Shown one piece after another: positions 1 to 64,000 of a DNA stretch of 64,000 nt; the stretch's first letter is position 1, and every line of letters starts with the position of its first letter. Location of the stretch: the NCBI GenBank assembly GCA_036273515.1, contig DASUHM010000043.1, forward strand, positions 1 through 64,000. The letters run 5' to 3'. Source of the DNA: Gaiellales bacterium (lineage in GTDB: Bacteria > Actinomycetota > Thermoleophilia > Gaiellales > JAICJC01). Below the pieces are notes generated by a model. The model searched no databases, was not told the DNA's origin, and saw nothing but the letters and a program-made list of their open reading frames with translations. Both the position numbers and the translations under genes were made by a program.

Positions 1-1
1 C

Positions 2-133
2 GAGGTGCGCTGCGAGATGCCCCAGTGCTACTGCTGCCGCGGTCGCGCATACGTCGATCCGAAGTCGCCTCGCTCGGAACGGGTCGCCTTGCCGGCGCCG
101 GATCTTGGCATCGGACACACGAAACTCCGGTAG
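2..133 (+). CDS. C-terminal end of an unidentified protein (5' partial)
   Basis: An open frame enters from the left edge and stops with TAG at 131-133. Its codons are rich in G/C at third positions, as in real genes here. The visible end has clustered cysteines (CEMPQCYCC), which could be metal ligands, then a basic tail ending in GIGHTKLR. An internal ATG at 17 would give a 38-residue protein. The stop codon lies inside a 13-bp inverted repeat that looks like a terminator. No family is recognised, and the frame could be chance. Confidence 0.35.
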   Translation, partial: EVRCEMPQCYCCRGRAYVDPKSPRSERVALPAPDLGIGHTKLR

Positions 134-167
134 AGCAACCACGAAGCCTTTCCCGCTCTACCGGAGT
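124..167 (+). terminator. Perfect 13-bp inverted repeat, probable terminator
   Basis: ACTCCGGTAGAGC (124-136) pairs exactly with GCTCTACCGGAGT (155-167) across an 18-nt loop. It overlaps the stop codon of the upstream partial frame and lies just beyond the 3' end of the minus-strand tRNA-Glu, so it could end transcription from either side. There is no long T-run. Confidence 0.5.
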
Positions 168-176
168 CGTATGAGG

Positions 177-249
177 TACCGCATACCGGATTCGAACCGG
201 TGTTACCGCCGTGAGAGGGCGGCGTCCTAGGCCCCTAGACGAATGCGGC
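177..249 (-). tRNA. tRNA-Glu (anticodon CTC)
   Basis: The reverse complement folds as a 73-nt cloverleaf. The acceptor arms GCCGCAT and ATGCGGT pair with one G-U closure, followed by discriminator A. There is a D-arm GTCTAGGGGCCTAGGAC, an anticodon stem CCGCC/GGCGG around loop CTCTCAC (CTC, reading GAG), and a T-arm with GGTTCGAATCC. CCA is not encoded (the genome reads CCT). Confidence 0.95.
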
Positions 250-278
250 AGGACCGGCGGCGAAGTCTAGCAAGCCGC

Positions 279-677
279 CTACGCACGGGCCGGGGCGACG
301 ATCGCCTCGACCTCGATCTCGACCAGGAATTCCGGGCCGACCAGGCCGGCGATCCCGATCATGGTCGAGGCCGGCCGCACGTCGGAGAAGTACTCGCCGT
401 GCGCGCGGCCGACGTCGAACTGGTGCTGCTCGACCTCGACGACGTACATCCGCGTCCGCACGACGTCGGCGAGCGACGCGCCGACCGCCTCGAGGGCGCC
501 CTTGATGCGCTCGAGCGACGCCACCGACTGGGCGTAGGCTCCCTCGGGCGGACGCCCGTCCGGGCCGATCCCGAGCGTCCCCGATACGTGCACGACGTCG
601 CCCACGCGCACCGCCCGGTCGTAGCCGATCCGGGCCTCGAACTCGGTGCCGGTGGAGTGGTGGCGGCGCTCGCTCAT
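279..677 (-). CDS. RidA/YjgF-family enamine/imine deaminase-like protein
   Basis: A 132-residue protein of normal RidA length. The family hydrolyses reactive enamine/imine intermediates made by PLP enzymes, usually as a cytosolic trimer. The fold is recognisable by VGDVVHVSGTLG near the N-terminus, the central VVRTRMYVVEV strand, and the C-terminal RPASTMIGIAGLV and VEIEVEAI strands that surround the active-site Arg region. The ATG at 677 overlaps the stop of the upstream GNAT gene (ATGA), so the two are probably translationally coupled. The substrate cannot be predicted. Confidence 0.85.
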   Translation of the reverse strand: MSERRHHSTGTEFEARIGYDRAVRVGDVVHVSGTLGIGPDGRPPEGAYAQSVASLERIKGALEAVGASLADVVRTRMYVVEVEQHQFDVGRAHGEYFSDVRPASTMIGIAGLVGPEFLVEIEVEAIVAPARA

Positions 678-1273
678 GTCTTCGCCGCCACCCGCGCCGC
701 GAGCGCGGCCTTGACTTCCGGCCAGTCGTCGTCGATGACGCTGTACCAGGCCGAGTCGCGGCGCTGGCCGCCGCGCACCAGCATGTGCTTGCGGAAGACG
801 CCCTCGAACTCGGCCGGGAGCGCCGCGAGCGCCGCCCGCGAGCGCGCGTTGGCGGCATCGGTCTTGAACTCCACCCGCAGGCATCCCAGCCGCTCGAACG
901 CATGCCCGAGCAGGAGCAGCTTCGCCTCGGTGTTGGCGCCGCTGCCCCAGGCGTCCGGCGCGATCCAGCTGTGCCCGATCTCGAGCACCCGGTCTTCCGG
1001 CCGAAGGGCCAGGTAGCGGCTGCTGCCGACGACGGCGCCGTCACCGCGGCGGACGATGCAGAACGGGCCCTCGGTGCCGGCGGCGGCCGCGCGCATCGCC
1101 TCGCCGAACCAGGTGTGGAAGGTGCCGGGGTCGGAGGCGACGACCCGCATGTAGCGCCACACCCGCTCGTCGGCCGCGGCCGCGCGCAGGCCGTCCTCGT
1201 GCTCGGCGCGCAGCGGCTCGAGCACCACCAGGCGGCCCTCGAGGACAGGGAAGAGGTCGGTGAACGCCTCCAC
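674..1273 (-). CDS. GNAT-family N-acetyltransferase (RimJ/RimL-like)
   Basis: About 199 residues from a GTG at 1273. The acetyl-CoA-binding segment is recognisable around DAWGSGANTEAKLLLL, followed by HAFERLGCLRVEFKTDAAN and the late WYSVIDDDWPEVK, as in RimJ/RimL-type acetyltransferases. An in-frame ATG lies upstream at 1420, but the added residues are a low-complexity leader unlike the family and would run into the region before the divergent gene, so GTG is preferred. It overlaps the downstream RidA start by 4 nt. The acetyl acceptor is unknown. Confidence 0.8.
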   Translation of the reverse strand: MEAFTDLFPVLEGRLVVLEPLRAEHEDGLRAAAADERVWRYMRVVASDPGTFHTWFGEAMRAAAAGTEGPFCIVRRGDGAVVGSSRYLALRPEDRVLEIGHSWIAPDAWGSGANTEAKLLLLGHAFERLGCLRVEFKTDAANARSRAALAALPAEFEGVFRKHMLVRGGQRRDSAWYSVIDDDWPEVKAALAARVAAKT

Positions 1274-1443
1274 GGGCGGCTGATCGTAGCGGCCCGCCGC
1301 GGATGGTGGGGCGTGGGGGTTCCGCTCGCCGGGAGATCGGGGTAGGATTCGCCTCGGGCACAACGGGGGCAGTGGTTTCGCAGTCGCGCGTTTGCGCGCC
1401 CCCCGGATGTCAGAGGTCACTTGAGCAACCGCGGACGCCGTAC

Positions 1444-2046
1444 ATGAGAGGTTTCAGGAACGCCGGTGGGGGCCCTCCGGGCCGCCCGGGGTGGCGCGAC
1501 CGCATGCTCGACAGCCTGAGCGACCGCCGGTGGCGGCCGCGCTGGCTGCACAAGCCCGACCTCCGCGGGCGCTGGGACCGGATGCTCGACCATCAGTGGG
1601 TTCGGCCCCGCTGGCTGGTGATCCCGACGCTGGCGTGGCTGCGGGGGGCCGACCGCGAGCTTCCGAAGCACCTGCTGGTGCCCGGAATCGCGGTCGTCGC
1701 ACTGCTCTTCGGCGGCGGGCTCTACTTCGGGAACGCCCTCGGCTCCGACCCGAGTGCCGCCGGCACGGGCTTCATCACCACGGTCACGCTCAAGGGCAAG
1801 GTCGTCACGGTGAAGGGCAAGCGGGTGAAGGTCGTCGTGCCGCCGAAGACCGTGACGCGGCACGGGAAGACGGTCAAGGTGCCGCGGAAGACGGTCGACC
1901 TGACCTCGACGTCGACGCAGACGCAAACCCGCACGCAGCAGGTGCCGGTGCCGACGACCGTCACGCGCACGAGCACCATCATCCGCACCCAGACCGTCGT
2001 CTCGACCACGGTGAGCACGATCACCGTGACGGTGCCGAGCAGCTAG
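1444..2046 (+). CDS. Single-pass membrane protein with Thr/Val-rich tail, function unknown
   Basis: A 200-residue protein of unrecognised family. The N-terminal 75 residues are basic and Trp/Arg-rich and contain a degenerate internal duplication: RMLDSLSDRRWRPRWL then RMLDHQWVRPRWL. One hydrophobic segment (LLVPGIAVVALLFGGGLYFG, about residues 77-96) should cross the membrane. The remainder is an extracytoplasmic tail of VTVKGKRVKV-like repeats followed by a Thr/Ser/Val/Gln tract, resembling a cell-wall spacer. The ATG at 1444 has only a weak ribosome-binding site. Confidence 0.7.
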   Translation: MRGFRNAGGGPPGRPGWRDRMLDSLSDRRWRPRWLHKPDLRGRWDRMLDHQWVRPRWLVIPTLAWLRGADRELPKHLLVPGIAVVALLFGGGLYFGNALGSDPSAAGTGFITTVTLKGKVVTVKGKRVKVVVPPKTVTRHGKTVKVPRKTVDLTSTSTQTQTRTQQVPVPTTVTRTSTIIRTQTVVSTTVSTITVTVPSS

Positions 2047-2090
2047 GCGTACGGACGATCCGGGTCGGCCCGCCGGGTAGGGTCGGCTCG

Positions 2091-2670
2091 ATGAGAGCGC
2101 TTGTCGTGCACGGCCGATCCCACCTGGGCGGCGATCGAGCCGCCTTACGTCGTCGGCTACGAGCTCGCCGGTGTCGTCGACTCGCTTGGCGAGGGAGTCT
2201 CGTCGAGAGTGGGTCGCCCGGCGGCCACCGGCGCTCGTCGGCGTGGAGGCGGCCGCGATCCCGCTCGCGGGGTCGACCGCCCTCCAGCTACTCGATCGGC
2301 TCGGGTCGGCGGAGGGCGACTCGCTGCTGGTGCACGGCGCGGCGGGCGGCGTCGGCAGCCTCCTCGTCCAGCTCGCCGCGATACAGGGCATACGGGTCGC
2401 CGGCTCCGCCGGCCGGGCGCGGCGCGAGCTTCTCGGGGCTTTGGGAGTCGAGGTGATCCTCGACCGCGAGGACGCGGGGCTGCTCACGATGGCGACCGAG
2501 CGGCCGGGCGGGCCTCTGGACGCCGTCGCCGATCTCGTCGGGCAGGGGCTCCTGGCGCGCAGCCTTCGGTCCATCAGGGAGGGAGGCGGGGCCGCGTCGA
2601 TCGCCGCCGCCCACCGGCGCCTGGAGACCGGTCACGGACAGGGCAAGCTCGTGCTCCGCATCGCCGGCTG
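2091..2670 (+). pseudogene. Decayed NADPH:quinone oxidoreductase (MDR superfamily)
   Basis: Fragments of one zinc-independent medium-chain dehydrogenase lie in order in different frames. MRALVVHG starts at 2091. After a frameshift comes EPPYVVGYELAGVVDSLGEGV. After a further shift and loss of roughly 40 residues comes AAAIPLAGSTALQLLDRL with the Rossmann motif VHGAAGGVGSLLVQLA, and finally LEVILDREDAG-type strands and LRSIREGGGAASI. The end GHGQGKLVLRIAG runs into the convergent acetyltransferase gene and looks truncated. Several lesions make sequencing error an unlikely sole cause. Confidence 0.75.
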
Positions 2671-3138
2671 GAGATCCAGGCGCATCCTGATTCCGCGGCC
2701 GAACAGGGTCTCGACCTCGCCGGTCACGCGGAAGCCGACCCGCTCGTAGAACCCGAGGGCGTTCGGGTTCGCGGTCACGTCGATGCAGGTCGCGTGCAGG
2801 GCGGCCGCACGCGAGACGACATCGGCGACCAGCAGCCGGCCGACGCCGCGTTCCATCGCATCCGGCTCGACGAAGAGGTCGTCGAGCTCGACCCGGCCAT
2901 CCTCTGGAGCCAGCACCACCGAGAAGCCGAGCCGCCGCTGCGAGGCGTCGACGGCCACGCGCACGCGACCTTCCGCGATCGCCTGGTGCGGAGGCTCGAT
3001 CACCCCGGGGTTTGCCGCGAGCTGCGCCCGGTACTCCTCCCACACGTCCGACGAGCGGCGCTGGAGCGATGCCAGCGCGGCCGCCTCGGCCGGACGGGCA
3101 TCCCGGATCCGGTGGACGATAGTAGGGTCTTTACCCAT
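2632..3138 (-). CDS. GNAT-family N-acetyltransferase
   Basis: A 168-residue acetyltransferase. Family features are IRDARPAEAAALASLQ at the N-terminus, the strand-turn VELDDLFVEPDAMERGVGRLLV carrying the acetyl-CoA pyrophosphate loop (RGVGRLL), and DVTANPNALGFYERVGF near the C-terminus, the usual NxxAxxFYxxxGF signature. The ATG at 3138 is chosen because the longer frame to 3222 adds residues unlike the family and covers the operator region. It is divergent from the RibD-like/ArsR operon, so the two palindromic sites may also control it. The substrate is unknown. Confidence 0.8.
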   Translation of the reverse strand: MGKDPTIVHRIRDARPAEAAALASLQRRSSDVWEEYRAQLAANPGVIEPPHQAIAEGRVRVAVDASQRRLGFSVVLAPEDGRVELDDLFVEPDAMERGVGRLLVADVVSRAAALHATCIDVTANPNALGFYERVGFRVTGEVETLFGRGIRMRLDLQPAMRSTSLPCP

Positions 3139-3148
3139 GCCGGAATGT

Positions 3149-3164
3149 TCAACCGGGTGGTTGA
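3149..3164. promoter_or_regulatory. Operator half of a matched palindrome pair (site 1)
   Basis: TCAACCGGGTGGTTGA, a 6-4-6 inverted repeat, lies between the divergent acetyltransferase and RibD-like genes. It overlaps the first four bases of the -35 TTGACA. The outer half-sites are identical to those of site 2, whose start lies 40 bp downstream (about four helical turns). The likely binder is the ArsR-type regulator of this operon, but that is inferred. Confidence 0.65.
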
Positions 3165-3189
3165 CAAACCTTCCGGCTCCACCTAGGAT
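3161..3189 (+). promoter_or_regulatory. Sigma-70-type promoter for the RibD-like/ArsR/SRPBCC operon
   Basis: TTGACA at 3161-3166 and TAGGAT at 3184-3189 are separated by exactly 17 bp, the ideal spacing, placing transcription start near 3196. The ATG at 3226 follows an AGGGAG ribosome-binding site at 3213-3218. Both promoter elements are overlapped by the two palindromes, so binding there would exclude RNA polymerase. Confidence 0.75.
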
Positions 3190-3204
3190 CAACCGATCGG
3201 TTGA
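3189..3204. promoter_or_regulatory. Operator half of a matched palindrome pair (site 2)
   Basis: TCAACCGATCGGTTGA is a perfect 16-bp palindrome. It begins at the last base of the -10 hexamer and covers the expected transcription start. Together with site 1 it brackets the promoter. Confidence 0.7.
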
Positions 3205-3225
3205 ATAACGAGCAGGGAGCACGAG

Positions 3226-3759
3226 ATGGGGCGGATCGTCGCGGTGGAATACCTGACGCTGGACGGCGTCTTCGAGGAGCCGGCCTGGACGCAGCCGTAC
3301 TTCGACGAGACGGTGGCGAAGTTCCAGGGCGAGGCCATGCAGTGGGCCGACGCGCTGCTGATGGGCCGCGTCACCTACGACGGCATGAGCCAGGCGTGGC
3401 CCGAGATCGGAAACGACCCGTCCACCGGCGGCGACATCATGAACTCGATCGGCAAGTACGTTCCGACGTCGACGCTCACCGAGCCGACCTGGAACGCGAC
3501 CTTCCTCTCCGGCGACGTCGTCGAGTCGGTCACCGACCTCAAGGCCGGCAGCGAGAACCTCGTCATCTACGGCAGCGGCCAGCTCACCGAGACGCTGCGG
3601 GCCGCGGGCCTGATCGACGAGTATCGCCTCCTGATCTGCCCGATCGTGCGCGGCCGGGGCCGCAAGCTCTTCACCGGCGCCGCACCGACCGAGTTCACCG
3701 TGGCCGACAGCCGCACCGCGGCGTCGGGGATGGTGCTGCTGACGCTCGCCACGGCGTGA
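3226..3759 (+). CDS. Dihydrofolate-reductase-like (RibD C-terminal domain) protein
   Basis: A 177-residue protein of the RibD_C/DHFR-like family found widely in actinobacteria, usually annotated as a dihydrofolate reductase family protein with unknown substrate. Visible signatures are MGRIVAVEYLTLDGVFEEP at the N-terminus, WADALLMGRVTYDGM (the NADPH-pocket region), NLVIYGSGQLTETL, and IDEYRLLICPIVRGRGRKLF. It is the first gene of an operon with an ArsR regulator and an SRPBCC protein; its TGA overlaps the next ATG. It is probably repressed through the palindromes overlapping its promoter. Confidence 0.85.
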   Translation: MGRIVAVEYLTLDGVFEEPAWTQPYFDETVAKFQGEAMQWADALLMGRVTYDGMSQAWPEIGNDPSTGGDIMNSIGKYVPTSTLTEPTWNATFLSGDVVESVTDLKAGSENLVIYGSGQLTETLRAAGLIDEYRLLICPIVRGRGRKLFTGAAPTEFTVADSRTAASGMVLLTLATA

Positions 3760-4100
3760 TGGCGCCGGTCGACACGCCCGATCGCCTGAGTGTCACGTTC
3801 GGGGCGCTGGCCGATCCCACCCGCCGCGCGATCCTGACCCGGCTGGCCGAGAGCGACGCCTCCGTGAACGAGCTCGCCGCGCTCGTCCCGTCGATCTCGC
3901 TCCAGGCCGTCAGCAAGCACCTGCAGGTGCTCGAGCGGGCGGGCCTGGTGACGCGCGGTCGCGTCTCGCGGCAGCGGCCGGCCCACCTGCGCGCCGAGCC
4001 GATCGCCGAGGCAACGGCCTGGCTCGCCCACTACCGGCGCTTCTACGAGGAGTCGCTCGACCGGCTGGGCGAGCACCTGTCGCGCCTGCAAGGATCCTGA
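3759..4100 (+). CDS. ArsR-family winged-helix transcriptional regulator
   Basis: A 113-residue ArsR/SmtB-fold regulator. FGALADPTRRAILTRLAE is the classic helix-1/helix-2 signature, and ISLQAVSKHLQVLERAGLV is the recognition-helix region. No metal-binding CxC motif is present. ArsR proteins paired with a downstream SRPBCC (AHSA1) protein form a common two-gene unit in actinobacteria, thought to sense small hydrophobic ligands. It starts at ATG 3759 inside the upstream stop and ends overlapping the next gene. Autorepression at 3149-3204 is the simplest inference. Confidence 0.88.
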   Translation: MAPVDTPDRLSVTFGALADPTRRAILTRLAESDASVNELAALVPSISLQAVSKHLQVLERAGLVTRGRVSRQRPAHLRAEPIAEATAWLAHYRRFYEESLDRLGEHLSRLQGS

Positions 4101-4540
4101 GCATCGTCGAGATCGAGTTCGCCCGCACGTACGCCGCGCCGCGCCAGCTGGTCTGGGACGCCTGGACCGACCCCGATCAGATGGCCCAGTGGTGGGGCCC
4201 GCGCGGGGTGACCACGCCGCGCGAGTCGATCGAGATCGACCTGCGGCCCGGCGGCCGGATCCGCTTCGACATGGTCGACGACGCCACCGGCGCCCGCTAC
4301 CCGAACAGCGGCACGGTGCTCGAGGTCGATCCGCCCTCCCGGCTCGTGTACGCCGACGACGGCTTTCCGGACGGCACCGGCAAGGGCACCGCCACGGTCA
4401 CCTTCACGGCGGTCGACGAGCGCACGACGACGCTGCGCGTGCATATCGTGGCGGACTTCGACGAGACCGTCCGGGCCGGCGCCGAGCAGGGCTGGGGAAG
4501 CCAGCTCGAGAAGCTCGCCGGGTTCCTGCCAGCGGCCTGA
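4097..4540 (+). CDS. SRPBCC (AHSA1-like) ligand-binding protein, apparent CTG start
   Basis: An SRPBCC domain of about 147 residues. EIEFARTYAAPRQLVWDAWTD, MAQWWGPRG, the strand IEIDLRPGGRIRFDM and the C-terminal GWGSQLEKLAGFL helix are all typical. The family needs the residues before the internal ATG at 4181, yet no in-frame ATG, GTG or TTG lies between the frame's entry and that point. The only plausible initiator is CTG at 4097, overlapping the ArsR TGA and preceded by AAGGAT. The role is probably binding a hydrophobic ligand or working with the ArsR regulator. Confidence 0.75.
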   Translation: MSIVEIEFARTYAAPRQLVWDAWTDPDQMAQWWGPRGVTTPRESIEIDLRPGGRIRFDMVDDATGARYPNSGTVLEVDPPSRLVYADDGFPDGTGKGTATVTFTAVDERTTTLRVHIVADFDETVRAGAEQGWGSQLEKLAGFLPAA

Positions 4541-4567
4541 TCACGCCCGCATCCCTAGGATGACGGC

Positions 4568-5524
4568 GTGAGCAGCCGGTCAGACCGTCGCGTCGCGCGA
4601 CTCCACGAGCGTCTCGCCGGCGGCGAGGTCGTCATCATGGACGGCGGCACCGGCACAGGCCTGCAGGCGATGGGCGTCCCGATGGACGGCGAGGCCTGGG
4701 GCGGCGTCGCGAACCTGACCCACCTCGACGTCGTGCAGCGGCTCCACGCCGCCTACCTGGCCGCCGGAGCGCAGATCCTGATCACGAACACCTTCGCCAC
4801 GGGGCCGGGGCCGCTCGCCGCCGCGGGCTACGGCGACCGGTTCGCCGAGGCCAACCGCAACGCCGCCGCTGCCGCGATGCAGGCGCGGTCCGAGGCCGGC
4901 GACGACGACGTGCTGGTCGCCGGATCGATGTCGCGCGACGTCGCGAACGGCCTCGCCGCGACCGGCGTGCCGTTCGACGTCTCCGACGACGCCGCCGCCC
5001 TGCGCGACGGCTACCGCCGCCAGGCGGACGTGCTCGCCGAGGCCGGCGTCGATGTGCTCGCGCTCGAGATGATGGGCTCGTGCACCCACCTCGAGCCGGC
5101 TGTGGAGGCTGCGGCCGAGACGGGGCTGCCGGTCTGGGTGGGCCTCTCCATCGCCCGGGCCGGCGACGGGCCGGCCGAGACGATCGACGGCGAGGACGCC
5201 CGCGGGCTGATCGCGGCGCTCCCGGCGGGCCCGATCGACGCAGTGTTCGCCATGCACAACGACGTCGACGTCGTCCCCGCCGCGCTCGCGGCACTCCGCG
5301 GCGTGTGGCCGGGCACGCTCGGCGCGTATCCCCACGTGGGCGACTGGGAGCCGCCGAACTGGGTCTTCCGCGAGATCGCGCCCGCAGACTTCGCCCGCCG
5401 CGCGCGCGAGTGGGTCGCGCAGGGCGCGGGCATCGTCGGCGGGTGCTGCGGCACCGGGCCGGAGCACATCGCCGCGCTGACCGCGACGTTCGCAGGATCG
5501 TCCCAGGGGAGCGTCGATGGCTGA
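4568..5524 (+). CDS. Homocysteine S-methyltransferase family protein
   Basis: A 318-residue single-domain enzyme of the cobalamin-independent homocysteine methyltransferase family (MmuM/BHMT/MetH-N). VIMDGGTGTGLQAMG opens the TIM barrel, ITNTFATGP follows, and the zinc-thiolate motif GGCCGTGPEHI lies near the C-terminus. These enzymes transfer a methyl group from S-methylmethionine, betaine or similar donors to homocysteine; the donor cannot be told here. The start is GTG at 4568. It overlaps the cupin gene by 8 nt, suggesting co-translation and perhaps a shared substrate. Confidence 0.85.
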   Translation: MSSRSDRRVARLHERLAGGEVVIMDGGTGTGLQAMGVPMDGEAWGGVANLTHLDVVQRLHAAYLAAGAQILITNTFATGPGPLAAAGYGDRFAEANRNAAAAAMQARSEAGDDDVLVAGSMSRDVANGLAATGVPFDVSDDAAALRDGYRRQADVLAEAGVDVLALEMMGSCTHLEPAVEAAAETGLPVWVGLSIARAGDGPAETIDGEDARGLIAALPAGPIDAVFAMHNDVDVVPAALAALRGVWPGTLGAYPHVGDWEPPNWVFREIAPADFARRAREWVAQGAGIVGGCCGTGPEHIAALTATFAGSSQGSVDG

Positions 5525-5930
5525 CGGCCTCACGAGGATCGGCGCCGATCCCGCATCGTTCGTCCCGACACACCTTGTCGACCCGGAGCTCCTGCTCGCC
5601 GGGTCGCCGAACGACCGGGGAGTCACGCTCTTCGAGAGCGACGACCGCGCCGTCAAGTGCGGCATCTGGGCCTGCGACAGCTACTCGGAGCGGCTGCCCT
5701 CCTACCCGGAGGACGAGCTCTACGTCGTGATCGAGGGATCGGTCGTCGTGACCGTCGACGGCGAGGAGCCGGAGACGTTCGGGCCGGGCGACGCGCTCGT
5801 CATCCGGCAGGGGACGGCGTGCACGCTCGAGTTCCGCGGCCCGTTCCGCAAGCTGTTCATGACGCACGACGGCGCGGCCGATCCGGTTCGCGGCGAACCG
5901 CGCGAGCCTGACACCGCGGGGCTGATCTAG
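5517..5930 (+). CDS. Cupin-domain protein
   Basis: A 137-residue protein with a single cupin barrel. The core is YPEDELYVVIEGSVVVTVDG followed by FGPGDALVIRQGTACTLEFRG, matching cupin motifs 1 and 2, although motif 1 has Glu/Asp where metal-binding His residues usually stand. The metal site may therefore be altered. It is translationally coupled to the homocysteine methyltransferase. Its stop shares the tetranucleotide CTAG (5927-5930) with the convergent gene's stop. The function is unknown. Confidence 0.8.
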   Translation: MADGLTRIGADPASFVPTHLVDPELLLAGSPNDRGVTLFESDDRAVKCGIWACDSYSERLPSYPEDELYVVIEGSVVVTVDGEEPETFGPGDALVIRQGTACTLEFRGPFRKLFMTHDGAADPVRGEPREPDTAGLI

Positions 5931-6319
5931 CGGGCGAAGCGGCTGCGCAGCGTCTGGTCGAGCTCGGCCAGCTTGCGCTGGACGCGCTCGGCCTCGATCT
6001 TGGCGCGGGCCTCCGCCTCCTCGCGCGCGGGGAGGACGTTCTGCCGGAACTCGCGATCGACGTCGGCGATGAGCGCCGCCAGCGAATCGGCCGCGCGCTC
6101 TCCATCATCCAGGTCGACCGTCAGGTTGAGCGTCGCCGCCTGGCCGTCGTCCAGGAGCTCCAGCACGCGCTGGTCGAAGCCGGCCGCGGCCGTCTGCGCG
6201 TTGAACACGCCCCACCAGTCGTCGTCGCGCGGATGCGGCTCGATCGTGAAGACGAGCCGGTAGGCGCCGGTCATGGCGAAGTGGTCGTGGTAGACGAGCC
6301 TGTGCCCGCTGGTGCTCAT
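5927..6319 (-). CDS. Hypothetical protein with C-terminal coiled coil
   Basis: A 130-residue soluble protein of no recognised family. The N-terminal half has alternating strands (HRLVYHDHFAMTGAYRLVFTIEP, then WWGVFNAQTAA). The C-terminal third is a charged heptad-like helix (EEAEARAKIEAERVQRKLAELDQ) likely to form a coiled coil. Codon usage and the clean end at a shared CTAG stop with the cupin gene support it as real. About 230 bp upstream (6320-6548) holds no convincing gene. Confidence 0.65.
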   Translation of the reverse strand: MSTSGHRLVYHDHFAMTGAYRLVFTIEPHPRDDDWWGVFNAQTAAAGFDQRVLELLDDGQAATLNLTVDLDDGERAADSLAALIADVDREFRQNVLPAREEAEARAKIEAERVQRKLAELDQTLRSRFAR

Positions 6320-6548
6320 TGCGCCTCCTGCGCCGCCTGCCGGACGGCCAGGCTCCGCGAGATGTGGCGTGGATAGTGAGGCTGGGTTGTTCTCAGGTTC
6401 TCACAGCCGCTTGGTTGAGCGCGACTTTCTCGGCTGCTGGGTTCTTACGTGGGGCCTGCTGGGCGGCTTACATGGGGTCGGCGCTGTGTCGTTCAACGAG
6501 GCTGTTCGCGACGCGTCGGTCAGGGGATACGGTGCCTGGAGCGGCCGT

Positions 6549-7421
6549 TCAGGCTTTCTTGGTCGTGTGGGCGGTCTCTGGGTCGGGCGTTGCGGTCCAG
6601 CTGGCGAGGAGGTTGAGCGCCTGTTCGGATTTGGAGCCGGGTTCGGCGGTGTTGATGAAGACCGTGAGGCCGGGGTCGGCGGGGAGATCCATCCGCTCGA
6701 AATCGAGGTGGAGGTCGCCGACGAGGGGGTGGTGGAGGTGTTTGACGCCGGTCCGGTGGAAGCGGACGTTGTGCGCGGCCCAGCGGGTGCGGAACTCCTC
6801 GCTTCGCGTCGAGAGCTCGCCTACCAGGTCTGACAGTGCGCGGTCGTAGGGGTTCTGGCCGGCCTCGGAGCGCAGGGCGGCCACGATGTCAGTGGCTGCG
6901 CTTTCCCAGTCGAGGTAGAAGCTGGTCGCCCGGGGGTCGAGGAAGACGAATCGGGCGCTGTTGACGGGCCGGGTTGGGTCGACGTACATCTCGGAGTAGA
7001 GCGCGCGTCCAAGATCGTTGGTGGCGAGGATGTCCAGACGGCCGTTCCCGAGCAGCGCGGGCGAGCTGAACGTGTCGAGGATGCGCTGCACGCTCGGTCG
7101 GATGCGCTGCTTGGCCGGGCGCCTTGGTGTGGCGGTCTTCTGTGCTGCGCGGGCGAGGTCGAAGAGGTGGGCGCGCTCTGCGTCGTCGAGTTGGAGTGCG
7201 CGCGCGAGCGCGTCCAGTACGGGTTCTGAGACGCCGCTGAGGTTGCCTCGCTCCAGCCGGGTGTAGTAGTCGATGCTCATGCCGGCCAGCGTCGCGACCT
7301 CTTCACGGCGGAGTCCGGGAACCCGTCGGTTGTCGCCGTACCAGCTGAGCCCTGCTTGCTGGGGCGTGATCTTGGCGCGCCTGGAGGTCAGGAACTCTCG
7401 GGTCTCGGTCTTGATGTCCAC
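6549..7421 (-). CDS. XRE/MmyB-like transcriptional regulator
   Basis: A 290-residue regulator. The N-terminal helix-turn-helix covers about residues 22-80 (VPGLRREEVATLAGMSIDYY, then RLERGNLSGVSEPVLDALARAL). The C-terminal MmyB-like ligand-binding domain begins around residue 105 (IRPSVQRILDTFSSPALLGN) and includes the typical WAAHNVRFH and LHLDFERMDLPADPG segments. Such regulators often sit divergent from short-chain dehydrogenase and aldo-keto reductase genes and control them in response to small molecules, which matches the arrangement here. Confidence 0.88.
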   Translation of the reverse strand: MDIKTETREFLTSRRAKITPQQAGLSWYGDNRRVPGLRREEVATLAGMSIDYYTRLERGNLSGVSEPVLDALARALQLDDAERAHLFDLARAAQKTATPRRPAKQRIRPSVQRILDTFSSPALLGNGRLDILATNDLGRALYSEMYVDPTRPVNSARFVFLDPRATSFYLDWESAATDIVAALRSEAGQNPYDRALSDLVGELSTRSEEFRTRWAAHNVRFHRTGVKHLHHPLVGDLHLDFERMDLPADPGLTVFINTAEPGSKSEQALNLLASWTATPDPETAHTTKKA

Positions 7422-7585
7422 ACGAGCAGGGTAGTCCTGGCGCCACGGCCTTGGGAGGTAATGCCGGTACCTGGGTCAACCGGGCCTGTCACGTGCCGGT
7501 GCGGCCTGCTTGCATGCGGAGACCGAGATGCCCGCGACCAGAGATCCCCAGGCGGGCGTCAGATGAACGAAGGGACGGGAAGGAC

Positions 7586-8437
7586 ATGGGTGAGCAGAAG
7601 GTGTGGTTCGTTACCGGCACCGGCCGCGGCATGGGCCTCGATATTGCCAAGGCTGCCCCCACCGCCGGCAAGGCCGTCGTCGCCACCGGCCGGGACACCG
7701 ACGCCGTCCGGCGAGCGCTCGGCGAGGCGGACGACCTGCTGGTGGTCAAGCTCGACATCACCAGCCCACAGGACGCCCAGGCGGCGGTCAAGGCGGCCGT
7801 CGAGCGCTTCGGCGGCATCGACGTGCTGGTCAACAACGCCGCCCACTTCTACGCCGGCTACTTCGAGGAGCTGGCCCCCGAGCAGATGGAGCGGCAGGTC
7901 ACGACGACTCTGATCGGCCCGATGAACGTCACCCGCGCCGTCCTGCCCGTGATGCGCAAGCAGCGCTCGGGACACGTGGTGACGATCTCCTCGTCGGCGG
8001 GGCTGGCGGGCTTTGAGTACGGCACCGCCTACGCCGCCGCGAAGTTCGGCGTTGATGGCTGGATGGAATCGCTCGCCCGCGAGGTGGAGCCGTTCGGCAT
8101 CCACACCGCCATCGTCAACCCCGGGTTCTTCCGCACCGAACTCCTCACCAAGGAGTCGACCAACTACGCCACCCCGTCCATCGCCGACTACGCCGAGCGG
8201 AACCGCCCAGCGTGAGTTCTGGGAGAGCCAGAACGGCCGGCAGATGGGCGATCCGGCCAAGCTCGCCCACGCGCTACTGACCCTCGCCGACGACGAGCAG
8301 CCGCCGCGGCGCTTCATCCCCGAGCCGACGCCATCGCCACGGCCGAGCAGCAGATCGTCACGCGCCAGGAGCAAATCGACGCTCACCGGGAGCTCTCGTC
8401 GTCGTTGGCCGTCGAGGGAGCCGGGACCAGGAGCTGA
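7586..8437 (+). pseudogene. Short-chain dehydrogenase with two C-terminal frameshifts
   Basis: An SDR starting at ATG 7586 behind a strong GGGAAGGA site. The cofactor motif TGTGRGMG, DVLVNNAAH, the catalytic Ser strand VVTISSSAG and YAAAK are intact, so the catalytic core is complete. The frame ends early at about 8215. The normal C-terminus continues in a second frame (REFWESQNGRQMGDPAKLAHA), then a third (ADAIATAEQQIVTRQEQIDAH), reaching TGA at 8435-8437. Each shift is a 1-2 base loss in a GC-rich run, near 8207 and 8322. This is a recent pseudogene or assembly error; a shortened protein could still fold. Confidence 0.75.
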
Positions 8438-8494
8438 ACGCCGTGGCGCCCTCCGCGATCACACCAACAATCCCAGGAACGGAGACACACTCTC

Positions 8495-9472
8495 ATGAAG
8501 CACATCTCACTCGGCGGACTTGACGTCTCGCGCATCGGACTCGGCACGATGGCGATGTCCGGGTACTACCTCGACCCGGACAGCAGCGATGCCGAGTCGA
8601 TCCGCACCATCCAGCGAGCGCTCGAACTGGGCGTCACCCTCATCGATACCGCCGAGATCTACGGCCCCTATGCGAACGAGGAGCTCGTCGGTCGGGCACT
8701 CAAGGGGCGCCGCGACGAGGTCGTCGTGGCGACGAAGTTCGGCTTCGTCTCCCACGCCGGCGGCGGGCCGGGAGTGCTCGACAGCAGCCCGGCGAACATC
8801 CGCACCGCCGTCGAGGGCTCCCTGCAGCGACTCGATACCGACCACATCGACCTCTACTACCAGCACCGGGTCGACCCCAACACCCCCATCGAGGACACCG
8901 TCGGCACCCTGGCCGAGCTCGTGACCGAGGGAAAGATCCGCCACATTGGCCTGTCCGAGGCCGCGCCCGCAACGATCCGCCGCGCCCACGCCGTACACCC
9001 GATCGCCGCGCTGCAGACCGAGTATTCCCTATGGACGCGTGACCCGGAGGCCGAGCTGCTGCCGCTGCTGCGAGAGCTGGGCATCGGCTTCGTGCCCTAT
9101 TCGCCGCTCGGGCACGGCTTCCTGACCGGGACGATCCGCTCCCCCGAAGAGCTCGCCGATGACGACTGGCGCAAGACCAACCCGCGCTTCACCCCGGGCA
9201 ACTTCGAGAAGAATCTGCGAATCGTCGACGAGGTCCGAGCGGTCGCGTCCGAACTGGGCGCGACGCCGGCGCAGGTCGCGTTGGCATGGCTGCTCGCCCA
9301 AGGCTCAGACATCGCCCCCATCCCCGGGACGAAGCGGGTCTCCCGCGTCGAGGAGAACACGGCCGCCGACGCGCTCGAACTGAGCACAGAGCAACTCCAG
9401 CGCCTCAACGATCTCACCCCTGCCATCGGCGAGCGCCACGAAGAGGCGAACATGGCCAACGTCGAACGCTGA
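8495..9472 (+). CDS. Aldo/keto reductase
   Basis: A 325-residue member of the AKR superfamily (Tas/YajO-like), an NADPH-dependent carbonyl reductase with a TIM barrel. The catalytic tetrad is visible: Asp51 and Tyr56 in LIDTAEIYG, Lys81 in VATKFGF, and His about 124 in DLYYQHR. The cofactor-binding end PIPGTKRVSRVEEN is present. An ATG at 8495 follows a GGAG site. It lies downstream of the damaged SDR and the divergent XRE regulator, with which it likely forms a regulon. Confidence 0.9.
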   Translation: MKHISLGGLDVSRIGLGTMAMSGYYLDPDSSDAESIRTIQRALELGVTLIDTAEIYGPYANEELVGRALKGRRDEVVVATKFGFVSHAGGGPGVLDSSPANIRTAVEGSLQRLDTDHIDLYYQHRVDPNTPIEDTVGTLAELVTEGKIRHIGLSEAAPATIRRAHAVHPIAALQTEYSLWTRDPEAELLPLLRELGIGFVPYSPLGHGFLTGTIRSPEELADDDWRKTNPRFTPGNFEKNLRIVDEVRAVASELGATPAQVALAWLLAQGSDIAPIPGTKRVSRVEENTAADALELSTEQLQRLNDLTPAIGERHEEANMANVER

Positions 9473-9494
9473 CTGCTCGATGATCCGCGCAAAC

Positions 9495-9519
9495 GACGCC
9501 GCCCACCGTGGGCGGCGTC
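9495..9519 (+). terminator. Hairpin after the aldo/keto reductase
   Basis: GACGCCGCCCAC pairs with GTGGGCGGCGTC around a tiny loop, beginning about 20 nt after the reductase stop. There is no T-run. A shorter relative, GACGCCGCC/GGCGGCGTT, lies at 10237-10259, with similar bases following both (AGCGTGGACC and AGCACGGTCC). Confidence 0.5.
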
Positions 9520-9952
9520 AGCGTGGACCTTTTCCGCTCACGATACGCGTCTCGTCGGCCAGACCTGGCACCTCATACGTCCTGGGGATGGATGGTCTCC
9601 ACTTGGTCGCCTGGTCCGGCCGGCGAGTACTACCACCTCCCGTTCGTCGAACGATGCGAACCCGATCACGGGCGCAGCGAGGATGCGCTCGCGAGGGCCT
9701 AGGGCCATGGGCCATGTGGATCAGATTCGGGCCGTCAAGAGCGCGCGCGACCGCTAGGTCATAGGGCGAGGACGTGAGCGGCGGAGTTCGGGGTCTTGCC
9801 ATACAGGCTACGCCAGGCTCGATCATCTCCTGCGCCGAAGCGCTTCCTGTCTCGCGGCTTCGACGGCAGCGAGATCGCTGGTGTACGACCGGCCAATGCG
9901 CTTCGAGTAGTCCACCCGGAAGCCCCGCCATTTCGAGACGCGTTCCAAGCGC
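9520..9952. other. Gene-poor stretch
   Basis: No frame here combines family-like sequence, a ribosome-binding site and consistent third-position G/C bias. Short frames on both strands read partly like protein (for example a minus-strand RVSKWRGFRVDYSKRIG segment around 9850-9960), so decayed coding DNA is possible. No RNA gene or repeat other than the flanking hairpins was seen. Confidence 0.4.
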
Positions 9953-10222
9953 GTGAGCCTGAAGCTCGGGATCCTGCGCGCGAACGTCGGTGCGAACATC
10001 GCCTGGCTACGCGCGAGCATCATCAACGGCTGGCTCGGCACGCCCGCGAGGAACCCCGAGCTCGAGAGAGTTGCCGCGCGCCAGCGCCGACAGGCACGCC
10101 AGATGCACCTTCAGTACATCCAGCGGCGCACGATCGAGCGCCGGCTGCGCCTCGGACGCGTCGGCGGCGGTCGCGTCCCGCACCGCAATCGCGGTAGGCC
10201 CACGCGCCCGGCCACGACCTAA
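9953..10222 (+). CDS. Small basic hypothetical protein
   Basis: An 89-residue frame from GTG 9953 with strongly biased codons, the main argument that it is real. An N-terminal amphipathic segment (LGILRANVGANIAWLRASIINGWLG) precedes a very basic helix-like tract (RQRRQARQMHLQYIQRRTIERRLR) and a Gly/Arg/Pro tail, suggesting nucleic-acid or membrane association. No family is recognised. It sits alone between two hairpins. Antisense frames overlap it, so confidence is limited. Confidence 0.4.
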   Translation: MSLKLGILRANVGANIAWLRASIINGWLGTPARNPELERVAARQRRQARQMHLQYIQRRTIERRLRLGRVGGGRVPHRNRGRPTRPATT

Positions 10223-10236
10223 CCCTGTAGATCAGC

Positions 10237-10259
10237 GACGCCGCCTCTTGGGCGGCGTT
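10237..10259 (+). terminator. Hairpin downstream of the small basic frame
   Basis: GACGCCGCC (10237-10245) pairs with GGCGGCGTT (10251-10259) with one G-T closure, 15 nt after the stop of the 9953-10222 frame. It resembles the hairpin at 9495-9519. Confidence 0.45.
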
Positions 10260-10413
10260 AGCACGGTCCGAGACGGTCACGCACGCCCAGCGAGCCAACC
10301 GTTGGCGCGTTTTGGGCGCGATCGGCGTGCTTTCGGTCAGTCGTCAGGCTGTTTTCGGGCTCCGAGGGCGATCACGCCCGGAAACCTGAAAACGGATGTG
10401 CGAACAACGGAGG

Positions 10414-10484
10414 CTGCGGGGCAGGGACTCGAACCCCGACTACCTGATCCAGAGTCAGGCGTCCTACCATTAGACGACCCCGCA
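10414..10484 (-). tRNA. tRNA-Gln (anticodon CTG)
   Basis: The reverse complement gives a 71-nt cloverleaf. The acceptor stem TGCGGGG/CCCCGCA is followed by discriminator G. There is a D-arm GTCTAATGGTAGGAC, an anticodon stem CCTGA/TCAGG around CTCTGGA (CTG, reading CAG), and a T-arm GGGGTTCGAGTCCC. CCA is not encoded. Confidence 0.95.
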
Positions 10485-10554
10485 AAGGCGTCCGGAGGAT
10501 ACCAGAGGGGTATTCGGCGCCCGTTGGTGCGGGCTTGAGCGGAACCGGCGGGGA

Positions 10555-11457
10555 CTAGAGCCGGAACGAGGGCAGGAGGCGCTTCTCGGACTCGCCCTCG
10601 AGGGTGGCCTCGATGTCCATGTAGGCCTCGAGGCCGGAGCCGCGAAGCTTCGAGCGCAGCAGGTTATCGACCTGGTAGAGGCCGGCGGAGTTGTTCATCT
10701 CGATCTCGACGAGCACCTTGCCCTGGCCGCCGCGGAGGTGGACGCCCTCGATCGCCGCCGCCGACAGCGAGTGGATCGAGACGCGGCCGGACTCGAACGG
10801 GATGCGCGAGCGGCCCTTCGCCATGTCCAGCGCGTCCGCGACCCGCACGACCCCCGCTTCGATCGAGAGCGGCTGCCCGTCGGAGCGGTGGGAGATGATC
10901 GCCTGCAGCACCTCGGCCTGGACGATCGTCGCCTCGGGCTCCTCGTAGAGGCCGTCGAGCAGCTTCGGCAGCCGGTCGGCGGCCAGGAACATGCTCATCT
11001 CCTCGTGGCCGTGGCGGTGGATGGCCATCCCCAGGCAGTGGGTCAGGCAGCCCAGCACGACGACGACCTCGGCGTCCTCCTGGAGCATCCCGTAGTCGGT
11101 GACCATGCCCGGCTCGACGCCGGCCCGGCGCAGCTCGCGCAGGAGCTTCAGGCCGATGTTGGTGACGATCTGGATGTGCACCCAGGAGTGGTCGTTGATC
11201 TGGAGGCGGGTGACGGCGTTCACGTTGGCCGCGTGCCAGAGCGCCTTCAGCGACGCGTCGTGGTTGGCCCGGTCGACGACGTCGCGCAGCGTGCGGTTGC
11301 CGCGGGCGGGCAGCGTGATCCGCATGTCGCGCACGGCCTCGGCCGGCGTCATGCGCGCGCCGCGCTCGGCCCGGACGCTGATCGGCTTCCCCGGTACCGG
11401 ATCCGCGCCGGCGGGGATCTCCTCGGGATCCTGGGCGGTGTCGTCCTCGGCGCTCAC
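10555..11457 (-). CDS. HD-superfamily protein with altered HD doublet
   Basis: A 300-residue protein resembling archaeal/actinobacterial HD-domain phosphohydrolases. NDHSWVHIQIVTNIGLKLL carries the first His. The usual HD doublet region reads LTHCLGMAIHRHGHEE, with Cys where the metal-binding Asp normally stands. VVRVADALDMAKGRSRIPF follows, and the C-terminal beta-rich third is a separate domain. If the Asp is really lost, phosphohydrolase activity is doubtful and a binding or regulatory role is possible. The first 35 residues are acidic and disordered. It is transcribed alone beside tRNA-Gln. Confidence 0.75.
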   Translation of the reverse strand: MSAEDDTAQDPEEIPAGADPVPGKPISVRAERGARMTPAEAVRDMRITLPARGNRTLRDVVDRANHDASLKALWHAANVNAVTRLQINDHSWVHIQIVTNIGLKLLRELRRAGVEPGMVTDYGMLQEDAEVVVVLGCLTHCLGMAIHRHGHEEMSMFLAADRLPKLLDGLYEEPEATIVQAEVLQAIISHRSDGQPLSIEAGVVRVADALDMAKGRSRIPFESGRVSIHSLSAAAIEGVHLRGGQGKVLVEIEMNNSAGLYQVDNLLRSKLRGSGLEAYMDIEATLEGESEKRLLPSFRL

Positions 11458-11489
11458 GCCGAGAAACCTAGACGATCACCCGTCGGCGG

Positions 11490-12641
11490 CTAACGGTGCA
11501 GGGGCATGACGCGCCAGCCGAACGCGAACGCGTCGTGATACCAGCCGGCGCCGGGGCCCATGTAGTCGATCGTGACGCCGTCGCCCGACCCGTGGCTGTT
11601 TATGGTCCAGCCGTTCCCGAGGTAGATCCCGGTGTGGTAGACGGTCTTCCACGACGTGTGGACGCCGTTCGGGGCGGAGCTCCAGAACAGGACGTCGCCG
11701 GGGTGCAGGCCCGACCGCGGGATGCGGTTGGCCGTCTTCAAGGCCCGCGCCATCTGGTAGGTCGTGCGCAGGTTGCCGATCGCCTTCGCACCGCTCCAGG
11801 TCGTGCCGGGGACGCTGTAGGTGTGCAGCCTCATGACCCACCAGACGAAGCCGGAGCAGTCGAACCCGCCGGACACGGGCGAGCCGAGCGGCGACTGGGG
11901 GTTGGGCGAGGTGCCGCCCCATACGTACGGGGCGCCGGCGTAGCGGAGGGCGAAGCCGAGCACCTTGCGGCGCAGCGGCATCCACTTCGGGATGGCGCTC
12001 AGGACGTCGGTCTTCGACGCGGCGAACGAGACCGCCCACGGCTCGAGATGGCCGAGCTGGTAGGCCTCGGCGGCCAGGTCGGCGCGCAGCAGGTCGTCGT
12101 TCGGCCACAGCTCCCACTGGTCGGAGCCGTCCGGGGCGTTCACGCGGGCGCCGACGGCGCGCACCATCTGCTCGACGCCGAAGCCGACCGGCAGCGCCGG
12201 GCGCCACCCGGTGGACGTGTGCAGGCCGCTCAGCGCCTTCGCGGTCGGCTGCAGGCCGAGGATGCGGACGACGCCGTGATCGAACTGGAGCTGGGTGATC
12301 ACCTGGTCGGGGCCGGTGCCGGCGCCGATCCACCCGGCGGCCACCGCCTGGCTGTAGGGATCCGCTGCGACGGGCGTGTGGGCGGCGCTCACCTTCGCGT
12401 TCAGCTCGGCGAGGACGCGCGCGGCGGTCAGCCGGCTGACGGTGTGGCCGACGCCGAAGCTCGTGGCCGTGCGCGGCGTCATCCAGCCGCTGGAGACGGC
12501 CCAGCTGACGTCGGCCTTCGCCCAGAAGCTCGCAGGCACGTCGTTGAACTGCTGCTTGGCTGCGGTCGCGTTCGCCACACCGGGGAACGCGAGGGACGCG
12601 GCGACCACGGCCGCGCCGAGAACAGTCAGGACCCCCCTCAT
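11490..12641 (-). CDS. Secreted NlpC/P60 peptidoglycan hydrolase with SLH-like N-terminal region
   Basis: A 383-residue exported protein with a signal peptide (MRGVLTVLGAAVVAASLAFPGVANA). Residues about 30-210 contain SLH-like repeats (FNDVPASFWAKADVSWAVSSGWM and related segments) that could bind wall polymers. The C-terminal NlpC/P60 cysteine peptidase has its Cys in GGFDCSGFVWW, His in VYHTGIYLGNGW and the third polar residue in TINSHG. These enzymes cleave the stem peptide of peptidoglycan, so it probably acts in wall remodelling. It is monocistronic. Confidence 0.88.
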   Translation of the reverse strand: MRGVLTVLGAAVVAASLAFPGVANATAAKQQFNDVPASFWAKADVSWAVSSGWMTPRTATSFGVGHTVSRLTAARVLAELNAKVSAAHTPVAADPYSQAVAAGWIGAGTGPDQVITQLQFDHGVVRILGLQPTAKALSGLHTSTGWRPALPVGFGVEQMVRAVGARVNAPDGSDQWELWPNDDLLRADLAAEAYQLGHLEPWAVSFAASKTDVLSAIPKWMPLRRKVLGFALRYAGAPYVWGGTSPNPQSPLGSPVSGGFDCSGFVWWVMRLHTYSVPGTTWSGAKAIGNLRTTYQMARALKTANRIPRSGLHPGDVLFWSSAPNGVHTSWKTVYHTGIYLGNGWTINSHGSGDGVTIDYMGPGAGWYHDAFAFGWRVMPLHR

Positions 12642-12688
12642 CAGGAGCGGTTATCGGCCGCGACGCTCCTGACTTGAGGGCGAGGCGG

Positions 12689-14437
12689 CTACGCGACCGC
12701 CTCGACCCAGTCGTCGTAGAGGGCGTAGTAGCGGCCGCGGCGCTCGATCAGTTGGCGGTGCGTGCCGGCCTCGATGACCCGTCCGTGCTCGAGCACGACG
12801 ATCACGTCGGCCCGCCGGATCGTGCTCAGGCGGTGGGCGACGACGAACGCCGTGCGCCCGCGCAGGAGCGTCTCGAGCGCCTCCTCGATGCGGGCCTCGG
12901 TGGGGATGTCGACGCTCGAGGTGGCCTCGTCGAGGATCAGGATCCGGGGGTCGGCCAGCAGCGCCCGGGCGAACGCGACCAGCTGGCGCTGGCCGATCGA
13001 GAGCCGGGCGCCGCGCTCCTGGATCTCCGTGTCGTAGCCGTCCGGGAGCTCGCGGATGAACGCGTCTGCGCCGACCGCCTCGGCCGCGGCCACGACCTCC
13101 TCGTCGGTCGCCTCCGGCCGGCCGAACGCGATGTTCGAGCGCACGCTGCCCGAGAAGAGGAAGCTCTCCTGCGGCACGATCCCGAGCTGCGAGCGAAGCG
13201 ACCGGGCGGTCACCTCGCGCACGTCCGTCCCGTCGATCAGGACGCGGCCCGAGGTGGGGTCGTAGAAGCGGGCGAGCAGCTTGACGACGGTCGACTTGCC
13301 GGCGCCGGTGTGGCCGACGAGCGCCACCGTCTGGCCCGGCTCGGCCGCGAACGACACGCCGTGCAGCACCTCCGCGGACGTTGCCGAGTAGGCGAACTGG
13401 ACGTCCGCGAACTCCACCTTGCCGGCGATCTGGGGCAGCTCACGGGCGCCGGGGGCGTCGGCCATCGCCGGCTCGGTGTCCAGCACCTCGACGATCTTCT
13501 CGAGCGCCGCCATGGCCGCGAGCATGGTCTGGTAGAACTGCGACAGCTGCTGCACCGGGTCGAAGAAGTTCGAGAGCAGCCCGATGAACGCGAACAGGGC
13601 GCCGGGGCTGAGCTGGCCGTCGAACACGAGCAGGCCGCCGTAGCCGAGCACCACCGCCGTCGCGACCGCCGAGAGCAGCGAGACGAACGGGAAGTAGATC
13701 GACGCCGCGTTCACCGTCTGCACGTTCGCGTAGCGGTAGCGGTCGTTCACGGCGATGAAGCTGCGGTAGTTCGCGTCCTCGCGGCGGAAGGCCTGGACGA
13801 CGCGCACGCCGGAGATGTCCTCCTGGAGGCTCGCGGTGACGTCGCCCATGCGCTCGCGGGTGCGCCGGTAGGCCCGGGCGGAGTAGCGGCGGAAGATCGC
13901 CGTGCCGATCGCCATCGCCGGGAACACCGAGAGGGTCGCCAGCGCGAGCCGCCAGTCGAGGAGGAGCAGCACGACCGCCGAGCCGATCAGCGTGAGCGTG
14001 TTCTGCAGCAGCGTGGTCGGCCCGTCGGTGACCATGCTGTTCATGGCCTCGACGTCGTTCGTGAGCCGTGAGATGACGACGCCCGCGGGGGTGCGCTCGA
14101 AGAACCCGAGGTCGAGCCGCTGCACGTGCGCGAAGACGGCCACGCGGATGTCCGCGAGGACGCGCTCGCCGACCCAGCTCGTCAGGTAGCTCTGCGCCGC
14201 CGTCGCGATCCAGCCGGCCACGACGATGACCAGGAACACCGCCACCCACAGGACGACCCGGTTGTAGTCGCCCGTGCGGATGCCGCGGTCGATCACCTCC
14301 TTGGCGGCGAGGGGCCCGGCGACGCTCGCCCCGGTGGCGACGAGGAGCGTGAAGGCGGCGACGATGGCCCGGCGCGTGTAGGGACGGGCGAACCGGCCCA
14401 GGGTGCGCCCTCGCCGGAACCGCTGCGGCCGCGTCAC
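12689..14437 (-). CDS. ABC exporter subunit B (consensus Walker B, degenerate signature)
   Basis: A 582-residue fused membrane/ATPase half-transporter. Six membrane segments fill about residues 20-310. The ATPase has GHTGAGKST (Walker A), LILDEATSSVD (Walker B with catalytic Glu) and a non-standard signature LSIGQ. The GTG at 14437 lies inside the upstream gene's stop (GTGA), and the partner upstream has the opposite defects. Together they match heterodimeric exporters such as TM287/288 and BmrCD, used for drug or lipid export. The substrate is not inferable. Confidence 0.92.
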   Translation of the reverse strand: MTRPQRFRRGRTLGRFARPYTRRAIVAAFTLLVATGASVAGPLAAKEVIDRGIRTGDYNRVVLWVAVFLVIVVAGWIATAAQSYLTSWVGERVLADIRVAVFAHVQRLDLGFFERTPAGVVISRLTNDVEAMNSMVTDGPTTLLQNTLTLIGSAVVLLLLDWRLALATLSVFPAMAIGTAIFRRYSARAYRRTRERMGDVTASLQEDISGVRVVQAFRREDANYRSFIAVNDRYRYANVQTVNAASIYFPFVSLLSAVATAVVLGYGGLLVFDGQLSPGALFAFIGLLSNFFDPVQQLSQFYQTMLAAMAALEKIVEVLDTEPAMADAPGARELPQIAGKVEFADVQFAYSATSAEVLHGVSFAAEPGQTVALVGHTGAGKSTVVKLLARFYDPTSGRVLIDGTDVREVTARSLRSQLGIVPQESFLFSGSVRSNIAFGRPEATDEEVVAAAEAVGADAFIRELPDGYDTEIQERGARLSIGQRQLVAFARALLADPRILILDEATSSVDIPTEARIEEALETLLRGRTAFVVAHRLSTIRRADVIVVLEHGRVIEAGTHRQLIERRGRYYALYDDWVEAVA

Positions 14438-16233
14438 GGCAGCCTCCGCGGCGATCCGGCCGCCGCCCGCCGCTCGGCCACCGGCGCGTCGCCGTCCAGG
14501 TCGACGAACGTGCGGTCGACGAGGCCGTGGCTGTGGATCTGGCGGTAGACGTCGCTCTCCTCGATCAGGTCGGCGTGCGTTCCCTGCGCGACGACCCGGC
14601 CCGCCTCGAGCACCACGATCTTCTCGGCGAGCGAGATCGTGCTCAGGCGGTGGGCGATGATGAGCGTCGTCCGCCCCTTCATCACCTCGCGCAGCGCGAG
14701 CTTGATCCTGGCCTCGGTGGTGGCGTCGACCGAGGCGGTGGCGTCGTCGAGGATCAGGATGCGCGGGTTCATGAGCAGCGCCCGGGCGATGGCGATCCGC
14801 TGGCGCTGGCCGCCGGAGAGGGTCAGGCCGCGCTCTCCGACCCGGGTCTCGTAGCCGTCGGGGAGGTCGCAGATGAAGTCGTGCGCCTGGGCCTGGCGGG
14901 CGGCGCGCACGATCTCGGCCGGCGTTGCGTCGGGCGTCCCGTAGGCGATGTTCTCCGCGACCGTGGTGGAGAAGAGGAACGTGTCCTGGCTGACGATCCC
15001 GACGTCGGCCCGGAGCGAGTCGAGGGTGACGTCGCGCACGTCGGCGCCGTCGACGGTGACCCGGCCGGCGGCGACATCGTAGAAGCGGGGGATGAGCGCG
15101 GTCAGGGTCGTCTTGCCGCACCCCGTCGGCCCGATCAGGGCCACCGTGGTCCCCGCGGCGACGTCGAGGTCGACGTCGCGCAGCACCGGCCGGCCGGGCT
15201 CGTAGCCGAACTCGACGCCCTCGAGCCGGATGTGCCCGGGGCCTTCCGGCAGCGGGCCGGCGCCCGGCCGCTCGAGGATGTCGCGGTCGACGTCGAGGAT
15301 CTCGAAGATCCGCTCGCCGGACGCCATCGCGCGCTGGTACTGGCCCACCCACATGCCCACGCTGCGAAGCGGCACGACGAGCAGCAGCAGGTAGCCGTTC
15401 ACGGCGAAGAACGAGCCGAGTGTGAGCGTGCCGTGGATGACGCTGTAGCCGCCGACCAGCAGCACCGCCGCGATGGCGAGGTTCGGGAGCGACTGCAGCA
15501 TCGGCACGTACCGGGCCTGGATCCTGGCGGCCGTGATCGCCTGGTCGAACACGCGCACGGCCAGGCCGGCGAAGCGGGTGGTCTCGCGATCCTCCTGCGC
15601 GAACGCCTTCACGACGCGCACGCCGACGATGTTCTCCTCGGCGTGGGTGGTGACGTCGGCGATCCGCTGCTGCACGTCCTTCAGCACCGGGTGGCTGATC
15701 CGCGAGTAGCGGTACGCCGCCACCATGATCGCCGGGGAGATGGCGAGCGCGATCAGCGCCAGCTGCCAGTCGATCGCGACCAGCGCGGCGACCACGACCA
15801 CCACCGTGATCAGGTTCTGGGAGAAGAAGATGAGGCCGTAGCCGAGGAAGAACCGCACCGATTGCAGGTCGACCGTCGCCCGCGACATCAGCTGGCCGGT
15901 CTGGTGGCGGTCGTAGAACCCGAACGAGAGCCGCTGCAGATGGCGGTACATCGCGTTTCGCAGGTCGTACTCGACCGCGAGCGAGAGCCGCCCGGCCAGG
16001 AACCGGCGCCAGAACATGAGCACGCCCTGGAGGGCGCCGGCCGCCACGATCAGCCCTGCGTTGAGCATGAGCGCGCTGCGGTCGCGATGCCCGGGCTGGG
16101 TGGCGTCGATGGCGCGCCCCGTCAGGAAGGGGATCGTGAGCACCGCGATCTGGGAGCCGATGGCGAGCAGCGTCGAGACGATCACCTGGCCGCGATACGG
16201 GCGCAGGAAACCGAACAGGCGACGAAACGTCAT
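14434..16233 (-). CDS. ABC exporter subunit A (degenerate Walker B, consensus signature)
   Basis: A 599-residue half-transporter with an N-terminal six-helix domain (RLFGFLRPYRGQVIVSTLLA onward) and an ATPase from about residue 335. Walker A is GPTGCGKTT and the signature is canonical LSGGQRQ. Walker B reads LILDDATASVD, with Asp in place of the catalytic Glu. This is the degenerate-site subunit; its intact signature would complete the catalytic site with the partner's Walker motifs. It is first gene of the pair, with a 4-nt overlap. Confidence 0.92.
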   Translation of the reverse strand: MTFRRLFGFLRPYRGQVIVSTLLAIGSQIAVLTIPFLTGRAIDATQPGHRDRSALMLNAGLIVAAGALQGVLMFWRRFLAGRLSLAVEYDLRNAMYRHLQRLSFGFYDRHQTGQLMSRATVDLQSVRFFLGYGLIFFSQNLITVVVVVAALVAIDWQLALIALAISPAIMVAAYRYSRISHPVLKDVQQRIADVTTHAEENIVGVRVVKAFAQEDRETTRFAGLAVRVFDQAITAARIQARYVPMLQSLPNLAIAAVLLVGGYSVIHGTLTLGSFFAVNGYLLLLVVPLRSVGMWVGQYQRAMASGERIFEILDVDRDILERPGAGPLPEGPGHIRLEGVEFGYEPGRPVLRDVDLDVAAGTTVALIGPTGCGKTTLTALIPRFYDVAAGRVTVDGADVRDVTLDSLRADVGIVSQDTFLFSTTVAENIAYGTPDATPAEIVRAARQAQAHDFICDLPDGYETRVGERGLTLSGGQRQRIAIARALLMNPRILILDDATASVDATTEARIKLALREVMKGRTTLIIAHRLSTISLAEKIVVLEAGRVVAQGTHADLIEESDVYRQIHSHGLVDRTFVDLDGDAPVAERRAAAGSPRRLP

Positions 16234-16269
16234 CCCTTGCAGGTTATCCGGGCGCGGCCCGGCGCCTGC

Positions 16270-16425
16270 TCAGCCGTGGCGCAGCTGGTGCAGCAGCACG
16301 GTGAAGGAGACACCCTCGAGCTGGGCCAGCATGTACAGCCCCGCGAGCACGAGCATGCCCACCACCATGACACCGAAGCTGAGCTCGGAAGCAACGCTCC
16401 CGCGCTCGTCGAAGAAGACCCTCAC
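16270..16425 (-). CDS. 51-residue single-pass membrane microprotein
   Basis: GTG at 16425 is preceded by an excellent AAAGGGG ribosome-binding site six bases away. The product starts MRVFFDERGSVASELSF and then has one hydrophobic helix (GVMVVGMLVLAGLYMLAQL) and a short tail ending LLHQLRHG. It lies between the PilZ gene and the ABC exporter, all on the minus strand, ending about 37 nt before subunit A. It may be an accessory peptide of the exporter, but that rests on position only. Confidence 0.65.
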   Translation of the reverse strand: MRVFFDERGSVASELSFGVMVVGMLVLAGLYMLAQLEGVSFTVLLHQLRHG

Positions 16426-16527
16426 GAACGACCCCTTTCAATGCATCACGTGCACGGCGCGCGCGCACGTCCTGCTTCCAGTATGTGGGGGCCGCGCCCT
16501 GCCTGCGATCACCCTTCGGCGGGATCT

Positions 16528-17265
16528 CTAGTCGCGCTGGATGCGGCCGAGCAGACCGCTCTCGGCGGAGCGCACCTGCTGCATCGCCTCGAGCGCCTCG
16601 GGCCGGCGCTGCTCCTCCGAGCCGCCCTCGGGCGTCGCCTCGGCCATCGCGGTGATGCTCTCGCGGGCGTCGGCGGCGAACTCGATGATCTCGCAGCCGG
16701 TCCGGAAGCGGCCGTAGGGCGCCGGGTCGGAGCGCACGACGCGGGCCTCGAAGTGGATCGGCATGCCGCCGATGCGGGTCGAGACCAGCAGCAGGTCGCC
16801 GGGGTCGAGGGCGCTCGTGCCGGTGAACGCAACCCCGGTGGCGCTGATGTCGGCGAGGCGCAGGTCGAGCCGGGTGTCGCGCGGCAGCGTGCGGCAGAAG
16901 AGGACGCGGGCGTGCGCGCGCTCGCTGATCGAGACGCGCGGCGCCGCCCGGCGCATCTTGCGGTGCTGGACGCCGGTCACGGCCAGGTGCACGAGGGCGT
17001 CGGCGGAGGAGTGGTAGAAGACCTCGACGGTCTCGAACTCGACCTCGTACCGGCCGCGCTGCGCGTCGGTGATCCGGGCGAGCAGGGCCAGCTCCTTGCG
17101 CACCTGCGTACGCGGCGCGAAGGCGTGCAGCAGGCCGTCCTCGCAGGCGACGATGCGCAGCGCGTAGCCGCCGCCGTCCTCGGACAGGACTTCGACGATC
17201 GCCGGGAGGGGCGGAAACACGCCCAGCGCAAGCTGGACCAGCACAGCGGGGTCGGGGGTGGCCAT
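16528..17265 (-). CDS. PilZ-domain c-di-GMP-binding protein (YcgR-like)
   Basis: A 245-residue cytosolic protein. An N-terminal beta domain (PilZN-like, residues about 15-110) is followed by a PilZ domain carrying both c-di-GMP motifs: the arginine motif in KMRRAAPRVSI and DISATGVAF, the [D/N]xSxxG box. Such proteins act as c-di-GMP-dependent brakes or adaptors for motility or surface machinery. ATG 17265 is chosen over upstream in-frame starts whose residues are not family-like. It may share the second-messenger circuit with the GEMM-like aptamer at 24298-24378. Confidence 0.88.
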   Translation of the reverse strand: MATPDPAVLVQLALGVFPPLPAIVEVLSEDGGGYALRIVACEDGLLHAFAPRTQVRKELALLARITDAQRGRYEVEFETVEVFYHSSADALVHLAVTGVQHRKMRRAAPRVSISERAHARVLFCRTLPRDTRLDLRLADISATGVAFTGTSALDPGDLLLVSTRIGGMPIHFEARVVRSDPAPYGRFRTGCEIIEFAADARESITAMAEATPEGGSEEQRRPEALEAMQQVRSAESGLLGRIQRD

Positions 17266-17335
17266 CGCTCTAGTAATCGGCGCGCCCGCCGCATCACTGT
17301 AGCCGCCGCGGCGCGGGTATATCCTGACGAAGCCG

Positions 17336-17758
17336 ATGTTGCTCGCGATGTTCTCCGGGGATGTGTGGGCGCTGGTGTTCCTGGCGCTCATGCTGAAGAT
17401 TCCGCTGATCGGGCTCGCGGTCGCGCTGTGGTTCGCGATCAAGCGCCACGACGAGATCAAGCCCGAGGTCGTGCCCCTGCGCTCGCAGATGGCCCTGTGC
17501 GGCTACTGCGGCACCCGGATCACGGTCGGGTACGACGCCAACCTGCTCCACGAGCAGGCCCACCGGATCGGCACCCGGACCGGCGAGGCCGTGTTCGACG
17601 TCGAGTCGCGGCTGGTGCGCGAGTCGCTGCGCCAGCCCAACCACTATGCGTCCGAGCCACGCTTCTGCCCGGGCTGCGGCGACGAGGCGGTGTGGACGCC
17701 GATCGAGCCGATCGACCTCTCCGCGACCGGCCGCCCGCGGCTCGGTCAGACCGGCTGA
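17336..17758 (+). CDS. Membrane-anchored zinc-ribbon protein, function unknown
   Basis: A 140-residue protein. One or two hydrophobic segments occupy residues 1-35 (VWALVFLALMLKIPLIGLAVALWF). The cytosolic part has two widely spaced cysteine pairs, LCGYCG and FCPGCG, which should form a zinc ribbon. The family is not recognised, but the architecture (short membrane anchor plus zinc ribbon) is common in actinobacteria. It is convergent with the VOC gene across a strong bidirectional terminator. Confidence 0.75.
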   Translation: MLLAMFSGDVWALVFLALMLKIPLIGLAVALWFAIKRHDEIKPEVVPLRSQMALCGYCGTRITVGYDANLLHEQAHRIGTRTGEAVFDVESRLVRESLRQPNHYASEPRFCPGCGDEAVWTPIEPIDLSATGRPRLGQTG

Positions 17759-17785
17759 CCGAGGCCGCTGCGCACGCGAGACGGG

Positions 17786-17812
17786 GCCTGGCCCCGCTTC
17801 CCGGGGCCAGGC
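17786..17812. terminator. Bidirectional terminator between convergent genes
   Basis: GCCTGGCCCCG and CGGGGCCAGGC form a perfect 11-bp stem with a 5-nt loop, between the zinc-ribbon gene and the VOC dioxygenase. A strong GC stem without a T-run is usual for this genome. Confidence 0.7.
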
Positions 17813-17828
17813 GCTGTCCGGGGCTCCG

Positions 17829-18749
17829 CTAGGCCGTCGTCCGGCTCGCCCGCGGATCGGGGAGCGGCGTCAGCCGGGCCTCGATCGCCTCGCGGTCGGA
17901 CTCGAGCCACGGCGGCAGGATCACCTTCGACCCGAGCTGGTCGAGCGGCAGGTCGACCGTGAAGCCGGGGCCGTCGTCGGCGATCTCGTAGAGCACGCCG
18001 CCGGGCTCGCGGAAGTAGATCGAGTGGAAGTAGTGGCGGTCGATCACAGGCGTCGAGCGCACGCCGCGCTCGGCCAGCCGCTCGAGCCAGCGCGGATGCT
18101 CCGCCTGGGTGGTGCCCCAGGCGACGTGATGCACGGTGCCGGCGCCGGGGATGCCGACGGCCGGGGCGCGCTCGAACGTGATCGTCGCGGCCCGCTCCGA
18201 TCCGCGCAGCTCCCAGGTCGACGGGGCCAGCGCGGTCGCGCCGAGCACGTCCTCGAGCACCCGGCGGCTGCCGTCCTCGTCGATGCTGTAGGCGCGGACG
18301 CCGATCAGCCCGCCCAGCGCGAACTCGGCCGGGATCTGGGGATGCTCGGCGGCGAGCAGGTCGGCGCCGGGGTCGACGGCGAGCTCGTGGCCGAGGCCCT
18401 CGGGGTCGGCGAAGCGCAGCCGGTCGCCCTCGCGCTCGGTGGCGATGCCCTCCGCGGCCAGCCGCTCCGCCCAGAAGTCGAGCGCCGCCTCGGAGCCGAC
18501 GCGCGAGACGAGCGTGTGCACCATGCCGGCGCCGGCGCGGCCGCGGCGCGCGCCCGGGTACTCGAAGAAGGTCATCTCGGTGCCCGGCGAGCCGTTCTCG
18601 TCGGCGTAGAAGAGGTGGTAGACGGTCGGGTCGTCCTGGTTGACGGTCTTCGCGACCATCCGCAGGCCGAGGACGCGGGTGTAGAAGTCGACGTTCCCGG
18701 GCGCGTCGCCCGTGATCATCGTGATGTGGTGGATGCCCTCGAGGTGCAT
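17829..18749 (-). CDS. VOC-family ring-cleaving dioxygenase (two glyoxalase domains)
   Basis: A 306-residue protein with tandem vicinal-oxygen-chelate domains. The first opens with LEGIHHITMITGDAPGNVDFY and the second has GTVHHVAWGTT, then HYFHSIYFREPGGVLYEIA. Metal ligands are expected from IHHIT, the HHVAW region and YEIA. It resembles MhqO/YkcA-type dioxygenases that act on hydroquinones or catechols. An inverted repeat 29-46 bp upstream may be a regulator site. Monocistronic. Confidence 0.88.
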   Translation of the reverse strand: MHLEGIHHITMITGDAPGNVDFYTRVLGLRMVAKTVNQDDPTVYHLFYADENGSPGTEMTFFEYPGARRGRAGAGMVHTLVSRVGSEAALDFWAERLAAEGIATEREGDRLRFADPEGLGHELAVDPGADLLAAEHPQIPAEFALGGLIGVRAYSIDEDGSRRVLEDVLGATALAPSTWELRGSERAATITFERAPAVGIPGAGTVHHVAWGTTQAEHPRWLERLAERGVRSTPVIDRHYFHSIYFREPGGVLYEIADDGPGFTVDLPLDQLGSKVILPPWLESDREAIEARLTPLPDPRASRTTA

Positions 18750-18777
18750 CGTGACCTCCTGGGTTCGTCGGTGAAAG

Positions 18778-18795
18778 TGATTGCGCGATCAATCA
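18778..18795. promoter_or_regulatory. Inverted repeat upstream of the VOC gene
   Basis: TGATTG-CGCGAT-CAATCA is a 6-6-6 inverted repeat whose near edge is 29 bp upstream of the dioxygenase ATG. It lies between divergent genes, where a MarR- or TetR-type repressor of quinone-responsive genes would bind. The cognate regulator is not identified. Confidence 0.45.
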
Positions 18796-18856
18796 TATCA
18801 CGTTCGCCGTTGGGGTAGCGTCTGGCTTGCGCCGATCGAAACGAGGTGGGCGGGAC

Positions 18857-19804
18857 GTGGCGGCAGCGGTAATGGCGGAGCGCGTCGGGAGGGACTACGG
18901 GGCGGTGTGCGCCGTCTCCGACCTCTCGTTCGAGGTCGGTCCCGGCGACGTGGTCGGCGTGCTGGGCCGAAACGGCGCAGGCAAGACGACGTCGATCCGC
19001 GTTCTCACGACGATCGTCGCGCCCACCCGCGGCCATTTTGCGGTCGCCGGCGTCCCGCACACGCGCCCGGACGAGATCCGCCGCCGGATCGGCGTGCTGC
19101 CCGAGGGCGGCGGCTACCCGGCCCGCCAGACGGGGGAGGAGCACCTCGTCTACCACGCCCGCCTGCGCGGGGCCTCGCGCGCCGCCGCGCGCGCGGCCGC
19201 CGCGGCGCTGCTCGAGGAGTTCGGGCTCGCCGATCGTGCTCACACGCCGCTCGGTAGCTACAGCCTCGGCATGCGCCGGCGGCTGGGGATCGCCCGCGCG
19301 CTCGTGAACGACCCCGCCGTGGTGTTCCTCGACGAGCCGACGCTCGGGCTCGACCCGGCCGGGCGCCGCGTCGTGCTCGACCACGTGCGTGCCGTCGCGG
19401 CGGGGCGCGGCGCGGCCGTGCTGCTCTCGACCCACCTCCTGGACGACGTCGAGGCCTGCTGCACGCGCGTGCTCATCCTCCACCACGGCCGCACCGTCGC
19501 CGCGGGCACGGTCTCGGAGGTCGTTGCCCTGGCCGCGGCGCCGCGTTCGGCCGTCGTGCGGGTGGCGCCGGACGACGCCCGGCGGGCGGTCGCCGTGCTG
19601 GCCGTGACGCCCGGCGTGGGCGGTGCGGAGGAGGCGCCCGGCCGGCCTGGCGAGCTGCGCGTCGACCTTGCCTCCGGCAACGGGGCCGGCGATCAGGCCG
19701 CGGCCCTTCGGGCCCTGCTCGACGCCGGCATCGCCCCGCTCGGGCTGACCGTCGAGGGCGCGCGGCTGAGCGACGCCTTCCTCGAGATGACGGGGGCGGC
19801 ATGA
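18857..19804 (+). CDS. ABC transporter ATP-binding protein (NatA/DrrA type)
   Basis: A 315-residue ATPase: GRNGAGKTTS (Walker A), the YSLGMRRRLGIARAL signature variant typical of drug/Na-type exporters, VVFLDEPTLGLDP (Walker B) and STHLLDDVE (H-loop). A C-terminal extension of about 90 residues follows. GTG 18857 behind GAGGTGGG is preferred to TTG 18827 because the family N-terminus begins near MAERVGRDYG. It overlaps the permease start by 4 nt (ATGA). It likely powers the permease encoded next. Confidence 0.9.
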   Translation: MAAAVMAERVGRDYGAVCAVSDLSFEVGPGDVVGVLGRNGAGKTTSIRVLTTIVAPTRGHFAVAGVPHTRPDEIRRRIGVLPEGGGYPARQTGEEHLVYHARLRGASRAAARAAAAALLEEFGLADRAHTPLGSYSLGMRRRLGIARALVNDPAVVFLDEPTLGLDPAGRRVVLDHVRAVAAGRGAAVLLSTHLLDDVEACCTRVLILHHGRTVAAGTVSEVVALAAAPRSAVVRVAPDDARRAVAVLAVTPGVGGAEEAPGRPGELRVDLASGNGAGDQAAALRALLDAGIAPLGLTVEGARLSDAFLEMTGAA

Positions 19805-20589
19805 GCGACGGGAGGTCGGCGCCGGGCTGGTGGGTCGTCCTCGGCCAGGAGCTGCGCGATGTCTGGCTGGGCGGGCGCGGTCTCGCGCTCACGTTCGCGT
19901 TCAGCCTCATCCTGTCGGCCGTCGCCTACCTCGTGGCCACGAACACGGCGCTGAACTTCCTCGAGCAGCGCGAGGCGGTCGGGCTGATCGTGCAGGTGTC
20001 GGTCGCGATGGGCGGCATCCTGGTCGTGATTGCCGCCGCCGACGCGATCAGCGGCGAGCGCGATCGGGGCACGCTCGAGACGCTCCTGCTCGCTCCGGTG
20101 CCGCGCCGCCAGATCGCCGCCGGCAAGCTGGCCGCCGCCCTCTCGCTGTGGCCGGCCGCGTTCCTGGTGGCGCTGCCGTACGTGTGGTTCCTCGGCCGCG
20201 GGGTCGGAGTGGTCGGCGACGCCGTCGTCGTCGGGCTGCTGGTCGGCAGCCTGCTCGCGCTCGAGCTGGGCGCGCTCGGCCTCGTGCTGAGCCTGTTCGC
20301 CGGGTCGAACCGGGTCAGCCTCGCGCTCAGCCTGTTCGTGCTGCTGGCCTTGTTCGCGCCGACCCAGCTCTCCGCCGGCGCCCAGCAGGGCTGGGCCGGC
20401 GACCTGATGCTGCGGACGAACCCGCTCACCGCCGGGGTGCACTACGTCGGCCGCGTGCTCGTCGACGGGCACAGCCTGGCCCGCGACGCCGACCTGCTGG
20501 TGGCGCCGGCCGTCGCGGCGATCGCGCTCGCGGCCGTGGCGCTGCTCGCCGCCGGACGCATGCGACTGCGGCCGGGAGGGGCGCGATGA
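19801..20589 (+). CDS. ABC-2-type permease
   Basis: A 262-residue membrane protein with about six hydrophobic helices. ISGERDRGTLETLLLAPVPRRQIAAGK is the amphipathic coupling segment shared by NatB/ABC-2 permeases. It is overlapped at both ends by neighbours (ATGA), so it forms a three-gene operon with the ATPase and an exported protein. Direction is probably export; the substrate is unknown. Confidence 0.88.
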   Translation: MSDGRSAPGWWVVLGQELRDVWLGGRGLALTFAFSLILSAVAYLVATNTALNFLEQREAVGLIVQVSVAMGGILVVIAAADAISGERDRGTLETLLLAPVPRRQIAAGKLAAALSLWPAAFLVALPYVWFLGRGVGVVGDAVVVGLLVGSLLALELGALGLVLSLFAGSNRVSLALSLFVLLALFAPTQLSAGAQQGWAGDLMLRTNPLTAGVHYVGRVLVDGHSLARDADLLVAPAVAAIALAAVALLAAGRMRLRPGGAR

Positions 20590-21116
20590 GGCGTGGGCTC
20601 GCCGTCGCGGCTGCCGTGCTCCTCACGCTGGCGTGGCCGGGATCCGCCCGCGCCTCGGTCTCGGTGACCGTCGACCGCGTCGGCGTCGCGACGGGGCTGG
20701 GGAAACGGTTCGCGTTCCGCTCGACCGTCGTGAACGCGGGCCCGGGAGAGGCGCGCGGCCTCGTCGCCCACCTGAACGTCGCCAGCCTGCGGCCCGGCGT
20801 CTATGTCGACCCCGAGGATTGGTCGACGAGCCGGACGCGCTACCTCGATCCGATCCCGGCCGGCGGGACGGCGACCGTGCGCTGGAGCCTGCAGGCGGTG
20901 AACGCCGGCTCGTTCGCCGTCTACGTCGCAGTGCTGCCGGACGACGCCGCCGGCCGCCCGCCGACGGTGGGCCGCACGGTGCACGTGACGGTGGCCGAGC
21001 GGCGCACCCTGGACGCCGGCGGCATCCTCCCGCTTGCGCTCGGCGTGCCCATGGTGCTGGGGTTCGCCGCGGGCGGGCTCGCTCTGCGGCGCCGGCGGCT
21101 GGTGTCGGCGGCCTGA
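20586..21116 (+). CDS. Exported, membrane-anchored protein of the ABC operon
   Basis: A 176-residue protein starting at ATG 20586 within the permease stop. A signal peptide (GLAVAAAVLLTLAWPGSARAS) is followed by an immunoglobulin-like beta domain (residues about 25-135, with RFAFRSTVVNAGPGEARGL typical of NEW3-like domains). A C-terminal helix (GILPLALGVPMVLGFAAGG) then precedes an RRRR stop-transfer. It may be an extracytoplasmic accessory of the ABC system, by operon position only. Confidence 0.75.
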   Translation: MRRGLAVAAAVLLTLAWPGSARASVSVTVDRVGVATGLGKRFAFRSTVVNAGPGEARGLVAHLNVASLRPGVYVDPEDWSTSRTRYLDPIPAGGTATVRWSLQAVNAGSFAVYVAVLPDDAAGRPPTVGRTVHVTVAERRTLDAGGILPLALGVPMVLGFAAGGLALRRRRLVSAA

Positions 21117-21144
21117 GCCACCGGCGAATCGGCGCCAGCCTCGG

Positions 21145-21190
21145 GCGCCAACCTTCCAATTGGCGCACGCGGCGGATGTCAATTGGCGCC
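21145..21190. repeat. CAATTGGCGC repeat cluster between convergent genes
   Basis: GCGCCAA (21145-21151) pairs with TTGGCGC (21160-21166), and a second CAATTGGCGCC copy follows at 21180-21190, 23 bp from the first. The same core recurs at 39332-39361 and inside the peptidase gene near 63767. It may serve as a terminator between the exported-protein and flavoenzyme genes. Confidence 0.5.
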
Positions 21191-21201
21191 CCGGCAGGCG
21201 C

Positions 21202-23151
21202 TCAGGCGGCGGCCGGCTCGGCGATGCCCATCCCGGCCAGGGTGCCCTCGCGGATCGCCTCCTCGAACGAGCGCGGGCTCAGGGTGTCGCCGACCCGCTC
21301 GACCGCGACGCCGGCGGCGAGGAGCGCGTCGTGCAGGTCGTTCCTGGCCGTCCGCCCTGCGCTCACGACCAGCGTGTCGACGCCCTCGATCGAGACCGGC
21401 CGGTGGGAGAAGACGTTCGCGCACTCGACCGCCCCCGGCCGCAGGCCGACCGGGCGCAGGTGGTGGATCAGCCCGACGCCGGCCTCGTCCAGCCGGGCCA
21501 GGTACAGGTTGCGCTGGTACTGGTGCACGGCCGCGCCGAACGCGACCGCCGAGGTCGTCAGCCGCACCTGGGCGCCGCGCGCGGCGAGTGCCTCGGCGAC
21601 GTCGAGCCCGGTCCAGTCGCCGCCCCAGTCGCTGACGAGCACGCGCCCGCCGACCTGCGCGCCCGCCAGCGCGTCCCAGGCGTGGACGACCTCGACGCCC
21701 GCGCCCGCAAGGGCAGGCCGATATGGCTCGGCGCCCGTCGCGACGACGACCCTGTCGGGCGAGAGAGCGAGCACCTCATCCGCACCCGCGTCCACGCCGA
21801 AGCGGACGTCTGCGGCCGCCAGCCAGCCGGAGAGGACGTCGAGAAGCCCGCTCGCGATCTCCGCGTGACCCGGGGCGCCCAGGGCGAAGCGCATCTGACC
21901 GCCGGGCTCGGCTCCCCGCTCGAGCACGATCACGCGGTGGCCGCACGCCGCGGCCGCCGCGGCGGCGGCACACCCGGCCGGCCCGGCGCCGACCACGACG
22001 ACGGTCTCGGCCCGGGCGGCGGGCGCCGGCCGGGGCAGGCGGGCCTCGAAGCCGGTCCACGGGTTCACCGTGCAGGCGATCGGGATGCCGGCGTGGTAGT
22101 GGCCGATGCAGCCCTGGTTGCAGCCGATGCAGGCGGTGGCCGGCTCGCCGGCGCGCGCCTTCCGCGCCAGGCCGGGGTCGGCGATCATCGCCCGAGTCAT
22201 CCCGACGGCCTCGCAGACGCCCTCGCCGATCATGCGGTCGGCCTCGGCCGGGTCGAGCACCCGCCCGGCCGCGATCAGCGGGACGGTGACGCGCGGCTTG
22301 AACCGGCGCGCGAACGCCTCGATCGCGTTCCGCCGGGTGGGGGAGGGCGGCACGATCCAGGTGGAGCCGCGGTAGGTGGACGACCCGCCCAGCGCGACCG
22401 AGACGTAGTCCGCCAGGCCCTCGTCGGCGACGGTCCCCGCCGCCTCGATCACGTCCGCCTCGTCGGTGCCGTCGAACGAGCCGCTCTCGTCGGTCAGCCG
22501 GCAGCCGACGGCCCCGTCCGGACCGACGCCCTCGCGCATGGCCGCGAGCACCTCGCGCAGGAACCGCAGCCGGTTCGAGAACGAGCCGCCGTAGCGGTCG
22601 GTGCGGGCGTTGGCATGGGCGGAGAGGAACTGGGTCGGCAGGTAGCCGAAGCCGGCGCACACCTCGACGCCGTCCAGGCCGCCGGCGCGGGCGAACGCCG
22701 CCGCCTGGCGGTACCCCTCGAGCATCTCGTCGATCTCGGCCACGCTCAGCTCGCGCGGCTCGGTCATGAACCGGGCGGAGGGGATCGACGAGGCCGACAC
22801 GGCGGGCGGTCGCGGCCCGGACGTGATGATCTCGCGGCCGCCGTGGAAGAGCTGGCAGAACAGGCGGGTGCCGTGCTCGTGGACGGCGTCCGCGAGCCGC
22901 CGATAGGCCGGCACGATCTCGGGCAGGTAGCCGCCCAGCGTGTGCGGCGTGAGCAGGCCGGTCGAGTGGATCGCGGTCGCCTCGATCACGATCAGCCCGG
23001 CCCCGCCGGCGGCCCGCGCCCGGTGGTAGGCGATCAGGTCGTCGGTCGGCAGGTGGTCGTGGACGAGCGTCGTCTGATGCGACGTCGAGACGACCCGGTT
23101 TCGGATCGTCACCGGGCCCAGCTCGAGCGGCGAGAAGAGGCGGTCGAGCAT
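21202..23151 (-). CDS. OYE/2,4-dienoyl-CoA-reductase-type flavoenzyme (FMN, 4Fe-4S, FAD)
   Basis: A 649-residue enzyme with the domain order of 2,4-dienoyl-CoA reductase and trimethylamine dehydrogenase. An OYE TIM barrel covers residues 1-330 (FSPLELGPVTIRNRVV; QLFHGGRE; DRYGGSFSNRLRF). An iron-sulfur segment carries CIGCNQGC and a later Cys in IACTVNP. An FAD/NAD(P)-binding half begins at VVVVGAGPAGCAAA. It probably reduces or demethylates a small organic substrate with NAD(P)H. Divergent from the phosphoesterase across the 156-bp inverted-repeat element. Confidence 0.88.
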   Translation of the reverse strand: MLDRLFSPLELGPVTIRNRVVSTSHQTTLVHDHLPTDDLIAYHRARAAGGAGLIVIEATAIHSTGLLTPHTLGGYLPEIVPAYRRLADAVHEHGTRLFCQLFHGGREIITSGPRPPAVSASSIPSARFMTEPRELSVAEIDEMLEGYRQAAAFARAGGLDGVEVCAGFGYLPTQFLSAHANARTDRYGGSFSNRLRFLREVLAAMREGVGPDGAVGCRLTDESGSFDGTDEADVIEAAGTVADEGLADYVSVALGGSSTYRGSTWIVPPSPTRRNAIEAFARRFKPRVTVPLIAAGRVLDPAEADRMIGEGVCEAVGMTRAMIADPGLARKARAGEPATACIGCNQGCIGHYHAGIPIACTVNPWTGFEARLPRPAPAARAETVVVVGAGPAGCAAAAAAAACGHRVIVLERGAEPGGQMRFALGAPGHAEIASGLLDVLSGWLAAADVRFGVDAGADEVLALSPDRVVVATGAEPYRPALAGAGVEVVHAWDALAGAQVGGRVLVSDWGGDWTGLDVAEALAARGAQVRLTTSAVAFGAAVHQYQRNLYLARLDEAGVGLIHHLRPVGLRPGAVECANVFSHRPVSIEGVDTLVVSAGRTARNDLHDALLAAGVAVERVGDTLSPRSFEEAIREGTLAGMGIAEPAAA

Positions 23152-23175
23152 TGCCCGGCAAGATATCGTGGCAGT

Positions 23176-23331
23176 GGGTCGTCAGGTAACGTTGCTGGTA
23201 TCGACGGCGAGCGAAACCCGAGCAGCGGAAGGACGCAGGCAGCGACGCGTGCTCTGCACGGGAGCTACCGAGGACGCGGCGATGCGACGGGTTGCAGCCG
23301 CCGGAACCCGGCGAACGTTGCCTGACGACCC
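23176..23331 (+). ncRNA. Candidate structured RNA or regulatory element closed by an 18-bp inverted repeat
   Basis: The 18-mer at 23176-23193 (GGGTCGTCAGGTAACGTT) is complementary to 23314-23331 except for one position that becomes a G-U wobble in RNA. Inside are further hairpins: CGTGC/GCACG, GCGGC/GCCGC enclosing TGCGA/TTGCA, and CGCCGG-AAC-CCGGCG. The element fills almost the whole gap between two divergent genes and ends 4 nt before the phosphoesterase GTG. A riboswitch-like leader is the favoured reading on the plus strand. The opposite strand, or a DNA-level element, cannot be excluded. No known aptamer core was recognised. Confidence 0.5.
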
Positions 23332-23335
23332 ACCG

Positions 23336-24079
23336 GTGAAGGTGGCGGCGCTGTACGACATCCATGGCAACCTGCCCGCCCTCGAGGCCGTCCTGGCCGA
23401 GCCGGACGTGGCGGCGGCGGACGTCGTCGTCATCGGCGGCGACGCGGTGGAAGGGCCGATGCCGGTCGAGACGCTCGCGCTGCTGGAGGGCCTCGGGGAG
23501 CGGGTACGCTGGCTGCGCGGGAACACGGAGCGCGAGGTGCTCGAGCGGCGCGGCGCCGACCCCGCCGAGGGCGGCATCTGGGACCGGCGCGCGACCTGGG
23601 TCGCCGCCCAGCTCACGTCGGATCAGCTCGCCCGCGTCGCGGCGTGGCCGGCCACCGTCGCCGTGGACGTCGACGGCCTTGGCCCGACCCGGTTCTGCCA
23701 CGCGACGCCGCGCGACGACTACGAGATCTTCACGGCGATCACCCCGGCCGAGGTCGTCGAGCCGATGCTCGCCGCCGCCGAGCCGACGGTGGTGTGCGGC
23801 CACACCCACGTCCAGTTCGACCGCGCGATCGGGGAACGGAGGGTGGTGAACGCCGGCAGCGTCGGCTTCCCGTACGAGGGGGTGACCGGCGCCCGCTGGT
23901 GCCTGCTCGGGCCGGACGTCGAGCTGCGGCGGACGGCCTACGACATGGAGGCGGCCGCGGCGCGGATCGCGGCCACGGACCTGCCGGAGGCGGCCGATCT
24001 CGCGCAGGAGAGCCTGCAGCCGGCCGCGGCGGAGGAGGCGACGACGCACTTCGAGGAGATGCGCATCGGGCGGGAGTGA
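23336..24079 (+). CDS. Metallophosphoesterase (calcineurin-like, YfcE/MJ0936 type)
   Basis: A 247-residue predicted phosphodiesterase. VAALYDIHGNLPALEAVL supplies the DxH(G) metal motif, VIGGDAVEGPMP the GD motif, WLRGNTERE the GN(H/T)E motif, and VVCGHTHVQFDR the GHTH motif, followed by VVNAGSVGFPYEG. GTG 23336 is chosen because family sequence begins there; it directly abuts the inverted-repeat element and has no separate ribosome-binding site. The substrate is unknown, though the family includes cyclic nucleotide and nucleotide phosphodiesterases. Confidence 0.85.
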   Translation: MKVAALYDIHGNLPALEAVLAEPDVAAADVVVIGGDAVEGPMPVETLALLEGLGERVRWLRGNTEREVLERRGADPAEGGIWDRRATWVAAQLTSDQLARVAAWPATVAVDVDGLGPTRFCHATPRDDYEIFTAITPAEVVEPMLAAAEPTVVCGHTHVQFDRAIGERRVVNAGSVGFPYEGVTGARWCLLGPDVELRRTAYDMEAAAARIAATDLPEAADLAQESLQPAAAEEATTHFEEMRIGRE

Positions 24080-24099
24080 CGGGCGCGGACGGCGAACCT

Positions 24100-24675
24100 C
24101 ACTGCCATCTATGTGGCACTGCCCCCCGCAGCGTCCACCGTCCGCATCCCGTATCGATTCGGATCGAGGTTGCGCGTCCTTGGTGCCTACCCTCGGAGGC
24201 GCGTTGCGCAATGGTGTCCATTGCTGGGGGTTCCACTCGCGGGATCCGCACCCGAGGCAAGTTGCCCGGTGCGGACGCCGCATCGTGAGCGGTTCCCGGT
24301 TTCGGCAGCCGAGCCGTCTCCGTGAGGAGACCTCTGGCTTTGCGTGCTCACCTCGCGGTGAGTTTGCCCTTGTCGATCCGTTGACCTCATCATCGACCAC
24401 CCGTTGACCGCTGGCGTCGCTCGTACGGGGCGAGTTGTCTCACCCTTTCGCGGTACCTGCGGGGTCTGGAACGCCCTTCCAGAGCGAACCTCTCGGCGAA
24501 TCCCCCGAAAGGGGGAAGCAGCCCTCGCCAGACTGTAGGACACTTCTCGCGCCTGGCATCCGTCCTCTTTTGTGGGCACGTTGCGAGCGTGATGCCAGGG
24601 CGCGGTCGGTCGTTCAACCCCCCCAGAACGACCACCTCGGGTCCCGCGGGCGGGCCTCACAGGAGGCCCGCCAGC
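24100..24675. ncRNA. Gene-less, hairpin-rich region (candidate large structured RNA)
   Basis: No credible coding frame exists here, and base composition is visibly less GC-rich than the genes around it. Perfect stems follow one another: TGCCA/TGGCA (24103/24114), GCAATGG/CCATTGC (24208/24218), TCCGCACC/GGTGCGGA (24245/24268), CTGGAA/TTCCAG (24466/24477), CCCCC-GAAA-GGGGG (24502-24515), CCTGGCATC/GATGCCAGG (24552/24591), GGTCGTTC/GAACGACC (24608/24626) and GGCGGGCCT/AGGCCCGCC (24649/24664). A GEMM-like aptamer lies within on the minus strand. tmRNA, RNase P and SRP signatures were not found. Confidence 0.5.
24298..24378 (-). promoter_or_regulatory. Cyclic-di-GMP-I (GEMM-like) riboswitch aptamer
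   Basis: Reading the minus strand, the conserved GEMM core is present in order. GGGCAAAC is followed by a stem TCACC-GCGA-GGTGA with a GNRA tetraloop, then ACGCAAAGCC, a second stem GTCTCC-TCAC-GGAGAC extended by GAG/CTC, and GGCTGCC, which can close P1 against GGGCA. This matches the c-di-GMP-I class in architecture. No minus-strand gene begins within 1 kb downstream, so it is either an orphan or part of a longer non-coding RNA. A covariance search would settle it. Confidence 0.55.
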
Positions 24676-24705
24676 GAGGATCCCCCGGCCGCCATAATCC
24701 CCGGC

Positions 24706-25593
24706 ATGCGCGGGCTCCTCGAGGCGGTGCCGAACTTCTCGGTCGGTCGCGACCGCGCCGTCCTCGCCGCCATCCGGGCGGCGATCGACGGACACGCCCG
24801 CGTGCTGGACGTCCATGCCGACGCAGACCACAACCGGTCGGTCTTCACGTGCGTCGGCGCGGCGGACGAGCTGGTGGACGGCCTCGATGCCGGGATCGCC
24901 GTCGCCGCCGAGCGGATCGACCTGACGGCGCACGAGGGCGTGCACCCGCGGGTGGGCGCCGCCGACGTCGTCCCGATCGTCCGCTTCCGGGAGGGCGATC
25001 CGGAGCCGGCCCGCGTCGCCCACGCCCTGGGCGAGCGGATCGGCCGCCGGGGCATCCCGGTGCTCGGCTACGCGGAGCTCGGCGACGGCCGCCGGCCGGC
25101 CTTCTTCCGCGCGGCGGGCACCGACGCGCTGGCGGCAAAGCTCGCCAGCGGTGAGATCGCCCCGCTGTACGGCCCGGCGCGGCTGCATCCGAGCGCCGGC
25201 GCGGTCCTGCTGGGCGTCCGCCCGCCGCTGGTCGCGTTCAACGTCGACCTGCGTACCGGCGACGTCGAGGTGGCCCGCGCGATCGCCGCGACGGTGCGGG
25301 AGCGCGACGGCGGCCTGGCCGGCGTCCAGGCGCTCGGCCTGCGGCTGGCGGGCACCGGCCGCGCCCAGGTGTCCATGAACCTGATCGACGTCGCGGCGAC
25401 ACCGCTCCACGTCGTGGTCGCGGAGGTTGCGCGGCTGGCGGCGGAACGGGGAGTCGAGGTGGAGCGGGGCGAGCTCGTCGGCCTCATGCCGGCCGCGACG
25501 GCCGCAGCTGCCGCCGGGGCGGCGCTCGCGCTCGACGGCATGGCCCCCGACCGGGTGCTCGAGGTCGCGGCCGGCGGCGAGTTCGGGCGGTAG
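24706..25593 (+). CDS. ftcD: Glutamate formimidoyltransferase
   Basis: A 295-residue enzyme of the formiminotransferase N/C-domain family without the cyclodeaminase domain. EAVPNFSVGRD opens the protein, and VHADADHNRSVFTCVG, HEGVHPRVGAADVVP and QVSMNLIDVAATPLHVV are diagnostic. It transfers the formimino group of N-formimino-L-glutamate to tetrahydrofolate, the last step of histidine degradation. ATG 24706 is chosen; the upstream in-frame leader is not family-like. It is followed after 31 nt by hutH. Confidence 0.92.
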   Translation: MRGLLEAVPNFSVGRDRAVLAAIRAAIDGHARVLDVHADADHNRSVFTCVGAADELVDGLDAGIAVAAERIDLTAHEGVHPRVGAADVVPIVRFREGDPEPARVAHALGERIGRRGIPVLGYAELGDGRRPAFFRAAGTDALAAKLASGEIAPLYGPARLHPSAGAVLLGVRPPLVAFNVDLRTGDVEVARAIAATVRERDGGLAGVQALGLRLAGTGRAQVSMNLIDVAATPLHVVVAEVARLAAERGVEVERGELVGLMPAATAAAAAGAALALDGMAPDRVLEVAAGGEFGR

Positions 25594-25624
25594 CGCACGC
25601 GCCGGGGCGATAGGCTGCGCGCCC

Positions 25625-27160
25625 GTGGCGGCGACGATCGAGCTGAGCGGACACGATCTGGGCATCGAGGACGTCGAGCGGGTGGCCGTCGGCGGTGAGT
25701 CCGCCGTGCTCGGTGCCCGAGCGCTCGAGCAGATGGCCGCCTCGCGGGCGCTCATCGACCGCGTCGTTGCCGAGGGCACGCCCACCTACGGCGTCAACAC
25801 CGGCTTCGGCCGCTTCGTCGACGTGCACATCGCGCCGGAGCAGGCGGCCCAGCTGCAGCTGAACCTGCTGCGGAGCCACGCATGCGGCGTCGGCGAGCCG
25901 TTCCCCGACGAGGTTGTGCGGGGGGCGACGCTCCTGCGGGCGAACGCGCTTGCCAAGGGCTCGTCCGGCGTCCGGGTCGAGCCGGTGCAGCTGCTGCTCG
26001 ACCTGCTGACGGCCGGCGTTGTGCCGGTCGTGCCCTCGCGCGGGTCGCTGGGCGCGAGCGGCGACCTGGCGCCGCTCGCCCACCTCGGTCTCGTGCTGGT
26101 CGGGGAGGGCTATGCCCGCTTCGGCGGGGAGACCCTGCCGGGCGGCGAGGCGCTCGCCCGGGCCGGGCTCGAGCCGGTCGTGCTGGCCGCCAAGGAGGGC
26201 CTGGCGCTCATCAACGGCACCCAGTTCATGGCCGCCATCGGCGCGCTCGTGCTCGCCCGCGCCCGCCGGCTGGTGAAGATCGCCGACGTCGCCGCGGCGC
26301 AGACGCTCGAGGCGGTGCGGGCGTCGCGGACGCCGTTCGCGCCCGAGCTGCAGGCGCTGCGGCCCCATCCCGGCCAGATCGCGTCGGCCGCGAACCTCTA
26401 CCGGCTGCTGGACGACTCCGAGATCGTCGCGTCGCACCGCTGGTGCGGGCGCGTCCAGGACGCCTACTCGCTGCGCTGCGCCCCGCAGGTGCACGGCGCC
26501 GTCCGCGACGCGGTCGCCTACGCCGAGGGCGTCGTCGGGATCGAGCTGAACGCCGCCACCGACAACCCGATCGTGCTGGCCGACCGGGGCGAGGTGCTCT
26601 CGAACGGCAACTTCCACGGCGAGCCGGTCGCGATCGCGCTCGACACGCTCAAGCTGGCGCTGGCCGAGCTGGGGTCGATCAGCGAGCGGCGCATCGAGCG
26701 GATGCTGAACCCGGCCCTCTCGAACGGCCTGCCGCCGTTCCTGACCGAGGACGGCGGCCTGAACTCCGGCTTCATGATCGCCCAGTACGTGGCCGCCAGC
26801 CTGGTCAGCGAGGACAAGGTGCTCGTCCACCCGGCCAGCGCCGACTCGATCCCGACCAGCGCCGGCCAGGAGGATCACGTCTCGATGGGCGCGACGGCGG
26901 CCGTGCATCTGTGGCACGTGTGTGCGAACGTCGAGCGGGTGGTTGGGATCGAGCTCCTGTGCGGCGCCCAGGGTGTCGACTTCCTGGCGCCGAAGCGGCC
27001 CGGCCCGGCCGTCGCCGCCGCCCACGCCGCCGTGCGCGAGCTCTCGCCGCACGTCGACGCCGACCGCTCGCTCGCGAGCGAGATCGAGGCGGTGGCCGGC
27101 CGCATCCGCGACGGCTCGCTGCTGGCCGTCGTCGAGGCCGGCTCCGCGCCGCTGCGCTGA
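25625..27160 (+). CDS. hutH: Histidine ammonia-lyase
   Basis: A 511-residue enzyme of normal HutH length. GVNTGFGRF is the N-terminal active-site loop, and the Ala-Ser-Gly triad that cyclises to the MIO cofactor is in LGASGDLAPLAH. NGTQFMAA, ELNAATDNP and the late QEDHVSMGA motif are intact. It converts histidine to urocanate and ammonia. The start is GTG 25625. A terminator-like repeat follows, then a reverse-strand dehydrogenase separates it from hutU. Confidence 0.95.
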   Translation: MAATIELSGHDLGIEDVERVAVGGESAVLGARALEQMAASRALIDRVVAEGTPTYGVNTGFGRFVDVHIAPEQAAQLQLNLLRSHACGVGEPFPDEVVRGATLLRANALAKGSSGVRVEPVQLLLDLLTAGVVPVVPSRGSLGASGDLAPLAHLGLVLVGEGYARFGGETLPGGEALARAGLEPVVLAAKEGLALINGTQFMAAIGALVLARARRLVKIADVAAAQTLEAVRASRTPFAPELQALRPHPGQIASAANLYRLLDDSEIVASHRWCGRVQDAYSLRCAPQVHGAVRDAVAYAEGVVGIELNAATDNPIVLADRGEVLSNGNFHGEPVAIALDTLKLALAELGSISERRIERMLNPALSNGLPPFLTEDGGLNSGFMIAQYVAASLVSEDKVLVHPASADSIPTSAGQEDHVSMGATAAVHLWHVCANVERVVGIELLCGAQGVDFLAPKRPGPAVAAAHAAVRELSPHVDADRSLASEIEAVAGRIRDGSLLAVVEAGSAPLR

Positions 27161-27184
27161 GTATCCGGTGCCAGGCACCGGCCA

Positions 27185-27217
27185 CGCACCAAAAGGGGTC
27201 TGACCCCGCCTGGTGCG
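27185..27217. repeat. GGGGTCTGACCCC-family inverted repeat (copy 1)
   Basis: CGCACCA and TGGTGCG bracket an AAAAGGGGTCTGACCCCGCC core, itself containing GGGGTC/GACCCC. A second small palindrome, CCGGTGCC-A-GGCACCGG, lies just upstream at 27165-27181. It separates the convergent hutH and sugar-dehydrogenase genes and ends 1 nt before the latter's stop. Near-identical copies occur at 46968-46998 (inverted) and 47396-47426. Confidence 0.8.
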
Positions 27218-27218
27218 C

Positions 27219-28325
27219 TCAGCCCGGGATCATCTTGTAGATCGAGCCGTCCAGCGAGATGACGTAGAGCCCGCCGGAGCGGCCCTCGCCGAACGACGAG
27301 ATCTGCGGCACCTTGAAGCTGATCTTCATCGCCACCGGGCGGCCGCCGGCGGCGCGCCGCTTCCAGATCCGGCCGGAGCAGAAGTCGGCGTAGATGTAGT
27401 AGCCGCGCAGCTGCTTCAGGATCGTCCCGCGGTAGACGTAGCCGCCGGTCACGGCGCAGTTGCCGGGCCCGGAGGCGACCGAGTGCGGGTACTGGATGGC
27501 CGGGAACTTGAGGTGGGTGCGGTTGATCGGCTGCACCTTGAAGACGTGCGTGCCCTCGTAGTAGCTCCAGCCGAAGTTCGTCCCCGCGGGCGTGCCGGCC
27601 TTCAGATGGTCGATCTCCTCCCAGTTGTCCTGGCCGACGTCGCCGATCCACAGGTCGCCGGTCGTGCGGTCGAACGAGAATCGCCACGGGTTGCGCAGGC
27701 CGTAGGCGTACACGCGCGGCCGCGCGCCGGGGATGCGCACGTTCAGGCGCAGGACGGCAGAGAGCGGGCCGCCGCTCTGCCCGCGGTTGTTGGGATCGCC
27801 CTCGCTGCCGCCGTCGCCGAGCCCGATGTAGAGCTTGTCGTCGGGCCCGAACTGGAGCTGACCGCCCTTGTGGTTCGAGAACGGCGGCTGGTTCACCTTG
27901 GCGATGATGACCTTCGACGCCGGGTTGGCGATGTTCGGGTGCAGGCGCTCGACGCGGTAGCGGGCCACCCGCGTATCGCCGTTCCTGTTGATGAAGTCGA
28001 CGTAGAAGAAGCCGTTCGTGCGGTAGCCCGGGTCGAACGCCATGGAGAGCAGCCCCTCCTCGGAGGTGCAGCTGACGTTGGCCGTGATGTTCAGGAACGG
28101 CCTGCGCAGCAGCCTTCCGGCGCGGTCGATGCGGATCACGCCGCACTTGTCCACGACGAAGAGGCGGGTGTCGCCGGGCGGCGAGGTCAGGTAGACCGGG
28201 CTCGCCAGGCCATGCAGGATCCGCTGCAGCCTTACCGCGCCGCTGGCCTTCGAGGCGGAGCTCGCGTAACCGAGGGCGGAGGCCGCGGCCAGGGCCGCGG
28301 CGATCAACATGAGGCGCCGACCCAC
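27219..28325 (-). CDS. Secreted PQQ-dependent sugar dehydrogenase-like protein
   Basis: A 368-residue protein with a signal peptide (LMLIAAALAAASALGYASS) and a six-bladed GSDH-type propeller. Blades are marked by LASPVYLTSPPGDTRLFVVD, EEGLLSMAFDPGYRTNGFFYV, GQLQFGPDDKLYIGLGDGG, YAYGLRNPWRFSFDRTTGDLWIGDVGQ and TGGYVYRG. The family oxidises aldoses with PQQ, though many actinobacterial members are unassigned (also HHIP-like). It lies opposite to and inside the hut cluster with no evident link to histidine metabolism. Confidence 0.85.
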   Translation of the reverse strand: MGRRLMLIAAALAAASALGYASSASKASGAVRLQRILHGLASPVYLTSPPGDTRLFVVDKCGVIRIDRAGRLLRRPFLNITANVSCTSEEGLLSMAFDPGYRTNGFFYVDFINRNGDTRVARYRVERLHPNIANPASKVIIAKVNQPPFSNHKGGQLQFGPDDKLYIGLGDGGSEGDPNNRGQSGGPLSAVLRLNVRIPGARPRVYAYGLRNPWRFSFDRTTGDLWIGDVGQDNWEEIDHLKAGTPAGTNFGWSYYEGTHVFKVQPINRTHLKFPAIQYPHSVASGPGNCAVTGGYVYRGTILKQLRGYYIYADFCSGRIWKRRAAGGRPVAMKISFKVPQISSFGEGRSGGLYVISLDGSIYKMIPG

Positions 28326-28394
28326 CCGGCCATGCTAGACGATGCCTTCCGCCCTGACGGGGTGGGGCGGTCACAGCCCTGATAGCGTTTCGGC

Positions 28395-30098
28395 ATGGCC
28401 ACCGCCGCCGACACCCTGGTCGAGTCGCTCGTCGGCGACCTCTCCGCGGTGCGCGCGCCGCGCGGCTCCGAGCTCCACTGCAAGGGCTGGCACCAGGAGG
28501 CCGCTCTGCGGATGCTCTGCAACAACCTCGACCCCGAGGTGGCCGAGGACCCGACCCGGCTCGTCGTGTACGGCGGCTCCGGCCGCGCCGCCCGCAGCCA
28601 CGAGGCGCTTCGCGCGATCGTCGCGGCGCTGCTCGAGCTCGAGTCCGACGAGACGCTGCTCGTCCAGAGCGGCAAGCCGGTCGCCGTGTTCCGCACGCAT
28701 CCGGGCGCGCCGCGCGTCCTGATCGCGAACTCGCTGCTCGTGCCCCGGTTCGCGAACTGGGACGAATTCCGCCGGCTGGAGGCCGAGGGCCTCACGATGT
28801 TCGGCCAGATGACGGCCGGATCGTGGATCTACATCGGCACGCAGGGGATCCTCCAGGGCACCTACCAGACCTTCGCCGCCGCCGGCGAGGCCCACTGGGG
28901 CTCGCCCGACCTGGCCGGCCGCACGATCCTGACCGCCGGGCTGGGCGGGATGGGGGGCGCCCAGCCGCTCGCCGCCTCGCTCGCCGGCGCCGCCAGCCTG
29001 AACGTCGAGGTCGACCCGCACCGCATCGAGCGCCGGCTCGAGACGCGCTACCTGGACGAGGTGGCGGACGACATCGACGACGCCGTCGCCCGCGTGCAGC
29101 GCCACGCCGCCGACGGCCGCGGCGTCTCGGTCGGCTTGCTCGGGAACGCGGGCGAGGTCTTCCCGGAGCTGCACCGGCGCGGCGTGCGCTTCGACCTCGT
29201 CACCGATCAGACGTCGGCCCACGACATGCTGAACGGCTACGTGCCGGACGGGATGAGCCTGGCCGAGGCGCTCGAGCTGCGTGAGCGCGACCCGGACGGC
29301 TACGTGCGCAGGGCCCGCGAGACCGCCGTCCGCCACGTCCAGGCGATGCTCGACATGCAGGCCGCCGGCAGCCATGTCTTCGACTACGGCAACAACCTGC
29401 GCACCGAGGCCAAGGACGCGGGCCTCGAGAACGCGTTCGACTTCCCCGGCTTCGTCCCCGCGTACGTGCGGCCGCTCTTCTGCATCGGCGCCGGGCCGTT
29501 CCGCTGGGCGGCGCTCTCCGGCGATCCCGCCGACATCGCCCGCATCGACCGGGCGCTGCTCGAGGAGTTCCCCGACGACGTGCTGCTGCAGCGCTGGCTG
29601 CGCCTCGCGCCCGACCGGGTGGCGTTCCAGGGGCTGCCCGCGCGCATCTGCTGGCTCGGCTACGGCGACCGCGCCCGGGCGGGGCTGCTCTTCAACGATC
29701 TCGTCCGCCGGGGCGAGGTGTCCGCGCCGATCGCGATCGGGCGCGACCATCTCGACACCGGCTCCGTGGCGTCGCCGTTCCGCGAGACCGAGTCGATGCA
29801 GGACGGCTCCGACGCGATCGCCGACTGGCCGATCCTGAACGCGCTGCTCTCGGCCTCGTCCGGCGCGTCCTGGGTGTCCGTGCACCACGGCGGCGGCGTC
29901 GGCATCGGCAACTCGATCCACGCCGGCCTCGTCATCGTCGCCGACGGCACCGCCGAGATGGACGAGCGGCTGCAGCGCGTGCTCACGAACGACCCCGGCA
30001 TCGGCGTCGCCCGGCATGCGGACGCCGGCTACGAGGTGGCGCTGGGCGCCGCCCGCGAGCGCGGCGTGCGCCTGCCGATGAGCGAGCACGGGGCGTGA
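28395..30098 (+). CDS. hutU: Urocanate hydratase
   Basis: A 567-residue enzyme of normal length. [51 protein letters not shown] and [17 protein letters not shown] (NAD-binding) are signature segments, as are [12 protein letters not shown] and [19 protein letters not shown] near the end. It converts urocanate to imidazolone propionate using tightly bound NAD+. It overlaps the following SDR by 4 nt (GTGA), marking a new transcription unit hutU-SDR-hutI. Confidence 0.95.
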
Positions 30099-30778
30099 GC
30101 GACCGCGTCGCCGTCCTCACGGGCGTGACCGGCGGGTGGGGCCGGGCGGTGCTCGACCGGTTCGCCGAGCAGGGCTGGAAGGTGGTCGCCACGCATCGCG
30201 GCGACGCGCCGGGCGACCTCCCGGCGGACGTGCTTCCGGTGGAGGCCGACCTGACCGATCCCGCGTCCGCGGAGGCGGTCGTGGCGGCGGCGCTCGACCG
30301 CTTCGGCCGCGTCGACGCGCTCGCGAACGTCGCGGGCGGGTTCGCGATGGCCGGCCGGATCGACGAGGCGCCGGTCGACGTCTGGCGCTCGCAGCTGGCC
30401 GTGAACCTCGAGACGGCGTACAACATGACGCGCGCCGCCCTCGCCCCGATGCGCAAGGCCGGCCGGGGCTCGATCGTCTACATCGGGACGTCCGCGACGG
30501 AGCGGCCGTTTCCGGGCGCCGCCGGGTACATCGTCTCGAAGACGGCCCTCGCCGGGTTGATGCGGGCGGTCGACGCCGAGGTGCGGACGGAGGGCATCCG
30601 CGCCAACACCGTGGTCGTGAGGATCGTCGACACGCCCCGAAACCGGGCCGAAAACCCGGACGCCGACTTCTCTCGCTGGACGACCGGCGCCGAGCTCGCC
30701 GCCGTCATCGAGTGGCTGTGCGGCGACGACTCCGCGCCGCTCTCCGGCGGGATGATCCCCGCGTATGGCCGCGCCTGA
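30095..30778 (+). CDS. Short-chain dehydrogenase embedded in the hut operon
   Basis: A 227-residue SDR with cofactor motif [19 protein letters not shown] (NNAG variant), catalytic Ser in YIGTSATE and YIVSK. The start is GTG 30095, overlapping hutU by 4 nt; its end overlaps hutI by 14 nt, so it is co-translated with both. No SDR step exists in the standard Hut pathway. It might act on imidazolone propionate or another side product, but the sequence alone does not say. Confidence 0.88.
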
Positions 30779-32057
30779 CGGCGGGCCGAGCTTCCGGCTC
30801 GAGAACCTGGCGGCCGCCGCTTCGCCGGCGGGGACGGGCGCGCCGCTGCGCGGGGGAGATCTCGGCCGCGTGCTCGAGGTCGGCCCGGCGGCGATCGCCG
30901 TCGTCGACGGCCGGATCGCTGCGGTGGGGACGCCGGACGATGTGCGCGCCGCCCATCCCGACCTCGAGCCGGTCGACGGCCGCGGCCGCGTCGCCATCCC
31001 GGGGCTGATCGACTGCCACACCCATCCCGCTTTCGGCGGCGACCGCGCGAACGAGTTCGATCTGCGCGCCCAGGGGGCCGATTACGAGCGCATCCACGCG
31101 GCGGGCGGAGGGATCGCCGCCAGCGTGGCCGCCACCCGGCAGCTGAACGCCGCCGGCCTGCGGGCCGCGGTCGCCCGGCACATGGGCTGGATGGCCGCGA
31201 ACGGGACGACCACTGCCGAGGGCAAGTCCGGCTACGGCCTCGACCGCGACACCGAGCTTCGCAGCCTCGAGGCCGTTGCCGCCGTGGAGGCGATCGAGAC
31301 CGTGCCCACATGGCTCGGCGCGCATAGCGTGCCGCCGGAGTTCGGCGACGGCGACGCGTACCTCGACTTCGCCCTCGCCGAGGTGCTGCCCGGCGCGGCG
31401 AAGGTGGCCGAGGCGGCCGACGTCTTCCTCGAGCGGGGGGCGTTCTCGGTCGAGCAGGCCGAGCGCTACCTGCGCGCGGCGGCGGGCCATGGCCTCGCGC
31501 TTCGCCTACACGGCGACCAGTTCACGGAGTCGGGCGCGATCCCGCTCGCCGTGGAGCTCGGGGCCCGCTCCGTCGACCATCTCGAGGCGACAGGGGCCGA
31601 CGGCGTCGACCGGCTGGCGGCGAGCGACGTCGCCGCGGTGCTCCTGCCCGTCGCGGCTCTCTACCTGCGCCGCAGCATGCCGCCGGCGCGGGCGCTGATC
31701 GACCGCGGCGCCATCGTCGTGCTCGCGACCGACTTCAATCCGGGCAGCGCCTACTGCGACTCGCTGCCCGTCGTGATGACCCTTGCCTGCACCCAGCTCG
31801 GCATGTCGGCGGGCGAGGCCCTCTGCGCGACGACGGTGAACGCGGCCTGGGTGCTCGGGCGCGCCGACCGGCTCGGCCGGCTGGCGCCCGGCTACGACGC
31901 CGACATCGTGCTGCTGGACGCGCCCGACTGGCGCCACGTCGCCTACCACCTGGCCGGCCGCGACATCGCTGCGGTCTACAAGCGCGGCCGCTCTAACCGG
32001 GGTCAGACCCCGAACGGAAGCGTCACGAAACTGCAACGGCCGGCGTTCGGGGTCTGA
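30765..32057 (+). CDS. hutI: Imidazolonepropionase
   Basis: A 430-residue metal-dependent amidohydrolase. The metal-binding HxH is in GLIDCHTHPAFGG, followed by GYGLDRDTELRSL, HGDQFTESGAIPLAVELGARSVDHLE and ATDFNPGSAYCDSLP, all HutI hallmarks. It hydrolyses 4-imidazolone-5-propanoate to N-formimino-L-glutamate for FtcD. The enzyme proper should end near AAVYKRGR; the last 21 residues (SNRGQTPNGS onward) and the stop codon are encoded by an intergenic-type inverted repeat. Confidence 0.93.
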   Translation: MAAPDGGPSFRLENLAAAASPAGTGAPLRGGDLGRVLEVGPAAIAVVDGRIAAVGTPDDVRAAHPDLEPVDGRGRVAIPGLIDCHTHPAFGGDRANEFDLRAQGADYERIHAAGGGIAASVAATRQLNAAGLRAAVARHMGWMAANGTTTAEGKSGYGLDRDTELRSLEAVAAVEAIETVPTWLGAHSVPPEFGDGDAYLDFALAEVLPGAAKVAEAADVFLERGAFSVEQAERYLRAAAGHGLALRLHGDQFTESGAIPLAVELGARSVDHLEATGADGVDRLAASDVAAVLLPVAALYLRRSMPPARALIDRGAIVVLATDFNPGSAYCDSLPVVMTLACTQLGMSAGEALCATTVNAAWVLGRADRLGRLAPGYDADIVLLDAPDWRHVAYHLAGRDIAAVYKRGRSNRGQTPNGSVTKLQRPAFGV

Positions 32058-32067
32058 CCCCGGTTAG
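31992..32067. repeat. Perfect 23-bp inverted repeat joining hutI and the MarR gene (copy 2, long form)
   Basis: The left arm at 31992-32014 and right arm at 32045-32067 are exact reverse complements, each containing the GGGGTCAGACCCC core, with a 30-nt spacer. The right arm supplies TGA to hutI (32055-32057) and, on the other strand, TAA to the MarR gene (32064-32066). It is likely a bidirectional terminator. Confidence 0.85.
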
Positions 32068-32573
32068 CAGGTGGGGTCGGCGCCCGGGCAGACATCGCTC
32101 TGCGGCGCCAGCGGCAGCCGCTCGAGCAGGCCTGTGAGCTCGCGGAGCTCTTCGGGCGAGAAGCGCTCGGCGAAGAGCGCGCGCACGCCCTCGACGTGCG
32201 ACTCGCGCGCGTCGGCGAGGAGGGTGCGGCCGGCCGGGGTGATCTCGGCGTAGGTGACGCGCGCGTCGGCGGCGCAGGAAGCCTTGCGCACGAGCTTCGA
32301 CCGCTCCAGGCCGTCCAGCAGCCGGGTGATGCCCGACGCCGTCAGCAGGACGCGCTCGGCCAGGTCGACCCGGCGCAGGCGGCCGTCCTCGGCGTGGGCG
32401 AGGTGCACCAGGACCTCGAAGTCGTTGATCGTGAGCCCGTGGCTGCCCATCAGCTCGCGGTTGAAGCGCCGGGTCGCCGCGGCGTGCGCGCGCAGCAGGC
32501 CCACCCAGGCTTCGAGCTCGGCGGGGCGCTCTGGGGCCGGTGCGGTTTCGTCTGTTGTCGCGGGCATGCTCAC
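32064..32573 (-). CDS. MarR-family transcriptional regulator
   Basis: A 169-residue winged-helix regulator. HGLTINDFEVLVHLAHAEDGRLRRVDLAERVLL contains helices 2-3, TASGITRLLDGLERSKLVRK the recognition helix, and DARVTYAEITPAGRTLL the wing. The start is GTG 32573 or the nearby ATG 32567. Its stop codon is provided by the inverted repeat shared with hutI. A small palindrome GATTG-TGG-CAATC (32631-32643) upstream could be its operator. The target and ligand are unknown. Confidence 0.88.
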   Translation of the reverse strand: MSMPATTDETAPAPERPAELEAWVGLLRAHAAATRRFNRELMGSHGLTINDFEVLVHLAHAEDGRLRRVDLAERVLLTASGITRLLDGLERSKLVRKASCAADARVTYAEITPAGRTLLADARESHVEGVRALFAERFSPEELRELTGLLERLPLAPQSDVCPGADPTC

Positions 32574-32670
32574 GTGAACGACTCTCGTTGCTCCCTCAAG
32601 TTTCTGCCTGCATTGTAGGCGTCGACGCGGATTGTGGCAATCGTTTCGGACGCCGGATGCGCGGCAGGGC

Positions 32671-34056
32671 TTAGTCGCCGTCGAGCGAGAGCGCGGGCGC
32701 CGGCGGGCGCCGGAGCCGCCAGCCGCGCATGCGTTCCTTGGCGCGGTCGACGGAGCGCAGCTCGCTCTGCCACATCATGTCGCGATAGAGCAGGGCGGCG
32801 AACGCGAGCATGAACGGGATACGTTCCGTGAGCTCGTAGTACGGCGACTGCACGAAGGCGACGATCAGCGCGACATGCACCCAGAAGAGCGCGGGTGAGT
32901 CGCGCGATCTGGTTCTGCCGCTGCGGACGATCGTGTACATCATCCACGCCCCGAACAGGAACAGCGCCGGGACGCCGTGGGAGAAGAGGAGCAGGAAGAT
33001 CTCGCTCTCGGTGCCGACGCTCTTCTGTGTGTGCGTCACCGCCGCGTTCTGCTGGGGCGCGCCGTAGCCGAGGATCGGGCTCGCGGCGATCTGGGTCTGG
33101 GCGGCCTGGTCGCGGGCGAGCCGGCTCGTGTCGCCGGTCTGGTGGCTGAAGCGCCCGGACACGAGCCCGCCCAGCGGCGACACCGCGATGATGAGGCCGA
33201 CGACGACCACCGCCCCCAGCACCCGCATCACGCGCTGGATGTCGCGCAGCGCGCCGAAGCGGACGGCCGCATAGGCGAGGCCGACGCCGAGGCTGAGCCA
33301 CAGGCCGCGGTTCAGCGAGAAGATGATCGGGACGACCGAGAGCCCCAACGTGATCTTGAGGACGCGTCCCCACGTGCGACCCGGCTTCGCGGCCAGCGCG
33401 GCCAGGGCGATCGGGGTGAGCATCGCGCACGTCGACCCCCACGCGTTCGTGTAGGCGAAGAACGTCTGCGGCCGGCCCTCGTTGAACCCGAGGAAGCGCT
33501 GCACCTCGGCGACCTGCAGGTGCACGTGCGAATAGAAGTACGTGTTGTTCAGGAGCGAGTGCGGGAACACGTACTCGGCCGGGCTCTTGAGCTGGAGCGT
33601 CGGATAGACCACGGCCAGCCAGCCGCCATAGATCACGGCCACCCAGAACCCGGCCATGCCGTTGATGACGGCGCGGGTGGGGACGCGGTCGCGCGTGGCG
33701 TTGTAGATCCACAGGAAGAGGATCGTGCCGGAGATGTAGAACGAGAGCCGCCACGACCACGCGATGATGCGCGTCGCGCTGTTCAGCTCGATGCCCGACG
33801 CGAACATCCAGCCGATGAAGAGCAGCCAGATCCCGAACCGGCGCGGCGCGCGCAGCTCGCCGCGGCGCAGCAGCGGGTAGACGATCGGCGCCACGATCAG
33901 CGGCCACATGAAGAACGAGAGCCCCGCCAGCCACCACAGCGGCAGGCCGAGGAAGATCGCGTAGGGCTGCCAGCCCTGGGGCGGCGTCGCCCACCGCGGC
34001 AGCGTCGACGATGGCAGCGCGCGCAGGCGGCGCCGGGAGATGGCAGTCGTCGTCAT
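32671..34056 (-). CDS. O-antigen ligase/polymerase-like membrane protein
   Basis: A 461-residue polytopic membrane protein with about ten hydrophobic helices. A large central loop (about residues 290-350) contains SRLARDQAAQTQIAASPILGYG, the Wzy_C/WaaL-type loop with its conserved R and the GxG segment preceding the last helices. It probably polymerises or ligates a surface glycan. A 41-residue membrane microprotein begins just upstream on the same strand. A divergent glycosyltransferase operon supports a polysaccharide role. Confidence 0.8.
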   Translation of the reverse strand: MTTTAISRRRLRALPSSTLPRWATPPQGWQPYAIFLGLPLWWLAGLSFFMWPLIVAPIVYPLLRRGELRAPRRFGIWLLFIGWMFASGIELNSATRIIAWSWRLSFYISGTILFLWIYNATRDRVPTRAVINGMAGFWVAVIYGGWLAVVYPTLQLKSPAEYVFPHSLLNNTYFYSHVHLQVAEVQRFLGFNEGRPQTFFAYTNAWGSTCAMLTPIALAALAAKPGRTWGRVLKITLGLSVVPIIFSLNRGLWLSLGVGLAYAAVRFGALRDIQRVMRVLGAVVVVGLIIAVSPLGGLVSGRFSHQTGDTSRLARDQAAQTQIAASPILGYGAPQQNAAVTHTQKSVGTESEIFLLLFSHGVPALFLFGAWMMYTIVRSGRTRSRDSPALFWVHVALIVAFVQSPYYELTERIPFMLAFAALLYRDMMWQSELRSVDRAKERMRGWRLRRPPAPALSLDGD

Positions 34057-34072
34057 CGTCGCGCTCGGCCCG

Positions 34073-34198
34073 TTACGGGTCGAGCCGCTCCTCGGCCCGG
34101 TTGTCCACCCGTGCCAGGAGGAAGCCGAAGATGACGCCGGTGATGATCACGCTCGCCGCAGGCAGCAGCGAGGTGATGGAGGAGAGGGACGTGCTCAT
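34073..34198 (-). CDS. 41-residue membrane microprotein upstream of the O-antigen ligase-like gene
   Basis: ATG 34198 is preceded by a GGGAAAGG site at good spacing. The product MSTSLSSITSLLPAASVIITG continues into one hydrophobic helix (SVIITGVIFGFLLARV) and ends DNRAEERLDP. The stop at 34073 is 17 nt before the ligase-like start, indicating one transcript. No family is recognised; it may be an accessory subunit. Confidence 0.65.
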   Translation of the reverse strand: MSTSLSSITSLLPAASVIITGVIFGFLLARVDNRAEERLDP

Positions 34199-34317
34199 TG
34201 CCTTTCCCAGCCTAGCCGCAACGGGTGAACCTGCAACCCCGCGTCGAAGAGTTCGCCAATCCCCGTTACCTACCCTGCCGCCGCTCGAGTTTGGACGGGC
34301 GAAGGAAAGGACGAGAC

Positions 34318-36348
34318 GTGGCGTTGGAGCGGGTGCTACGGCGGGGCGTCTCGGGCTGGGTCCACGCCCTCGCCGGGCTTGCCATCTCGGTCGGGTTCGG
34401 GTGGCTCGCGATCCGCGACGTCTCCTGGCACGCGGTGCGCACCTCGCTCGGCGAGATCCGGCCGGGCTGGCTCGTCGCCGCCCTTCTGCTGCTCGCCGTT
34501 GCGGTGTGGATGCGGGCCGAGCGCTGGCGCGCGCTCTTCGCCCGCGGCCGGCGGCCGCCGCGGCGGGCCGTGTTCTGGTCGCTCAACATCGGCTACCTCT
34601 TCAACAACCTGCTGCCGGCGCGCGCAGGCGAGGCGGCCCGGGTCGTCGCCCTGCGCCGCGAGGCGGGGGTGCCGGCCGCCCGCGGAGCCGCCAGCGTGGC
34701 CGTCGAGCGGGTGTTCGACCTGGCCTCGCTAGCCGTGCTGATGCTCGTCGCGGCGCCGTTCCTCGGGTCGAGCCGGGTGGCGCGCGCGACCGAGTGGACG
34801 AGCGCCGCGCTCGTCGTGCTGGCGGGGCTGCTGCTGGTCGCGGCGAGCAGCAGCCGCGTCCGCCGGCGGCTCGCGGCCGCCGCGGGTCGCATCCCGTTCG
34901 TGCGCGGCTCGCTCGCCCGGGCGACGGCCGCGGAGCTCGGGGAGGGGGCGCGGGCGCTGCGCGACTCCGGCATGGCGGCCCAGGTGGCGGCCTGGTCGAT
35001 GGCATCGTGGGTTGTCCTGGCCGTCTCGTACTACACGGTGCTGCGCAGCCTCGGCATCCCGTCGCCGGCGCAGGCCGCGGTGCTGGCGCTCGTCGTCACG
35101 AACCTGGTGCAGGTGATCCCGGCGTCGGCCGCGTCGCTGGGCGTCTTCGAGGCGGCGGGCCGGGCGGCCGTCGCGGCGTACGGCGCGGCCCCGGCGGCGG
35201 CGGTGTCGGCGGCCGTCGTCCTGCACGCCGTGAACACCATCCCGCTGGTCGCGCTGGGGGCGGTCGGCATCCTCCGGGCCGCGCGGCTGCGCGTCCACCG
35301 GCCCGCGCCGGGCGCGCTGCGGCCGTTGCCCGACGCCGGACCGCCGCAGGTGACCGTCGTCATCCCGTGCCTCGACGAGGAGGCGACCATCGCCGCCTGC
35401 GTGCGGTCGGCCTGGGCGGGGATCCGGGCTGCCGGGGCTGAGGGCGAGGTGCTCGTCGTCGACAACGGCTCCACCGACCGCAGCGCCGAGCTGGCCCGGG
35501 CCGAGGGCGCGACCGTGGTCGCCGAGGCCCGGCGGGGGTACGGGAGCGCCTACCTGGCCGGGATGCGGCGCGCGCGGGGCGACTGGATCCTGATGGGCGA
35601 CGGCGACGGCACCTACGACTTCGGCGAGCTGCCCCGGTTCCTGGCAGCCGGCGCCGGCGCGGACATGGTGATCGGCTCGCGCCTGCGCGGCCGGATCATG
35701 CCGGGCGCGATGCCGTGGCACCACCGCTACATCGGCAACCCGATCCTGACCGGCATGCTGAACCTCCTGTTCGGCGCGGGCGTGTCAGACGCCCACTGCG
35801 GCCTGCGGATGGTGCGCCGCGAGGCCGCCGATCGCATCGGCCTGCGCACGACCGGCATGGAGTTCGCGTCCGAGATGATCATCCAGGCGGCGCAGGCGCA
35901 CCTCGCCATCGCCGAGACGCCGATCACCTACGCCGCCCGGCCGGAGGGCAGCCGCTCGAAGCTCCGCTCCGTGCCCGACGGGCTGCGGCACGTCCGCTTC
36001 ATGCTCGCCTGCACCAGCGCCGCCCTGATCTGGGTGCCGGCGGCAGCGCTCGTCGCACTCGGCGCGGCGCTGATCCTGGGCTCGCCGACCGACCTGGCCG
36101 TCGTCGCCGGAGGCGGGCTCGTCTGGGTCGGCGGGATGCTGGCGCAGGCGGCGCTGATGGTGCGCGCCTACCGGCTGCTCCTGTTCGACCGGCCCCGCCG
36201 CTCGGTGCTCGCCGCCTGGCGGCGTCCCCGGGTGGCGCTCGCCGTCGCCGTGCTCGTCGCCGTGACGATCACGGTCGCCGGGGAGGCGCGGCTCGACCTG
36301 CATCGCCACCCGGTGACGTCCACGCAGACCCACCACCACCGCCTGTGA
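34318..36348 (+). CDS. Fusion: flippase-like membrane domain (UPF0104/LPG-synthase TM) plus GT2 glycosyltransferase
   Basis: A 676-residue fusion. Residues about 10-325 form the AglD/lysylphosphatidylglycerol-synthase-type membrane domain (NIGYLFNNLLPARAGEAARV; VIPASAASLGVFEAA). Residues about 340-580 are a family-2 glycosyltransferase of the DPM/undecaprenyl-phosphate type (VTVVIPCLDEEATIAACV; VVDNGSTDRS; GDGDGTYDF; DAHCGLRMV). C-terminal helices and a His-rich tail follow. GTG 34318 behind AAGGAAAGGA is strongly supported. It probably makes or moves a lipid-linked sugar. It overlaps the next gene by 4 nt. Confidence 0.88.
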   Translation: MALERVLRRGVSGWVHALAGLAISVGFGWLAIRDVSWHAVRTSLGEIRPGWLVAALLLLAVAVWMRAERWRALFARGRRPPRRAVFWSLNIGYLFNNLLPARAGEAARVVALRREAGVPAARGAASVAVERVFDLASLAVLMLVAAPFLGSSRVARATEWTSAALVVLAGLLLVAASSSRVRRRLAAAAGRIPFVRGSLARATAAELGEGARALRDSGMAAQVAAWSMASWVVLAVSYYTVLRSLGIPSPAQAAVLALVVTNLVQVIPASAASLGVFEAAGRAAVAAYGAAPAAAVSAAVVLHAVNTIPLVALGAVGILRAARLRVHRPAPGALRPLPDAGPPQVTVVIPCLDEEATIAACVRSAWAGIRAAGAEGEVLVVDNGSTDRSAELARAEGATVVAEARRGYGSAYLAGMRRARGDWILMGDGDGTYDFGELPRFLAAGAGADMVIGSRLRGRIMPGAMPWHHRYIGNPILTGMLNLLFGAGVSDAHCGLRMVRREAADRIGLRTTGMEFASEMIIQAAQAHLAIAETPITYAARPEGSRSKLRSVPDGLRHVRFMLACTSAALIWVPAAALVALGAALILGSPTDLAVVAGGGLVWVGGMLAQAALMVRAYRLLLFDRPRRSVLAAWRRPRVALAVAVLVAVTITVAGEARLDLHRHPVTSTQTHHHRL

Positions 36349-37808
36349 CGCTCGCCCGCCCAGCCGCGCTCGCGCGCGGGCTCGCGAGCCTGATCGGGCG
36401 CCACCGGCTGTTCTCGGCGCTGCTCGTCGCGGCGGCCGCGCTGCGCGTCGTCGTACAGGTCTCCTACCGGCCGGCGCTGCTCTTCTACGGCGACTCGATC
36501 GCGTACCTCGCGAACGCGGCCCACCTCTACCCGGAGTCGATCCGCCCGGCCGGGTACCCGGCGTTTCTGCGGGCCGTCCTCGCCGCCCACGACCTCGCCG
36601 TCGTCCCCGCTCTCCAGCACGTCTTCGGCCTGGTCACCGGCGGGCTCGTCTACGCGCTCGTCCGGCGCCTGGGGGGCGGCGCCGTGGCGGGCAGCATCGC
36701 GGCGGCGCCGGTCCTGTTCGACGCCTACGATCTGAACCTGGAGCAGCACGTGCTCTCCGAGGCGCTCTTCACCCTGCTCGTCGTGATCGCGCTGGTCGTG
36801 CTCCTGTGGCGCTCGCGGCCGTCGCCGGCCGCATGCATCGCGGCGGGGATCCTGCTCGCCGCGGCGGTCCTGACGCGCTCGGTGGGCCTGGCACTGATCG
36901 CGCCCGCGCTGGCGTTTGCGATCGTGCGCGGCGGGCTCGTGCGCACGCTCGCGCTCGCCGTCGCCTTCGCCGTGCCGCTGGCCGGCTACGCGACGTGGTA
37001 TAGCACCGTGCCGCACGGCTCGTTCGCGCTGACCGGCCGCGACGGCTACTTCCTGTACGGCCGGGTGGCCGACTTCGCCAGCTGCTCGGGCATGCACCTG
37101 AGCCCCGTCGACCGGAAGGTGCTGTGCGACCCGCGCCCGCCGGCCGACAGGCCGAGCCCGAACTACTACGTGTGGCACCAGTGGTCGATCCACCATTACC
37201 GGCGCTTCCCGCACAAGCCGTCGCGCCGGAACGCGATCCTGGAGTCGTTCGCGCTCGGCGTGATCCACCGCCAGCCGCTCGCCTACGCCGAGACCGTGCT
37301 GGGCGATATGGCCCACTACGCCTCGGTCGGCCACTCGACCGGGCCGCTGGACGAGTCGATCACGCAGTGGCAGTTCCACGTGGACGGACACGAGTCGCCG
37401 CGGGCCATGACCAGGCTCGTGTTCGAGGCGGAGAGCTGGGGCGGCACGGTCGGCGGCTGGCAGACGGGCCAGCGGCTGCTGGCCGACTACCAGCGCGTCT
37501 TCTACACGCCGGGGACGCTGCTCGCGGTGGCGGTGCTGCTGGCGGTGGCGGCCGCCGCCGTCGGCGGAACGGGCGTGGGGAGGGGGCTGCGGGCCGAGAC
37601 GCTCACGCTCGCCGCCGCCGGCGTCCTGCTCCCGCTGACGGCCGCGATGACGAGCATGTTCGACTTCCGCTACCTCTTCCCGTCGCTGGCGCTGCTGCCG
37701 GCTGCCGGGGTGCTCGGCGCGACCACGCTCGCCGCCCGCGCACGGGCGCTGCGACCCGCCGGCCCTGGCCCGGTCGCGCCCGGCCCCGGCCTCACCAGGG
37801 GACGATGA
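36345..37808 (+). CDS. ArnT/GT39-like membrane glycosyltransferase
   Basis: A 487-residue membrane protein starting at GTG 36345 inside the upstream stop. YGDSIAYLANA in the first periplasmic loop (acidic catalytic residue of GT-C enzymes) and SIRPAGYPAFL match phospholipid-carrier-dependent transferases. About ten membrane helices are visible, with a large loop at residues 225-360. It likely uses the lipid-linked sugar made by the preceding fusion. The last 17 nt overlap the convergent GH30 gene. Confidence 0.75.
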   Translation: MTLARPAALARGLASLIGRHRLFSALLVAAAALRVVVQVSYRPALLFYGDSIAYLANAAHLYPESIRPAGYPAFLRAVLAAHDLAVVPALQHVFGLVTGGLVYALVRRLGGGAVAGSIAAAPVLFDAYDLNLEQHVLSEALFTLLVVIALVVLLWRSRPSPAACIAAGILLAAAVLTRSVGLALIAPALAFAIVRGGLVRTLALAVAFAVPLAGYATWYSTVPHGSFALTGRDGYFLYGRVADFASCSGMHLSPVDRKVLCDPRPPADRPSPNYYVWHQWSIHHYRRFPHKPSRRNAILESFALGVIHRQPLAYAETVLGDMAHYASVGHSTGPLDESITQWQFHVDGHESPRAMTRLVFEAESWGGTVGGWQTGQRLLADYQRVFYTPGTLLAVAVLLAVAAAAVGGTGVGRGLRAETLTLAAAGVLLPLTAAMTSMFDFRYLFPSLALLPAAGVLGATTLAARARALRPAGPGPVAPGPGLTRGR

Positions 37809-39177
37809 CAGTCGAGACGCTGCGCCCGGGCAGGGTCGCCGTGAGCACGTGGGTCGAGCCGTTCAGCGTCGGCGGGGTCGCCGCGGGTGCGAGGTTTGCC
37901 GTGGCCGAGGTCGTGTAGGCCGATGGGGCCCCGTAGCGGTGGCTTCCGGGCGGGAGCAGCTGCACCCGCACCGTGCGCGGGCCGGCCGCGTCGTTGATCA
38001 TGACGAAACGCCAGGTGTTGCGCCGAAACGCGATCACGTGGACGTGCTCGGGGACGCCGGTCACGCGGTAGTGCACGGCGCCCGGGCGGATGTAGCGGCT
38101 GAAGTTCGCGAGCGCGTAGTAGCGCCGGGTGAAGTAGATCGACTGGTTGCCGTCGGCCCGGAAGTCTGGGTCGTAGTAGAGGAGGCCGTCGTTCCAGCCG
38201 GTCGTGTTCGACGCGGTCGTGCAGGTCGGGTCGGACGACGGCGCGCAGCCGAGCTCGGGCGAGAGCGCGGTCCACCAGCTGAAGCTCGAGACGCCGCCGG
38301 CGGAGAGGTCGCGCCAGATCGTGTCGGCCAGCCAGAGGCCGCCGCGCATGCCCGGGTTGTATCCGCGCGCATAGCCCGAGCCGTTCGAGCAGCACACCTC
38401 GGTCATCTCGGTCCGCGCGCCGGTGTGGGCGCGCACCATCCCCGCCACCGCCCGCAGCCGGGCGGCGGTGGGGAAGTCGTAGCCGTGGAACGCGACCGTC
38501 GACACGTCCGGGTCGATCCAGTGGCCGATCCCGGCGCCGAGCGCCACCGTCGTCGTGGACTCGTCGGCGCTCACTCTCGTCCCGGGCGAGCGCGACGCGA
38601 GCGCGCTTGCGACCGACCGGATCACCGCCCCCCGTCGTGACGCCGGCACCTGCATCCCCTCCTGGTTGCAGGCGGCGAAGCTGTTGGTCGGCTCGTTCAT
38701 CGGGCTCACGGTCGCCAGGCGAATGCCGTAGGCCGACCGCATGTGCGCGGCGACGCGGGCCAGGTAGCCGGCGTAGCTGGCGACCCGGCCCGGAAGCAGG
38801 CCGCCGCCGCAGCTGTGCCCGTTCGTCGTGAAGAAGCGCGGGGCGCTGTTGGCGAAGCCGACCAGGCGGCGGACGCCGTAGCGGGCGGCCTGGCGCAGGA
38901 AGGCGGTGCCGCCGGGATCGGCGCTCCAGTCGTAGGTGCCGGGCGCCTTCAGGAACGACCGGGGCGCGCGCGGGCCGGCCGCGACGCCGACCCCGCCGCC
39001 GCCGATGTTGTAGCGGTAGATCGAGAGCCCGAGCCCCGTGCGGCGGTCGAAGAGGAGCTGGGCGATCCGGGCCCGGGTCGAGGCCGAGAAGTCGTCGGCG
39101 TCGTTCGGCCACCATGCGCCGCTGGCGCCGAAGCCGGTGATCGTCTGGGCAGGGGAGAGCACGCGGACGGCGGGCAC
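37792..39177 (-). CDS. GH30-family glycoside hydrolase, secreted
   Basis: A 461-residue catalytic region. TITGFGASGAWWPND opens the barrel, VSPMNEPTNSF carries the acid/base Glu, and TEMTEVCCSNG the likely nucleophile Glu, followed by a beta-sandwich. GTG 39177 is the first standard start. However, in-frame codons up to about 39294 encode a convincing signal peptide (AALAAVAAALAGAGLAAPARA) with only CTG 39294 available as initiator, so the true start may be non-canonical. It probably hydrolyses a beta-linked surface or plant glycan. Confidence 0.82.
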   Translation of the reverse strand: MPAVRVLSPAQTITGFGASGAWWPNDADDFSASTRARIAQLLFDRRTGLGLSIYRYNIGGGGVGVAAGPRAPRSFLKAPGTYDWSADPGGTAFLRQAARYGVRRLVGFANSAPRFFTTNGHSCGGGLLPGRVASYAGYLARVAAHMRSAYGIRLATVSPMNEPTNSFAACNQEGMQVPASRRGAVIRSVASALASRSPGTRVSADESTTTVALGAGIGHWIDPDVSTVAFHGYDFPTAARLRAVAGMVRAHTGARTEMTEVCCSNGSGYARGYNPGMRGGLWLADTIWRDLSAGGVSSFSWWTALSPELGCAPSSDPTCTTASNTTGWNDGLLYYDPDFRADGNQSIYFTRRYYALANFSRYIRPGAVHYRVTGVPEHVHVIAFRRNTWRFVMINDAAGPRTVRVQLLPPGSHRYGAPSAYTTSATANLAPAATPPTLNGSTHVLTATLPGRSVSTVIVPW

Positions 39178-39331
39178 GGCCGGCGCGTCGGCCCGAGCCG
39201 GAGCGGCCAGGCCGGCGCCGGCGAGGGCCGCCGCGACCGCCGCGAGGGCGGCCGGCCGCAGGACGGCGAGGGGTGAGACGGATGGGCGACGCAGTGGTGA
39301 GGCCGGTGGGCGGGCGGTTGCGGAAAATGTG

Positions 39332-39361
39332 CAATTGGCACCGCCTGCCCGACGCCAATTG
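39332..39361. repeat. CAATTGGC inverted-repeat pair
   Basis: CAATTGGC (39332-39339) and GCCAATTG (39354-39361) form an 8-bp inverted repeat with a 14-nt spacer, between the divergent GH30 and small-membrane-protein genes. The core matches the repeats at 21156-21190. Confidence 0.5.
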
Positions 39362-39434
39362 GAACTCCGTTGGACTCCCAGGGTAGCGGCCCTCCGCGGC
39401 CCTCGCGAACGCCCGCGATCGGTAGACTGGATCC

Positions 39435-39791
39435 GTGGCCAACCGCAAGCAGCAGAAGCGCAAGTACCAGCGGGCCGTCGGCCGCGGTCGCGTCTTCGGC
39501 GACGAGGAGTCGCGGCCGGAGACGAGCACCAAGGGCTCGGGCTCGCGCCAGCCGGTGCGCAGGCGGGGCGAGCCGCCGGTGCCCTCGGCCGCCCGCGCGG
39601 CCAAGCGGGCCGCGATCTTCGCGGTGCTCTTCTACCTCGTCATCACCTACACGGGGCTCGGCGGGAACATGAGCGCCGGCGTGAAGGCGTTCAACGCGGT
39701 CGTGATGTTCGTGCTCTTCTGGTCGATCGGGACGATCACCGAGACCTTCGCCTGGCGGCGGTGGCAGAAGAAGCACGGCGGCTCGGGCTGA
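39435..39791 (+). CDS. Small membrane protein with basic N-terminus
   Basis: A 118-residue protein from GTG 39435. A lysine/arginine-rich disordered first half (ANRKQQKRKYQRAVGRGRV) precedes two hydrophobic segments (AIFAVLFYLVITYTGLGG and FNAVVMFVLFWSIGTITETFA) and a WRRWQKKHG tail. This conserved architecture looks like a small actinobacterial membrane protein, but no function is known. It lies just ahead of the MBL-hisS-aspS operon. Confidence 0.7.
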   Translation: MANRKQQKRKYQRAVGRGRVFGDEESRPETSTKGSGSRQPVRRRGEPPVPSAARAAKRAAIFAVLFYLVITYTGLGGNMSAGVKAFNAVVMFVLFWSIGTITETFAWRRWQKKHGGSG

Positions 39792-39902
39792 TCGACCCTC
39801 CGGCGCCGGGAGCTGGTGCCGCGATGGCTGCGCACCTCTCCGCCCGCGTCGGGTCCGCGCTCGGCGTGGAGTCCGCCCTCACCGTCTAGGCTGCCCGGTT
39901 CA

Positions 39903-40508
39903 ATGCTGGACATCGTGCAGCTGCCGCTGGGCGCCTACCGGACGAACTGCTACCTCGTCGCGCGCGAGGGCGCGTCCGACGCGGCCGTGATCGACCCGGG
40001 CGACTCGCCCGGCACGGTGCTCTCGGTGCTCGCCGACCGCCGCTGGAAGGCCGCCGGCGTGCTCCTCACCCACGGCCACGACGACCACCTGGGAGCGGTG
40101 AAGGGCGTCGCCGAGACGGCCGCCGTCGACGTGTGGATGCCGCGCGCCGAGGCCGGCGACCTGCGGACGCTCGCGGACGTCCCCTACGAGCCCGACCACC
40201 TGCTCGACGGCGGCGAGCTCGTCACGGTCGCCGGGATCGACTTCGACACGACGCCCGTCCCCGGGCACTCGCCGGCCTCGATCGCCTACCAGGCCGAGGG
40301 CCACCTGTTCTCCGGCGACGTGCTCTTCGCCGGGTCGGTCGGGCGCACCGACTTCGAGGGCGGCGACATGCCGACGCTCGTCCGCAGCATCCGCCGGCTG
40401 ATGGACGCATATCCGCCGGAGACCATCGTCCTGCCCGGCCACGGGCCGGCGACGACGCTCGGCCATGAACGCGAGTCGAACCCGTTCCTGCAGGAGCTGC
40501 GGGCATGA
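39903..40508 (+). CDS. MBL-fold hydrolase (glyoxalase II-like)
   Basis: A 201-residue metallo-beta-lactamase-fold enzyme with all metal motifs: LTHGHDDHLGAV, PGHSPASIAY, FSGDVLFAGSVGRTDFEGGD and LPGHGPATTLGHE. Length and the last motif match hydroxyacylglutathione-hydrolase-like thioesterases, often found next to hisS/relA in Gram-positive bacteria. It overlaps hisS by 4 nt (ATGA). Confidence 0.9.
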   Translation: MLDIVQLPLGAYRTNCYLVAREGASDAAVIDPGDSPGTVLSVLADRRWKAAGVLLTHGHDDHLGAVKGVAETAAVDVWMPRAEAGDLRTLADVPYEPDHLLDGGELVTVAGIDFDTTPVPGHSPASIAYQAEGHLFSGDVLFAGSVGRTDFEGGDMPTLVRSIRRLMDAYPPETIVLPGHGPATTLGHERESNPFLQELRA

Positions 40509-41764
40509 GCCGCGAGTTCCAGGCGCCGCGCGGCACCCTGGACTGGTACGGGCCGCGGGCGGCGCTGCGCCGGTCGGTGCTCGACCGGGCCCGGCAGGTG
40601 TTCGAATCGGCCGGGTATGTCCAGGTCGTGACGCCGACCTTCGAGGACACCGGCGTCTATCAGCGCACGTCGGGCGTGGGGTCGGACGTGGTGCGGAAGG
40701 AGATGTACAGCTTCCACGACCGCAGCGACCGCGACCTGACGCTGCGTCCGGAGGGCACCGCCGGCGTGATGCGGGCCTACCTCGAGCACGGCCTGCACCG
40801 CGAGCCGCAGCCGGTGAAGCTCTGGTACGAGCTGCCCATGTTCCGCTACAACCGGGTGCAGAAGGGCCGATTCCGCGAGCACTACCAGTTCGGTGCCGAG
40901 GCGATCGGGAGCGACGATCCGGGGCTCGACGCCGAGCTGATCGCCCTCCAGGCCCGCTGGTACCGTAACGTCGACGTGACGGGCCTCACGCTGCTCCTGA
41001 ACTCGATCGGCGACGAGGTCTGCCGGCCCGCCTACATCGAGCTCCTGGTCGCCTTCCTGGACGAGCACATCGGCGAGCTGTGCGACGAGTGCCGCGAGCG
41101 CCGCGACACGAACCCGCTGCGTGTCTTCGACTGCAAGAACGCGTCCTGCCAGGCCGTGCTCGCCGACGCGCCCAAGATCACCGACCACCTGTGCGACGCC
41201 TGCCGCGAGCACTTCGCCGTGGTGCGCGCCCAGCTCGACGCGCGCGACGTCGGCTACGAGGTGTCGCCCGGGCTCGTGCGCGGCCTCGACTACTACACGC
41301 GCACGGCCTGGGAGTGGACGTGGCCGGCGCTCGGCGCCCAGTCGACGCTCTCGGGCGGCGGCCGCTACGACGGCCTGGCCGAGCAGCTCGGCGGCCCGCA
41401 CACGCCGGGCGTCGGATTCGGCGCCGGGGTCGAGCGGCTCGTGCTGACGCTGGAGGAGATGGGCGCCGCGGAGGGGGTCGAGCCCGCGCTCGACGTCATG
41501 TTCGCGGTGCTCGACGACGCCGCCCGGCCGCGCGTGCACGCGCTCATGGACGACGCCCGCGCCGCGGGCCTGCGCAGCGACGCCGCCTACGGCGGCCGCC
41601 GGCTGAAGCGCACCCTCGAGCTGGCGGCGCGGCGCGGGGCAGGCACGGTCGTCATCGTCGGCGAGGACGAGTGGGGGGCGGGCGAGGCGAGCGTGCGCGA
41701 CATGGGCTCGGGCGACCAGCGCCGCGTCGCGCTCGACGGCCTGGTCGAGGAGCTCGCGCGATGA
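40505..41764 (+). CDS. hisS: Histidyl-tRNA synthetase
   Basis: A 419-residue class II synthetase: motif 2 around MFRYNRVQKGRFREHYQFGAE, the histidine-specific GLVRGLDYYTRTAWEW, motif 3 in GFGAGVERLVL, and a C-terminal anticodon domain (VMFAVLDDAARPRVHALMDDAR). A cysteine-rich insertion (CDECRERRDTNPLRVFDC, then CDACREHF) is present as in other actinobacterial enzymes and could bind zinc. It is operonic with the MBL gene and aspS through 4-nt overlaps. Confidence 0.96.
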   Translation: MSREFQAPRGTLDWYGPRAALRRSVLDRARQVFESAGYVQVVTPTFEDTGVYQRTSGVGSDVVRKEMYSFHDRSDRDLTLRPEGTAGVMRAYLEHGLHREPQPVKLWYELPMFRYNRVQKGRFREHYQFGAEAIGSDDPGLDAELIALQARWYRNVDVTGLTLLLNSIGDEVCRPAYIELLVAFLDEHIGELCDECRERRDTNPLRVFDCKNASCQAVLADAPKITDHLCDACREHFAVVRAQLDARDVGYEVSPGLVRGLDYYTRTAWEWTWPALGAQSTLSGGGRYDGLAEQLGGPHTPGVGFGAGVERLVLTLEEMGAAEGVEPALDVMFAVLDDAARPRVHALMDDARAAGLRSDAAYGGRRLKRTLELAARRGAGTVVIVGEDEWGAGEASVRDMGSGDQRRVALDGLVEELAR

Positions 41765-43542
41765 GCTGGCGCACGCACCTGGGCGGCGACCTGCGCGCCG
41801 GCGACCAGGACACCCGGGTCACGCTGGCGGGCTGGGTGGCCCGCCGCCGCGATCACGGCGGGCTCATCTTCATCGACCTGCGCGACCAGGCCGGGCTCGT
41901 CCAGCTCGTCTTCAACCCCGACGAGCACGCGGACGCCCACGCCGTCGCGCATACGCTGCGCGCCGAGTTCGTCGTCCAGGCCGAGGGCGTCGTCCGCGCC
42001 CGCTCGGCCGAGACGGTCAACCCGCGCCTCGACACCGGCCGCATCGAGGTGCACGTCGAGCGGCTCGAGGTGTTGGCGACGGCGCCGGTGCTGCCGTTCC
42101 AGCTCGACGACGAGGGCGTCGACGAGACGCTGCGCCTGCGCCACCGCTACCTCGACCTGCGCCGCGACGAGATGCGCCGCAACATCCACGTGCGCTTCAG
42201 GCTGACGCAGATCATCCGCCGCTTCCTCGAGGACCGCGGCTTCTGGGAGCTCGAGACGCCGATCCTGTACAAGTCGACGCCCGAGGGCGCGCGCGAGTTC
42301 CTGGTGCCGACGAGCACGCATCCGGGCCGCTTCTACGCGCTGCCGCAGTCGCCGCAGACGTACAAGCAGCTCTACGTCATCTCCGGCTTCGAGCGCTACT
42401 ACCAGATCGCCCGCTGCTTCCGCGACGAGGCCACCCGGGCCGACCGCACCGCGGAGTTCACCCAGCTCGACATGGAGCTCGGCTTCATCGAGCCAGAGGA
42501 GCTGTTCGAGCTGATCGAGGGAATGTTCTCCATCATCTGGCGCGACCTGATGGACGCCGAGCTGCCGATCCCGTTCCCGCGCATGACCCACGACGAGGCC
42601 ATGCTGCGCTACGCGATGGACAAGCCGGACACCCGCTTCGGCTGCGAGATCGCCGACGTCACGGACGCGCTGCGCGGCACCGAGTTCAAGGCCTTCCGCG
42701 GCGTGATCGACGACGGCGGCGTCGTGCGCGGCTTCGCGGTGCCGGGGGCGATGGACTTCTCGCGCAAGGACTTCGACGGCCTGGTCGATTTCGCCCGAAC
42801 GTGGGGCGGCAAGGGCGTCGCCTGGATGCAGGTCGGCGAGGGCGGGGAGGTGCGCTCCCCGATCGCGAAGTTCATGTCCGAGAGCGAGGTGGCCGGCATC
42901 GTCGCGACAATCGGCGCCGGCGAGGGCGACACGATCCTGCTCGTCGCCGACGCGGTGGACGCGGCGGTGCGGGTGCTCGGCCCGCTGCGCCTCCATCTGG
43001 GCGAGCGGCTCGGCCTGATCCAGAAGGGCTGGAAGCCGCTCTGGATCACCGGCTTCCCCATGTTCGAGTGGCTGCCCGACGAGAACCGCTGGAAGGCGTC
43101 GCACAACCCGTTCAGCGCGCCGGAGCCGGAGTTCGCCGAGAGCTTCGACGCCGATCCGGCGGCCGCCCGCGCCCGCCAGTACGACTTCGTCCTGAACGGG
43201 AACGAGATCGGCGGCGGCTCGATCCGCAACCACCGCCCCGAGATGCAGCAGCGCGTGTTCCGCCTGCTCGGGATCTCCGAGGAGGAGGCCGAGGCCAAGT
43301 TCTCGTTCCTGCTGCGGGCGCTCGAGATGGGCGCGCCGCCCCACGGGGGCATCGCCTTCGGGATCGACCGGCTGGCGATGCTGATCGCCGGCGCCGCCTC
43401 GCTGCGCGACGTGACCGCCTTCCCCAAGGGCCAGGGCGGCGTCGACCCGCTCACCGGCGCGCCCACGCCGGCGACGCCGGCCGAGCTGCGCCAGTACGGG
43501 CTCCGGGTGGTGACGGATCCGGAGCGACCCGCTACGCTGTGA
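41761..43542 (+). CDS. aspS: Aspartyl-tRNA synthetase
   Basis: A 593-residue bacterial-type enzyme. The N-terminal OB-fold binds the anticodon (VTLAGWVARRRDHGGLIFIDLRD). Class II motifs follow (RYLDLRRDEMRRNI; RCFRDEATRADRTAEFTQLD), then the GAD insertion domain at about residues 300-410 and the catalytic C-terminus (GGIAFGIDRLAML). The usual DLRADRQPEFTQ reads ATRADRTAEFTQ here. Whether it charges only tRNA-Asp or also tRNA-Asn cannot be decided. It ends before a strong hairpin. Confidence 0.96.
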   Translation: MSWRTHLGGDLRAGDQDTRVTLAGWVARRRDHGGLIFIDLRDQAGLVQLVFNPDEHADAHAVAHTLRAEFVVQAEGVVRARSAETVNPRLDTGRIEVHVERLEVLATAPVLPFQLDDEGVDETLRLRHRYLDLRRDEMRRNIHVRFRLTQIIRRFLEDRGFWELETPILYKSTPEGAREFLVPTSTHPGRFYALPQSPQTYKQLYVISGFERYYQIARCFRDEATRADRTAEFTQLDMELGFIEPEELFELIEGMFSIIWRDLMDAELPIPFPRMTHDEAMLRYAMDKPDTRFGCEIADVTDALRGTEFKAFRGVIDDGGVVRGFAVPGAMDFSRKDFDGLVDFARTWGGKGVAWMQVGEGGEVRSPIAKFMSESEVAGIVATIGAGEGDTILLVADAVDAAVRVLGPLRLHLGERLGLIQKGWKPLWITGFPMFEWLPDENRWKASHNPFSAPEPEFAESFDADPAAARARQYDFVLNGNEIGGGSIRNHRPEMQQRVFRLLGISEEEAEAKFSFLLRALEMGAPPHGGIAFGIDRLAMLIAGAASLRDVTAFPKGQGGVDPLTGAPTPATPAELRQYGLRVVTDPERPATL

Positions 43543-43672
43543 GCGCCGGCGCCATTTCCTACCGCGCACCACACTTTCGTCGTGCGAACACTTCCAGCGC
43601 CGGAGCGAGGTCGAAGCGGTCGAAGCATCCAGAGAGAGACCGATAGCCGAGCTCCAGGCACCGGCATCTTCG

Positions 43673-43696
43673 GCGGGGGGACGCAGGTCCCCCCGC
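43673..43696 (+). terminator. Strong hairpin in the aspS-cysteine desulfurase gap
   Basis: GCGGGGGGAC and GTCCCCCCGC make a perfect 10-bp stem with a GCAG loop, followed by TTCGTCTTT. It sits 130 nt after aspS and 29 nt before the next GTG, so it could end the hisS-aspS transcript or act as an attenuator for the desulfurase operon. Confidence 0.65.
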
Positions 43697-43724
43697 TTCG
43701 TCTTTCCGGGCCGATAATGCGGCC

Positions 43725-44852
43725 GTGAGCGTCTACCTCGATCACGCGGCGACGACGCCCCTGGGCCCCGACGCGCGGGCGGCGATGGAGCCGTACCTGT
43801 CGGAGCGGTTCGGGAACGCGTCGGAGCCGCACGCCTACGGCCGGGCGGCGCGGGCCGCGCTCGAGGCGGCCCGGGTCACGCTGGCCGAGCTGCTCGACGC
43901 GGAGCCGGGGCAGGTCGTCCTGACGTCGGGCGGTTCGGAGGCCGACAACCAGGCCGTGTTCGGCCTCGCGGGGGCTGAGCCGGGCCGGATCGTCGTGAGC
44001 GCGATCGAGCACCCAGCGGTGCGTGAGCCGGCCCGTGAGCTCGAGCGGCGCGGCTTCGAGGTGGCCTGGGCGCCGGTCGACGGCGACGGCGTGATCGACG
44101 CGGAGGCGTTCGAGGCGCTCGTGCGCCCGGGCGATCGCCTGGCGGCTGCAATGTGGGCGAACAACGTCACGGGCGCAGTCCAGCCGGTCGACCGGCTGGC
44201 CTCCGCCGCGGCGGACGCGCGGGTGCCGTTCCACTGCGACGCCGTGCAGGCCGCCGCCTCGTTCCCGGTCGGCTTGCGCTCGTCGGGCGCGGCGTTCCTG
44301 GCGCTCTCGGCGCACAAGCTCGGCGGACCCAAGGGCGTCGGCTGCCTGGTCGCCCGCGAGCCCGGCCGGATCCCGCCCCTCGTCTGGGGCGGGGGCCAGG
44401 AGCGCGGCCTGCGTTCGGGCACCGAGAACATCCCCGGTGCCGTCGGCTTCGCGGCGGCGCTGGCCGCGACCCGGGCGGCGGACGACCGCCGGGCGGCCCT
44501 GCGTGAGCGGCTCGAGGCGGCGCTCCGGGCTGAGATCACCGTCGTCTCGGCCGGCGCCGAGCGGCTGCCGGGCCACCTGCTCGCGCTCGTGCCCGGGATC
44601 CGGGCCGAGCTGCTCGTGCTCGCCCTCGACCGGGAGGGCTACGCGGTCGCGGCGGGTTCTGCCTGCGCCGCGGGCGACGCCGAGCCGAGCCATGTCCTGG
44701 TCGCCCAGGGCATGTCGGCCCGCGACGCGCGCAGCGTCGTTCGCGTCTCGCTCGGCCCCGGGACGACCGAGGCGGAGGTCGACGGCTTCGCCGCCGCGTT
44801 CGCCGGCTGCCTGGGCCGGCTGCGCGAGGGCGGCCTCGCCGAGGCGGTGTGA
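43725..44852 (+). CDS. Cysteine desulfurase (NifS/IscS family)
   Basis: A 375-residue PLP enzyme. VYLDHAATTPLGP is the N-terminus, the PLP lysine is in ALSAHKLGGPKGVG, RSGTENIPG precedes the C-domain, and the persulfide Cys is in GSACAAGDAEPSHVL, a short-loop arrangement as in IscS/NifS. It removes sulfur from cysteine to form an enzyme persulfide. It overlaps the IscU-MnmA fusion by 4 nt (GTGA), so sulfur is very likely delivered there for tRNA thiolation. Confidence 0.94.
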   Translation: MSVYLDHAATTPLGPDARAAMEPYLSERFGNASEPHAYGRAARAALEAARVTLAELLDAEPGQVVLTSGGSEADNQAVFGLAGAEPGRIVVSAIEHPAVREPARELERRGFEVAWAPVDGDGVIDAEAFEALVRPGDRLAAAMWANNVTGAVQPVDRLASAAADARVPFHCDAVQAAASFPVGLRSSGAAFLALSAHKLGGPKGVGCLVAREPGRIPPLVWGGGQERGLRSGTENIPGAVGFAAALAATRAADDRRAALRERLEAALRAEITVVSAGAERLPGHLLALVPGIRAELLVLALDREGYAVAAGSACAAGDAEPSHVLVAQGMSARDARSVVRVSLGPGTTEAEVDGFAAAFAGCLGRLREGGLAEAV

Positions 44853-46273
44853 CGGTGTACTCGGCCGCGACCGTCGACCATGCGCTCGCGCTCCGCTTCG
44901 CGGGCGCCGCCGGTCCGGACGCCGTCGCCGGCGAGGCGGGGGACGCCGTCTGCGGCGATGCCGTGCGGATCGAGCTGCGCGTCGTCGACGGGCGCATCGC
45001 CGCCGCCCGCCATCGCACGTTCGCCTGCCCTCATGCCACCGCTGCCGCGGAGCTCGCCTGCCGCCTCGCCGAGGGCCGCGACCTGCTCCACGCGGCCACG
45101 ATCGGCGCCGGCGAGCTCGAGGCCGAGCTGACGCCCGCCGCGGGCAACCGCGGCTGCGTCGCCCTCGCGGCCGACTCGCTGCACGAGGCACTGGCGGCGT
45201 CGCTCGAGACCGCCGGGCTCCCGCTCAGCGATGGGCGGGTCGCCGTGGCGATGTCGGGCGGTGTCGACTCTGCGGTCGCCCTGCTGAAGGCAGTCGAGGC
45301 GGGGCTCGAGCCGGTCGGGGTCACGCTGCGGCTGTGGATCGACCCGGGCGCGCCTGACGGCGAGCGGGCGTGCTGCTCGCCGCGGTCCGTGCGGGCCGCC
45401 CGGGAAGCGTGCCATGCGCTCGGCGTGCCGCACTTCGGGCTCGACCTCCGCGAGCAGTTTCGCCGCGACGTCGTCGAGGACTTCCTCGGCGGCTTCCGGG
45501 CCGGCCTGACTCCGAACCCGTGCATGCGCTGCAACGGCGGCTTCCGCTTCGCCGCGCTGGCGGAGTTCGCCGACCGCGTCGGCGCGCCCCGGCTCGCCAC
45601 CGGCCACTACGCGCGCGTGCGCCGCAGGGACGGGCGCACGCTGCTCGTCCGCGGCGCCGACCCGGCCAAGGACCAGTCGTACATGCTCGCGTCGGTGCCG
45701 GTCTCGATCCTGGAACGGTGCTGGTTCCCGCTGGGCGAGCAGACCAAGGCGCAGACGCGGGCCGAGGCGGGCTCCGCCGGCCTGGCCGCGGCCCGGCGGC
45801 CGGAGAGCCAGGACGTCTGCTTCGTCGGCGGCGGCGACCACCGCGCCTTCCTCGAGCGGCACGGCGGCGCCGGCCGGGCGGGGGAGATCGTCGACGCCGG
45901 CGGGCACGCGCTCGGCAGGCATGGCGGCGTGCACCGCTTCACTCCTGGCCAACGGCGCGGGATCGGCGTCGCCGCGAGCGAGCCGCTCTACGTGCTCGAG
46001 GTGCAGGCCGGGCGGGGCCGGGTCGTCGTCGGCCCGCGCGCTCAGCTCGAGCGCCGCACGGTGACCGTCGCGCCCGGCCGGCTGCTCGCGCCGGCGTCGC
46101 GGGTGCAGGCGAAGCTGCGCTACCGAACCGAGCCGGTGTGGGCGACGGTGCGGCCCGACGGCGAGGGCTTCAGGCTCGACCTGGACGAGCCGGTGGTAGG
46201 TGTCGCGCCCGGCCAGACCGCCGTCCTCTACGACGACGACGCGGTTGTCGGCGCGGGCGTGATCGCCCCCTGA
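44849..46273 (+). CDS. mnmA: IscU-like scaffold fused to tRNA 2-thiouridylase MnmA
   Basis: A 474-residue fusion. Residues 1-125 are IscU/NifU-N-like with all three cluster ligands at IscU spacing: Cys35 in AVCGDAVRI, Cys60 in TFACPHATAAAELAC and Cys103 in NRGCVALAADSLHEAL. From residue 130 comes MnmA: PP-loop VAMSGGVDSAVAL, catalytic Cys region NPCMRCNGGFRF, GHYARV, KDQSYMLASV, second Cys in ESQDVCFVG, and the C-terminal beta domain. MnmA makes 2-thiouridine at position 34 of Lys/Glu/Gln tRNAs. The start is GTG 44849. The fusion suggests sulfur or Fe-S handover within one polypeptide. Confidence 0.92.
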   Translation: MTVYSAATVDHALALRFAGAAGPDAVAGEAGDAVCGDAVRIELRVVDGRIAAARHRTFACPHATAAAELACRLAEGRDLLHAATIGAGELEAELTPAAGNRGCVALAADSLHEALAASLETAGLPLSDGRVAVAMSGGVDSAVALLKAVEAGLEPVGVTLRLWIDPGAPDGERACCSPRSVRAAREACHALGVPHFGLDLREQFRRDVVEDFLGGFRAGLTPNPCMRCNGGFRFAALAEFADRVGAPRLATGHYARVRRRDGRTLLVRGADPAKDQSYMLASVPVSILERCWFPLGEQTKAQTRAEAGSAGLAAARRPESQDVCFVGGGDHRAFLERHGGAGRAGEIVDAGGHALGRHGGVHRFTPGQRRGIGVAASEPLYVLEVQAGRGRVVVGPRAQLERRTVTVAPGRLLAPASRVQAKLRYRTEPVWATVRPDGEGFRLDLDEPVVGVAPGQTAVLYDDDAVVGAGVIAP

Positions 46274-46314
46274 AGGGCGGGATAGGATAGGTTCCCCCCG
46301 ACCCAGGGAGCCGC

Positions 46315-46710
46315 ATGCACCTCGCCTTACTCGCCACCTCGACCGACATCTGGCACTACGCGCTGGCCGTGTTTCTCCTGCTCACCGGCATCGGTGCCTG
46401 CTTCGCCCTCGTCCGTGCCGGGATGACGCTCGGGCGGGTGAACATGGTGCTCGACGGGGTGATGAAAGAGCTCGTCCCGATGCTGGCGAAGGTGTCGACC
46501 TCGCTCGACCACGTGAACGAGGAGCTCGACAAGGTCGGCCGGATCACCGACTCGGCGACCGACGCGACCGCCAAGGTCGACGCGACGGTGCGCACGGTCT
46601 CGGAGGCGATCTCGAAACCGTTCCGGGCGGTGTCCGGGTTCACGGCGGGGATCTCGCACGGGTTCGGGGTGTTCAAGAACAAGCGCGACCAGCGCGGGGG
46701 CGTGGTGTGA
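46315..46710 (+). CDS. DUF948-like membrane protein
   Basis: A 131-residue protein. One N-terminal helix (YALAVFLLLTGIGACFALVRAG) is followed by an amphipathic coiled-coil-like region with DHVNEELDKVGRITDSATDATAKVD repeats, the layout of DUF948 general-stress-type proteins. It overlaps the next small gene by 4 nt. Function unknown; possibly envelope-associated. Confidence 0.75.
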   Translation: MHLALLATSTDIWHYALAVFLLLTGIGACFALVRAGMTLGRVNMVLDGVMKELVPMLAKVSTSLDHVNEELDKVGRITDSATDATAKVDATVRTVSEAISKPFRAVSGFTAGISHGFGVFKNKRDQRGGVV

Positions 46711-46964
46711 AGCGCGGGCTGGCGCTGTCGGTCGCCCTCTCGGCGGCCGCAGCGGCGCTCTACAAGCGGGCACAGCACGTGGCCGAGACGGAGCAGCGCA
46801 GCCTCGGCGAGGTGCTCCGCGAGATGCCCGGCCGGATCTCGCACGACCTGCGCACCCTTCCCGACGACCTGCGCACCGCCGCCCATGAGGGCAAGACCGC
46901 GGCGAAGCGCCGCTCGGCCGAGGTCGAGGAGGACTACCGCCAGGCCGCCAACCCGACGCCCTAA
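46707..46964 (+). CDS. Small hypothetical protein paired with the DUF948 gene
   Basis: An 85-residue protein from GTG 46707 (GTGA overlap). A short hydrophobic start (RGLALSVALSAAAAALY) leads into a charged helix-rich body (LGEVLREMPGRISHDLRTLPDDLRTAAHEGKTAAKRRSAEVEEDY), reminiscent of YtxH-type proteins. Coupling to the DUF948 gene suggests that the two products interact. An inverted repeat follows its stop. Confidence 0.7.
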   Translation: MKRGLALSVALSAAAAALYKRAQHVAETEQRSLGEVLREMPGRISHDLRTLPDDLRTAAHEGKTAAKRRSAEVEEDYRQAANPTP

Positions 46965-46967
46965 GGC

Positions 46968-46998
46968 GCACCAAGCGGGGTCAGACCCCTTTTGGTGC
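46968..46998. repeat. GGGGTCTGACCCC-family inverted repeat (copy 3, opposite orientation)
   Basis: GCACCA and TGGTGC bracket AGCGGGGTCAGACCCCTTT. It is the reverse complement of copy 1 with a single change. It lies 4 nt after the stop of the 85-residue gene. Confidence 0.8.
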
Positions 46999-47019
46999 AG
47001 GGCGTAAGCTGGAAAGGAG

Positions 47020-47358
47020 ATGGCAGAGGCCGCCACCTTCGCGCCGCCCCCGCTCGCGCGGCGAGCGCTGGTCCCGGCCGCCCGCGTTCTCCTTGTCGTG
47101 AACGAGGTGCTGTTCGCGATCGCGGGATGGCTGCTTCTGCCGGTGGATGTCGCGACGCCGACGACGGAGCACCTGTGGTTCGTCGGGTGGTTCTTCCTGC
47201 TGATCAGCGCGTTCGCGCTCGTGTTGGGCGGATGGAAGGCGGTCTGCCTCGCGATTCCCTGGCGTGCTGATGGGTCACTCGTCTGGGCGTGGGGCTGGCT
47301 TGCGGCATACGCCGCCTACGGCGTGTACTGCTCCATCTCCATCGTGCAGCTCGTCTGA
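47020..47358 (+). CDS. Small polytopic membrane protein, function unknown
   Basis: A 112-residue protein with three or four hydrophobic segments (RVLLVVNEVLFAIAGWLLL, WFVGWFFLLISAFALVLGGW, then LVWAWGWLAAYAAYGVYCSI). ATG 47020 follows a GGAAAGGAG site. It is bounded on both sides by members of the GGGGTCTGACCCC repeat family, so it may be an isolated cassette. No family is recognised. Confidence 0.7.
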   Translation: MAEAATFAPPPLARRALVPAARVLLVVNEVLFAIAGWLLLPVDVATPTTEHLWFVGWFFLLISAFALVLGGWKAVCLAIPWRADGSLVWAWGWLAAYAAYGVYCSISIVQLV

Positions 47359-47390
47359 CCCGCCAGTAGGGTCTGACCCCGCCTGGCGGG
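47359..47390. repeat. GGGGTCTGACCCC-family inverted repeat (copy 4, variant)
   Basis: CCCGCCAG and CTGGCGGG flank TAGGGTCTGACCCCGC. It starts at the base after the TGA of the 112-residue gene. The arms differ from copies 1, 3 and 5 but the core is the same. Confidence 0.75.
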
Positions 47391-47395
47391 GCCGT

Positions 47396-47426
47396 GCACC
47401 AAAAGGGGTCTGACCCCGCCTGGTGC
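47396..47426. repeat. GGGGTCTGACCCC-family inverted repeat (copy 5)
   Basis: GCACCA-AAAGGGGTCTGACCCCGCC-TGGTGC is identical to the copy at 27185-27217 over this span. It ends 1 nt before the stop codon of the groES-like gene on the minus strand. Confidence 0.8.
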
Positions 47427-47427
47427 G

Positions 47428-47745
47428 TCAGTCCGTGATGCGGGCGATCAGCTCGCGGCGGTCGATCAGGCGCTTGGGCTCGCCGGCCGGCGAGAGCTCG
47501 AAGCCCGCGCCGCGCGGGTAGAGCACCTTGTCGCCGGGGGCGACGCCCTGCACGTCCTCGCCGACCGCGACCACGACGCCGGAGAGGCACGACGAGTCGC
47601 TGCTGGCGGGGATGATCAGGCCGGCGTTCGTCTCGGTCTCGTCGTCGACCGGCTCGACGAGCACGAACTGGTCGAGCGGCTCGATCGAGCCGCGGCCGCC
47701 GGGGCGGGCGTGCTCGAAGCGCTCCAGCGTGTCATCCCCATGCAT
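47428..47745 (-). CDS. groES: GroES-type co-chaperonin (Cpn10)
   Basis: A 105-residue Cpn10 barrel. SIEPLDQFVLVEPVDDETETNAGLIIP is the family N-terminal strand pair. The mobile loop has IIPASSDSSCLSGVVVAVGE, and VAPGDKVLYPRGAGFEL and KRLIDRRELIARI complete the fold. ATG 47745 sits in a CCCCATGCATGGGG palindrome. No groEL lies nearby, and the loop differs from the usual IVLPDTAKEKPQ, so this may be a divergent or second copy. Confidence 0.85.
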   Translation of the reverse strand: MHGDDTLERFEHARPGGRGSIEPLDQFVLVEPVDDETETNAGLIIPASSDSSCLSGVVVAVGEDVQGVAPGDKVLYPRGAGFELSPAGEPKRLIDRRELIARITD

Positions 47746-47782
47746 GGGGCAGAGGATACCCACCGGTAGAATGCGCCCGCAC

Positions 47783-50353
47783 ATGCGCTCCCACGAGATT
47801 CGCCGCCGGTTTGTCGACCACTTCAACGCCACGGGGCACCAGCAGCTCCCGAGCGGGTCGCTGGTCCCGCCCGACTGGGATCAGTCCGTCCTCATCACGA
47901 CGGCCGGGATGCAGCCGCTGAAGCAGTACTTCCTCGGCCTCGACGAGCCACCGTCCAACCGTCTTGTCACCGTGCAGAAGTGCTTCCGCACCGTCGACAT
48001 CGACGAGGTCGGCCGCACCGCCCACCACCTCACCTTCTTCGAGATGCTCGGCAACTTCTCGATCGGCGACTACTTCAAGGACTTCGCCGTCGAGCAGGCC
48101 TGGACGCTCGTCACCTCGCCGCAGGGCTTCGGGTTCGACCCCGACCGGCTGTGGGCGACCGTCTACCGCGGCGACGAGAAGGTGCCGGCCGACGAGGAGG
48201 CCATCGACCTCTGGCTGGGCGTCGGCGTCCCCGCCGAGCGGATCCTGCGGCTCGGGAGCGACAACTTCTGGCAGGCCGGGCCGGTCGGCCCGTGCGGCCC
48301 CTGCTCCGAGCTGCACTACGACCGCGGCGCCGAGTTCGGCTGCGGACGGCCCGAGTGCGGCCCCGACTGCGACTGCGACCGCTTCATCGAGTTCTGGAAC
48401 CTCGTGTTCATGCAGTACAACATGCTCGACGACGGCTCCCTCGTCCCGCTGCCGTCCCCGAGCATCGACACCGGCGCCGGGCTCGAGCGCTGCACCATGC
48501 TCGCCCAGGGCGTCGAGAGCGCCTACCTGACCGACGCGTTCGGAGACCTGATCGAGGTGGTCGAGGGCTGGAGCGGCGCGAAGTACGGCCGCAGCGCCGC
48601 CGAGACCAAGGCGCTCAAGGTGCTCGCCGACCACGGCCGGGCCATGAGCTTCCTCGCCACCGACGGCATCGAGCCGTCCAACGAGGGCCGCGGCTACGTG
48701 CTGCGGCGGGTGATCCGCCGCGCGGTCCAGCACGGCCGCCGGATCGGCCTCGACGACCGCTTCGCCACGCGGCTGCACGCCCGCGTCGTCGAGCTGCTGG
48801 GCGAGGCCCACCCCGAGCTGCGCCGTGAGCAGGCCCGGGTCGCCGCCGAGCTCGCCGCCGAGGAGGAGCGCTTCTCGCGCACGCTCGAGACGGGCGGCAA
48901 GCTGCTCGACGAGCTGCTTGCCGGCACGGGCTCCGAGGTGCCCGCCGACGCCGCCTTCCGGCTCCACGACACCTACGGCTTCCCGATCGAGCTGACCGTC
49001 GAGATCGCCGCCGAGCAGGGAAAGACGGTCGACGAGGCCGGCTTCGCCGAGCTGATGGACCAGCAGCGCGATCGTGCCCGCGCAGCCACGGGCGGCCGTG
49101 TGGACACCTCCGAGCTGCGCACCGACTTCTCGGCCGAGTTCGTGGGCTACGAGCGGCTCGATGTGACGACGCAGGTGGGCGCGCTGCACGACCGCGGCGA
49201 CGGCTCCGCCCTCGTCAAGCTGCGCTCCTCGCCCTTCTACCCCCGCGGCGGCGGCCAGGTGGCCGACCGCGGCTGGATCGAGACCGACTCCGCCCGCGCC
49301 GTGGTCGAGGACGTCGTCCGCGTCGACGCCGACCAGGTCGTCGTGGCCCGGCTGGAGCAGGGCGAGCTGCACGCCGGCGAGCGGGTGCGCGCGCACGTCG
49401 ACGGCGAGGCCCGGCGGCCGACCATGGCCAACCACACGGCCACGCACCTCCTGCACGCCGCGCTGCGGGAGGTGCTCGGCGACCACGTCACCCAGGCCGG
49501 CTCCTACGTCGGCCCCGACAAGCTGCGCTTCGACTTCCGCCACGGCGCCCCGATGACGGACGTCGAGGTCGCTCGGGTGACCGCGACCGTGAACGACCAC
49601 ATCGTCGCCAACCACCCGCTCCACATCTTCGTGACCACGCAGGAGCACGCCCGCGAGCTCGGCGCCATGATGCTCTTCGGTGAGAAGTACGGCGAGCACG
49701 TCCGCGTCGTCGAGATCCCGGACGTCTCGCGCGAGCTCTGCGGCGGCACCCACGTGCGCTCTACGGCCGAGATCGGCGCGTTCGTCCTCACCCGCGAGAC
49801 GAGCTCCTCCCAGGGCGTGCGCCGGATCGAGGCCCTCACGGCCGGCGCCGCGCTCGAGCACCTGCGCGACGAGGCCGGCGAGGCCGTCCAGCTGCGCGAC
49901 CGCGTCGGTGAGCTCGAGGCCGAGCTGCGCAAGGCCGCCAAGCAGGCGCCCGTGGCTGCTGCATCGGCGAACGGCGGCGACGCCGGGCTGATCGACGGCG
50001 CCTCCGAGGAGTCCGGCGTGTGGATCGTCGCCGACGTGATCGACGGCGCCGACGCCGACCGCCTGCTCCAGCTCTCCGACAAGGTGCGGTCGAAGCTGTC
50101 GCCCGCCGCCGCCGTGCTGGGCGGGAACGCCGGCGGCAAGGCCCACCTGGTCGCCAGCTTCGACCCCGGCGCCCAGGCCCGCGGGCTCTCGGCCGTCGAC
50201 GTGATCCGCGAGGTCGCCCCGATCGTCTCCGGCGGTGGCGGCGGCCGGCCGGCCCTGGCCCGCGCCGGCGGCTCCGACGCGTCCCAGCTCGAGGCCGCCG
50301 TCAAGGCGGCCGCCGACCGCATCCGGGAGCATCTGCAGGGATCGCCCGGATGA
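47783..50353 (+). CDS. alaS: Alanyl-tRNA synthetase
   Basis: An 856-residue class II enzyme. The catalytic core includes LITTAGMQPLKQYFLG, KCFRTVDIDEVGRTAHHLTFFEMLGNFS and GPCGPCSELHYDRG, with a Cys-rich zinc-like insertion (CGRPECGPDCDCDR). The editing domain has MANHTATHLLHAALR and the zinc ligands of CGGTHVRSTAEIG, and the C-Ala domain is at the end. ATG 47783 fits the family; ATG 47771 is an in-frame alternative. Head of the alaS-ruvX-mltG-aroE run. Confidence 0.96.
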   Translation: MRSHEIRRRFVDHFNATGHQQLPSGSLVPPDWDQSVLITTAGMQPLKQYFLGLDEPPSNRLVTVQKCFRTVDIDEVGRTAHHLTFFEMLGNFSIGDYFKDFAVEQAWTLVTSPQGFGFDPDRLWATVYRGDEKVPADEEAIDLWLGVGVPAERILRLGSDNFWQAGPVGPCGPCSELHYDRGAEFGCGRPECGPDCDCDRFIEFWNLVFMQYNMLDDGSLVPLPSPSIDTGAGLERCTMLAQGVESAYLTDAFGDLIEVVEGWSGAKYGRSAAETKALKVLADHGRAMSFLATDGIEPSNEGRGYVLRRVIRRAVQHGRRIGLDDRFATRLHARVVELLGEAHPELRREQARVAAELAAEEERFSRTLETGGKLLDELLAGTGSEVPADAAFRLHDTYGFPIELTVEIAAEQGKTVDEAGFAELMDQQRDRARAATGGRVDTSELRTDFSAEFVGYERLDVTTQVGALHDRGDGSALVKLRSSPFYPRGGGQVADRGWIETDSARAVVEDVVRVDADQVVVARLEQGELHAGERVRAHVDGEARRPTMANHTATHLLHAALREVLGDHVTQAGSYVGPDKLRFDFRHGAPMTDVEVARVTATVNDHIVANHPLHIFVTTQEHARELGAMMLFGEKYGEHVRVVEIPDVSRELCGGTHVRSTAEIGAFVLTRETSSSQGVRRIEALTAGAALEHLRDEAGEAVQLRDRVGELEAELRKAAKQAPVAAASANGGDAGLIDGASEESGVWIVADVIDGADADRLLQLSDKVRSKLSPAAAVLGGNAGGKAHLVASFDPGAQARGLSAVDVIREVAPIVSGGGGGRPALARAGGSDASQLEAAVKAAADRIREHLQGSPG

Positions 50354-50745
50354 AGGTGCTCGCGGTCGACTACGGCCGCGCACGCACAGGGCTCGCCGTG
50401 AGCGACGAGACGGGCGTCATCGCCCGGCCGGTGACGGTCGTGGAGCGGGTGCGCTCCGAAGAGGGAATGGACAAGATGCTCCGGCGGATCGCGGAGCTCC
50501 AGCCTGAGAGAATCGTGGTCGGGATGCCGCTGACCCTCCGGGGGGAGCAGGGCAGCCAGGCCGCGGAGACGCTCGACTTCATCCACGAGCTGGAGGCTCG
50601 ATGCGCGATACCGATCGAGACGTACGACGAGCGGTTCACGACGACGATGGCGGAGCGCAGCCCCTCTGGGCAGATGCGCCGGACGGACGACGCCGTGGCC
50701 GCCGCCCACCTTCTCGAGGGTTATCTACGCAGGCTCGCCGGCTGA
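50350..50745 (+). CDS. ruvX: RuvX/YqgF Holliday-junction resolvase-like protein
   Basis: A 131-residue RNase H-fold nuclease. VLAVDYGRARTGLAVSD holds the first catalytic Asp, IVVGMPLTLRGEQGSQA the central motif, YDERFTTTMAE the middle acid, and RRTDDAVAAAHLLEGYL the last Asp pair. YqgF proteins mature pre-16S rRNA in several bacteria. Its ATG overlaps the alaS stop. Its 3' 145 nt overlap the start of mltG in another frame. Confidence 0.93.
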   Translation: MKVLAVDYGRARTGLAVSDETGVIARPVTVVERVRSEEGMDKMLRRIAELQPERIVVGMPLTLRGEQGSQAAETLDFIHELEARCAIPIETYDERFTTTMAERSPSGQMRRTDDAVAAAHLLEGYLRRLAG

Positions 50746-51728
50746 TCCTGATCCTCGTCCTGGTCGCCACGGTGGCCGGGCTCGTCAAGGCCGGAGGGTG
50801 GCTGCTGCACACGTCCCACGGGACGACGTCGGTGCCTGCCGCCGATCCGCACGGGCCGGCGATCACGGTTGCGATCCCGACAGGCGACGACGCCTCCTCG
50901 ATCGCCCAGGCGCTCCAGGACCGCGGCATCATCGACGACGCCGGCCGGTTCTCAGACTACGTGAACGCGCACGGCGAGGGCTCGGACTTCAAGGCCGGCA
51001 CGTACACCTTCAAGGCGGGCACCGGCTACGGCACGATCATCTCGAAGCTCGACGCGGGGCCGGCGGCCGGCTACGCCCGCCTGACCATCCCCGAGGGGTA
51101 CCGGCTGACCGAGATCGAGGACGCCGTCGCCAAGGTCGGCATCAGCAAGGCGGCGTACAAGAAGGCGGTGCGCGCGGCGGTGCCGCCGCCGGGCTTCGGC
51201 CATCACGTGAACATGGAGGGCTTCATGTTCCCGGCGACGTACGAGATCAAGCCGGGCGAGTCCGCGAAGACGCTGGTCCAGCAGCAGCTGGCCGCGTTCC
51301 GCGACAACTTCGCGCAGGTCGACATGAGCTATGCGCGGTCGAAGAACCTGACCCCGTACGACGTGCTCACGATCGCCTCGATGATCGAGCGCGAGGCCCG
51401 CGTGCCGGGCGACCGGGCCAAGGTGTCGGCGGTCGTCTACAACCGCCTGCACGCCGGGATGGACCTCGGGATCGACGCGACCATCCTCTACCACCTGGGG
51501 TCGTGGACGGCCACGATCCACCAGTCCGACATCGACTCGCTGGAGCCATACAACACCCGCAAGCACGCGGGTCTGCCGCCGACGCCCATCTGCAGCCCCG
51601 GACTGGCCGCTCTTCAGGCGGCCGCGCACCCGGCGCACGCGGACTACATCTACTACGTCGCGGTCCCGGGCAAGGCCGCCCAGTACTTCACGGACAGCTA
51701 CGCCAAGTTCGTGGCGCATGGCGGCTGA
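50601..51728 (+). CDS. mltG: Endolytic murein transglycosylase
   Basis: A 375-residue YceG/MltG protein. A cytosolic tail of about 46 residues precedes one membrane helix (LILILVLVATVAGLVKAGGWLL), a LysM-like segment (VAIPTGDDASSIAQALQDRGI), and the catalytic region (EGFMFPATYEI; LTIASMIEREARVPGDRAKVSAVVYNRL, with the catalytic Glu in IERE). It cleaves nascent glycan strands to set their length. ATG 50601 has GGAGG four bases upstream; no later ATG, GTG or TTG precedes the helix, so a 145-nt overlap with ruvX is likely. Confidence 0.9.
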   Translation: MRDTDRDVRRAVHDDDGGAQPLWADAPDGRRRGRRPPSRGLSTQARRLILILVLVATVAGLVKAGGWLLHTSHGTTSVPAADPHGPAITVAIPTGDDASSIAQALQDRGIIDDAGRFSDYVNAHGEGSDFKAGTYTFKAGTGYGTIISKLDAGPAAGYARLTIPEGYRLTEIEDAVAKVGISKAAYKKAVRAAVPPPGFGHHVNMEGFMFPATYEIKPGESAKTLVQQQLAAFRDNFAQVDMSYARSKNLTPYDVLTIASMIEREARVPGDRAKVSAVVYNRLHAGMDLGIDATILYHLGSWTATIHQSDIDSLEPYNTRKHAGLPPTPICSPGLAALQAAAHPAHADYIYYVAVPGKAAQYFTDSYAKFVAHGG

Positions 51729-52521
51729 TCCGGGCCGCCGCCTGGCGGCCGTGATCGGCCACCCGGTGGCGCACTCGCGGTCGCCGGCGATGCACACGGC
51801 CGCCTACGCGGCGCTCGGGCTCGATCGCGAGTACGTGGCGATCGACGTCGAGCCGGCGGTGCTCGACCTGTTCATCGGGACGCTCCACGCAGACGGGTTC
51901 GCGGGCGTGAACGTCACGATCCCCCACAAGCAGGCCGTGATCGAGCTCTGCGACGAGCTGTCCGACGAGGCCCGCCGGGCCGGGTCCGTGAACACCGTGC
52001 TCGTGCGCGACGGCGGCCTGCGCGGCGAGACGACCGACGGCGCCGGGCTCCTGTGGGCGCTCGGCGAGGTCGAGCCGGCCGACGCGCTCGTGCTCGGCGC
52101 GGGCGGCGCGGCCCGGGCCGCGGTGACGGCGCTCGCCGACGCCGGATGGAGCGTCGCGGTCAGCGCGCGCCGGCGCGAGGGTGCGGCGGCGCTGGGGGTG
52201 GGGGTCGAGCCCTGGCCGCCGCAGAGGGGCGCACGGCTGGTGGTCAACGCAACGCCGTTGGGTCAGCAGGAACCGGGGACAGTCCCCATCCCCGCCGGGC
52301 TCATCACGCCCGACACGGTCGTCTGCGATCTCGCCTACCGCGGCGACCTGACGCCGACGCCGCTCATCCAGGCGGCGGTCGCCCGCGGCGCCCGCGCGGT
52401 CGACGGGCTCGACGTCCTGGTCGGCCAGGGCATCGTCGCGTTCGAGCTCCTGACCGGCGTGCCCGCGCCGGTCGACGTCATGCGCGCCGCCGCGTGGGGT
52501 CGAACGCCGCCGGATCGGTGA
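51718..52521 (+). CDS. aroE: Shikimate dehydrogenase
   Basis: A 267-residue NADP-dependent enzyme. Shikimate-binding HSRSPAMHTAAYAALGL, catalytic Lys in GVNVTIPHKQAV, Asp in GETTDGAGLLWAL and the NADP loop VLGAGGAARAAV are intact. It reduces 3-dehydroshikimate to shikimate. It overlaps mltG by 11 nt and the convergent FAD oxidase by 44 nt. A GGGGACAGTCCCC palindrome at about 52277-52289 is embedded in its coding sequence (QEPGTVPIP). Confidence 0.94.
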   Translation: MAADPGRRLAAVIGHPVAHSRSPAMHTAAYAALGLDREYVAIDVEPAVLDLFIGTLHADGFAGVNVTIPHKQAVIELCDELSDEARRAGSVNTVLVRDGGLRGETTDGAGLLWALGEVEPADALVLGAGGAARAAVTALADAGWSVAVSARRREGAAALGVGVEPWPPQRGARLVVNATPLGQQEPGTVPIPAGLITPDTVVCDLAYRGDLTPTPLIQAAVARGARAVDGLDVLVGQGIVAFELLTGVPAPVDVMRAAAWGRTPPDR

Positions 52522-53623
52522 ACGGCGACCGCCCGAGCACGAGCTCGGCCGCGAGCCGGGCCGAGCCGCCGCCGGTGAGGATGCCCTCGCTGCCGTGGCC
52601 CGCGCAGACGACGGTGTGCTCGTCCAGCCGGCTGATGTAGGGGAGGCCGTCCTCGGAGAAGGGCCGTAGGCCCGTCCACGTGGCCGTCACCTCCCGGCCG
52701 GCCAGGGCCGGGATCAGCTCGCACGCGTGGAGCGCGTTCTGGCGCAACGCATCCGTGCTCTCCGGCCCCTCGTGCAGGGCGGCCGAGCGAGACGCGCCGA
52801 CCAGCACGGAGCCGTCCGCGTTCTGGTGGATCCCGAGCGCATGGGCGGCGTCGGCGCCGTCGCGGGCGAGGGTGCCCAGGGCGAGTCGCTCGAGGCTCAC
52901 GGGATACGCGGGCCTCGGGTCAGGCGTCGGCTCGTAGGCGGCCTCGTGGATCGCGTGGCGCAGGATCGGCGGGCCCGGGGCGAGCAGCGCCAGCCAGCCG
53001 CGCACGGGCCGGATCGGGATGTCGGCTCCGAGGGCGTTCATCAGCCTCCGCGTCCACGCGCCGGCGGCGACGAGCACCTGGCCCGCCGCGATGCGCCCCG
53101 CGTCGGTGACGACGGCGCCCTTGCCCAGCAGCTTCACCTCGACGTGGGTGCGGATGTCTGCGCCCGCCTTCGCGGCAGCTTCCGCGGCCGAGGCCGCGAG
53201 CGCGCCGGGGTCGGTGCGCCGGCCCTCGGCGATCAGGAGCCCGCCCGCCATCCCCTCGGCCAGGGCCGGCTCGGCCTCCGCGACGCCGTCGCCGTCGAGC
53301 ATGTGGCCGGCCACCGGCGCGCCCGAGAGGCCGCGGAGCTGGCCGTCATGCCGGGCCAGGAGCAGCGTCCCGATCGGCTCGTCCCGGTCGAAGCAGAACT
53401 CCGCCCCGTCGTCGTGCAGGCGCCCGTACATCGCGATGCTCTCCTGCCACAGGGGCACGAGCTCGGCGTGGTCGGGCGGGAGCACGAGGCCCTGGCTCTT
53501 CGACGTCGCGCCGGACGCGAGCGCACCCCGCTCGAGCAGCGTCACCTCGGCGCCCGCCTGCGCGAGCTGCAAGGCCGCCATCGTCCCGACGACCCCTCCC
53601 CCGATGACGACGACGTCGGGCAT
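52478..53623 (-). CDS. FAD-dependent oxidoreductase (DAO/glycine oxidase ThiO-like)
   Basis: A 381-residue DAAO-fold flavoenzyme. The dinucleotide motif is VVVIGGGVVGTMAALQLAQAG with the distal Glu in VTLLERGALASGAT, and LVAAGAWTRRL and the C-terminal FAD motif TVVCAGHGSEGILTGGGSARL are present. It oxidises an amino acid or amine to an imine; ThiO in thiamine synthesis is one possibility, but no thi genes lie nearby. It runs opposite to the shikimate genes it interrupts. Confidence 0.88.
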   Translation of the reverse strand: MPDVVVIGGGVVGTMAALQLAQAGAEVTLLERGALASGATSKSQGLVLPPDHAELVPLWQESIAMYGRLHDDGAEFCFDRDEPIGTLLLARHDGQLRGLSGAPVAGHMLDGDGVAEAEPALAEGMAGGLLIAEGRRTDPGALAASAAEAAAKAGADIRTHVEVKLLGKGAVVTDAGRIAAGQVLVAAGAWTRRLMNALGADIPIRPVRGWLALLAPGPPILRHAIHEAAYEPTPDPRPAYPVSLERLALGTLARDGADAAHALGIHQNADGSVLVGASRSAALHEGPESTDALRQNALHACELIPALAGREVTATWTGLRPFSEDGLPYISRLDEHTVVCAGHGSEGILTGGGSARLAAELVLGRSPFTDPAAFDPTRRRA

Positions 53624-53670
53624 CCGGCGGGAGCCTACAGTCCCGCGGGGTTCGCGCCGATAACGGCCCC

Positions 53671-54309
53671 ATGGAGTTCGTCCTTCCCCTCGCAGGCGCC
53701 GGCTTCGCGCTCGGCTGGCCGATCGAGTGGCTGATCCAGCGCTTCCCCAAGGGGGAGGGCACCGCGCCGTCGTCGCGCCGCCGCTGGATCGTCGCCGGGG
53801 TGACCGCGCTCCTCTTCGCCGCCGTCACGGTGCGCATCGGCTTCCATGCCCGGCTCGCGCCGGCGCTGCTCCTGACCGCGCTGATCGTCCCCGCCTCGGT
53901 GATCGACCTGCGCCACCGCATCATCCCGAACGCGATCAACCTGCCCGGCGCAGCCCTGGTCTATCTGACCGCTGTCGTCGCCCAGCCCGACCGCTGGGCC
54001 GAGCTCCTGATCGGCGGCCTGGCCGCGGCCCTCTTCCTCGGCGCCGCCTGGATGATCTATCCGGCAGGGATGGGCCTCGGAGACGTGAAGATGACGCTGA
54101 TGATCGGGCTCGCGCTGGGACGCTACGCAGGGGTTGCGCTGTTCGCGGCCTTCGCGATCTCGCTCATGCCCTCGATCGTCGTGCTCGTCTTCAAGGGCCC
54201 GCGCGGCCGCAAGGTCTCGTTCCCGTTCGGCCCGTTCCTGGCCGCCGGCGCGATGGTCGCGCTCCTGTACGGGCCGGAGCTCTGGAACGCGTGGTACGTC
54301 GGGGCGTGA
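53671..54309 (+). CDS. Prepilin peptidase (A24 family), peptidase domain only
   Basis: A 212-residue membrane aspartic peptidase. The two catalytic Asp are in SVIDLRHRIIPNAINL and GMGLGDVKMTLMIGL, with about six helices around them. The N-terminal cytosolic methylase domain with paired Cys of full-length PilD is absent, as in TadV/CpaA- or archaeal-type enzymes. It would process type IV pilin-like leader peptides; no pilin gene lies within the window. It overlaps the next small gene. Confidence 0.87.
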   Translation: MEFVLPLAGAGFALGWPIEWLIQRFPKGEGTAPSSRRRWIVAGVTALLFAAVTVRIGFHARLAPALLLTALIVPASVIDLRHRIIPNAINLPGAALVYLTAVVAQPDRWAELLIGGLAAALFLGAAWMIYPAGMGLGDVKMTLMIGLALGRYAGVALFAAFAISLMPSIVVLVFKGPRGRKVSFPFGPFLAAGAMVALLYGPELWNAWYVGA

Positions 54310-54488
54310 TGATCCTCCGCCGCCTCGCAGCCATGCTCTGCCTGGGCCTCCTCGGCGCCGCCGTCGTCTATTCGCTGATGATGGCGTTCGGCGACCCGGC
54401 TCTCGAGCTCCTGCTCTGCGCCGCCTGGATGCCGCTCTACCTGGTCGCCTACTCGACCGGGCTGGCGCGCATTCGCCCGTCCGCCTGA
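54309..54488 (+). CDS. 59-residue two-helix membrane protein
   Basis: ATG 54309 is within the prepilin peptidase stop (TGATG), so it is translationally coupled. Two hydrophobic segments (LAAMLCLGLLGAAVVYSLMMAF and LELLLCAAWMPLYLVAYSTGL) make up nearly the whole protein, which ends ARIRPSA. Unknown family; perhaps a partner of the peptidase. Confidence 0.65.
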   Translation: MILRRLAAMLCLGLLGAAVVYSLMMAFGDPALELLLCAAWMPLYLVAYSTGLARIRPSA

Positions 54489-54518
54489 CGCCGTTCGACG
54501 GGTAGGCTCCATGGCCGC

Positions 54519-55703
54519 ATGGAGCTCACGTACGTCACCGCAGGGGAGTCGCACGGCCCCGGGCTCACCGTCGTCGTCTCCGGGCTCCCGGCGGGGCTCG
54601 AGCTCGACCACGAGCTGATCCGGGCGGATCTCGCCCGCCGCCAGGCCGGCTACGGCCGCAGCCCGCGCCAGAAGCTCGAGCAGGACGACGTCGAGCCGCG
54701 CGGCGGCCTTCGCCACGGCAGGACGCTGGGCAGCCCGCTCGCGTTCTTCATCGAGAACCGCGACCACAAGAACTGGACGGCGCCGATGAGCGCGTGGCCG
54801 GTCGACGAGGCCGAGCTCGAGGGCTACGGCTGGCGCGGCCAGCCGGTGACCCTGCCGCGGCCGGGCCACGCCGACCTGGCCGGCGTCCTCAAATACGGCC
54901 ACGACGACGTCCGCAACGTGCTCGAGCGTGCCAGCGCCCGCGAGACCGCCGGACGGGTCGCCGCCGGGGCGGTCGCAAAGGCCTTGATCAGGACCATCGG
55001 GATCACCGTGCGCTCGCAGGTGCTCCAGATCGGCACCGTGCGGGCGACGCCGCCCGCGTGGCTCCAGGCGCGCGACTTCGACCGCGCCGAGGCCTCCGAG
55101 GTGCGCTGCCTCGACCCCGCCGCCGAGGCCGCGATGATCGAGGAGATCGAGCAGGCCAAGCGCGAGCGCGACACCCTCGGCGGCGTCACGGAGGTGCGTG
55201 CGTTCGGCGTCCCGCCCGGCCTCGGCTCGCACGTCTCGGCCGGCGCCCGCCTGGACGGGCGGCTGGCGGCGGCGATGCTCTCGATCCAGTCCGCCAAGGG
55301 CGTCGAGATCGGCGACGCGCTCACGAGCTCGGCCCGGCGCGGTTCGCGCGTGCACGACGAGATCTTCCACTCGGACGCGGACGGCTACCACCGCCGCAGC
55401 GACGCGGCCGGCGGCCTCGAGGGCGGCATGACGAACGGCGCCGACCTCGTCGTGCGCACCATCTGGAAACCGCTGCCGACGCTGATGCGGCCGCTCCGGA
55501 GCGTCGAGCTCGGCTCGCACGAGCCGCGCCAGGCGCACGTCGAGCGCAGCGACGTGACCGTCCTCCCGGCGGCCGCGGTCGTCGCCGAGGCGGCCGTCGC
55601 CTGGGAGCTGGCCCGGGCATCGGTCGAGAAGTTCGGCGGGGACGCGGTGGGCGACTTCGTCGCCGCCCATGCCGGCTACCTCGAGCGCATCTCCCGGGCG
55701 TGA
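54519..55703 (+). CDS. aroC: Chorismate synthase
   Basis: A 394-residue FMN-dependent enzyme: TAGESHGPGLTVVV at the N-terminus, RHGRTLGSPLAFFIEN, KYGHDDVRNVLERASARETAGRV, and GGMTNGADLVVRTIWKPLPTL near the C-terminus are the family signatures. It converts EPSP to chorismate. ATG 54519 lies 31 nt after the small membrane gene. It overlaps the aroK-aroB fusion by 4 nt (GTGA). Confidence 0.96.
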   Translation: MELTYVTAGESHGPGLTVVVSGLPAGLELDHELIRADLARRQAGYGRSPRQKLEQDDVEPRGGLRHGRTLGSPLAFFIENRDHKNWTAPMSAWPVDEAELEGYGWRGQPVTLPRPGHADLAGVLKYGHDDVRNVLERASARETAGRVAAGAVAKALIRTIGITVRSQVLQIGTVRATPPAWLQARDFDRAEASEVRCLDPAAEAAMIEEIEQAKRERDTLGGVTEVRAFGVPPGLGSHVSAGARLDGRLAAAMLSIQSAKGVEIGDALTSSARRGSRVHDEIFHSDADGYHRRSDAAGGLEGGMTNGADLVVRTIWKPLPTLMRPLRSVELGSHEPRQAHVERSDVTVLPAAAVVAEAAVAWELARASVEKFGGDAVGDFVAAHAGYLERISRA

Positions 55704-57202
55704 TCCCCGGGCCGTACCGCAATCTGGCCCTGATCGGCTTCATGGGCTCGGGCAAGAGCTCCGCGGCGGGTGCCATCGCGAAAAAGCTCGGCTGGCGGTC
55801 GGTCGACGCCGACGCCGAGATCGAGCGCGAGGCCGGAAAACCGATCAAGGAGATCTTCGCGACCGACGGCGAGCCGGCGTTCCGGGCGCTCGAGGAGCGG
55901 GTGTGCCTGCGCCTCCTGCACCAGACCGGCGTTGTCGTCGCTCTCGGGGGCGGCGCGATCACCTCGCCGCTCATCCGCGAGCGGCTGCGGGACGGGTCGT
56001 TCACCGTGCTGCTCGACGTGTCGCCGCAGACGGCCTGGCGGCGGATCGAGGCCGGCGCCGGCGACCGGCCGCTGGCCGCGGAGGCACGTGGGTTCGCCGA
56101 GCTCTACGAGCAGCGTCGCGGCCTCTACCACGCCTCGGCCGACGCGCTGGTCGACGCCGAGGAGGTGCACGGCGACGAGGCGCTGCTCGCGCCGATCGCC
56201 CGGCCCGGCGCGCTGGCCGAGCTCCCGCGCCTGATCGGCGCCCGCCGCGCCGCGCTCGTCGCCGACCGGTCGGTGCTGCGGCTCGTCGGCGCCCCCTTCG
56301 ACGCGTTCGTGACCGTGCGGCTGCCCGCGGGCGAGCCGGCCAAGACCGTGGCCGTCGCCCGCCAGGCCTGGACGCGCCTGGCCGAGCTCGGCCTGGAGCG
56401 GGGAGACGTGGTTGTCGGCCTGGGGGGCGGCGCGGCGACCGATGTCGCCGGATTCGTGGCCGCGAGCTACCTGCGCGGCGTGCCCTGGATCGCCGTGCCG
56501 ACGTCACTCGTGGGGATGGTCGACGCCGCGATGGGCGGCAAGACCGGCATCGACCTGCCGTCGGCGAAGAACGCCGTCGGCGCCTTCCACCTGCCGGAGT
56601 GGGTCGTGTCCGACCCCGGCGTCCTCGAGACCCTGCCCGTGCGGGAGTGGGCGTGCGGGTTCGCCGAGGTGATCAAGACCGCGCTCCTGGCCGGCGGTCG
56701 GCTGTGGGAGGTGGTGCGCGAGTGGGAGCCGGGGCGGGGCACGTCCGAGGAGCGGCTCGAGCTGATCCGCCGCTGCGCCGCCTACAAGGTGCGCGTCGTC
56801 GCCGCCGACCCGACCGAGCGCGGCCGCCGGGCCGTGCTCAACCTGGGCCACTCCATCGGCCACGCGGTCGAGGTCGCCACCGACTACAAGGCGTTCGCGC
56901 ACGGCGAGGCGGTCGGCATCGGCCTCCTGCCGGCGCTGTGGCTCTCGGCCCAGACCGAGGGGCTCGACCCGGCCGTCGAGGACGAGGTGCGTGACCTTCT
57001 GCGCCGGCACGACCTGCCGGTCGTCGCCCGCAACGTCAGCCCTGCGGCGATCGTGGATGCGATGTCACACGACAAGAAGGCCCGCGGCGGCCGCGTCCGC
57101 TTCGCCCTCCTGTCCGGGATCGGGAACCCGGTCTGGGACCGCGATCCCGGGGACGAGCTCGTCGAGGCCGCCGTCGCCCGGGCTGTCGCGCACCGAGGCT
57201 AG
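55700..57202 (+). CDS. aroKB: Fused shikimate kinase-3-dehydroquinate synthase
   Basis: A 500-residue fusion starting at GTG 55700. Residues 1 to about 165 are shikimate kinase: P-loop GFMGSGKSSAA, DADAEIERE and VALGGGAI. From about 170 comes DHQ synthase: VGLGGGAATDVAGFVAASY (NAD site), PTSLVGMVDAAMGGKTGID, FAEVIKTALL, and zinc-ligand histidines in NLGHSIGHAVE and AHGEAVGIGLL. It performs pathway steps 2 and 5 in one chain; AroKB fusions are known in other lineages. The stop shares CTAG with the convergent gene. Confidence 0.95.
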   Translation: MIPGPYRNLALIGFMGSGKSSAAGAIAKKLGWRSVDADAEIEREAGKPIKEIFATDGEPAFRALEERVCLRLLHQTGVVVALGGGAITSPLIRERLRDGSFTVLLDVSPQTAWRRIEAGAGDRPLAAEARGFAELYEQRRGLYHASADALVDAEEVHGDEALLAPIARPGALAELPRLIGARRAALVADRSVLRLVGAPFDAFVTVRLPAGEPAKTVAVARQAWTRLAELGLERGDVVVGLGGGAATDVAGFVAASYLRGVPWIAVPTSLVGMVDAAMGGKTGIDLPSAKNAVGAFHLPEWVVSDPGVLETLPVREWACGFAEVIKTALLAGGRLWEVVREWEPGRGTSEERLELIRRCAAYKVRVVAADPTERGRRAVLNLGHSIGHAVEVATDYKAFAHGEAVGIGLLPALWLSAQTEGLDPAVEDEVRDLLRRHDLPVVARNVSPAAIVDAMSHDKKARGGRVRFALLSGIGNPVWDRDPGDELVEAAVARAVAHRG

Positions 57203-58002
57203 GAAACGCTCAGCCGCACGGGCACGCGCACGACGTGCGGGTGGGCGACCGATCCGCCGCCGGAGTCGAAGATGACGATCGTGCCGGGCTGGCGGCGGAC
57301 CACGGTGTAGGGGATCGACACGGAGTAGCGACCGCGGCAGCCGGTGCCGCATGAGGCCAGGATATGGCGGCGCGCGAGCAGGCGGCCGCGCGCGTTGATC
57401 ACCCGCACGGTCAGCGCCGCCTCGAACACGTCGGCGCTGCCGGCGACGGTGACCGTGGCCGGGACCCGCGCGCCGATGGCAGGACGCGAGACGAGGATCG
57501 CGGGCAGCCGGCGCAGGAAGTCGCGCCGCGCCGCCGGCTGCGGCACGGGGGCGCCGGCGATGGAATGCGCGACGACGCCGCCGACGCGCAGGCGCACCCG
57601 CTTCACCGTGGCGAACTGGGTCGCCGTATAGGTCAGCTGGGCGAGCCGCTGGCGGATCGTCGTGGCCGGCGCGGCCATCGCGAAGGCCCGGGTGACGTCG
57701 ATGGTGGCGGTGCCGTTCGAGATCGCGATGCCACGCAGGCCGGTGCCGGCCGGAATGGCAGTCGTCACACCCGCGGCCCGCTCGGCCGCGTTCGGCCCGT
57801 GGAAGAGCAGCCGGAGGGCCGCCCCGGCCACGCCAGGCGTCCGCGGCACCGTCCGCTTGGTCAGCCAGAGCTTGCCGGCGCCGCGCTGGAGCCAGACGTC
57901 GAGGGTCATCCGCGAGCCGGTGTGCGGCGCTGCGGTCGCCGGCCCGGCGGCGAGCGAGACCGCCAGGAGGGCGGCGACGAGGATCGGAAGCCGGAGACGC
58001 AT
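57199..58002 (-). CDS. Secreted GerMN-domain protein with Gmad2-like C-terminus
   Basis: A 267-residue exported protein. A signal peptide (LPILVAALLAVSLAAGPATA) precedes a GerMN domain (residues about 30-145: LRLLFHGPNAAERAAGVTTAIP; NGTATIDVTRAF; LAQLTYTATQF). It ends in an Ig-like Gmad2-type domain (RPAIGARVPATVTVAGSADVFEA). It is the last gene of the envelope operon that includes an LpqB-like lipoprotein with the same GerMN fold. The ligand is unknown. Confidence 0.8.
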   Translation of the reverse strand: MRLRLPILVAALLAVSLAAGPATAAPHTGSRMTLDVWLQRGAGKLWLTKRTVPRTPGVAGAALRLLFHGPNAAERAAGVTTAIPAGTGLRGIAISNGTATIDVTRAFAMAAPATTIRQRLAQLTYTATQFATVKRVRLRVGGVVAHSIAGAPVPQPAARRDFLRRLPAILVSRPAIGARVPATVTVAGSADVFEAALTVRVINARGRLLARRHILASCGTGCRGRYSVSIPYTVVRRQPGTIVIFDSGGGSVAHPHVVRVPVRLSVS

Positions 58003-58019
58003 GGGGCAGATGCTACAGG

Positions 58020-58787
58020 TCACGCCGTTCGTGCCTCCCGGCGCAGCTCGGCGACGGCCTGCAGGAACGCCTTCGAGCGGTTCGGCGACGTCGCCGTCCA
58101 CGAGTAGCGCAACAACGCCGTCCCGATGACGGCGCTCACGAGGTGGCGCGGCCTGCCGAAGTCGGCGTTCGCCTTCCGGGCGTCCGCCGGCGTGTGGCAC
58201 GTGATGAACAGGATCGCGTCGCCGGGGCCCGATCCGGGGGTCGTTCCCCCGTCGACGAGATCCGGCACGCCGTCCTCCAGGTGGCCGCCGGTGACGACGG
58301 AGAGCGTGATCGGGTGGAACCCGTTCCGTTGGAGCGCCGCCCGGATCATGTCGCCCGAGAGGACGCCGGGCCTGATGACGACGATACCCAGGCGCTTCGC
58401 GACACTGGGCTTCTCCGCCAGAAAGCTGGCCTTCTTGGCCGGAGAGCCCACAGTTGCATAGAGCATCCGCCCGGACGGTTCGACGGTCCAGAGGGAGGCC
58501 ATGCGTCCACCGTTCAGGGTTCCGACGTAGACGACTCCGGGCCGGAACGCCTGGTCGTCCGGCCACGGCTGCGGCGTCCCGTACGCGCCCGCTCCCATCC
58601 GGTGCACGAGCACGCCCGTGGTGCCGTATCCGGTTCCACCGGCGGAGTCCGGGTCGTAGACCGCCTGCGCGGCGGTGACGGCCGCGTGCAGCCGCTGGGG
58701 AGGCGTCAGGTCGGCCGCATGGTGGCTGCCGGCGCAACCGGAGCCGACGAGCAGGATCATGACGAGAGCGATGAGTCGGCGGGTCAT
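58020..58787 (-). CDS. Lipoprotein of the mtrAB-lpqB-like operon
   Basis: A 255-residue lipoprotein. The lipobox LLVGSGCAG gives Cys18 as the acylated residue. The mature part has no recognised domain; segments such as VTAAQAVYDPDSAGGTGYG and GDAILFITCHTPADARKANADF show a mixed alpha/beta protein. ATG 58787 overlaps the LpqB-like stop (ATGA), and 17 nt separate it from the GerMN gene. Expected on the outer face of the membrane. Confidence 0.75.
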   Translation of the reverse strand: MTRRLIALVMILLVGSGCAGSHHAADLTPPQRLHAAVTAAQAVYDPDSAGGTGYGTTGVLVHRMGAGAYGTPQPWPDDQAFRPGVVYVGTLNGGRMASLWTVEPSGRMLYATVGSPAKKASFLAEKPSVAKRLGIVVIRPGVLSGDMIRAALQRNGFHPITLSVVTGGHLEDGVPDLVDGGTTPGSGPGDAILFITCHTPADARKANADFGRPRHLVSAVIGTALLRYSWTATSPNRSKAFLQAVAELRREARTA

Positions 58788-60244
58788 TGCCGGCCTCCGG
58801 GGTAGCGGGTGGTTTCCAGCCCGCCGCCCTGGTCACCGCAGCTGTAGCCCGCCGCGAGCGTGCGCCCGTCGGGGGTCTCGCCCAGCCAGGTGACGCCGGC
58901 GGGTGGTTGGGACAGAAGGCCGCCGCCGACGAAGATGCGCTGATCCGGAGCGACGGCCAGCCGGCCGAGCTGCGGCGCACGCAGTCGGAGCGCCGTGATC
59001 AGCTCGGGCGTCGGCAGGTACCGGCCTGCCCCGGCGCTGACCGCTGCGGCGGCGCGCGACAGCGGCGACCCGGCGCCGTTGGAGGACGCGGGGCTCGTAC
59101 ATGCCGGCGGGAGATGCCCGGGGGCGAGCCGCACGCGGGGGGTCCGCAGCGTGTAATACGGCGGCCCGATCGTGTCGATCTCGATCGACCCGTACTGGAC
59201 GCCGGTGAGCGAGAACGGCACGTTGACGAGGTGCAGCGGCAGTCGGCAGGGCTGCGAGCGGCACGGGTAGGGCAGGACGAGCGCGTGGCCGGCGGCGGCG
59301 CCGTTGCCTCCGCGCACGATGACCTCGACCGGGCCCGGATCGGGCCGGTTGTCCCAGATCCAGAGGTGCAGGGGGTTGAACACGCGCGGCACCCCCACCA
59401 CGGACCAGTACACGTCGAGCGGCCTCAGCCCGACCCGGACCGGCAGCCTGGCGGAGCCGCCCGCCGAGTCGCCGGCGACAACCTCGCCCCGGCCGGCGTG
59501 AGACGCGAGCTTGACGGTGACGTCGGCCAGGAACCGGCCGTCGGACACACGCACGTAGCGCTGGCCGAGCACGTGCCCCGCCTGGTCGATGACGGAGACG
59601 TGCATCGTGGTCCCGGTGCGGCCGTAGCCGGACACCTCCACGGGCGAGAAGGCGGTCGAGAGCGCCGACGGTCCCGCGATCTGGACGAGCGGGACGAGCG
59701 ACTTGTAGCGCGTGCGCGTGAGCGTTGCGGGGACGACGACGCCCGAGCCGGGGAGCGCCGATGCCGGTGCGTCGTCGAGCTTCAGGTGCATGGCGTGGAT
59801 CGGCGCCGCCTGGGCGACGGTGTAGACCAGCTGGGCCAGCATCAGCCGCGCCGCCGCCGCGCTCGTGCCCTGGCCGAGCTCCGCGCTCATGTCCACCGTG
59901 GCGACCCCGGCACGGTGGCCGAGCCCGAGCAGCTGGGTGTGGGGGGGCACGGCACTCGTCACGCCGTCGGCCTGCTCCGCCGCCGTCGGCCCGGCCAGGA
60001 GCGCGCGCAGCGCGGCGATCTGAAGGTCCCCTCCCGGTGTCATCGGCCGGCTGACCTGGAACAGCTTGCCGTCGCGGACGAACCACACCTGCGCTGTGGG
60101 CTGGACGCCGATCGGGTTGGGCGATGGCGATGTCGTCGCGACCTTGGTGGCCGCGTGCGGCACGCTGCTCACGGCGACCGCGCCGTTCCCGCTGCATGCG
60201 GTCGCGGCCGCAGCGATCGCCAGGAGAGACGCCAGACGCGTCAT
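58784..60244 (-). CDS. LpqB-like GerMN lipoprotein
   Basis: A 486-residue lipoprotein (lipobox AAAATACSG). The GerMN domain spans about residues 50-170 (VWFVRDGKLFQVSRPM; LRALLAGPTAAEQADGVTSAVP; GVATVDMSAELGQG). A Gmad-like region and a C-terminal part with propeller-like VAPDQRIFVGGGLLS and WLGETPDGRTLAAGYSC follow. Position directly after a response regulator and kinase reproduces the mtrA-mtrB-lpqB order of actinobacteria, where LpqB modulates the kinase. The C-terminus looks shorter than in classic LpqB. Confidence 0.78.
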   Translation of the reverse strand: MTRLASLLAIAAAATACSGNGAVAVSSVPHAATKVATTSPSPNPIGVQPTAQVWFVRDGKLFQVSRPMTPGGDLQIAALRALLAGPTAAEQADGVTSAVPPHTQLLGLGHRAGVATVDMSAELGQGTSAAAARLMLAQLVYTVAQAAPIHAMHLKLDDAPASALPGSGVVVPATLTRTRYKSLVPLVQIAGPSALSTAFSPVEVSGYGRTGTTMHVSVIDQAGHVLGQRYVRVSDGRFLADVTVKLASHAGRGEVVAGDSAGGSARLPVRVGLRPLDVYWSVVGVPRVFNPLHLWIWDNRPDPGPVEVIVRGGNGAAAGHALVLPYPCRSQPCRLPLHLVNVPFSLTGVQYGSIEIDTIGPPYYTLRTPRVRLAPGHLPPACTSPASSNGAGSPLSRAAAAVSAGAGRYLPTPELITALRLRAPQLGRLAVAPDQRIFVGGGLLSQPPAGVTWLGETPDGRTLAAGYSCGDQGGGLETTRYPGGRQ

Positions 60245-61629
60245 CGGACTGCCTCCTCCGAGACGGGTGGCTGCTCCGGCAGGAGCAGGGTGAACGTGGC
60301 GCCGTGCCCGGCGCGGCTCTCGACCTCGACACTGCCGCCGAGGAGGCGGGCGTTGTCCGCGGCGATGGCGAGCCCGAGCCCGCTCCCGGCACCGCTCCGG
60401 GCCGGGTCGACCTTGGCGAACCGCTCGAAGATGCGCCCGAGGTGCTCCTGCGGGATCCCGGGGCCCGTATCGGCCACCTCGAACCGGCGGGCGTGCTCGG
60501 CGATGCGCACGCTGCACGTGCCGCCCCCGTGCTCGACCGCGTTCCCGATCAGGTTGACCAGGACGCGCTCGAGCCGGCGGACGTCGGTCACGATGCGGCC
60601 GCTGCCCTCGACCGTGACGGTGTCTGTCCACCCCCGGGCGGCGACCATCGCCCTGACCGCCTCCTGCGCCGACACGGGCGCCGCATGGACGGGCTCGGTG
60701 CCGGCATCCAGCCGCGAGATCTCCATCAGGTCCTCCGCCGTGCGGCGCAGGCGGGCGACGTCCGTGGCGACGAGCTCGGACAGGCGGGCGGCATCGGCGG
60801 GCATCTCGGCGGTGTGGCCGCGCAGGAGCGCCGCCTCGTTCACGAGCGCCGTCAGCGGGGTGCGCAGCTCGTGGGCGACGTCGGCGGTGAAGCGGCGCTC
60901 GCGCTCGCGCGCCTCGGAGAGCTCCGTGATCTTCGCCTCGAGCGCCTCGGCCATCCCGTTGAACGACGCCGCCCACGCGCCGAACTCATCCGCGCTGCCC
61001 TGCGGCAGGCGGGTGTCGAGAAGGCCCTCGGCGAGCGAGCGGGCGGCCGCGCTGGCCTGCGCGACCGGAGCCAGGGTGCGGCGCGCCAGCAGGATCCCGA
61101 CGACCCCGGAGACGAGCACGACCACGATCCAGCCGGCGACGAGGATCCGCTCGAGCACCGCGAGGTCGTGCCAGACGCCATGCTCGTCGAAGTAGAAGTA
61201 GAGCGCCGTGCCGGGCTGCGACGTCGGCGCGCCGACGACGAGGTAGGGCGTGCCGGCGACGGTCTGACGCTGGTAGGCGAGCTCGTCGTGTGAGACGAGA
61301 CTGTGCAGTCCGGCCGGGATCGGGAGCGTCCCCGTCCGGTGGCGCCCATCGATGACCGCGACGGTCACGAATCCGGGCCGCGACGCGTAGAGGTGCAGGA
61401 GCGTCGTCAGGTCGGCGGGGTTGCCGTGCAGCGTCGAGCGCGCGAGGGCGAGGTTCACGTGCGCCTGGGTCAGCGCCCGGTCGGTCGAGTCGGACAGCAG
61501 CGAGTGGCGGACGACGAGGTACGAGCCGACCGCGAGCGCGCCGGCCGAGAGGCCGCCGACGAGCACGAACGCGATCGCGAGGCGGCGGCGCAGGCGGCCG
61601 GTGCGGATCGGCGTCGGGACGGCGGACAT
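60241..61629 (-). CDS. MtrB-like sensor histidine kinase
   Basis: A 462-residue kinase. Two membrane helices (LAIAFVLVGGLSAGALAVGSYL; RILVAGWIVVVLVSGVVGILLA) bracket an extracytoplasmic sensor of about 120 residues. HAMP, H-box FTADVAHELRTPLTALV, N-box LVNLIGNAVEHGGG and G-boxes DTGPGIP and GSGLGLAI follow. It should phosphorylate the regulator encoded upstream. ATGA overlap with the LpqB-like gene supports a functional MtrB-LpqB-type pairing in envelope sensing. Confidence 0.9.
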   Translation of the reverse strand: MSAVPTPIRTGRLRRRLAIAFVLVGGLSAGALAVGSYLVVRHSLLSDSTDRALTQAHVNLALARSTLHGNPADLTTLLHLYASRPGFVTVAVIDGRHRTGTLPIPAGLHSLVSHDELAYQRQTVAGTPYLVVGAPTSQPGTALYFYFDEHGVWHDLAVLERILVAGWIVVVLVSGVVGILLARRTLAPVAQASAAARSLAEGLLDTRLPQGSADEFGAWAASFNGMAEALEAKITELSEARERERRFTADVAHELRTPLTALVNEAALLRGHTAEMPADAARLSELVATDVARLRRTAEDLMEISRLDAGTEPVHAAPVSAQEAVRAMVAARGWTDTVTVEGSGRIVTDVRRLERVLVNLIGNAVEHGGGTCSVRIAEHARRFEVADTGPGIPQEHLGRIFERFAKVDPARSGAGSGLGLAIAADNARLLGGSVEVESRAGHGATFTLLLPEQPPVSEEAVR

Positions 61630-61674
61630 GGTCCCATCGTGCGAGGGGTCGGAAACGCGCCGCCGACAGGAGTG

Positions 61675-62361
61675 TTACGGCGACGTAACGGCGAAGCGGT
61701 AGCCCACGCCGCGCACGGTCTCGATCAGACAGGGCTGCGTGGGGTCCTCCTCGACCTTGGCGCGCAGCCGCTTCACGGCGACGTCGACGAGGCGGGAGTC
61801 GCCGAGGTAGTCGTAGCCCCACACCTGGTCGAGCAGCTGCTCGCGGCTCAGCACCTGGCCGCGGTGGCGGGCGAGGGCGAGCAGCAGCTTGAACTCGGTG
61901 GTCGTGAGCCCGAGGTCGGCGCCGTCCCGGCGGGCCTGGAAGGCCGCCGCGTCGATCTCGATCCCGGCGGCGGCGAACGCCGACGGCTCGGGCTGTCCCG
62001 CGGCCCGCCGCAGCACCGCTCGCACGCGCGCGACCAGCTCGGGCATCTCGAAGGGCTTCGTGACGTAGTCGTCCGCGCCGAGCTCGAGCCCGACGACGAC
62101 GTCGACGGTCTCCGTCCTCGCGGTCAGCATGACGACGGGCACGCGGCTCGAGCGGCGCAGCTCCCGCAGCACGTCGAACCCGTCGATGGACGGCAGCATC
62201 ACGTCGAGCAGGACGACGTCGTAGGAGGCCGTGCGGAACTGCGCCAGCGCCTCGCCCCCGTCGCCGACTCCGGTCACGCGCATCCCGGCCTGCCGCAGGC
62301 CGATGCCGACGACCTCCCGGATGGAGGCGTCGTCCTCGACCAGGAGCACCCGTTCGTCCAC
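61675..62361 (-). CDS. MtrA-like OmpR-family response regulator
   Basis: A 228-residue regulator. The receiver domain has the acidic pair VEDDAS, phospho-acceptor Asp in VVLLDVMLPSIDGF and Lys in DDYVTKPFEMPELVARV. The OmpR winged helix (FKLLLALARHRGQVLSREQLLDQVWGYDYLGDSRLVDVAVKRLRAKVE) is close to MtrA/RegX3. First gene of a five-gene minus-strand operon; 45 nt separate it from the kinase. Confidence 0.9.
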   Translation of the reverse strand: MDERVLLVEDDASIREVVGIGLRQAGMRVTGVGDGGEALAQFRTASYDVVLLDVMLPSIDGFDVLRELRRSSRVPVVMLTARTETVDVVVGLELGADDYVTKPFEMPELVARVRAVLRRAAGQPEPSAFAAAGIEIDAAAFQARRDGADLGLTTTEFKLLLALARHRGQVLSREQLLDQVWGYDYLGDSRLVDVAVKRLRAKVEEDPTQPCLIETVRGVGYRFAVTSP

Positions 62362-62434
62362 GCGGCAAGGCTAGTCCGCGGCCCGGATCGCGAGCCGCCC
62401 CTCGCAGACGGCGCTCTCAGTACGGTGGCGATCG

Positions 62435-62658
62435 ATGGGGATCGATCTGCCCAATCTTCACGACGCGATCCTTCGCTCAGTCGAGGTCGACTGGAGGGAG
62501 AACCGCGCGATGCACGTTCGAGGACATCTCTCCCGCCGAGACGCGCCTGGTGGTCGAGCTACCGGGGCTCAAGCAGGCGACCATCCCACGAGCTGAGGAG
62601 TGGGGCCCGAGGCTGCGCGCCCATCCCGCGGACGTGAGGTACGGCGAGCAGTCCGGCG
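62435..62658 (+). pseudogene. Frameshifted small protein
   Basis: From ATG 62435 one frame reads GIDLPNLHDAILRSVEVDWRE. About 80 nt in, at GCGCGATGCACG, the sense moves to another frame reading TFEDISPAETRLVVELPGL and IPRAEEWGPR. Together they look like a single small beta-rich domain with an LHDAxLxxVxVDW start and a PRxExWGP end. It appears broken by one base change, perhaps truncated at the 3' end. This fills most of the 62362-62722 gap; nothing else was seen there. Confidence 0.5.
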
Positions 62659-62722
62659 CGACGGCGCCCCCGCCCGCCCCGACACTGCCCGACCGCCGCC
62701 CGTCAAGTACCCTTGGCGCCTC

Positions 62723-63154
62723 ATGCAGGTCGCAGTCCTGAACGGCGTCAACCTGAACATGCTCGGGCAGCGCGATCCGGAGATGTACGGCACCCTGACG
62801 CTGGCGCAGCTCGAGACGATGATCTACGGGTGGGCGAAGGGCCTGAACGCCACCGCGCGCTGCTGGCAGACGAACAGCGAGGGGGAGTACGTGACGATGA
62901 TCCACGAGGCGGTGACCGGCACCGACGGCCTGATCGTGAACCCGGGCGCCTGGACGCACTACAGCTACGCGATCCGCGACGCGCTCGAGATCTTCCCCCG
63001 GCCGGTGGTCGAGGTCCACCTCTCCGACGTCGAGTCGCGCGAGGAGTGGCGGCGCACGTCCGTGATCACCGACGTCGTCTCGCACCGCATCCTCGGGAAG
63101 GGCCCGGACGGCTACCGCATGGCGCTCGAGCACCTGGCGGAGGCCACCTCATGA
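62723..63154 (+). CDS. aroQ: Type II 3-dehydroquinate dehydratase
   Basis: A 143-residue dodecamer-type enzyme. LNGVNLNMLGQRDPEMYG carries the catalytic loop and Tyr (the usual NGPN reads NGVN), IVNPGAWTHYSYAIRDAL the catalytic His, and VEVHLSDVESREEWRRTS the substrate-binding Arg. It dehydrates 3-dehydroquinate to 3-dehydroshikimate, completing the set aroE/aroC/aroKB/aroQ here. It overlaps the peptidase gene by 4 nt. Confidence 0.94.
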   Translation: MQVAVLNGVNLNMLGQRDPEMYGTLTLAQLETMIYGWAKGLNATARCWQTNSEGEYVTMIHEAVTGTDGLIVNPGAWTHYSYAIRDALEIFPRPVVEVHLSDVESREEWRRTSVITDVVSHRILGKGPDGYRMALEHLAEATS

Positions 63155-64000
63155 GCTACGACCGCAGGCTGGCCGCCGCCCGCGCGGCGATGGAGGAGGC
63201 CGGCGTCGGCGCGATGGTCGTCTCGGGCCTCGTGAACATCCGCTACCTGACCGGTTTCACGGGCTCGAACGCGCTCGTCGTGATCGGGCCGGAGGCCGCC
63301 ACGCTCCTGACCGACTTCCGCTACCAGACGGCCTCCGAGCCGCTGCGCGCCTGGGTCGACATCGAGCTGGCCGAGCGCGATGTGATCCGCACCGCCGCCG
63401 ATCGCCTCGGCGACCTGGCGGGCGGGGCCGAGCGGATCGGCTTCGAGCCGGCCCTGCTCACCGTCGAACGGCACGCGATCCTGGCCGAGGCGCACGCGGG
63501 ACTCACCGCGGCTCCGGGGCTGGTCGAGAAGCTGCGCGTGGTGAAGGACGACGCCGAGCTCGATGCGATCCGCGCCTCGGCGGCGCTGATCGAGCCCGTC
63601 TACGCGGCGATCGCGGAGGAGGGGCTGATCGGGCGCGGGGAGCGCGAGGTCGCCTGGCACGTGCGCGAGCTCTTCCACTCAGGCGGCGCGGACGACATCG
63701 CCTTCGACACGATCGTCGCCTCGCACGAGCGCGGTGCCCAGCCGCATGCGAAGCCGGCGGCCGTGTCAATTGGCGCGGACACGCTCGTGACGATCGACCT
63801 GGGGTGCATGCTCGACGGCTACGGCTCCGACTGCACACGCACGTTCGCGACCGGGACGCCGCCGCCGGAGCTGGCCCGCGCCTACGACGTCTGCCTCGAG
63901 GCGCAGCTCGCCGCGATGGACGCGATCCGCCCCGGCATCCCCGCGAGCGCGGTCGACCTGGCGGCGCGATCGGTGATCGAGGACGCCGGCCACGGCGAGC
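63151..64000 (+). CDS. Xaa-Pro aminopeptidase/M24 peptidase (3' truncated by window edge)
   Basis: The first 283 residues are visible. The N-terminal creatinase-like domain (VSGLVNIRYLTGFTGSNALVVIG; LLTDFRYQTAS) leads into the M24 pita-bread domain, with two metal-binding Asp in VTIDLGCMLDGYGSDCTRTFATG. The ATG at 63151 overlaps the aroQ stop. The aroQ-pepP order usually continues with efp, which would lie beyond this window. A CAATTGGCG repeat core is embedded at 63767-63775 (encoding part of AVSIGAD). Confidence 0.92.
   Translation, partial: MSYDRRLAAARAAMEEAGVGAMVVSGLVNIRYLTGFTGSNALVVIGPEAATLLTDFRYQTASEPLRAWVDIELAERDVIRTAADRLGDLAGGAERIGFEPALLTVERHAILAEAHAGLTAAPGLVEKLRVVKDDAELDAIRASAALIEPVYAAIAEEGLIGRGEREVAWHVRELFHSGGADDIAFDTIVASHERGAQPHAKPAAVSIGADTLVTIDLGCMLDGYGSDCTRTFATGTPPPELARAYDVCLEAQLAAMDAIRPGIPASAVDLAARSVIEDAGHGE

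What the first reader, a model, noticed from the sequence alone, without database searches (positions are those of the whole stretch)
44849..46273. IscU-type Fe-S scaffold fused to the tRNA thiolase MnmA, coupled to a cysteine desulfurase
The N-terminal 125 residues keep three cysteines at 35, 60 and 103, the same spacing as the cluster ligands of IscU, followed by a complete MnmA. The GTG start overlaps the desulfurase stop. One operon thus encodes sulfur extraction, a scaffold and tRNA thiolation. In most bacteria sulfur passes through Tus relays or directly from the desulfurase; a built-in scaffold suggests a different relay or an Fe-S-dependent MnmA. I cannot tell whether this fusion has already been described.
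Basis: partly seen in the sequence, partly recalled or inferred. Interest (0 to 1): 0.72.

Follow-up and report, generated by a model that had tools for sequence, protein, structure and literature searches.

The report
IscU-like domain fused to tRNA thiolase
A little-known actinobacterial lineage makes its tRNA sulfur-adding enzyme MnmA with a modified copy of the iron-sulfur assembly protein IscU built in; the copy always lacks at least one of the five residues needed to assemble clusters, so it probably works as an attached sulfur hand-over or docking arm.

Summary
Window 44849-46273 encodes one protein: residues 1-129 are an IscU/NifU-N domain (Pfam NifU_N 4e-13; AlphaFold model 1.4 Å from E. 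coli IscU), and residues 130-474 are a complete C-type MnmA. The GTG start overlaps the stop of a type-I cysteine desulfurase.

The fusion is not a one-off. It occurs across the window's class (Thermoleophilia) and in Rubrobacteraceae. It most likely arose from the desulfurase-iscU-mnmA gene order still seen unfused in Clostridium and in sister family f6.

The "scaffold" reading does not hold up. IscU needs five assembly-site residues (Cys-Asp-Cys-His-Cys). All 49 unfused IscUs sampled keep five. None of 126 fused domains does; 118 keep exactly four, losing either the His (window: C35, D37, C60, C103 kept) or the last Cys, the persulfide acceptor in ISCU2. Sixty of the 126 were fetched after the pattern was seen; all 60 fit. 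One sister family has shrunk the domain to about 80 residues without any of the cysteines, yet keeps it under purifying selection.

Best explanation: an IscU-derived, metal-bearing, SufU-like sulfur-acceptor/desulfurase-docking module acting in cis on MnmA. Nearest precedent: the SufE-like domain on Plasmodium MnmA. No description of the IscU version was found in the searched open-access library.

The parts
43725..44852 (+). Type-I (NifS/IscS-like) cysteine desulfurase, 375 aa, immediately upstream; its stop overlaps the start of the fusion
   Evidence: Aminotran_5 3e-62; best NCBIfam NifS 324 bits (below the 530.75 equivalog cut-off); loop GSACAAGDAEPSHVL
44849..46273 (+). IscU-like domain fused to MnmA, 474 aa, GTG start
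   Evidence: Single ORF; Pfam/NCBIfam domains; AlphaFold2 model pLDDT 94.4, pTM 0.92
44849..45235 (+). N-terminal IscU/NifU-N domain, aa 1-129
   Evidence: NifU_N 4.2e-13; phmmer to IscU chains 1.5e-11; Foldseek to IscU 3lvl_A rmsd 1.4, TM 0.85 of target
44951..44953 (+). Cys35 codon (C1; equals ISCU2 Cys69 and SufU Cys41, the SufU sulfur acceptor)
   Evidence: C1 kept in 125 of 126 fused domains with a full N-domain
44957..44959 (+). Asp37 codon (metal ligand in IscU/SufU)
   Evidence: Alignment
45026..45028 (+). Cys60 codon (C2; equals ISCU2 Cys95)
   Evidence: Alignment
45155..45157 (+). Cys103 codon (C3; equals ISCU2 Cys138); the preceding IscU His is Gly102 here
   Evidence: Kept only in f1, f3 and most f7, plus f73; lost in the other fused families
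45236..46270 (+). C-type MnmA, aa 130-474
   Evidence: NF001138 1.1e-103; Foldseek 2hma/2det
45371..45376 (+). MnmA CC motif (Cys175-Cys176)
   Evidence: Invariant in the fused alignment
45521..45532 (+). MnmA CxxC (Cys225, Cys228)
   Evidence: Invariant
45818..45820 (+). MnmA catalytic Cys324 (equals E. coli Cys199)
   Evidence: Invariant
44849..44852 (+). GTGA overlap of fusion start and desulfurase stop
   Evidence: Sequence read; the two genes do not overlap in relatives G213 and G150

Best explanation
The N-terminal domain is a former IscU scaffold turned into a built-in sulfur-acceptor and desulfurase-docking module. It replaces the Tus relay or the separate IscU-MnmA encounter. Shown here: the fusion, IscU fold and ancestry, C-type MnmA, gene order, the exactly-four-of-five residue pattern, and its erosion in relatives. 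Inferred: docking, metal binding, persulfide on Cys35, transfer to MnmA.
For: Fold and ancestry are IscU. Unfused IscUs keep all five assembly-site residues (49/49 CDCHC); fused domains never do (0/66 in the first set, 0/60 in later-fetched sequences), and 118/126 keep exactly four: CDCH- or CDC-C. The window's set (C,D,C,-,C) equals that of SufU proteins in the same family (CDCKC), and SufU is a Zn sulfurtransferase accepting sulfur on C1 (PMC11021402, PMC10216065). C3, the persulfide acceptor in human ISCU2 (PMC11021402), is dispensable in most fused forms, while C1 is kept in 125/126. Fe-S assembly is provided separately: SUF plus SufU, or a separate canonical IscU, in nearly all checked genomes of the class. 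The desulfurase-IscU-MnmA order is found unfused in Clostridium and f6 and is co-induced by cysteine limitation in C. perfringens (PMC2940859). A SufE-like domain on Plasmodium MnmA is proposed to do the same job (PMC10219651).
Against: Family f2 keeps a folded remnant under purifying selection with none of the cysteines, so sulfur carriage cannot be the only role of the domain. f9 and f4 have lost C2 and Asp. f73 lost C1. Many fused families have no desulfurase next door. Bacillus YrvO sulfurates MnmA without any helper (PMC11784392). Metal binding and sulfur transfer were not tested.
Confidence: 0.5

Rival explanations
1. Docking or structural module only: the domain holds the desulfurase (or the tRNA or MnmA itself) in place but carries no sulfur; the desulfurase loop reaches the MnmA cysteines directly, and the retained metal site only stabilises the fold.
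For: f2 keeps a conserved, folded mini-domain with no cysteines (dN/dS 0.12-0.26 against 0.11-0.30 for MnmA). f9 and f4 lost most ligands. YrvO-MnmA needs no carrier (PMC11784392).
Against: C1 is kept in 125/126 full-length fused domains and exactly four ligands in 118/126, more than fold stability alone would seem to need. f2 may be a secondary state after loss of the original role.
Confidence: 0.3
2. True Fe-S scaffold in cis: the domain builds a cluster and loads the [4Fe-4S] site of the C-type MnmA.
For: All three IscU cysteines and the Asp are present in the window protein. C-type MnmA is reported to need a [4Fe-4S] cluster (PMC8584467). In this assembly no SufB/D and no other NifU_N were found.
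Against: No fused domain keeps the five-residue site. The third Cys is lost in most fused families although MnmA cysteines stay invariant. Relatives in the same family carry SUF and SufU, so the absence here may be an assembly gap.
Confidence: 0.13
3. Neutral relic of an operon fusion that is being lost.
For: Repeated erosion: f2, f9, f4, unfused G028 in f7; the f1 N-domain evolves faster than its MnmA (dN/dS about 0.3-0.6 against 0.24-0.36).
Against: Kept across most of a class and in Rubrobacteraceae with exactly four ligands; the f2 remnant is as constrained as MnmA.
Confidence: 0.07

Closest known systems
SufE-like N-terminal domain of Plasmodium falciparum MnmA (PMC10219651)
   Same: A desulfurase-partner fold fused N-terminal to MnmA, proposed to take sulfur from the desulfurase and pass it to MnmA
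   Different: SufE-like rather than IscU; eukaryotic plastid; partner SufS; found by structure modelling; no metal-ligand pattern in the passages read
YrvO-MnmA pair of Bacillus subtilis (abbreviated 2-thiouridine pathway)
   Same: Dedicated adjacent desulfurase and MnmA without Tus proteins
   Different: No IscU domain; direct transfer from YrvO to MnmA
iscS-iscU-trmU cluster of Clostridium (PMC2940859; L135-L144)
   Same: Same three functions, same gene order, alaS downstream
   Different: Three separate proteins; IscU keeps all five assembly-site residues
SufU (Zn-dependent sulfurtransferase of SufS)
   Same: Same four retained residues as the window protein (Cys-Asp-Cys-Cys, no His)
   Different: Standalone; structurally further (TM about 0.67 against 0.85 for IscU); a type-II desulfurase partner
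C-type MnmA, e.g. Thermus thermophilus (PMC8584467)
   Same: CC-CxxC-C cysteine set in the catalytic domain
   Different: No N-terminal IscU domain described in the sources read

Membership tests
MnmA (tRNA 2-thiouridine synthase), C-type | PP-loop SGGVDS and full-length MnmA profile above cut-off | tested here: met
   NF001138 346.8 bits against 284; TIGR00420 277 against 237; SGGVDS invariant
MnmA (tRNA 2-thiouridine synthase), C-type | CC-CxxC-C cysteine set | tested here: met
   Cys175/176, 225/228, 324 present and conserved
MnmA (tRNA 2-thiouridine synthase), C-type | [4Fe-4S] cluster and U34 thiolation activity | not testable with these tools
   Needs biochemistry
IscU/NifU-N domain superfamily | NifU_N profile above gathering score and IscU fold | tested here: met
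   50 bits against 22; Foldseek to 3lvl_A rmsd 1.4
IscU Fe-S scaffold (functional family) | Complete assembly site Cys-Asp-Cys-His-Cys | tested here: not met
   His replaced by Gly102; no fused domain of 126 has all five
IscU Fe-S scaffold (functional family) | NCBIfam IscU/NifU equivalog cut-off | tested here: not met
   49 bits against 187.9 for NifU_clost, 39 against 192.4 for iscU
IscU Fe-S scaffold (functional family) | Assembles and transfers a cluster | not testable with these tools
   Needs spectroscopy
SufU | SUF_scaf_2 equivalog cut-off | tested here: not met
   26.8 bits against 92.5; weaker structural match than IscU
SufU | Four metal-site residues Cys-Asp-Cys-Cys without His | tested here: met
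   CDCGC in the window, CDCKC in SufU of related genomes
Type-I cysteine desulfurase | Aminotran_5 fold with Cys in the long IscS-type loop | tested here: met
   3e-62; NifS profile best

The most novel reading that the evidence does not exclude
Fusion to MnmA converts an IscU scaffold into a metal-switched sulfurtransferase domain by loss of one of five assembly-site residues; separate lineages settled on two alternative four-ligand sites (Cys-Asp-Cys-His or Cys-Asp-Cys-Cys), giving a new in-cis sulfur relay for tRNA thiolation that replaces Tus proteins.
Probability: 0.4. Interest if true: 0.68.

Novelty: new variant of a known kind. Interest (0 to 1): 0.55.

Why it matters
How sulfur reaches MnmA, and whether MnmA uses persulfide or a [4Fe-4S] cluster, is openly disputed (PMC11784392). 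A natural fusion that ties the desulfurase partner to the enzyme, with four-ligand, one-ligand and no-ligand versions in relatives, allows direct tests of whether a carrier, a metal or mere docking is needed. It also gives a sharp residue rule (five for a scaffold, four when fused) for telling IscU scaffolds from IscU-derived sulfur carriers in genome annotation.

Tried and rejected
Fe-S scaffold reading: weakened by the residue pattern. Assembly or frameshift artefact: rejected (same fusion in independent genomes). The fusion as the genome's only scaffold: NifU_N and SufB/D searches of the window's genome find nothing else, but three relatives of the same family have SUF and SufU; their SUF flanking genes are scattered over several contigs in the window's genome, so gap versus true loss is unresolved. 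First alignment A1 was too diverse for the genome-contig scan. Foldseek of the f2 model showed no IscU match in its top 50, so the IscU origin of the remnant rests on profile alignment and tree position. A Fisher test on His against Cys3 was computed but is not used, as the rows share ancestry.

Full report
WHAT IS THERE. Window 44849-46273 (+) is a single 474-codon frame. Residues 10-116 match Pfam NifU_N (4.2e-13, 50 bits against a 22-bit cut-off) and residues 130-472 are MnmA above the equivalog cut-off. The PDB sequence search returns IscU chains. The upstream gene (43725-44852) is a type-I cysteine desulfurase; the fusion's GTG overlaps its TGA. hisS and aspS lie upstream and alaS downstream. 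An AlphaFold2 model built on 44 fused homologues has mean pLDDT 94.4 and pTM 0.92. Foldseek places the N-domain on IscU (E. coli 3lvl_A: rmsd 1.4 Å, TM 0.85 of target), more loosely on SufU (about 0.67), and the rest on MnmA.

HOW WIDESPREAD. Of 399 genomes of the class, 373 match the protein, though this count includes matches to the MnmA part alone. Eight families besides the window's (f3, f5, f7-f12) carry a full-length fusion in the loci read, with a degraded version in f4. Named records show the class is Thermoleophilia (Solirubrobacterales, Thermoleophilaceae) and add Rubrobacteraceae. A separate fusion occurs in family f73 of the phylum. In f6 of the same class the three genes are unfused neighbours: desulfurase, iscU, mnmA. 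Clostridium has the same unfused order with alaS downstream, and in C. perfringens iscS-iscU-trmU are co-induced by cysteine limitation (PMC2940859). The fusion therefore most likely arose by joining neighbouring genes of an ancient cluster. On an N-domain tree, fused domains separate from unfused IscUs except f73 and one split Rubrobacter gene.

CYSTEINES AND THE FIVE-RESIDUE SITE. MnmA's own cysteines are invariant in the fused alignment. The N-domain's are not: C1 is nearly universal, C2 is lost in f9 and f4, C3 is kept only in f1 (window), f3, most of f7, and f73. IscU assembles clusters with five residues; in human ISCU2 these are Cys69, Asp71, Cys95, His137 and Cys138, and Cys138 accepts the persulfide, whereas SufU uses the Cys69 equivalent (PMC11021402; PMC10216065). 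I scored all five. Unfused IscU: 49/49 have all five (CDCHC). Fused: 0/66 have all five; 58 have exactly four, either CDCH- (47) or CDC-C (11, including the window). I then fetched 60 further fused domains from other genomes, nearly all of them not read before, in the same families: 60/60 have exactly four (55 CDCH-, 5 CDC-C). Sequences share ancestry, so these are not 126 independent events; the two four-residue states need at least three changes between them on the MnmA tree. The window's set equals that of SufU proteins from its own family (CDCKC).

EROSION IN RELATIVES. Family f2, of the same order and nested among fused forms on the MnmA tree, has an N-terminal piece of about 77-85 residues with none of the three cysteines. 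Profile alignment ties it to the fused IscU domain (hhalign 96%, E 2.2e-9, colinear, with the C2 segment deleted). The model shows three strands and a C-terminal helix with high confidence. Its dN/dS (0.12-0.26) matches that of MnmA (0.11-0.30), so it is maintained. Full-protein Foldseek gave no IscU match among the top 50. One f7 genome (G028) has an MnmA without the domain.

DESULFURASE AND OTHER FE-S MACHINERY. The desulfurase is adjacent in f1, f3, f6 and Rubrobacteraceae; it was not detected beside the fusion in f2, f5, f8, f10-f12 where the flank was read. Most class genomes tested carry SUF with a SufU-type NifU_N protein; f7 and f9 carry a separate canonical IscU instead. Fe-S assembly thus does not depend on the fused domain. 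The window's own assembly shows neither SUF nor another NifU_N domain, unlike its three family members; this may be an assembly gap and remains open.

MECHANISM. Most likely the domain is a SufU-like sulfur acceptor or docking arm of IscU descent: it docks on the desulfurase, C35 takes sulfur with the help of a bound metal, and MnmA receives it in cis. The f2 remnant argues that docking or structure is at least part of the job. A cluster-building role is not excluded for the window protein, which keeps three cysteines and the Asp, but no fused relative keeps the full site. The catalytic half is a C-type MnmA, a type reported to use [4Fe-4S] on its own cysteines (PMC8584467), a point still disputed for E. 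coli MnmA (PMC11784392).

NOVELTY. Searches of the open-access library for MnmA/TrmU with IscU, NifU, SufE, fusion or Rubrobacter found no description of an IscU-MnmA fusion. The nearest is the SufE-like domain on Plasmodium MnmA (PMC10219651). Subscription papers and domain databases could not be checked, and automatic domain listings probably contain this architecture.

Noticed in passing
L014-L039, L057-L059 (family f2): A whole sister family carries a cysteine-free, about 80-residue remnant of the IscU domain on MnmA, folded in the model and under purifying selection; its function is unknown.
   Followed up: partly
L117:275-1738: A separate IscU-MnmA fusion in family f73 of the same phylum, with C1 replaced by Asp and the His lost but C2 and C3 kept; the genome also has a standalone IscU.
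   Followed up: partly
L131:3834-5262: In one Rubrobacter-like genome the IscU domain and MnmA are in different frames (split gene or frameshift); the IscU part lacks C3 like its fused relatives.
   Followed up: no
L135-L144 (Clostridium): These clusters carry a second NifU-like gene right after mnmA, so MnmA is flanked by two scaffold genes (L140 in this range is Rubrobacteraceae and does not count).
   Followed up: no
G000 (genome of the window): No SufB/D match and no NifU_N other than the fusion in a 96.6% complete assembly, although three family members have SUF and SufU; gap or real loss is unresolved.
   Followed up: partly
46315-46964: Two small genes between the fusion and alaS (a weak DUF948-like protein and an 85-aa protein); the DUF948-like gene also follows mnmA in several families including unfused f6.
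   Followed up: no
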